A stretch of 17,895 nt of DNA from NCBI GenBank assembly GCA_013289445.1, contig JABCZZ010000024.1, positions 1 to 17,895 on the forward strand, written 5' to 3'. Positions 1 through 17,895 of the stretch are shown piece by piece. A model generated the notes under the pieces. It saw only the letters and a program-made list of their open reading frames with translations, searched no databases and had not been told where the DNA came from. This DNA is from Alphaproteobacteria bacterium. Lineage in GTDB: Bacteria > Pseudomonadota > Alphaproteobacteria > Rickettsiales > JABCZZ01. Each line of letters opens with the position of its first letter. The stretch's first letter is position 1. Position numbers and translations under genes: made by a program.

Positions 1-31
1 TTGTTAACGAAAATAAACGGGGAGTATCCCA

Positions 32-364
32 TTGAGCAAGCTCTCACCTTCCGAGCAAGTTATCGCTGAGAAGACCGTATGCATCCTGCTGGTGCGCGGT
101 GAAAACCCTGACGGAAAGCCCATCTTTGCCTATGTGGCCGTCCGCGCCGACAAGCTGGAATCCTTCATGGAAGCCCAGAAAAGCGGTATGTTCTATCCTG
201 AAGATTTTGGCGTCATCGTCGAAGCGGGCGAAGGAGAACCTTCTGCAGAAATACGCAAGAAGATGGAAACGGAATATGGTTTTAACCACCAGATGATGGT
301 GGATATTCCCGATGCCAGCAAGGCGCATGAAATCACCACGAACCTGACCCCGCCGGAAGAATAG
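32..364 (+). CDS. Conserved hypothetical protein, 110 aa
   Basis: I do not recognise a named family. The start is TTG, chosen because a good Shine-Dalgarno (GGGGAG, 19-24) lies 7 bases upstream and the protein begins sensibly with MSKLSPSEQ. The product is small, acidic and soluble-looking, with no signal peptide or membrane segment. It has a beta-strand-like stretch (VCILLVRG), then FAYVAVRADKLESFMEAQ, then a YPEDFGVIVEAGEGEP segment and a short helical C-terminus. Its composition and clean codon use look like a real cytoplasmic housekeeping-type gene. It stands alone on the forward strand ahead of a 117-base gap. A weak GCTG/CAGC hairpin with a T-run follows at 368-387, but it is too short to call a terminator. 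Function unknown. Confidence 0.72.
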   Translation: MSKLSPSEQVIAEKTVCILLVRGENPDGKPIFAYVAVRADKLESFMEAQKSGMFYPEDFGVIVEAGEGEPSAEIRKKMETEYGFNHQMMVDIPDASKAHEITTNLTPPEE

Positions 365-442
365 AGCGCTGCAACAGCCCTATTTTTACGCCTTCTTAAC
401 GGGTTCCGTAATATAATCTTCACATACAGCTATATGCCAATC

Positions 443-461
443 CGCTAGAATAGGCGGAGGT
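443..461 (+). promoter_or_regulatory. Possible SD-covering hairpin upstream of the 222-aa gene
   Basis: TCCGCT (about 443-448) can pair with the GGCGGA just before and within the purine-rich GGAGGT (456-461). This gives a six-pair stem with one G-T pair and a six-base loop. The GGAGGT is the only strong ribosome-binding sequence near the next gene, but it sits about 20 bases from its TTG codon. Either the true start differs, or folding adjusts the spacing or limits translation. Seen in sequence only. Confidence 0.25.
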
Positions 462-481
462 ATAAATAGCTTTACACGCTT

Positions 482-1150
482 TTGAAGAAACCCATGGCGA
501 ATGTCGTAAGTAACAGGAAAAAAGACGCTGCATCAGTGTTTGCCGCGGGGCTGACGGGTATGGCGGTGGCGCCGGGCGTCGTCTATACGGCCGAGAAACT
601 TTTACCATCGCAGATGAAGGGCCTTAAGAATTTCCTTGCCCGCAACGTGATCGAACCGCATCTGGAATTTTTTGGCCGTTTATCTAAAGGTCTCGATGAA
701 GCGCATGAACGCTATGATGACCGGCAGGAGAAACTGCAACTCGCGCGTGGTGAAAAAGTGCAACCCCGACCGCCGGAAAGCAGGCAGCAGCGGGCATACA
801 ACATTGCTGATAGTATTACGCGCACCGGACTGGCGCTGGGCAGTGATTTTGTCATCACGGCGGCGATGCAAGCACTATGTAACCGTGTTTTCAAACTCAA
901 TGTACATCCGACGAAGACGGCTTTCTGGGAATCAACATTGCAGCTGGGCGGCATTGCCCTGATGCCTACTTTATTCGCAGTGCCTTCGGAAAACATCCAT
1001 CACGGATTGTCGAAAATGCTCAATAAGGTATTAGGCATGAGCAAGAAATCCGCCGATGATATCGCGCTGCCCTTTACCTATGTGACCTTGCCAGGACTGG
1101 CCGCCACTGGGCTTATGATGGCATATGCCCCGCATAGCAACGGGCGTTGA
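482..1150 (+). CDS. Uncharacterised multi-segment membrane protein, 222 aa
   Basis: No family recognised. The frame is closed just upstream (TAG at 467-469), so the start is TTG 482 or, four codons later, ATG 494, which has GAAGAAA close in front of it. Four hydrophobic, Gly/Ala-rich segments lie near residues 17-35, 115-132, 150-168 and 198-215. Between the first two is a long charged, probably helical stretch (EAHERYDDRQEKLQLARGEK) ending in a proline patch, so a membrane-associated protein with a cytoplasmic loop is likely. Its style (small-residue hydrophobic segments alternating with charged helices, N-terminal basic cluster) resembles the four large unknown proteins at 3067-8317, but I could not make a convincing alignment. 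It ends 4 bases from the convergent reverse operon. Confidence 0.72.
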   Translation: MKKPMANVVSNRKKDAASVFAAGLTGMAVAPGVVYTAEKLLPSQMKGLKNFLARNVIEPHLEFFGRLSKGLDEAHERYDDRQEKLQLARGEKVQPRPPESRQQRAYNIADSITRTGLALGSDFVITAAMQALCNRVFKLNVHPTKTAFWESTLQLGGIALMPTLFAVPSENIHHGLSKMLNKVLGMSKKSADDIALPFTYVTLPGLAATGLMMAYAPHSNGR

Positions 1151-1154
1151 AAAC

Positions 1155-1568
1155 CTAGTTGTGCATATCGAGAGCGGATCCTTTGTAGGCATTCTCCAGC
1201 AGCCCGTCTTTACCCAGCACGAGAACGGTCGGACGTTTGTCACCGATGAGGTAGTAGATAAAATACACACGCCCCGAAGGTGGATCGGGGATGGTTTTCT
1301 GGGGTTCGCCGAGGGCAAGCTTCACCATGTCGCCGCTGCAGCCTATGAACACAGTGCCGTTGATGAGCACCTGCTTTTGTTCATAAGGGATCGTAAGTTG
1401 ATTGATGGCTGACAAACGTTGGTGTTCGATTTTTGCGGTAGGCGAGATATCGAGCACATCGACCGTGACGATAATATTCTTCAAGAGTTCAGGCTGGTAA
1501 TTCTGCAAATAGAAAAGTACCAGATAAACAATGATGCTCAACAATATGTAAGGCAACGCACGCAGCAT
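1155..1568 (-). CDS. Membrane-anchored protein with BamE/SmpA-like C-terminal segment, 137 aa
   Basis: Last gene of a reverse three-gene operon. ATG at 1568 has AGAAGG about 8 bases upstream. Residues 4-22 form a single hydrophobic helix without a lipobox or clear cleavage site, so the protein is probably anchored in the inner membrane with the rest in the periplasm. Residues 76-89 (GCSGDMVKLALGEP) and the following beta-rich VYFIYYLIGDKRPTVLVLGKDGLLE resemble the helix-turn 'GxxxxxVxxxLGxP' plus strands of SmpA/BamE-type folds. The match is only partial, so this is a structural suggestion and not a functional call. A 74-base gap separates it from the upstream gene. Confidence 0.75.
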   Translation of the reverse strand: MLRALPYILLSIIVYLVLFYLQNYQPELLKNIIVTVDVLDISPTAKIEHQRLSAINQLTIPYEQKQVLINGTVFIGCSGDMVKLALGEPQKTIPDPPSGRVYFIYYLIGDKRPTVLVLGKDGLLENAYKGSALDMHN

Positions 1569-1642
1569 ACCCTGAACCTTCTTTCTTAGGCTCCTTTATG
1601 CTAGTCCTATATCCCTAATTTTTGGTAAATCGTCCCAGAGGG

Positions 1643-2401
1643 TTAGCGCTTCGAATCTGCCTTTGATCCGGCGCTTTGCGGCGCTTTTGGCCCGTCCTTG
1701 CCTGCAAGGAGCGTACGCAACTGTTGCATATTTACATCGTAACTGGATTTGGACGCTGCGAGATATACCTTGTCGCAAGGAATGTCGTAATACATCTCTT
1801 TATACGAACCGCTCGCCGCGGTGAGTATATTGTCTTTGATGGTATCGTCCGCATGGACTCGTGTCAGTTCTTTGGCTAATCCGCTGCGGATCAACTCAAA
1901 ATCTCCGGCACTCGTCTTGCCGCATTTCTGCAGGTAGTAATATGTCACCAGCCATGCTTCATAGCGTTGTTTGAGCAAATCGATATAGACTTGTTCCTTG
2001 CTGTCAATCTCATTAAATTCAGGAATGTCGGAAAAGGGTAGCGGCGAAGAAATTCCGGCAATCGCAGCTTGTTTACGCGATTCTTTAGGCACCACCGGCA
2101 AAGAGACAGGTATGCTGGCGGTGGTTGAAAATATTTCCGGCGGAATCTGCAAGTACGCATGGCGCAAATCATTGGCCCCCAGCACGGTGACGAGTAACGC
2201 CACCGCCATCCACAGCTGAAGCTGCCGGCGGTACAATATGGCAAGCAGATGATGTTTATCCTGATGCGCATCCCCCAGCAACCGGCGGAAGTGATCGTGT
2301 TCACGCCACATGCCGAACATAATGATTCCCAGAAGAATCAGTGCAAACAACCAGACAAAGGCTGTCCAGAACAGTTCAGTCGACAAAATAGCATGTATCA
2401 T
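1643..2401 (-). CDS. Inner-membrane protein with periplasmic helical domain, 252 aa
   Basis: The start is placed at ATG 2401 because it forms a 4-base ATGA overlap with the stop of the upstream gene, a typical translational-coupling arrangement. A TTG nine codons further upstream (2428) is also open. Two hydrophobic helices (about residues 6-31 and 63-78 of the ATG form) are separated by a short charged loop rich in His, Asp and Arg (REHDHFRRLLGDAHQDKHH). After a Pro/Ser-rich linker comes a roughly 115-residue, mostly helical C-terminal domain. It contains two cysteines (in LQKCGK and IPCDKV) that could form a disulfide if the domain is periplasmic. The tail is Lys/Ser-rich. No family recognised. 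Middle gene of the reverse envelope operon. Confidence 0.75.
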   Translation of the reverse strand: MIHAILSTELFWTAFVWLFALILLGIIMFGMWREHDHFRRLLGDAHQDKHHLLAILYRRQLQLWMAVALLVTVLGANDLRHAYLQIPPEIFSTTASIPVSLPVVPKESRKQAAIAGISSPLPFSDIPEFNEIDSKEQVYIDLLKQRYEAWLVTYYYLQKCGKTSAGDFELIRSGLAKELTRVHADDTIKDNILTAASGSYKEMYYDIPCDKVYLAASKSSYDVNMQQLRTLLAGKDGPKAPQSAGSKADSKR

Positions 2402-2868
2402 GGCTGCGCTGGTGTGTTGGCGGAGCAATCGATTTGAAGTGTTTCACCCGCATGCGCGGAAATGTTGTGTATTACATCATAAGAAAAGCAGCGGTAATTT
2501 ACCGAGATATCCTTGTCGCACTCAGGTGCCGGATCGAAACCCACGCCTGCGGCAGTGACATTGAATTGGCAGGTATATCTTGTGTCACAGAGTGCCGTAA
2601 CCTGTGTAAGCGCATTATTCTCTTGCGCAGTGACCGGCTGCGTCTGACTGCTCAGCGCGTCTGTGGAATTGGGCGGATTGCTGGGGGTACAGTTTAGTCC
2701 GTAGCTTGCCGAACTAATATGTATGCTGTGCATCGGGTCATGGGAGACCTCGCCTGCGCCTGCGCTCCATACCGACAATTGGCCGAATAGCACGGCGAGA
2801 AGCAGCATAACGGCCACCATCAGGCCGACAATGACGGCTAAGACGCGCGGGTGAATGGATTCAGCCAT
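2398..2868 (-). CDS. Membrane-anchored SUEL/galactose-lectin-like domain protein, 156 aa
   Basis: First gene of the reverse operon, starting at ATG 2868. Residues 9-33 are one strong hydrophobic helix, and the rest should lie outside the cytoplasm. Residues 48-128 carry a layout typical of SUEL (rhamnose/galactose-binding lectin) modules: an SASYG-x-x-C opening, a C-x5-C pair (94, 100), an FDPAPECDKD segment and a closing NYRC (127). The total is six cysteines (60, 94, 100, 117, 127, 148), suggesting three disulfides. Pfam Gal_Lectin proteins bind sugars in animals, and similar modules occur in secreted bacterial proteins. Sugar binding here is inferred. A roughly 30-residue Ser/Pro/Gln insertion separates the first cysteine from the core, which is unusual for so small a module. 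No strong Shine-Dalgarno was seen. Confidence 0.75.
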   Translation of the reverse strand: MAESIHPRVLAVIVGLMVAVMLLLAVLFGQLSVWSAGAGEVSHDPMHSIHISSASYGLNCTPSNPPNSTDALSSQTQPVTAQENNALTQVTALCDTRYTCQFNVTAAGVGFDPAPECDKDISVNYRCFSYDVIHNISAHAGETLQIDCSANTPAQP

Positions 2869-3066
2869 AACATACTGTACTTTATTGGTATTTATATAGG
2901 TCTCTAAGGTAAGACGGTTCCGGCTTTTTGTAAAGCCATTGTTTTTGAATATGAAACTGCGGACATGAATTTATTGTTAATCACCGTCCAGAAGCCAAAA
3001 AAGGGGTAAAAGTTCATAATATTGTAACAATTGAATGATAGGGTGAAAGGTGAAGAATTGTGAACC
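2869..3066. promoter_or_regulatory. Divergent intergenic control region
   Basis: This 198-base AT-rich gap separates the reverse envelope operon from the forward four-gene block, so it should hold both promoters. On the forward side, TTCATA, a 17-base spacer and TGATAG (about 3014-3042) resemble weak -35/-10 boxes ahead of the AAGGTGAAG ribosome-binding site. The same stretch contains an odd palindrome, ATTGT-A-ACAAT (3021-3031), placed inside the putative spacer where a repressor could bind. On the reverse side a TATATAAAT-like -10 lies near 2890-2899. Promoter calls are by eye only. Confidence 0.35.
2922..2937. repeat. Short inverted repeat GGCTTT-N4-AAAGCC
   Basis: A perfect 6-bp inverted repeat with a TTGT loop lies between the divergent operons, upstream of the reverse envelope operon. 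It is not followed by a clean T-run on the side where a transcript would need one. An operator or leader hairpin is therefore as likely as a terminator. Confidence 0.3.
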
Positions 3067-4839
3067 TTGAACCAAAGCAAGACCATGGACCACGAAGACG
3101 ATGACGATGTTGCTTCCTCAACGGATCTTGGCAGTGCGCTGGGCAAGAAAGTTAATGTAGGCACGAATGAATATCGTGGCACCGTCACCATTCTCGGCAA
3201 GGAAATCTATGTCGGGCAGGAAGCGGCCAAATGGGCAAAGGGCGGCATTGCTCAGGCGCAGACCTGGTTAACCCGCTATGGCGCTGCGTGGATTCGCGAT
3301 AAAACGACGGCAGTAGCTACAGCGTTTAAAGCCACCGATCATCGCGCCGCGAAAATCGGTAATGCTGCGGAAATGATCTGGCGTTACGGCCTGCCGGCGG
3401 CAGACGTGGCGCTCGGCGTCAAAACAGCGATGCGCGACGGCTACAAACGTATGAGCGCGCTCAAGGACGAAGCGGCCGTGATACTTGCAGCCAACAACGA
3501 CATGAAGGTTGGCGTAGGCGGTGTGCTCTCGACAAACTTTAGAGCGCTTGCCAATGAGCGCGCATTGATTTTCAAGGAAGGCAAAAAGACCGTGCTTTCA
3601 AGCCTCACCTCGGTCATCCAGAATCTGCCCGGCATTCTTATCAACGTCTGGCAGCAGAAAGTGGAAATGATTCAAGACCCCAACCGGGTATTTGCCACCT
3701 TGCCTCCCGGTGCTTCGGCGGCTGAGCACGCGCGTGCCGAGCAGAAATTCAAGGAATTGTCCGCCCTCAAGACGGCCCCTGCGAGTGATGCCGCAGGAGG
3801 GGATCCCGTGTCAGGTGCGGTGGGCCGGATTTTCAAACCCAAGTCACTGGCGGATTACCAGAAGAACCTCGAATTTTCAAAATTCGCACCGTTTGTCGGC
3901 GGTTTGCTGGGCGGCGCTCTCAGCGGAAATATCCAGAAAGATGTTGGCACCACGGTAAACGCCTGGCGTCTCATCAAGCGGCTCGAAGTCACCATGAAGG
4001 AAGAGGAGCCCACCTCTGGCGGCGAGATTGAACAAAGTGTGCGCGAGATCTTCCAGCAGCACGCCAAAGATTGCGGCGTGAAACAGAAACTCGCCGGCAA
4101 CAAATTCACGCATATTGTCGAAGAAGTCTCTGAGGCCTTGGTCAATGAAGGCCTGCACCCGCAGGCACTTGTTGAATTGCTCGACGATCATAAAGTTATC
4201 ACGCTGGCTGCCGGCAAGGACGTCACCTACGGCAAGCCCATCGCAGTGAAAGAGGAAATTGCCAAGCTCATCAATAAATACACGGCCAAAGTCAGCCAGA
4301 AGGAATTTTACAAGGATGTTCCTTTTACCAAGGAAGATGCCGTCAAAGCTTTCAACGAAATAACCGATGAAGAGCGTCCGTTCTACACCATGCTGTTCCC
4401 GCCCGGCATACTCGAAGCTGCAGGTGCAATTAAAGCCAAAGTGGCCGAATGCCGTAAACAGGGCAGGGAGGCATTTACCGATGAACTGACCGGGATGATG
4501 CGCGAAATAATCAAAGCAGGCCGCGACGAGCTTGAAAAGCAGGGCGTGAAAAAAGAACTCATCGATGAACTCGAAGCGATCGAAGACGACTTCAACAATG
4601 CTATGCGCAGGGGACGTGCCGGCGAATATGTATCGCAGAATTTGGAAGATACTTCGGCGCTCGTGCGTAACATGGCACTCAGTGCCAAGGATAAAAGTGG
4701 TTTCTGGGCCGAGTACCTGCAGAAGCGCGCTGTTGCCAAGGATACCGAGATGCCGACCTCGCGCCGTGAAGTGACGCCGCGTTCGCTTAAGGAACAGGCA
4801 GAGCGTGACCCCGATGCAGGAGTAGGTATCAATAATTAA
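3067..4839 (+). CDS. Large uncharacterised protein, first gene of the four-gene block, 590 aa
   Basis: No family recognised. The start is TTG 3067, with AAGGTGAAG about 12 bases upstream; ATG 3085, six codons in, is the alternative. The N-terminus has a very acidic patch (residues 8-15, DHEDDDDV). Residues 45-200 are amphipathic and Ala/Trp-rich, and residues 273-288 are a Gly-rich hydrophobic stretch (FAPFVGGLLGGALSG) that is weak as a membrane helix. A helical domain at 320-410 contains EALVNEGLHPQALVELL, loosely like the 'G-L-x-P-e' motif of the next two proteins. Residues 450-520 are highly charged and could form coiled coil. No signal peptide. It looks like a scaffold or peripheral membrane protein, but function is unknown. 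The next gene starts 22 bases downstream. Confidence 0.82.
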   Translation: MNQSKTMDHEDDDDVASSTDLGSALGKKVNVGTNEYRGTVTILGKEIYVGQEAAKWAKGGIAQAQTWLTRYGAAWIRDKTTAVATAFKATDHRAAKIGNAAEMIWRYGLPAADVALGVKTAMRDGYKRMSALKDEAAVILAANNDMKVGVGGVLSTNFRALANERALIFKEGKKTVLSSLTSVIQNLPGILINVWQQKVEMIQDPNRVFATLPPGASAAEHARAEQKFKELSALKTAPASDAAGGDPVSGAVGRIFKPKSLADYQKNLEFSKFAPFVGGLLGGALSGNIQKDVGTTVNAWRLIKRLEVTMKEEEPTSGGEIEQSVREIFQQHAKDCGVKQKLAGNKFTHIVEEVSEALVNEGLHPQALVELLDDHKVITLAAGKDVTYGKPIAVKEEIAKLINKYTAKVSQKEFYKDVPFTKEDAVKAFNEITDEERPFYTMLFPPGILEAAGAIKAKVAECRKQGREAFTDELTGMMREIIKAGRDELEKQGVKKELIDELEAIEDDFNNAMRRGRAGEYVSQNLEDTSALVRNMALSAKDKSGFWAEYLQKRAVAKDTEMPTSRREVTPRSLKEQAERDPDAGVGINN

Positions 4840-4861
4840 ATAACGTTACGGAACAATTGCC

Positions 4862-5851
4862 ATGCCTACAGGCCAAACCACAGGCTATATCAACAAAGGG
4901 TCCGAAGAAAAGAACGGCGTCTTCGGCAGCGGTGGACCCAATTTTTCCGTTACCTCGATATTCACCCAATACAGTATGGCCAAATTCGCCGGCTATATTT
5001 TTCAGGCCATCTATTCGCCGGGCACCAAATGGGTGGAAAACCATGTGCTGGGCAATCGAGGCGCGCTGATTGCGAGCCCTAAGGCCAAGCAGTATTTCAA
5101 TCTCTTCGAAGCGGCGGTTTTTGCGTTGATTTCGACCACCAGCTTTTTCATGGAGAAAGCTAATTTCAAAAATAATATTTACGACGCCATGGCTGCCGAG
5201 AGAGGGCTCAATCCTGAAAATATTTCTGTTTTCAGTATGTACAAAAGTGACAATCCCTTCATCAAATCGTTGCGTGACCGCTTCACCCTGCAGAATGCAA
5301 CGCGTATTCCGGGTTCGCTGCTGTTTGCCAAGAACCTGACGGCGGGTGTCGTAGCGCTCTCTGCCAACTTCACGTTGGAACGTTCGGTATTCGTGGAAAA
5401 CAACGCCTATGATATCCTGCGCAACATGCTTTACGAAGTGCAGAAACTTAAAACCACGGGTACGTCGGATACCGAACGTGTGCGTGTGGGTCTTGAACGT
5501 GCAGTGCAACGCACGCTTAGCGACAACCATCGCCTCACGCTCAGCGAAGGACAGCTTCTGGCGGCCAAACCAGTATTCGATCGTCTGACACAAAATATCA
5601 TGTCCGGGCAATTTCACATGGCAGAAAGCATCTATATTCTGGGCGAACTGGCCAATCACCCGGAACATACCGAACGGCTGCTGTCAGAACTCGATAAAAT
5701 CGAGCAATTCGGCATTAAGGGCTTTGCCCGCCAGAAAGCAACCCTTACCGCAAGAAAAACCGGGATAAATGAGGTACTTGAACAGGGAAAACGGTCCTTT
5801 TCCGAGCGCAACCTGCGACCGGAAGGTAATTTACAGCCGGGAATGGCATAA
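4862..5851 (+). CDS. Uncharacterised membrane-associated protein, paralogue of the next gene, 329 aa
   Basis: ATG 4862, with a weak ACGGAA about 8 bases upstream. No named family. After a Gly-rich N-terminal tail, residues 34-56 are aromatic and amphipathic, and residues 81-96 (FEAAVFALISTTSFF) form one hydrophobic segment. Directly after it comes the motif GLNPENISVF...YKSDNPFIKSLR (115-138). The 401-aa neighbour has the same order: hydrophobic segment, then KPEEVGIRDF...FKSDNAIVHRTL. Further matched blocks are GSLLFAKNL against SASFFARFV, and a C-terminal helical block around QLLAAKPVF...YILGELANHPEHTERLL against QILFGRMAEL...YLLGHDLIQPQNMEQSL. I therefore infer an ancient tandem duplication. 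The protein ends in PGMA, close to the PGVA end of its neighbour. Confidence 0.82.
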   Translation: MPTGQTTGYINKGSEEKNGVFGSGGPNFSVTSIFTQYSMAKFAGYIFQAIYSPGTKWVENHVLGNRGALIASPKAKQYFNLFEAAVFALISTTSFFMEKANFKNNIYDAMAAERGLNPENISVFSMYKSDNPFIKSLRDRFTLQNATRIPGSLLFAKNLTAGVVALSANFTLERSVFVENNAYDILRNMLYEVQKLKTTGTSDTERVRVGLERAVQRTLSDNHRLTLSEGQLLAAKPVFDRLTQNIMSGQFHMAESIYILGELANHPEHTERLLSELDKIEQFGIKGFARQKATLTARKTGINEVLEQGKRSFSERNLRPEGNLQPGMA

Positions 5852-5947
5852 GACGATGGTTTGTAATCAAATCTTCATAAAGTTTTGCTGTAATAAGGTG
5901 TCTGCCAGGGGCACAATGGAACTAAGGCAGCGTAAGAGCAAATAAAC
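5852..5947 (+). promoter_or_regulatory. 96-base gap with possible internal promoter
   Basis: This is the largest gap inside the four-gene block. It is AT-rich and carries TTCATAAAGTTTTGCTGTAA (about 5873-5892). Another copy-like stretch, CATAAAAACTTTTGCGTTTT, occurs in the gap upstream of the small ORF near 8435. No terminator hairpin is visible, so read-through from the upstream genes is likely, with an extra promoter possible. The similarity between the two gaps is short and may be chance. Confidence 0.25.
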
Positions 5948-7153
5948 ATGGCTGAAGCGACTGATATTGAGCAAAGAAAGAACAGTGCAGCAACGGTGAA
6001 CACGCGTTCTGCTGACGCGGATGCTGTGCCTGTATCAGACAAATTTAATCACACCAAAGTTACCGGACGTTTTAATCAGTATACGTCGGGTTATTGGGCG
6101 CTCGCACTTCCTGCACTCTCCGCGCGTTATGTAGGACGTTACGCACTCGGTCTATGGAACGGGGCCAAAGAAACCGCCAAGGAAAATGAATTTACTAAAA
6201 AAGCCTATGCCGGATTGGTAGGCAGCTGGATGGGCTTCATCATGCTGCTCTATGCCAAGCGCACCTGGGTGGATATGAAGGCCATGTTCTCTGAAACACT
6301 TGCCTATGAGTTTAATAAAAAACCCGAAGAAGTCGGCATCCGTGATTTCTTCAAAAGTGACAATGCGATTGTTCATCGCACGCTGTGGAATTATATCAAA
6401 CGCAACGCCATGCGCGGCGGCGTGAGCGCAAGCTTTTTTGCCCGCTTTGTGCCCTGGAAGCGGGCTCAGAATCCCAATGCCGACTCGGTGGATCTGGGTG
6501 TGGGCGCGGCAGGTACCTATCTCGTCAGCGACGTAATTGCACGTAAGGAAACGTTCTTTGAACGGCTGCAGTCATTTGTCGATCAGAAGATCAATCACAC
6601 GGATCGCATAGGGGAAGTCATTACCGCGGCGGATCTGGTAAGCCTTTATTCGATTCATGCACGCGATAATGATCCCAAGAATGTCCGCACGGTGCGTATG
6701 GATTCACCCGCCTGGCGCAACGATCAGATTTTGTTTGGCCGCATGGCGGAACTTATGAACCAGACCTATGGCAACCAGTCGGCGACCGAGACTGCCAAAT
6801 TCACTATTCCCAAGCTGCTCTATCTGCTGGGCCACGATCTTATCCAGCCGCAGAACATGGAGCAGAGCCTGACCTATATTGAGATTGCCAATCGCTATGG
6901 CATGGACGCGGTCAAACAGGTGGCCAAGGCGAGCAAGGGCGGCATTGAATTGCAGTCTGCTGCGGCACAATATCCGGTCACCTTGACGCTGCCGCGCCAG
7001 GTTGCCCAGGAAACGGTTGCGCCGCCTGAAACCAAATTTACCGATCAACTGGGTGAACGCCGTAATATGATTAAGCCCGCTGCCCCCACGGGTAATTTTG
7101 CCGATAAAGCCCAGAAAAATGCGGACAACGTTGTTGTCCCGGGAGTGGCATAA
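5948..7153 (+). CDS. Uncharacterised membrane-associated protein, paralogue of the previous gene, 401 aa
   Basis: ATG 5948, with a weak AAGAG about 10 bases upstream. No named family. A polar N-terminal tail of about 35 residues precedes an aromatic amphipathic stretch (residues 45-70). A clear hydrophobic segment follows (88-103, AGLVGSWMGFIMLLYA), then the KPEEVGI...FKSDN motif (125-140) shared with the 329-aa protein. Residues 155-200 hold another small-residue hydrophobic patch. Residues 255-330 form a helical block also matched in the paralogue (YLLGHDLI...NMEQSL). The last 60 residues are Pro/Ala/Gln-rich and probably disordered, ending in PGVA. No enzymatic motif was found. Its stop lies 3 bases before the next start, so the two are almost certainly translated from one transcript. 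Confidence 0.82.
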   Translation: MAEATDIEQRKNSAATVNTRSADADAVPVSDKFNHTKVTGRFNQYTSGYWALALPALSARYVGRYALGLWNGAKETAKENEFTKKAYAGLVGSWMGFIMLLYAKRTWVDMKAMFSETLAYEFNKKPEEVGIRDFFKSDNAIVHRTLWNYIKRNAMRGGVSASFFARFVPWKRAQNPNADSVDLGVGAAGTYLVSDVIARKETFFERLQSFVDQKINHTDRIGEVITAADLVSLYSIHARDNDPKNVRTVRMDSPAWRNDQILFGRMAELMNQTYGNQSATETAKFTIPKLLYLLGHDLIQPQNMEQSLTYIEIANRYGMDAVKQVAKASKGGIELQSAAAQYPVTLTLPRQVAQETVAPPETKFTDQLGERRNMIKPAAPTGNFADKAQKNADNVVVPGVA

Positions 7154-7156
7154 CCC

Positions 7157-8317
7157 ATGCCCGCACCCAATAGTTTACAGCAAATGCAAAGAGAAATCAG
7201 AGTGGCCGCGCCTAAGCCATTGGTGCTTGAAGAAGGCTTTGCGCCGTTTCGCATTGCCAACAATCTGCTGGGCAGCATTTCCAATTTCGTCTTCATGGGG
7301 CCGCTTGCCATCAGCGCAATTACCGGCATCACCAAATGGTTTAATAAAGGAGACACCCCCGGCGCGCTTAAAAAGATAGGAGATGTTTCCGGCCTGCTTG
7401 AAAAGCCGCTTACAGAACTTCCGCAGGCGGCTGCCGATGCGCTTGGCAAGAATACTGCCACGAACGCGATTGCAACGGTCGGCAGCGGCGTTGGCGAATT
7501 TGCAAAGAAAACTCTAGGCAAGGGTCTGACGACCCGGCTTGCACAGAATTCATTAAGCACGCTGGCGGTGTATGGCACCATGGCAGCCAGTGAAGGCATT
7601 AATGCCGCTTTGGAAGTGGGACAGCAAACCCGCGGACTCATGCAGATGCAGTTTGAACTGACGGGTAAAATGCCTTCGGCCGCTGAAGTGGATCTTGGCA
7701 GCGATAAACTGCATCCTCTCGTTTTAGAAGTGCGTAAAGAACTCACTGGTGGCAAAGCGCTGCTGGGCAAAGGCCTTAAGATAGGCGGCACGATCACCAA
7801 TGCAGCGATGATGCTGATGGGAAAAGCCAGAGGCACAGGATGGAAGAGCTTTCTGCTGCCGATGGCGGTGAGCATGGGCTCCGGCATGGTTGCCAATGCC
7901 ATTACCTCAAGCAACACCGCGCTTGCCGCCCACCGTGAGCTCCATGCCCATTTTGCTCAGAACGGGCGTGCGCCGGAAAGCGCTTACGTGGCGCTCATCG
8001 GCGGTCTGGCCAAGAACAGCAATGAACAGATGATTCACCTGTTCGCCAAACAATGTGCCGACAAACAGCTGCGGCCAGATGCAGTGCTGAAGATGGTGGC
8101 CGAGACCAGTTTTTTCAAACAAAAAATGGAGCAGAATGCGCAGTCGCGCAAACACGGATTTGTCTTCAAGGCAATTGCCGGCGTTGGTTTATGTGCTCTT
8201 GCCGGTGCCGCTTATAAGAATCGCGCCGCGTTAGGCAGCTGGGTAAGCCGCGTTACCGGCAATGGTTCGGCTGCTCCTTCGTTCACCTCGGCACTTACTC
8301 CCGCCGTTGTTCGCTAG
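7157..8317 (+). CDS. Uncharacterised Ala/Gly-rich membrane protein, last gene of the four-gene block, 386 aa
   Basis: ATG 7157, with GGGAGTGG inside the end of the preceding gene as the likely ribosome-binding site. No named family. Hydrophobic segments lie at about 40-58, 135-150, 229-249 and 337-353; the middle ones are flanked by Gly/Ala/Lys-rich stretches (GSGVGEFAKKTLGKGLTTR). After the second segment, residues 169-195 (TGKMPSAAEVDLGSDKLHP then LVLEVRKEL) loosely follow the pattern of the KSDNP motif in the two preceding proteins: G-x-x-P, a variable stretch, S-D, P, then a basic helix. Homology is possible but weak. The protein ends in PAVVR; the 203-aa protein at 10604 ends in PPIVRS. 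Probably an inner-membrane component working with its neighbours; function unknown. Confidence 0.8.
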   Translation: MPAPNSLQQMQREIRVAAPKPLVLEEGFAPFRIANNLLGSISNFVFMGPLAISAITGITKWFNKGDTPGALKKIGDVSGLLEKPLTELPQAAADALGKNTATNAIATVGSGVGEFAKKTLGKGLTTRLAQNSLSTLAVYGTMAASEGINAALEVGQQTRGLMQMQFELTGKMPSAAEVDLGSDKLHPLVLEVRKELTGGKALLGKGLKIGGTITNAAMMLMGKARGTGWKSFLLPMAVSMGSGMVANAITSSNTALAAHRELHAHFAQNGRAPESAYVALIGGLAKNSNEQMIHLFAKQCADKQLRPDAVLKMVAETSFFKQKMEQNAQSRKHGFVFKAIAGVGLCALAGAAYKNRAALGSWVSRVTGNGSAAPSFTSALTPAVVR

Positions 8318-8434
8318 TATTGATCAACCTGCCACACGGATTAGTCAATGTACGACGATTCCCATAAAAACTTTTGCGTTTTACCGGTAAAGATGAAAAT
8401 ATGACCCGCAACTTGCCCTGGTACAAAGGGTAAT

Positions 8435-8644
8435 GTGCCTAAGAAAGAAGCGCGCATGAGTATGATATCAGGACTATTGAACGGTGTAGTAAGTTCGCTG
8501 ACTTTTACGAGTCCGCCGCTTTACCGTTATCCCTACCGAAATGCGCTTGAAGCGTTTCGTGGTGACTGGAAACATATAGGAAGCGATATTCTGGCGACGC
8601 AGGAAAGTTTAAGAGACATGCACGAGGAATCCACCGATGAGTAA
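8435..8644 (+). CDS. Small protein overlapping the DUF2335 gene, 62-69 aa
   Basis: Two starts are credible: GTG 8435 behind AAAGGG, or ATG 8456 behind AAGAAAGAAG at 5 bases; I slightly favour the latter (62 aa). The sequence begins with a mildly hydrophobic stretch (MISGLLNGVVSSLTFTSP), then LYRYPYRNALEAFRGDWKHIGSDI, then an acidic C-terminus. It looks like a small basic-to-acidic helical protein that could sit at the membrane surface. Its stop overlaps the next gene's start by 8 bases, which implies translational coupling with the DUF2335-type protein. I do not recognise it. Its small size keeps confidence moderate. Confidence 0.6.
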   Translation: MPKKEARMSMISGLLNGVVSSLTFTSPPLYRYPYRNALEAFRGDWKHIGSDILATQESLRDMHEESTDE

Positions 8645-9134
8645 CGGCGATCGCGACAATGGCGGCAAGCACCGCGACCGCTCCGGCAGCAACACAGGGC
8701 GCCGTTCTGAATTCATGCCCAGCCCCGAACTGCTCGAGGGCTATGATTATGTGGTGGAAGGCTCTGCGGCGCGTATCCTTGTCATGTTTGAATCCGAACA
8801 AAAGCATCGCCATACCTGGGAGAATGACGCACTTAAAACTCATACTTTCAGCACTATTCTCGGCCAGGTGCTGGGATTTTTCATCGCCGCCTCGGTTTTC
8901 GTCTCCGCCGCCATTATCGGCATTCATGGCAATAGCACCACGGCAGCATTCATCTGGGTGTTTGGCCTTGCCATCGTCGTCATGGCGGGACTTGTCTGGG
9001 TCTATGCCAAGAGCATGGGCCAGCGCCCGCTGTTTGGCCGCCCTAGCATGCGCACCCATTTCCGCCCTGAAAAAGACCTCGATAGCGAAGGCAAGGGCGT
9101 TTACGTCGATCGTCGGGGCCGCCCGCAGGAATAA
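8637..9134 (+). CDS. DUF2335-type two-helix membrane protein, 165 aa
   Basis: ATG 8637 has GAGGAA 7 bases upstream. After a polar tail of about 26 residues, the order fits DUF2335: PSPELLEGYDYV (28-39), EGSAARILVMFESEQKHRH (41-59), then two membrane helices near 74-97 and 101-123. The 'P-x-P-x-x-L-x-x-Y' motif, the small-residue turn before R-I, and the E-x-E/Q-x-x-H-R run just before the helices are the family hallmarks as I remember them. The function of the family is not established. Here the C-terminus extends about 40 residues beyond the second helix and is basic, with Arg/Gly/Pro. It overlaps the small upstream ORF and is probably co-expressed with it. Confidence 0.78.
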   Translation: MSNGDRDNGGKHRDRSGSNTGRRSEFMPSPELLEGYDYVVEGSAARILVMFESEQKHRHTWENDALKTHTFSTILGQVLGFFIAASVFVSAAIIGIHGNSTTAAFIWVFGLAIVVMAGLVWVYAKSMGQRPLFGRPSMRTHFRPEKDLDSEGKGVYVDRRGRPQE

Positions 9135-9166
9135 GCCTGCCGTATCTAGTATTGGCATTTCTAGGC

Positions 9167-9195
9167 AAAAAAAGAGGGAGGATTGCTCCTCCCTC
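9167..9195 (-). terminator. Rho-independent terminator of the reverse gene at 9213
   Basis: A perfect 9-bp stem (9174-9182 with 9187-9195) and a TTGC tetraloop are followed, reading the reverse strand, by seven T residues (9173-9167). It lies about 18 bases past the stop of the 87-aa membrane protein gene. It has no T-run on the forward side, so it serves the reverse strand. Confidence 0.88.
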
Positions 9196-9212
9196 CCTCG
9201 CAATAGCTGCGG

Positions 9213-9476
9213 TTAGTGGGTAGTGGTCGTAACCGTGGTCGCAATATGGTGCTTATAGAAGCCAAAGAGGCTGATAAGCAGCCAGACGACCAGCGTGTTG
9301 AAAATCGGCAATGTGCCGCCGGTATGCAGTGTAATCACCACAAACAGGGCGCCAAGCACGTTAAGCATGATGTAATGAGCGTCGGTGACCTTCATCTGGC
9401 CAATGACCAGCATGAAATAGCTCAAAAGAAGGAACACAATGCCGACATAGCCAAGCATGCCAAATATACTATCCAT
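9213..9476 (-). CDS. Small three-helix membrane protein, CBU_0592-like, 87 aa
   Basis: ATG 9476 has AAAGGA about 9 bases upstream, and a strong terminator follows the gene. The protein is almost entirely membrane: helices near residues 8-26, 35-52 and 57-74, with short loops and a Thr/His-rich tail (TTVTTTTH). The pattern of G-Y-x-G near the start, LLLSYFMLVIGQ, then 'MLNVLGALFVV' and a final W-x-x-I-S-L-F-G-F agrees with the small CBU_0592-like membrane proteins as I remember them. Their role is unknown. It is followed downstream only by the terminator and preceded by the lipoprotein gene on the same strand (52-base gap). Confidence 0.78.
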   Translation of the reverse strand: MDSIFGMLGYVGIVFLLLSYFMLVIGQMKVTDAHYIMLNVLGALFVVITLHTGGTLPIFNTLVVWLLISLFGFYKHHIATTVTTTTH

Positions 9477-9528
9477 AGACGTAGTCCTTTCAAAGGTTAA
9501 TGGTTAAGAAAGACGAACTGATCGCACG

Positions 9529-9939
9529 CTACTCAAAATGCCAGATAAACCGTAACCCCGCCGAAACCCCTTCGCTTCCGGTATAACCCAGATGTACAAA
9601 GGAGATGCTTTCTTCCGACCGCCACAGATTAAAGGTAACGAGATTATGTCTGTCTCTGTGGAAGTCGACGAGGATCGGGGCACTGTCTTCTGAGTATCGC
9701 ACCTGCACCGAGGCCAGATAGGTTTTATCCAGTTTGTCCATGGCGCTTTTGCGATCTTTGGGGCCTGCAGTCATGCTGCTATCCGTGTAATTCACGCCAT
9801 TATTATTGCCGATACGTGGTGGAGTCTTTACCAGGTTCACTTCCGGCAAGGAGCAGGAAGTGACAAGGAATAGAGTAACCAATGCCAGCAGGTTTTGGCG
9901 TGGAAGCAGTGTAAAATTCAGGCGCCCGTAGTGACGCAC
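9529..9939 (-). CDS. Putative lipoprotein, 136 aa
   Basis: The start is GTG 9939, supported by AGAGGT about 9 bases upstream. The N-terminus has basic residues, a hydrophobic core (LLALVTLFL) and a lipobox VTSC, so Cys29 would be lipid-modified after signal peptidase II cleavage. The mature part opens with a Pro/Asn-rich linker (VNLVKTPPRIGNNNG). The C-terminal half is beta-rich (SVQVRYSED, ILVDFHRDRHNLVTFNLW, ISFVHLGYTG) and ends in F-x-W-H-F-E. Alternating aromatic strands with a terminal aromatic residue are seen in outer-membrane beta proteins, but this is too short to be a full barrel. No family recognised. It lies upstream of, and on the same strand as, the 87-aa membrane protein. Confidence 0.72.
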   Translation of the reverse strand: MRHYGRLNFTLLPRQNLLALVTLFLVTSCSLPEVNLVKTPPRIGNNNGVNYTDSSMTAGPKDRKSAMDKLDKTYLASVQVRYSEDSAPILVDFHRDRHNLVTFNLWRSEESISFVHLGYTGSEGVSAGLRFIWHFE

Positions 9940-9958
9940 TTTCAGATACCTCTTTCCG

Positions 9959-9988
9959 TGAAGCGCGGGTGTTTTTTGCCCTGCTTCA
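9959..9988 (-). promoter_or_regulatory. Leader hairpin of the lipoprotein gene
   Basis: TGAAGC (9959-9964) is the exact reverse complement of GCTTCA (9983-9988), and inner CGGG/CCCTG bases add three more pairs. The loop is T-rich on the forward strand and A-rich on the reverse transcript. It lies 20-50 bases upstream of the GTG of the reverse lipoprotein gene, just before the Shine-Dalgarno, so it may affect transcript stability or translation. Confidence 0.35.
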
Positions 9989-10029
9989 TTGTCCTAATAC
10001 TAGCAGAAATCCTCATAAAAGTCATTAAA

Positions 10030-10069
10030 ATTGCTGCAATGCAGCATGATAATATTGCATTGCAGCAAT
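10030..10069. repeat. Perfect 14-bp inverted repeat with 12-base spacer
   Basis: The left arm (10030-10043, ATTGCTGCAATGCA) is exactly reverse-complementary to the right arm (10056-10069). The left arm and first spacer bases also contain a smaller palindrome, GCTGC-AAT-GCAGC (10033-10045), so the DNA could fold in two competing ways. No T-run follows on either strand, which argues against a terminator. A binding site for a dimeric regulator or a recombinase/transposon-type end is possible. Confidence 0.6.
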
Positions 10070-10242
10070 GCCGGATATCGGAACAAAAAACGCGTTTTTC
10101 GGCATGAAAAATCAGATGCGCAATCTATGCGTATGCGTACTGACTTTGCGCAGAGGCACAGAGATGAAAATAGGCTCATAGATAAGCCCATAGAATAGCA
10201 TCTAGCATCTTCGACAGTCAGCAATGCACCAAAAGACATCTG

Positions 10243-10369
10243 CCGATGCGGTAATAAGCAACCATCGGAAGGGTAAAAACGCAGGCAGCAGAATGCTGCT
10301 TAAGTCGATCTCGTTTAGTCTACAAATGCGTCCAAAAACTCTCTATACCCCTGCCGGTAGTTATCGGCA
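10243..10369. ncRNA. Cluster of three hairpins, possible structured RNA
   Basis: Three inverted repeats lie in line: CCGATG/CATCGG (10243-10248, 10263-10268), GCAGCA/TGCTGC with a GAA loop (10285-10290, 10294-10299), and TGCCGG/TCGGCA (10352-10357, 10364-10369, one G-T pair). The strand cannot be decided, and no promoter or terminator is clear. This is a weak call based only on the density of hairpins in a gene-free stretch. Confidence 0.2.
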
Positions 10370-10603
10370 TTACCACCACCAAGCAAATTCGTAATCCAGG
10401 CTAAAAATAAAACAAGCATCCCAAAAGGGTCAATACGCAATTATATTCAATTAATTAATATATTACATATGGATATAGTGATATGCCCGCTCCATTTAGG
10501 AGGTCAAAAATTCATCCACCTGTCACGGAACGTTAATAAAACCGCAACAATTATCTGGTAGAGTCAAAACCAAGGCTAAAAAGAGGCTTTAAGGAGATCG
10601 GCA

Positions 10604-11215
10604 ATGAATACAGCAGTTGAAAACACCCCGGCAGCAGCGGCCACAGCGGCCCAGCCCGGAGCCCCGGCAGCCAAAACACCGGCGGAGACCGTATCAATGG
10701 TATTTGACTCGCTTAAGCGAATTTCCAATATCGGAATATTGGGTGAATCGATGAGCACTAAAATCGGCAGCTTGATGGCCATTACCGAAACAGTAAATCC
10801 GCTCGTGCAAAATGCCTCCGGCAGAAAAGTAGAAGAACTGATTGCCGAGAATATTGTAAGCATTGTGAATAGCTACGGTCTCGGTGCCCGCAAAAATCCT
10901 TTTGAAGCACTGGATAAGGCAACCACCACCATATCGGAAGCAGGGCCCAGGGACGGGCAACAGAAAGTCGATTGGCGCGGGCTCAGCGAAGGTACGCAGG
11001 GTTTCTTCAAAGGCCTTGCTGCTAAAGTAGCAGCTCTGGCAGACCTTGGACCGGTACAGGATCTGCTTGGTAAAATGAAACAGGCAAAAGAAGTGGCAGC
11101 AGCTATGAGCGGATTTGGGGGCGCCACCAATGCCTCCGACCAATTCAGCCGCACGGCGGCGAACGTTCCTAAAGACGGTGTAGGCGCAAACAAACCGCCG
11201 ATTGTTCGCAGCTAA
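10604..11215 (+). CDS. Ala-rich uncharacterised protein, 203 aa
   Basis: ATG 10604 has an excellent AAGGAG 7 bases upstream. No family recognised. Residues 1-28 are almost all Ala/Pro/Thr (low complexity, probably disordered). Residues 29-115 are amphipathic helices (VSMVFDSLKRISNIGIL, VEELIAENIVSIVNSYGLG). A second helical block at 125-170 (GFFKGLAAKVAALADLG, DLLGKMKQAKEVAAAMSG) precedes a Gly/Asn/Pro tail ending in PPIVRS. No membrane helix or signal peptide. The short end resembles the PAVVR end of the 386-aa membrane protein, so it may belong to the same functional set; this is weak. It is convergent with hflX, 9 bases apart, with no visible terminator between. Confidence 0.8.
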   Translation: MNTAVENTPAAAATAAQPGAPAAKTPAETVSMVFDSLKRISNIGILGESMSTKIGSLMAITETVNPLVQNASGRKVEELIAENIVSIVNSYGLGARKNPFEALDKATTTISEAGPRDGQQKVDWRGLSEGTQGFFKGLAAKVAALADLGPVQDLLGKMKQAKEVAAAMSGFGGATNASDQFSRTAANVPKDGVGANKPPIVRS

Positions 11216-11224
11216 TCCTTAGTC

Positions 11225-12547
11225 TCACATTTCTTTCTGCATCTTATGCCAACGCGCCGCGTCCTGCGGGCTAAGGCTCACTTTCAGATTCAAGATCCCC
11301 TCATCTTCTACCTGCGTATGCACGGTGCCGTGGCGATAAAGCCATGCCAGCCCGCTGCCGTCACTGGCGGGCAGTCGTAGCGTAAACGTAGTCAGGAACT
11401 CTTCCGCCAGTCGTTTATCGAGCAGCTTAAACAGCCCTTCCATGCCCTGGCCGGTAAGCGCGGACACGCCCACTGCGCCGTTTGCCACCGTTGTCTCGGG
11501 CAGCTGATCAATCTTATTCCAGACCTCCACCATGCCGCTATCCAGGCGTTCCTCATCCAGCAGGCTTTGCAGGACCGTGAGCACATCGGCTTTTTGTGCC
11601 TCGGCATCGGGATGGGAAATATCGCGCACATGCAGCAGCAGATCGGCCTCGGCTACTTCCTCAAGTGTGGCGCGGAAGGCAGCCACCAGCTCATGCGGCA
11701 GGTCAGAGATAAAACCCACTGTATCCGAGAGAATAATCTGCAGGCCCGAGGGCAGTTTGAGTGCCCGCAGGGTAGGGTCGAGCGTGGCGAAAAGCTTATC
11801 CATTGCCACTACATGCGATTTGGTCAGGCGGTTAAACAGCGTTGATTTCCCCGCGTTTGTGTAGCCCACAAGGGCGACGACGGGATAAGGCACATCACGG
11901 CGTTTCTTGCGGTGCAGTTCGCGGGTGCGCGCCACGCCTTCGAGTTCGCGCTTGATTTTGGCAATGCGGTCACGGATCAAACGGCGATCGATTTCGATCT
12001 GCGATTCACCCGGCCCACCCAGAAACCCGAAGCCCCCGCGCTGGCGTTCAAGATGGGTCCAGGAGCGCACCAGCCGGCTTTTCTGATACTCAAGCGCCGC
12101 CAGTTCTACCTGCAATTTGCCTTCATGCGTGCGGGCGCGCGCACCGAATATTTCGAGAATAAGGGCGGTGCGGTCGATGACTTTGCACGTGAGTTCTTTT
12201 TCCAGATTACGCTGCTGTACCGGGCTTACATGTCCATCCACCACGCAAAGGCCTATTTCATTGGCAGCGATAAACGCGGCTAATTCTTCCGCTTTACCCT
12301 GACCGATAAGTGTGGCCGGACGATAGTTCGATAGCGGCACAAGCTGCGCGCCGCCATCCTCCAGTGATATGGCATGGGTAAGACGCACGGCCTCTTGCAG
12401 ACGTGCTTCCGGCGAACGCGACGCGCTGCTGCGGTCATGCTTGAGATAGGGATGTATGACGAGTGTGCGCATTAACGGATCATCAGAGGGAATGCTTCCC
12501 CCGATGTCACTGCGTGAAATCTCCCCTGCGAGGTCGTCGTATAGCAC
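11225..12547 (-). CDS. hflX: GTPase HflX
   Basis: HflX is a ribosome-associated GTPase that splits stalled 70S ribosomes (well studied in E. coli). The sequence shows the HflX N-terminal domain with RSPEARLQEAVRL and the conserved GFGFLGGPGESQIEIDRR loop (about 171-189), then the GTPase domain. That domain has G1 GYTNAGKST (228-236), switch I FATLDPT (253-259), G3 DTVG (275-278), G4 NKID (344-347) and G5 SALTG (362-366). At 440 aa the length is normal for alphaproteobacteria. The listed start is GTG 12547, but GGAGGA directly abuts it; ATG 12472, opening MRTLVIHPYLK, fits family conservation and is an equally good choice. It lies 19 bases after the glycosylase gene on the same strand, so they are probably co-transcribed. 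It is not next to hfq here. Confidence 0.95.
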   Translation of the reverse strand: MLYDDLAGEISRSDIGGSIPSDDPLMRTLVIHPYLKHDRSSASRSPEARLQEAVRLTHAISLEDGGAQLVPLSNYRPATLIGQGKAEELAAFIAANEIGLCVVDGHVSPVQQRNLEKELTCKVIDRTALILEIFGARARTHEGKLQVELAALEYQKSRLVRSWTHLERQRGGFGFLGGPGESQIEIDRRLIRDRIAKIKRELEGVARTRELHRKKRRDVPYPVVALVGYTNAGKSTLFNRLTKSHVVAMDKLFATLDPTLRALKLPSGLQIILSDTVGFISDLPHELVAAFRATLEEVAEADLLLHVRDISHPDAEAQKADVLTVLQSLLDEERLDSGMVEVWNKIDQLPETTVANGAVGVSALTGQGMEGLFKLLDKRLAEEFLTTFTLRLPASDGSGLAWLYRHGTVHTQVEDEGILNLKVSLSPQDAARWHKMQKEM

Positions 12548-12566
12548 TCCTCCGCGTATCTTTGTA

Positions 12567-13400
12567 TCATTTCAGCAATGCCTTGATGGCGAGGAGATCC
12601 TGCCAGGTGACGCGCTTCTGGCCAGGCTGACGCAGCAAATAAGACGGATGATAGATAACGCTGACGGGATAGTCCTTTTCTGCATAAGGCGTGCGGTAAG
12701 TATATTGCTTGCCGCGCAGGCGTGTGATGCCCTGTTCGGTGCCCAGCATGGCTTTTGTGGCTGTGCCGCCGACCAGTACAATAAGCTGCGGATCAATCAG
12801 CGCGACATGACGCTCGACAAACGGCCTGCATATAGACAGCTCTTCGGTGTTGGGCTGGCGGTTGCCGGGGGGGCGCCAGAACACGGTGTTGGTAATATAA
12901 GCGTTGGTGCGATCATAGCCGATGGCAATGAGCATCTTATCGAGCAGCTGGCCGCTGGGGCCGCAAAACGGAATGCCCTGAATGTCTTCCTGTGCACCGG
13001 GTGCTTCGCCGATCAGCATGACGCGCGCTGTGGCATTGCCGTCGGCAAAGACGGTATTGGTCGCCGTACGCTTGATTGCGCAGCCTTCAAAACCGCGCAC
13101 CGCCTGTTCAAGCTCGGCAAGCGAAGATGCGCCGTCGGCGAGCTTTCTGGCTTCGGCAATCGCCGCGGCCTGTGAATGGTGCAGTGGCATTGCGGCAGGG
13201 CTGGCCAAAACGGCAGGCAGCGGTGCGGCTATGGCGGTCGGACGCGAAGAGGCGATCGCAGTAGCGACGGGGAGTTCTGCGCCACGGGCAGCCATAGCAG
13301 CGGATGGCGTGGCGGCAAAAAAATTACGCGGCGTATCGTCGATTGCTTCGTCAACGCCTGCTTGTGCATACCATTGTAATAACGCTGCTGCTTCTTGCAT
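12567..13400 (-). CDS. Uracil-DNA glycosylase, family 4-like (alphaproteobacterial subtype)
   Basis: It should remove uracil from DNA as the first step of base-excision repair. Residues 1-85 are Ala/Pro-rich and poorly conserved, and the catalytic domain covers 86-277. Visible motifs are GEAPGAQED (131-139, family 4 motif 1), PFCGPSG (144-150), TNTVFWRPPGNRQP (170-183) and HPSYLLR (251-257, motif 2 with the active-site His). Classical family 4 enzymes hold a [4Fe-4S] cluster with four Cys. Here only the Cys in FEGC (107) and SIC (191) remain, while the equivalents are Phe104 and Trp175, so a normal cluster is unlikely. This is typical of an alphaproteobacterial subgroup as I recall it. ATG 13400 has AGAGGGA just upstream. 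It is divergent from ETF-QO. Confidence 0.92.
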   Translation of the reverse strand: MQEAAALLQWYAQAGVDEAIDDTPRNFFAATPSAAMAARGAELPVATAIASSRPTAIAAPLPAVLASPAAMPLHHSQAAAIAEARKLADGASSLAELEQAVRGFEGCAIKRTATNTVFADGNATARVMLIGEAPGAQEDIQGIPFCGPSGQLLDKMLIAIGYDRTNAYITNTVFWRPPGNRQPNTEELSICRPFVERHVALIDPQLIVLVGGTATKAMLGTEQGITRLRGKQYTYRTPYAEKDYPVSVIYHPSYLLRQPGQKRVTWQDLLAIKALLK

Positions 13401-13461
13401 GTTCCCTCTTTACGATGAACGAACAATAGAAGAGTATGGATAAAAAGCAAATAGGGCAGGC

Positions 13462-15081
13462 ATGACGAATCGTGAAGTGATGGAAATGGACGTTGCCATT
13501 GTGGGCGGCGGACCTTCGGGTCTTGCGGCGGCAATCAGGCTTGCCCAGCTTGGCAAGGCTGCCGGCAAGGAGCTTGCGATTTGCGTAGTGGAAAAAGGCT
13601 CGGAAATCGGCGCGCATATCATGTCAGGCGCGGTGATGGAACCCCGCGCCTTAAATGAATTGCTCCCGGACTGGAAAACACGCGGTGCGCCCATTACCGT
13701 AGCGGCTAGCTGCGACGAATTCCGTTTATTGTTTAAGCGTGGTTCACTGCGCCTGCCCACCCCGCCGCAGATGAAGAATCACGGCAATTATATTGTAAGT
13801 TTAAGCAATGTCTGTAAATGGCTGGCCAAGGAAGCCGAAGCGCTGGGCGTGCAGATTTTTCCGGGCTTTCCCGCCGCCGACATTCTCATCGAGAATGGTC
13901 AACTCACCGGCATTGTCACCGGCGATTTCGGCATCGCCAAAGACGGCAGCCACAAGGCTTCCTATCAGCCGGGCATCGCGATTAAAGCCAAGGTAACATT
14001 GCTCGCGGAAGGCTGCCGTGGTTCGCTTTCCGAGCGAATCATCAAACAATTTGGCTTAAGGGCGAACGCCGATCCGCAGACCTACGGCATCGGCATCAAG
14101 GAACTCTGGGAAATTGATCCCGCGCTACACAAGCCGGGCAGCATACTGCACACCGTCGGCTGGCCGATGGACAGCCGCACCTATGGCGGCTCATTCCTTT
14201 ATCACATAGAGAATCATCAGATCGCCGTGGGATTCATTACGGGGCTCGATTACCAGAATCCTTATCTTGATCCCTTCATGGAATTCCAACGTTTCAAAAC
14301 CCATCCGCACTTGCGCAAATTTTTTGCCGGTGCGCGCCGTATTTCCTATGGCGCCCGCGCCATCAATGAAGGCGGCCTGCAATCCATTCCGGCGCTTACT
14401 TTCCCCGGCGGTGCGCTTATCGGCTGCGCGGCAGGCTTTCTCAATGTGCCCAAAATCAAGGGCAGCCATACGGCGATGAAATCGGGCATGCTTGCCGCCG
14501 AGGCGGTTTTCGCGCATCTGACTGCTGGCACGCCTCTGCAGGACTATGAGACGCAACTGAAGGCGTCGTGGATATATGAAGAGCTGACGCGCGCGCGCAA
14601 TATTCGTCCGTCCTTCCATAAAGGCCTTTGGACGGGGCTTGCCTATAGTGCCATCGACACGTATCTGCTGCGCGGCCGGGCACCTTGGACGCTGCATCAT
14701 AAGCCCGACTATAAAAGCCTTGCGCCGGCAAGTACCAGCAAACCCATCGACTATCCGCGCCCGGACGGCAAGCTTACCTTTGATCGCATGTCATCGGTGT
14801 ATCTTTCCAATACCAATCATGAAGAGAATCAGCCGGCACATTTAAAACTTAAAGATGCTTCGGTGCCAGTGGAGGTCAATCTGCCGCAGTATGCCGAGCC
14901 GGCGCAGCGTTATTGTCCGGCGGGAGTATATGAGATCGTGAGGCAAGACAAGGAGCCGCGTTTTCAGATCAATGCGCAGAACTGCGTGCATTGCAAGACG
15001 TGTGATATTAAGGACCCGTCGCAGAATATCGTCTGGACGACGCCAGAGGGCGGCGGCGGCCCTAACTATTCAGGAATGTAG
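13462..15081 (+). CDS. Electron-transfer flavoprotein:ubiquinone oxidoreductase (ETF-QO)
   Basis: A membrane-associated FAD/[4Fe-4S] enzyme that takes electrons from reduced ETF (fatty-acid and amino-acid oxidation) and passes them to ubiquinone. The sequence shows the FAD-binding GGGPSG near the N-terminus (15-20), then EKGSEIGAHIMSGAVMEPRAL (44-64) typical of ETF-QO. A central ubiquinone/FAD region follows with GGLQSIP and PGGALIGCAAGFLNVPKIKGSHTAMKSG. The ferredoxin-like C-terminus has four cluster cysteines at 485, 508, 511 and 514 (YCPAGVYE and CVHCKTCDIKDP). At 539 aa it is full-length. ATG 13462 follows AGGGCAGG; Met7 and Met9 are also possible starts. It is divergent from the glycosylase gene across only 61 bases, so the promoters are packed back to back. 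Confidence 0.97.
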   Translation: MTNREVMEMDVAIVGGGPSGLAAAIRLAQLGKAAGKELAICVVEKGSEIGAHIMSGAVMEPRALNELLPDWKTRGAPITVAASCDEFRLLFKRGSLRLPTPPQMKNHGNYIVSLSNVCKWLAKEAEALGVQIFPGFPAADILIENGQLTGIVTGDFGIAKDGSHKASYQPGIAIKAKVTLLAEGCRGSLSERIIKQFGLRANADPQTYGIGIKELWEIDPALHKPGSILHTVGWPMDSRTYGGSFLYHIENHQIAVGFITGLDYQNPYLDPFMEFQRFKTHPHLRKFFAGARRISYGARAINEGGLQSIPALTFPGGALIGCAAGFLNVPKIKGSHTAMKSGMLAAEAVFAHLTAGTPLQDYETQLKASWIYEELTRARNIRPSFHKGLWTGLAYSAIDTYLLRGRAPWTLHHKPDYKSLAPASTSKPIDYPRPDGKLTFDRMSSVYLSNTNHEENQPAHLKLKDASVPVEVNLPQYAEPAQRYCPAGVYEIVRQDKEPRFQINAQNCVHCKTCDIKDPSQNIVWTTPEGGGGPNYSGM

Positions 15082-15093
15082 CCGAGATAAATC

Positions 15094-15279
15094 TCAGACC
15101 TGCTGGTAGGGGATCGGGCTCTTGGTGACCGGGTCAATGGCCAGTTCGCCGGTTTCATACTGGGCGGCGATATAGCGGCGGTTGCGGTTGATGAACAGCA
15201 CCGGTTTGACCTTTTTACCGTTATACATACGCAGTTCCGTGACTTGACCGCGATTTTCCGGGTTATTTTTGCTGCTCAT
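15094..15279 (-). CDS. Small basic conserved protein, 61 aa
   Basis: ATG 15279 has AGGA 5 bases upstream. The protein is basic and beta-rich: MYNGKKVKPVLFINRNRRYIAAQYETGELAIDP, then a short VTKSPIPYQQV tail. I recall similarly sized unnamed proteins with a 'KPV-x-x-x-N-R-x-R-R-Y-x-A-A-Q-Y-E-x-G-E' core in other alphaproteobacteria, but no function. It is convergent with ETF-QO (12 bases between stops) and divergent from the TPR gene, so it has its own promoter. Its size and basic charge would allow nucleic-acid or ribosome binding, but nothing in the sequence proves it. Confidence 0.78.
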   Translation of the reverse strand: MSSKNNPENRGQVTELRMYNGKKVKPVLFINRNRRYIAAQYETGELAIDPVTKSPIPYQQV

Positions 15280-15314
15280 ATGTTCCTGCCTGGTTCTTTA
15301 ATCGTAAAAAAGTG

Positions 15315-15343
15315 TTGGAAAGTGGGCGCATTCTAATGATATA
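15315..15343 (+). promoter_or_regulatory. Candidate sigma-70-like promoter of the TPR gene
   Basis: TTGGAA (15315-15320), a 17-base spacer and GATATA (15338-15343) match -35/-10 boxes well. Transcription would begin near 15350, just downstream of the TTG at 15344. That argues for the later ATG 15395 as the translation start. Confidence 0.4.
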
Positions 15344-15394
15344 TTGCCGACTGGCAAGTGTTTATTGCTTGCGAAATCGTCTTCCCCGCACCCG

Positions 15395-17314
15395 ATGTTA
15401 TATAGCACATTCAGATATTTAGGCAAAAATTGCCCCCCGCTGGCGCTCGTCATCGTATGTGGTGTACTCTTCATGCCGCCTGCCTTTGGCGCCCCTGCCA
15501 CTGACCTGCCGTCCACAGACAAGCCTGTGGCGCTGCCCCAGCCGTCAGGCGAAGCGGACGAACCGCAGGATGAGGATGACAAGAATCCTCTGTCCGATTC
15601 CGCGCTTTCTGCCCCCGAATCCGCAACACCCGCTGCAACGCCTCATACGGATAAGGCGGGCAAAAATCTCTCTTTCGGTGAATATCTCTCCGGAAGGTTT
15701 GCCGAATCGCAAGGCGATACCGATAACGGGCTCACTTTTCTTCAGGACTCACTCAAGCGCGATCCGGACAATAAAGAAGTGCTGGGCAGTCTCTATCGTA
15801 TGCTCATTCTCTCAGGCAAGATCGAAGACGCGCTGCCGGTGGCCAAGAAACTTGTTGGCGTGAAAGTAGTTGAGGAGGGCAGTGAATTTACGCCCGAGAT
15901 GCTTATCGCCGTTGATAAGGTGAAGCAGGGTGATTATGCCGGTGCCGAGAAACTGCTTGGCACGGTGCCCAAAGCCGGATTCAACACGCTGTTGCTGCCG
16001 CTGATGACCCAGTGGCTGAAGCTGGGTGAAAATGCAATAAAAGAACCCTTGGAAGCCAAGAACATCACGCCCGAAGCGCGTCTGATTCTGCCACACGTGT
16101 ATTTGAATGCAGCGCTCATCAATGATATTGCCGGTTTCAAGGAGCAGGCCCAGAAACAATATGAAGCGGCGGTAAAAGACCCGCGCATCGAACCTTTCCG
16201 CGCTGTCGAGGCCTTGGCCAATTTTTATGCGCGCAATGATAATACGGGCAAGCGCAAGCAGCTTGTGGAGGATTATCTGACAGCGCACGGTGATTCATTC
16301 CTTGCCGATGAAGTGCTGGGTGAATCTGCGGATGCTCATGCTGCCCCCCTTGTGAAGGATGCCAAGGAAGGGCTCGCGGAAGTATTTTATACCATGGCCA
16401 ATATTTTCCACGGCGTGCGTGCGCCGGCTGACGAAATCGCCACACTGCATCTTGCGCTCTATCTGCGGCCTGATTTTCCCGCCGCCCAGTTTCTTGCGGC
16501 AAGCGCCTATGAGCTGGCAGGCGATTATGCCGATGCGGTGACGGCCTATAAAGGCATCAATGAACATTCACCCTATTTCATGCGTGGCCGTATTCGCGGC
16601 ATTTACGATGAAAGCGAAATAGGCAATAAGGCTGAGGCGCTGGCTAAGCTTGACGCCATTGCCGCACAACTGCCTCATGATGTGGATGCGCTGATTGCCA
16701 AGGGCGATATGTTGCGCGCGCAAAACCATTACAAGGAAGCGGTGGGTGCGTATGATGAGGCGGCGGCACGTGCTAATCCGCCGCAGCGTCGCCACTGGGT
16801 CATTTTCTTTTCGCGCGGCACCTGCTTTGAACGCATGGGTCAATGGGAAAAAGCCGAAGCCGATATGCGTAAGGCCCTCGTCCTGCAGCCGGGCGAGCCT
16901 GATGTGCTCAACTATCTGGGCTATAGTTTCCTGACCATGCATCGCAATCTCACCGAAGCCAAAAAGATGATCGAAGAGGCGTATGACGCCCGTCCCGAAG
17001 ATCCGCATATCATCGACTCCATGGGCTATGCCCTATACATGACCGGCGATTACACGAGCGCGCAGGAATATTTCGAGCAGGCACTTGAGCGCACGCCTAA
17101 TGATCCGACGGTGAATGATCACCTGGGCGACACCTATTGGCAGCAGGGACGCAAGACCGAAGCGCGTTATCAGTGGGAACGCGCCCTTTCCGACGAGCCT
17201 GATGAGGAAACCGCCAAGCAGCTGCACACGAAGCTCGATAAGGGTCTTGCAGCGCCGCTTCAGGCGGGGGCGGGGGATGAAAAGAAGCCGGCCAAGCCCG
17301 CTGCACAGGAATAG
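15395..17314 (+). CDS. Secreted/periplasmic TPR-repeat protein, 639 aa
   Basis: The start ATG 15395 is preferred over the in-frame TTG 15344 because it gives a normal signal peptide (LGKNCPPLALVIVCGVLFMPPAFGA, cleaved near residue 33), and because a promoter-like element overlaps the TTG. No strong Shine-Dalgarno precedes it. Residues 34-90 are a Pro/Asp/Ser-rich linker. The first TPR-like unit is FGEYLSGRFAESQGDTDNGLTFLQDSLKRDPDN. The C-terminal 280 residues hold at least five TPRs, the clearest around NYLGYSF...ARPEDP, DSMGYALYMTGDYTSAQEYFEQALERTPND and DHLGDTYWQQGRKTEARYQWERAL. TPR proteins are binding scaffolds. This one directly precedes ispE, as in many alphaproteobacteria, and the two are probably co-transcribed (8-base gap). 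The exact role in the envelope is unknown. Confidence 0.92.
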   Translation: MLYSTFRYLGKNCPPLALVIVCGVLFMPPAFGAPATDLPSTDKPVALPQPSGEADEPQDEDDKNPLSDSALSAPESATPAATPHTDKAGKNLSFGEYLSGRFAESQGDTDNGLTFLQDSLKRDPDNKEVLGSLYRMLILSGKIEDALPVAKKLVGVKVVEEGSEFTPEMLIAVDKVKQGDYAGAEKLLGTVPKAGFNTLLLPLMTQWLKLGENAIKEPLEAKNITPEARLILPHVYLNAALINDIAGFKEQAQKQYEAAVKDPRIEPFRAVEALANFYARNDNTGKRKQLVEDYLTAHGDSFLADEVLGESADAHAAPLVKDAKEGLAEVFYTMANIFHGVRAPADEIATLHLALYLRPDFPAAQFLAASAYELAGDYADAVTAYKGINEHSPYFMRGRIRGIYDESEIGNKAEALAKLDAIAAQLPHDVDALIAKGDMLRAQNHYKEAVGAYDEAAARANPPQRRHWVIFFSRGTCFERMGQWEKAEADMRKALVLQPGEPDVLNYLGYSFLTMHRNLTEAKKMIEEAYDARPEDPHIIDSMGYALYMTGDYTSAQEYFEQALERTPNDPTVNDHLGDTYWQQGRKTEARYQWERALSDEPDEETAKQLHTKLDKGLAAPLQAGAGDEKKPAKPAAQE

Positions 17315-17322
17315 CCTCACGC

Positions 17323-17895
17323 ATGGTGGTATTGCGCGCCCTCGCCCAGGCAAAAATCAATCTCTACCTGCATGTCACCGGCAAGCGCGCCGATGGCTAT
17401 CATGAACTCGACAGCCTCGTGGTTTTTGCCACCGCAGGGGATGTGATTGAAGCCCTGCCGTCGGACCGTCTTTCGCTTGCCATCGAAGGCCCCTTCGCCG
17501 GCCAGCTTGACGCCAAGGAAAACAGCGTCATGAAAGCGGCGGAACTATTGCGCGCCCATGGTAATATCGAAGCCGGCGCAGCGCTGACCCTGCACAAACG
17601 TTTGCCAGTAGCAGCGGGTATCGGCGGCGGGTCGTCGGATGCGGCCGCGGCCCTTAAACTGCTCATGCGCCTATGGAACCTGCATCTGACCGTGAAAGAC
17701 GCGCAGGGTCTCGCGCTTCAACTTGGCTCGGATGTACCTGCCTGCATGCAGGGTGGCACGCTTTACATGCAGGGAATTGGCGAAAAAATCGAGACCGGGC
17801 CCAATCTCTCAGGAATGCATCTGTTACTCGTGCATCCAGCCAAGCCGCTGCTGACACCCACTGTCTTTAAAGCGTACCGTCCGCCTTTTTCCTCG
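17323..17895 (+). CDS. ispE: 4-diphosphocytidyl-2-C-methyl-D-erythritol kinase, 3' end outside window
   Basis: Fourth enzyme of the MEP isoprenoid pathway: it phosphorylates CDP-methylerythritol with ATP. The first 191 codons are present and open to the window edge. The start ATG 17323 follows AGGA at about 12 bases. Hallmarks are the substrate-binding AQAKINLYLHVTGKRADGYH (9-27, with Lys11), E-L-D-S-L-V-V-F, and the ATP-binding GHMP loop PVAAGIGGGSSDAAAA (95-110). LGSDVPAC (134-141) follows, where Asp137 matches the catalytic Asp. The intact enzyme would be about 280-300 aa, so roughly a third is missing off the right edge. Coding quality is good with no frameshift seen. Confidence 0.95.
   Translation, partial: MVVLRALAQAKINLYLHVTGKRADGYHELDSLVVFATAGDVIEALPSDRLSLAIEGPFAGQLDAKENSVMKAAELLRAHGNIEAGAALTLHKRLPVAAGIGGGSSDAAAALKLLMRLWNLHLTVKDAQGLALQLGSDVPACMQGGTLYMQGIGEKIETGPNLSGMHLLLVHPAKPLLTPTVFKAYRPPFSS

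Follow-up and report, generated by a model that had tools for sequence, protein, structure and literature searches.

Uncharacterised, partly related proteins of apparent Rickettsiales that probably accompany gene transfer agent (GTA) clusters and are kept in one lineage without detected particle genes

What is encoded by four tightly spaced genes whose products belong to no known family, and why are they kept by a bacterium that is apparently a member of the Rickettsiales, related to Rickettsia? The window (the whole stretch of DNA analysed, 17,895 bases) carries the following block:

p1, 3067..4839, + strand, 590 aa (584 aa from the ATG at 3085, probably the true start), distant relative of p2
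p2, 4862..5851, + strand, 329 aa, paralogue of p3
p3, 5948..7153, + strand, 401 aa, with an all-helical model
p4, 7157..8317, + strand, 386 aa, F11 family by profile comparison, weakly linked to p1-p3

All four open reading frames are forward and intact at these coordinates, and the consecutive arrangement with gaps of 22, 96 and 3 bases, together with the lack of any terminator-like site on the + strand between p1 and p4, reproduces what the first-pass annotation of this DNA had described. Its statement that the products match no known family was also confirmed: searches of Pfam, NCBIfam and PADLOC returned nothing above the cut-offs or E 0.01, and no PHROG family exceeded its cut-off. Thermosome matches of p1 in NCBIfam (E 5e-4, far under the cut-off), Pfam matches to glyoxalase and DUF4473 (E > 0.1) and the only PDB match of the p1 profile (E 0.96) were set aside as chance, and no PDB sequence matched the p3 profile up to E 1. 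A PHROG scan of 7 p4/F11, 7 p1 and 26 p3 members identified no tail or tape-measure family, the sole match among these 40 being to sigma-K (E 0.008, one p1 member). Searches of 50,697 phage records with p1 and p3 gave no match, and an IMG/VR search with p3 (one pattern, 46 stretches) gave no relative. A protein search with p4 retrieved only p4 itself among the best 7998 candidates scored, an absence that carries little weight because an existing homologue at locus L001 was missed. The titles and abstract openings covered by a literature search contained no description of p1-p4 or of the companion genes listed further below. In pairwise comparisons with relatives, the window genes diverge most at third codon positions, which is the pattern expected of purifying selection and hence indicates maintained genes.

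Profile comparisons with hhalign relate p1, p2 and p3 to each other as members of one undescribed family, joined through p2. In the final set of alignments no identical sequence was common to two families, and some rows of the F12 and p4 alignments were picked by gene position. The pair p2-p3 scored prob 99.5 with E 6e-23 (99.2-99.4 with halved alignments) and p1-p2 prob 94.5 with E 8e-8 (53-72 when halved), while p1-p3 compared directly scored 19.2 (<=1.0 when halved). Links to the F12 family were found for p3 (94.1 with 24 sequences; 80.1 with the 23 that remain without L067; 11.1 with 14), p1 (77.8, 87.4 and 36.0 with the same three alignments), p2 (63.9) and p4 (39.3, or 7.2 with smaller alignments). 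The remaining pairs scored low (p3-p4: 27.6, or 12.5 with smaller alignments; p1-p4: 0.9; p2-p4: 0.6). Control probabilities did not exceed 0.3 for reversed profiles and five column shuffles per pair, or 1.4 for pairs with five unrelated cluster families. Since the F12 links vary with alignment depth and the p1-p3 link is lost on halving, we limit the superfamily claim to p1, p2 and p3; F12 and p4 are possible further members, and a wider superfamily would be a fragile proposition. The earlier, small alignments had given only the links p2-p3 and p4-F11. The latter (prob 73.6, E 3e-5 over 186 columns), together with the same gene position, assigns p4 to the F11 family. At locus L067 (7125-8171, genome G052) a 348-aa protein matches both F12 (prob 98.5) and p3 (80.6) and may be an intermediate between these two families.

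The p3 model (mean pLDDT 78.7, exceeding 90 over much of the core) consists of helices only, one of them 42 residues long; the structure search that had been suggested for the block brought, among the matches listed, no convincing one between this model and solved structures. The p4 model, built from three sequences, is too poor (pLDDT 43), and contains a 43-residue helix like that of p3. Hydropathy weakly supports the membrane association first ascribed to the proteins in the case of p2 and p4, but not for p1 and p3, which look soluble.

A protein search with p3 yielded 45 database homologues besides p3 itself, one of them named Rickettsiales bacterium; p1 alone found nothing in genome contigs, and a genome scan with the p3 alignment found seven loci, all in one order and two of them in records titled Rickettsiales. 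In the 174 genomes of this order that were searched, the p3 profile (A1) matched 42; in six of these the match is weak, at E 5e-17 to 2e-6, and falls on a p2-type gene in five cases and on a fragment in the sixth. The p2 profile matched 42 (including cross-matches to p3), p1 39 and p4/F11 38. At the level of the class, p1 was found in 3 of 385 genomes, all three already in the sample of the order, and in the genomes sampled it is restricted to that order, in keeping with the lineage specificity proposed at first. The families tend to share genomes (p1 with p2/p3 in 33, p1 with p4 in 32, p2/p3 with p4 in 31), much more often than independent occurrence would give (Fisher p 1e-18 to 1e-22, indicative only, as kinship and MAG incompleteness are still included). 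This co-occurrence across the 174 genomes speaks in part for the multi-protein complex suggested by the first-pass annotation, which the proteins may form. The full block as a unit was encountered only in the window and at L001, so that the co-occurrence extends to genomes but not to a common gene order. Elsewhere p1, p3 and p4 often lie apart, and at 25 of the 28 p3 loci examined neither p1 nor p4 is found in the neighbourhood (22 of these are also without any other labelled cluster gene). Each gene does therefore occur alone as far as position is concerned, yet dispersed genes still tend to be found in the same genomes, as in G003, G006 and G034. At L003 (G003, 2904-11194) a stand-alone p3 is located ~4 kb away from genes related to two that flank the block in the window, those for uracil-DNA glycosylase and ETF-QO; this neighbourhood is a hint to the site where the block was assembled.

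Many genomes of the sampled order encode five ATP/ADP translocases, as does Rickettsia; on this ground and by the record titles we take the order to be Rickettsiales. The 63 translocase-positive genomes include none of the genomes with p1 (0 of 39), p2/p3 (0 of 42) or p4 (0 of 38). This fits a report that the translocase was undetected in Mitibacteraceae and Athabascaceae, two basal families (PMC9352585).

The genomic context in relatives connects these families with GTAs, virus-like particles that transfer genes. For comparison we used the RcGTA-type cluster of Rhodobacter capsulatus, in whose gene order g11 lies between the tail tube and DUF2460. Pfam and PHROG matches and gene order revealed the same head-tail set in RcGTA-like order in one cluster of genome G081 (L080, L066, L081), with terminase PF17289, portal PF04860, protease PF04586, capsid PF05065 and connector PF05135 on the head side, and tail tube PF06199, DUF2460, a DUF2163-type hub, an NlpC-like peptidase and GTA_TIM on the tail side; in genome G138 there are, in addition, genes for head completion (PF05521) and tail completion (PF11367). 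Between the tail tube or tail-completion gene and DUF2460, both G081 (the same three loci) and G138 (L070, L083) encode p1, p2, F11 and F12, and G089 (L063) has the same p1-to-DUF2460 arrangement from p1 on; p2 follows p1 also in L066, L070 and L063. In 15 of 36 p1 loci examined ("two-flank" clusters) p1 is preceded by head or tube genes and followed by tail genes on the same strand, and it is <=15 kb from DUF2460 in 23 of the 37 genomes having both. The initial statement that the last three proteins of the block show no phage hallmark is not borne out as it was put, since relatives carry p1 and p4 inside a GTA head-tail cluster. These observations also make it very improbable that we are dealing with a lineage-specific scaffold or membrane-remodelling operon without GTA connection: such an operon would agree with a window free of phage genes and with families that co-occur genome-wide, but synteny disfavours it, p1 and p4 being repeatedly placed inside GTA clusters.

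The same position invites the explanation that p1, p4 and F12 are virion proteins, i.e. a tape measure and/or ejected internal proteins making a DNA-delivery channel, with the window copies co-opted or serving particles encoded elsewhere. In the relatives (not in the window) they occupy the slot of RcGTA g11, their co-directional spacing is short (median gap of 3 bases for p4-F12 at 15 loci and 76.5 for F12-DUF2460 at 16 loci), and F12 shows weak PHROG tape-measure matches (E 1e-4 to 0.04). In L090, L115 and L126 DUF2460 comes after p4 with no F12 seen, and therefore some other gene must be the tape measure there. The tape measure g11 of RcGTA contains a 113-residue helix and forms a trimer (PMC7296036). 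The proteins are thus like phage tape-measure and ejection proteins by gene position in relatives and by the helical p3 model, and unlike them in lacking a family match and in being kept in genome G022, where no GTA was detected. Considering further that the 40 members scanned match no PHROG tail family, that p1 and p3 are unmatched in phage records, that the genes are often encoded far from a GTA and that most p3 loci stand apart from other cluster genes, we regard a virion role as rather unlikely, although it is the most serious of the alternatives.

The slot itself appears to be variable. Ten p1-negative loci were looked at and it was readable in three, where other large proteins, up to 1430 aa, lie between the tail tube and distal-tail genes (L133 7526-9619, L135 9156-18431, L140 5157-8836). 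Comparison of 20 large proteins of p1-negative loci with the p1-p4 families gave no homology (best probability 1.2), and other lineages of the order seem to keep unrelated large proteins there. Next to the GTA megatron gene (GTA_TIM) we observed a directly adjoining 5656-aa open reading frame in L134 (G030), as well as a p2 in L061 (G099) and a p3 in L053 (G034), the latter two in surroundings unlike the usual cluster.

In the window, neither ORF profiles nor tblastn identified a GTA structural gene: nothing of the RcGTA-type set (capsid, portal, terminase, tail tube, DUF2460, DUF2163, peptidase, megatron) was detected, and tblastn for structural remnants (E < 0.001) gave none but one NlpC-labelled match, apparently DUF2335 read out of frame. 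The companions of the block, on the other hand, are present in the same order and on the same strand as in the GTA clusters of relatives:

A482, 482..1150, + strand, 222 aa with hydrophobic segments; homologues in L001, L066, L070 and L087; present in 8 of the 15 two-flank clusters
m1155, 1155..1568, - strand, 137 aa with an N-terminal hydrophobic segment; L001 homologue 52%; opposite-strand companion in 3 of 15
m1643, 1643..2428, - strand, 261 aa with two hydrophobic segments; also in L001 and L102; opposite-strand companion in 13 of 15
m2398, 2398..2868, - strand, 156 aa with a hydrophobic N-terminus and a PF02140 domain (E 1.6e-7), i.e. a galactose/rhamnose-binding lectin of the SUEL type; on the opposite strand as a companion in 12 of 15, homologue not detected in L001
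62-aa ORF, 8456..8644, + strand, motif YRYPYRN, sharing bases with the beginning of DUF2335; matched by tblastn in L001, in L103 and at many GTA-cluster loci
DUF2335 membrane protein, 8637..9134, + strand, member of PF10097 (E 1.5e-12, 47.7 bits vs cut-off 25); present in 14 of 15

The linkage of DUF2335 to GTA clusters was found in the present analysis, and among the papers listed by a literature search on DUF2335 none mentioned it. A DUF2335-peptidase fusion, first suspected in L106, appears to be an out-of-frame read.

L001 repeats the pattern of the window, with companions kept and structural genes absent, and G022 encodes p1, p4 and two p3 genes at separate loci with no match to capsid, DUF2460 or GTA_TIM (PF05065, PF09343, PF13547). 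The part of L066 that runs from capsid to GTA_TIM comprises 20 genes; window homologues exist for 0 of its 8 phage-family genes and for 9 of the 12 others, a selective loss with a chance probability of C(12,9)/C(20,9) = 0.0013. A decaying GTA relic, in which the structural genes were lost first and the companions are now disappearing, would account for the absence of any structural gene and for the phage-tail genes, apparently in decay, that genome G001 has elsewhere (L108). It is nevertheless hardly credible, given this selectivity, the lack of a structural remnant, and companions that are open, have kept their order and show the strongest divergence at third codon positions. The tail genes at L108 are related to those of genome G043, which has a separate, different phage-like head-tail cluster (L109); both genomes are MAGs, with completeness not given. 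GTA genes may be present elsewhere in the genome of the window organism, beyond the 17,895 bases.

From the retention without particle in the window, L001 and G022 it follows that the set seems to have a particle-independent function. We are rather confident of the identification as such, i.e. that p1-p3 are related and accompanied by p4, that p1, p4 and several small companions are interleaved in the GTA cluster of relatives, and that the companions are kept in the window, where no particle gene was found. The explanation we favour, and to which we give an even chance, is a host-side helper complex that was recruited into the GTA and outlived it in the window lineage; it is preferred to a virion part because the genes are kept without the particle and often encoded elsewhere, and because no homologue of p1 or p3 turned up in the phage records searched. 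The mechanism is more tentative and rather less likely than not. The proteins p1-p4 would assemble on the side of the producing cell, not mainly as a virion part, and could be tied to the envelope via the membrane companions m1643, m2398 (with its lectin domain), A482 and DUF2335. Sharing the tail operon, the complex would be produced along with the particle and would probably aid late steps such as assembly at, or passage through, the envelope, while a second cellular role would explain its retention where the particle is lost. Against the helper complex, tape-measure or ejected proteins would equally be expected between tail tube and DUF2460 and with such co-directional spacing, p1 and p3 look soluble, and G001 and G043 do carry phage-tail genes, be they apparently decayed or different. 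The GTA link stands apart from the superfamily claim, and the odds of these readings are therefore unchanged by the narrower superfamily.

Another possibility is a recipient-side or self-protection system for DNA uptake from, or survival of, the particles of neighbours, which would be of use even to a lineage no longer producing particles itself; as there is no match to defence models or any known family, we consider it quite unlikely. An extension of the helper-complex reading, doubtful though slightly less so than a virion role, is that three to five related helical proteins constitute a previously unknown cell machine of translocase-less, probably free-living Rickettsiales, which was recruited into a variable slot of the GTA tail operon and outlived the particle at least twice (in the window clade and in G022).

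The usual picture of a GTA is an invariable set of structural genes derived from phage, and George et al. 2022 reportedly found that endosymbionts of the Rickettsiales and Holosporaceae have GTA clusters in which the head is kept and the tail lost. Those are likewise partial GTA clusters in the same order; however, they keep head genes, whereas the window is without head or tail genes and keeps the companions. The window family, unlike that case, is absent from the translocase-bearing genomes sampled. In a table of a 2019 survey the Rickettsiales row, quoted here without column headings, reads 70, 18, 0, 24, 0, 0 (PMC6821227).

The GTA clusters of one order thus carry about ten extra conserved genes of unassigned function, a new protein family among them, and a lineage that keeps these extras without the particle genes separates both parts in nature. 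Both the contribution of the host to a GTA and the reason for which GTA-linked genes persist in Rickettsiales thereby become testable. The analysis also gives coordinates for uncharacterised proteins of those members of the order that have no ATP/ADP translocase. If the cell-machine reading is true, GTA clusters of this order would be platforms for cell-encoded systems and not only phage remnants.
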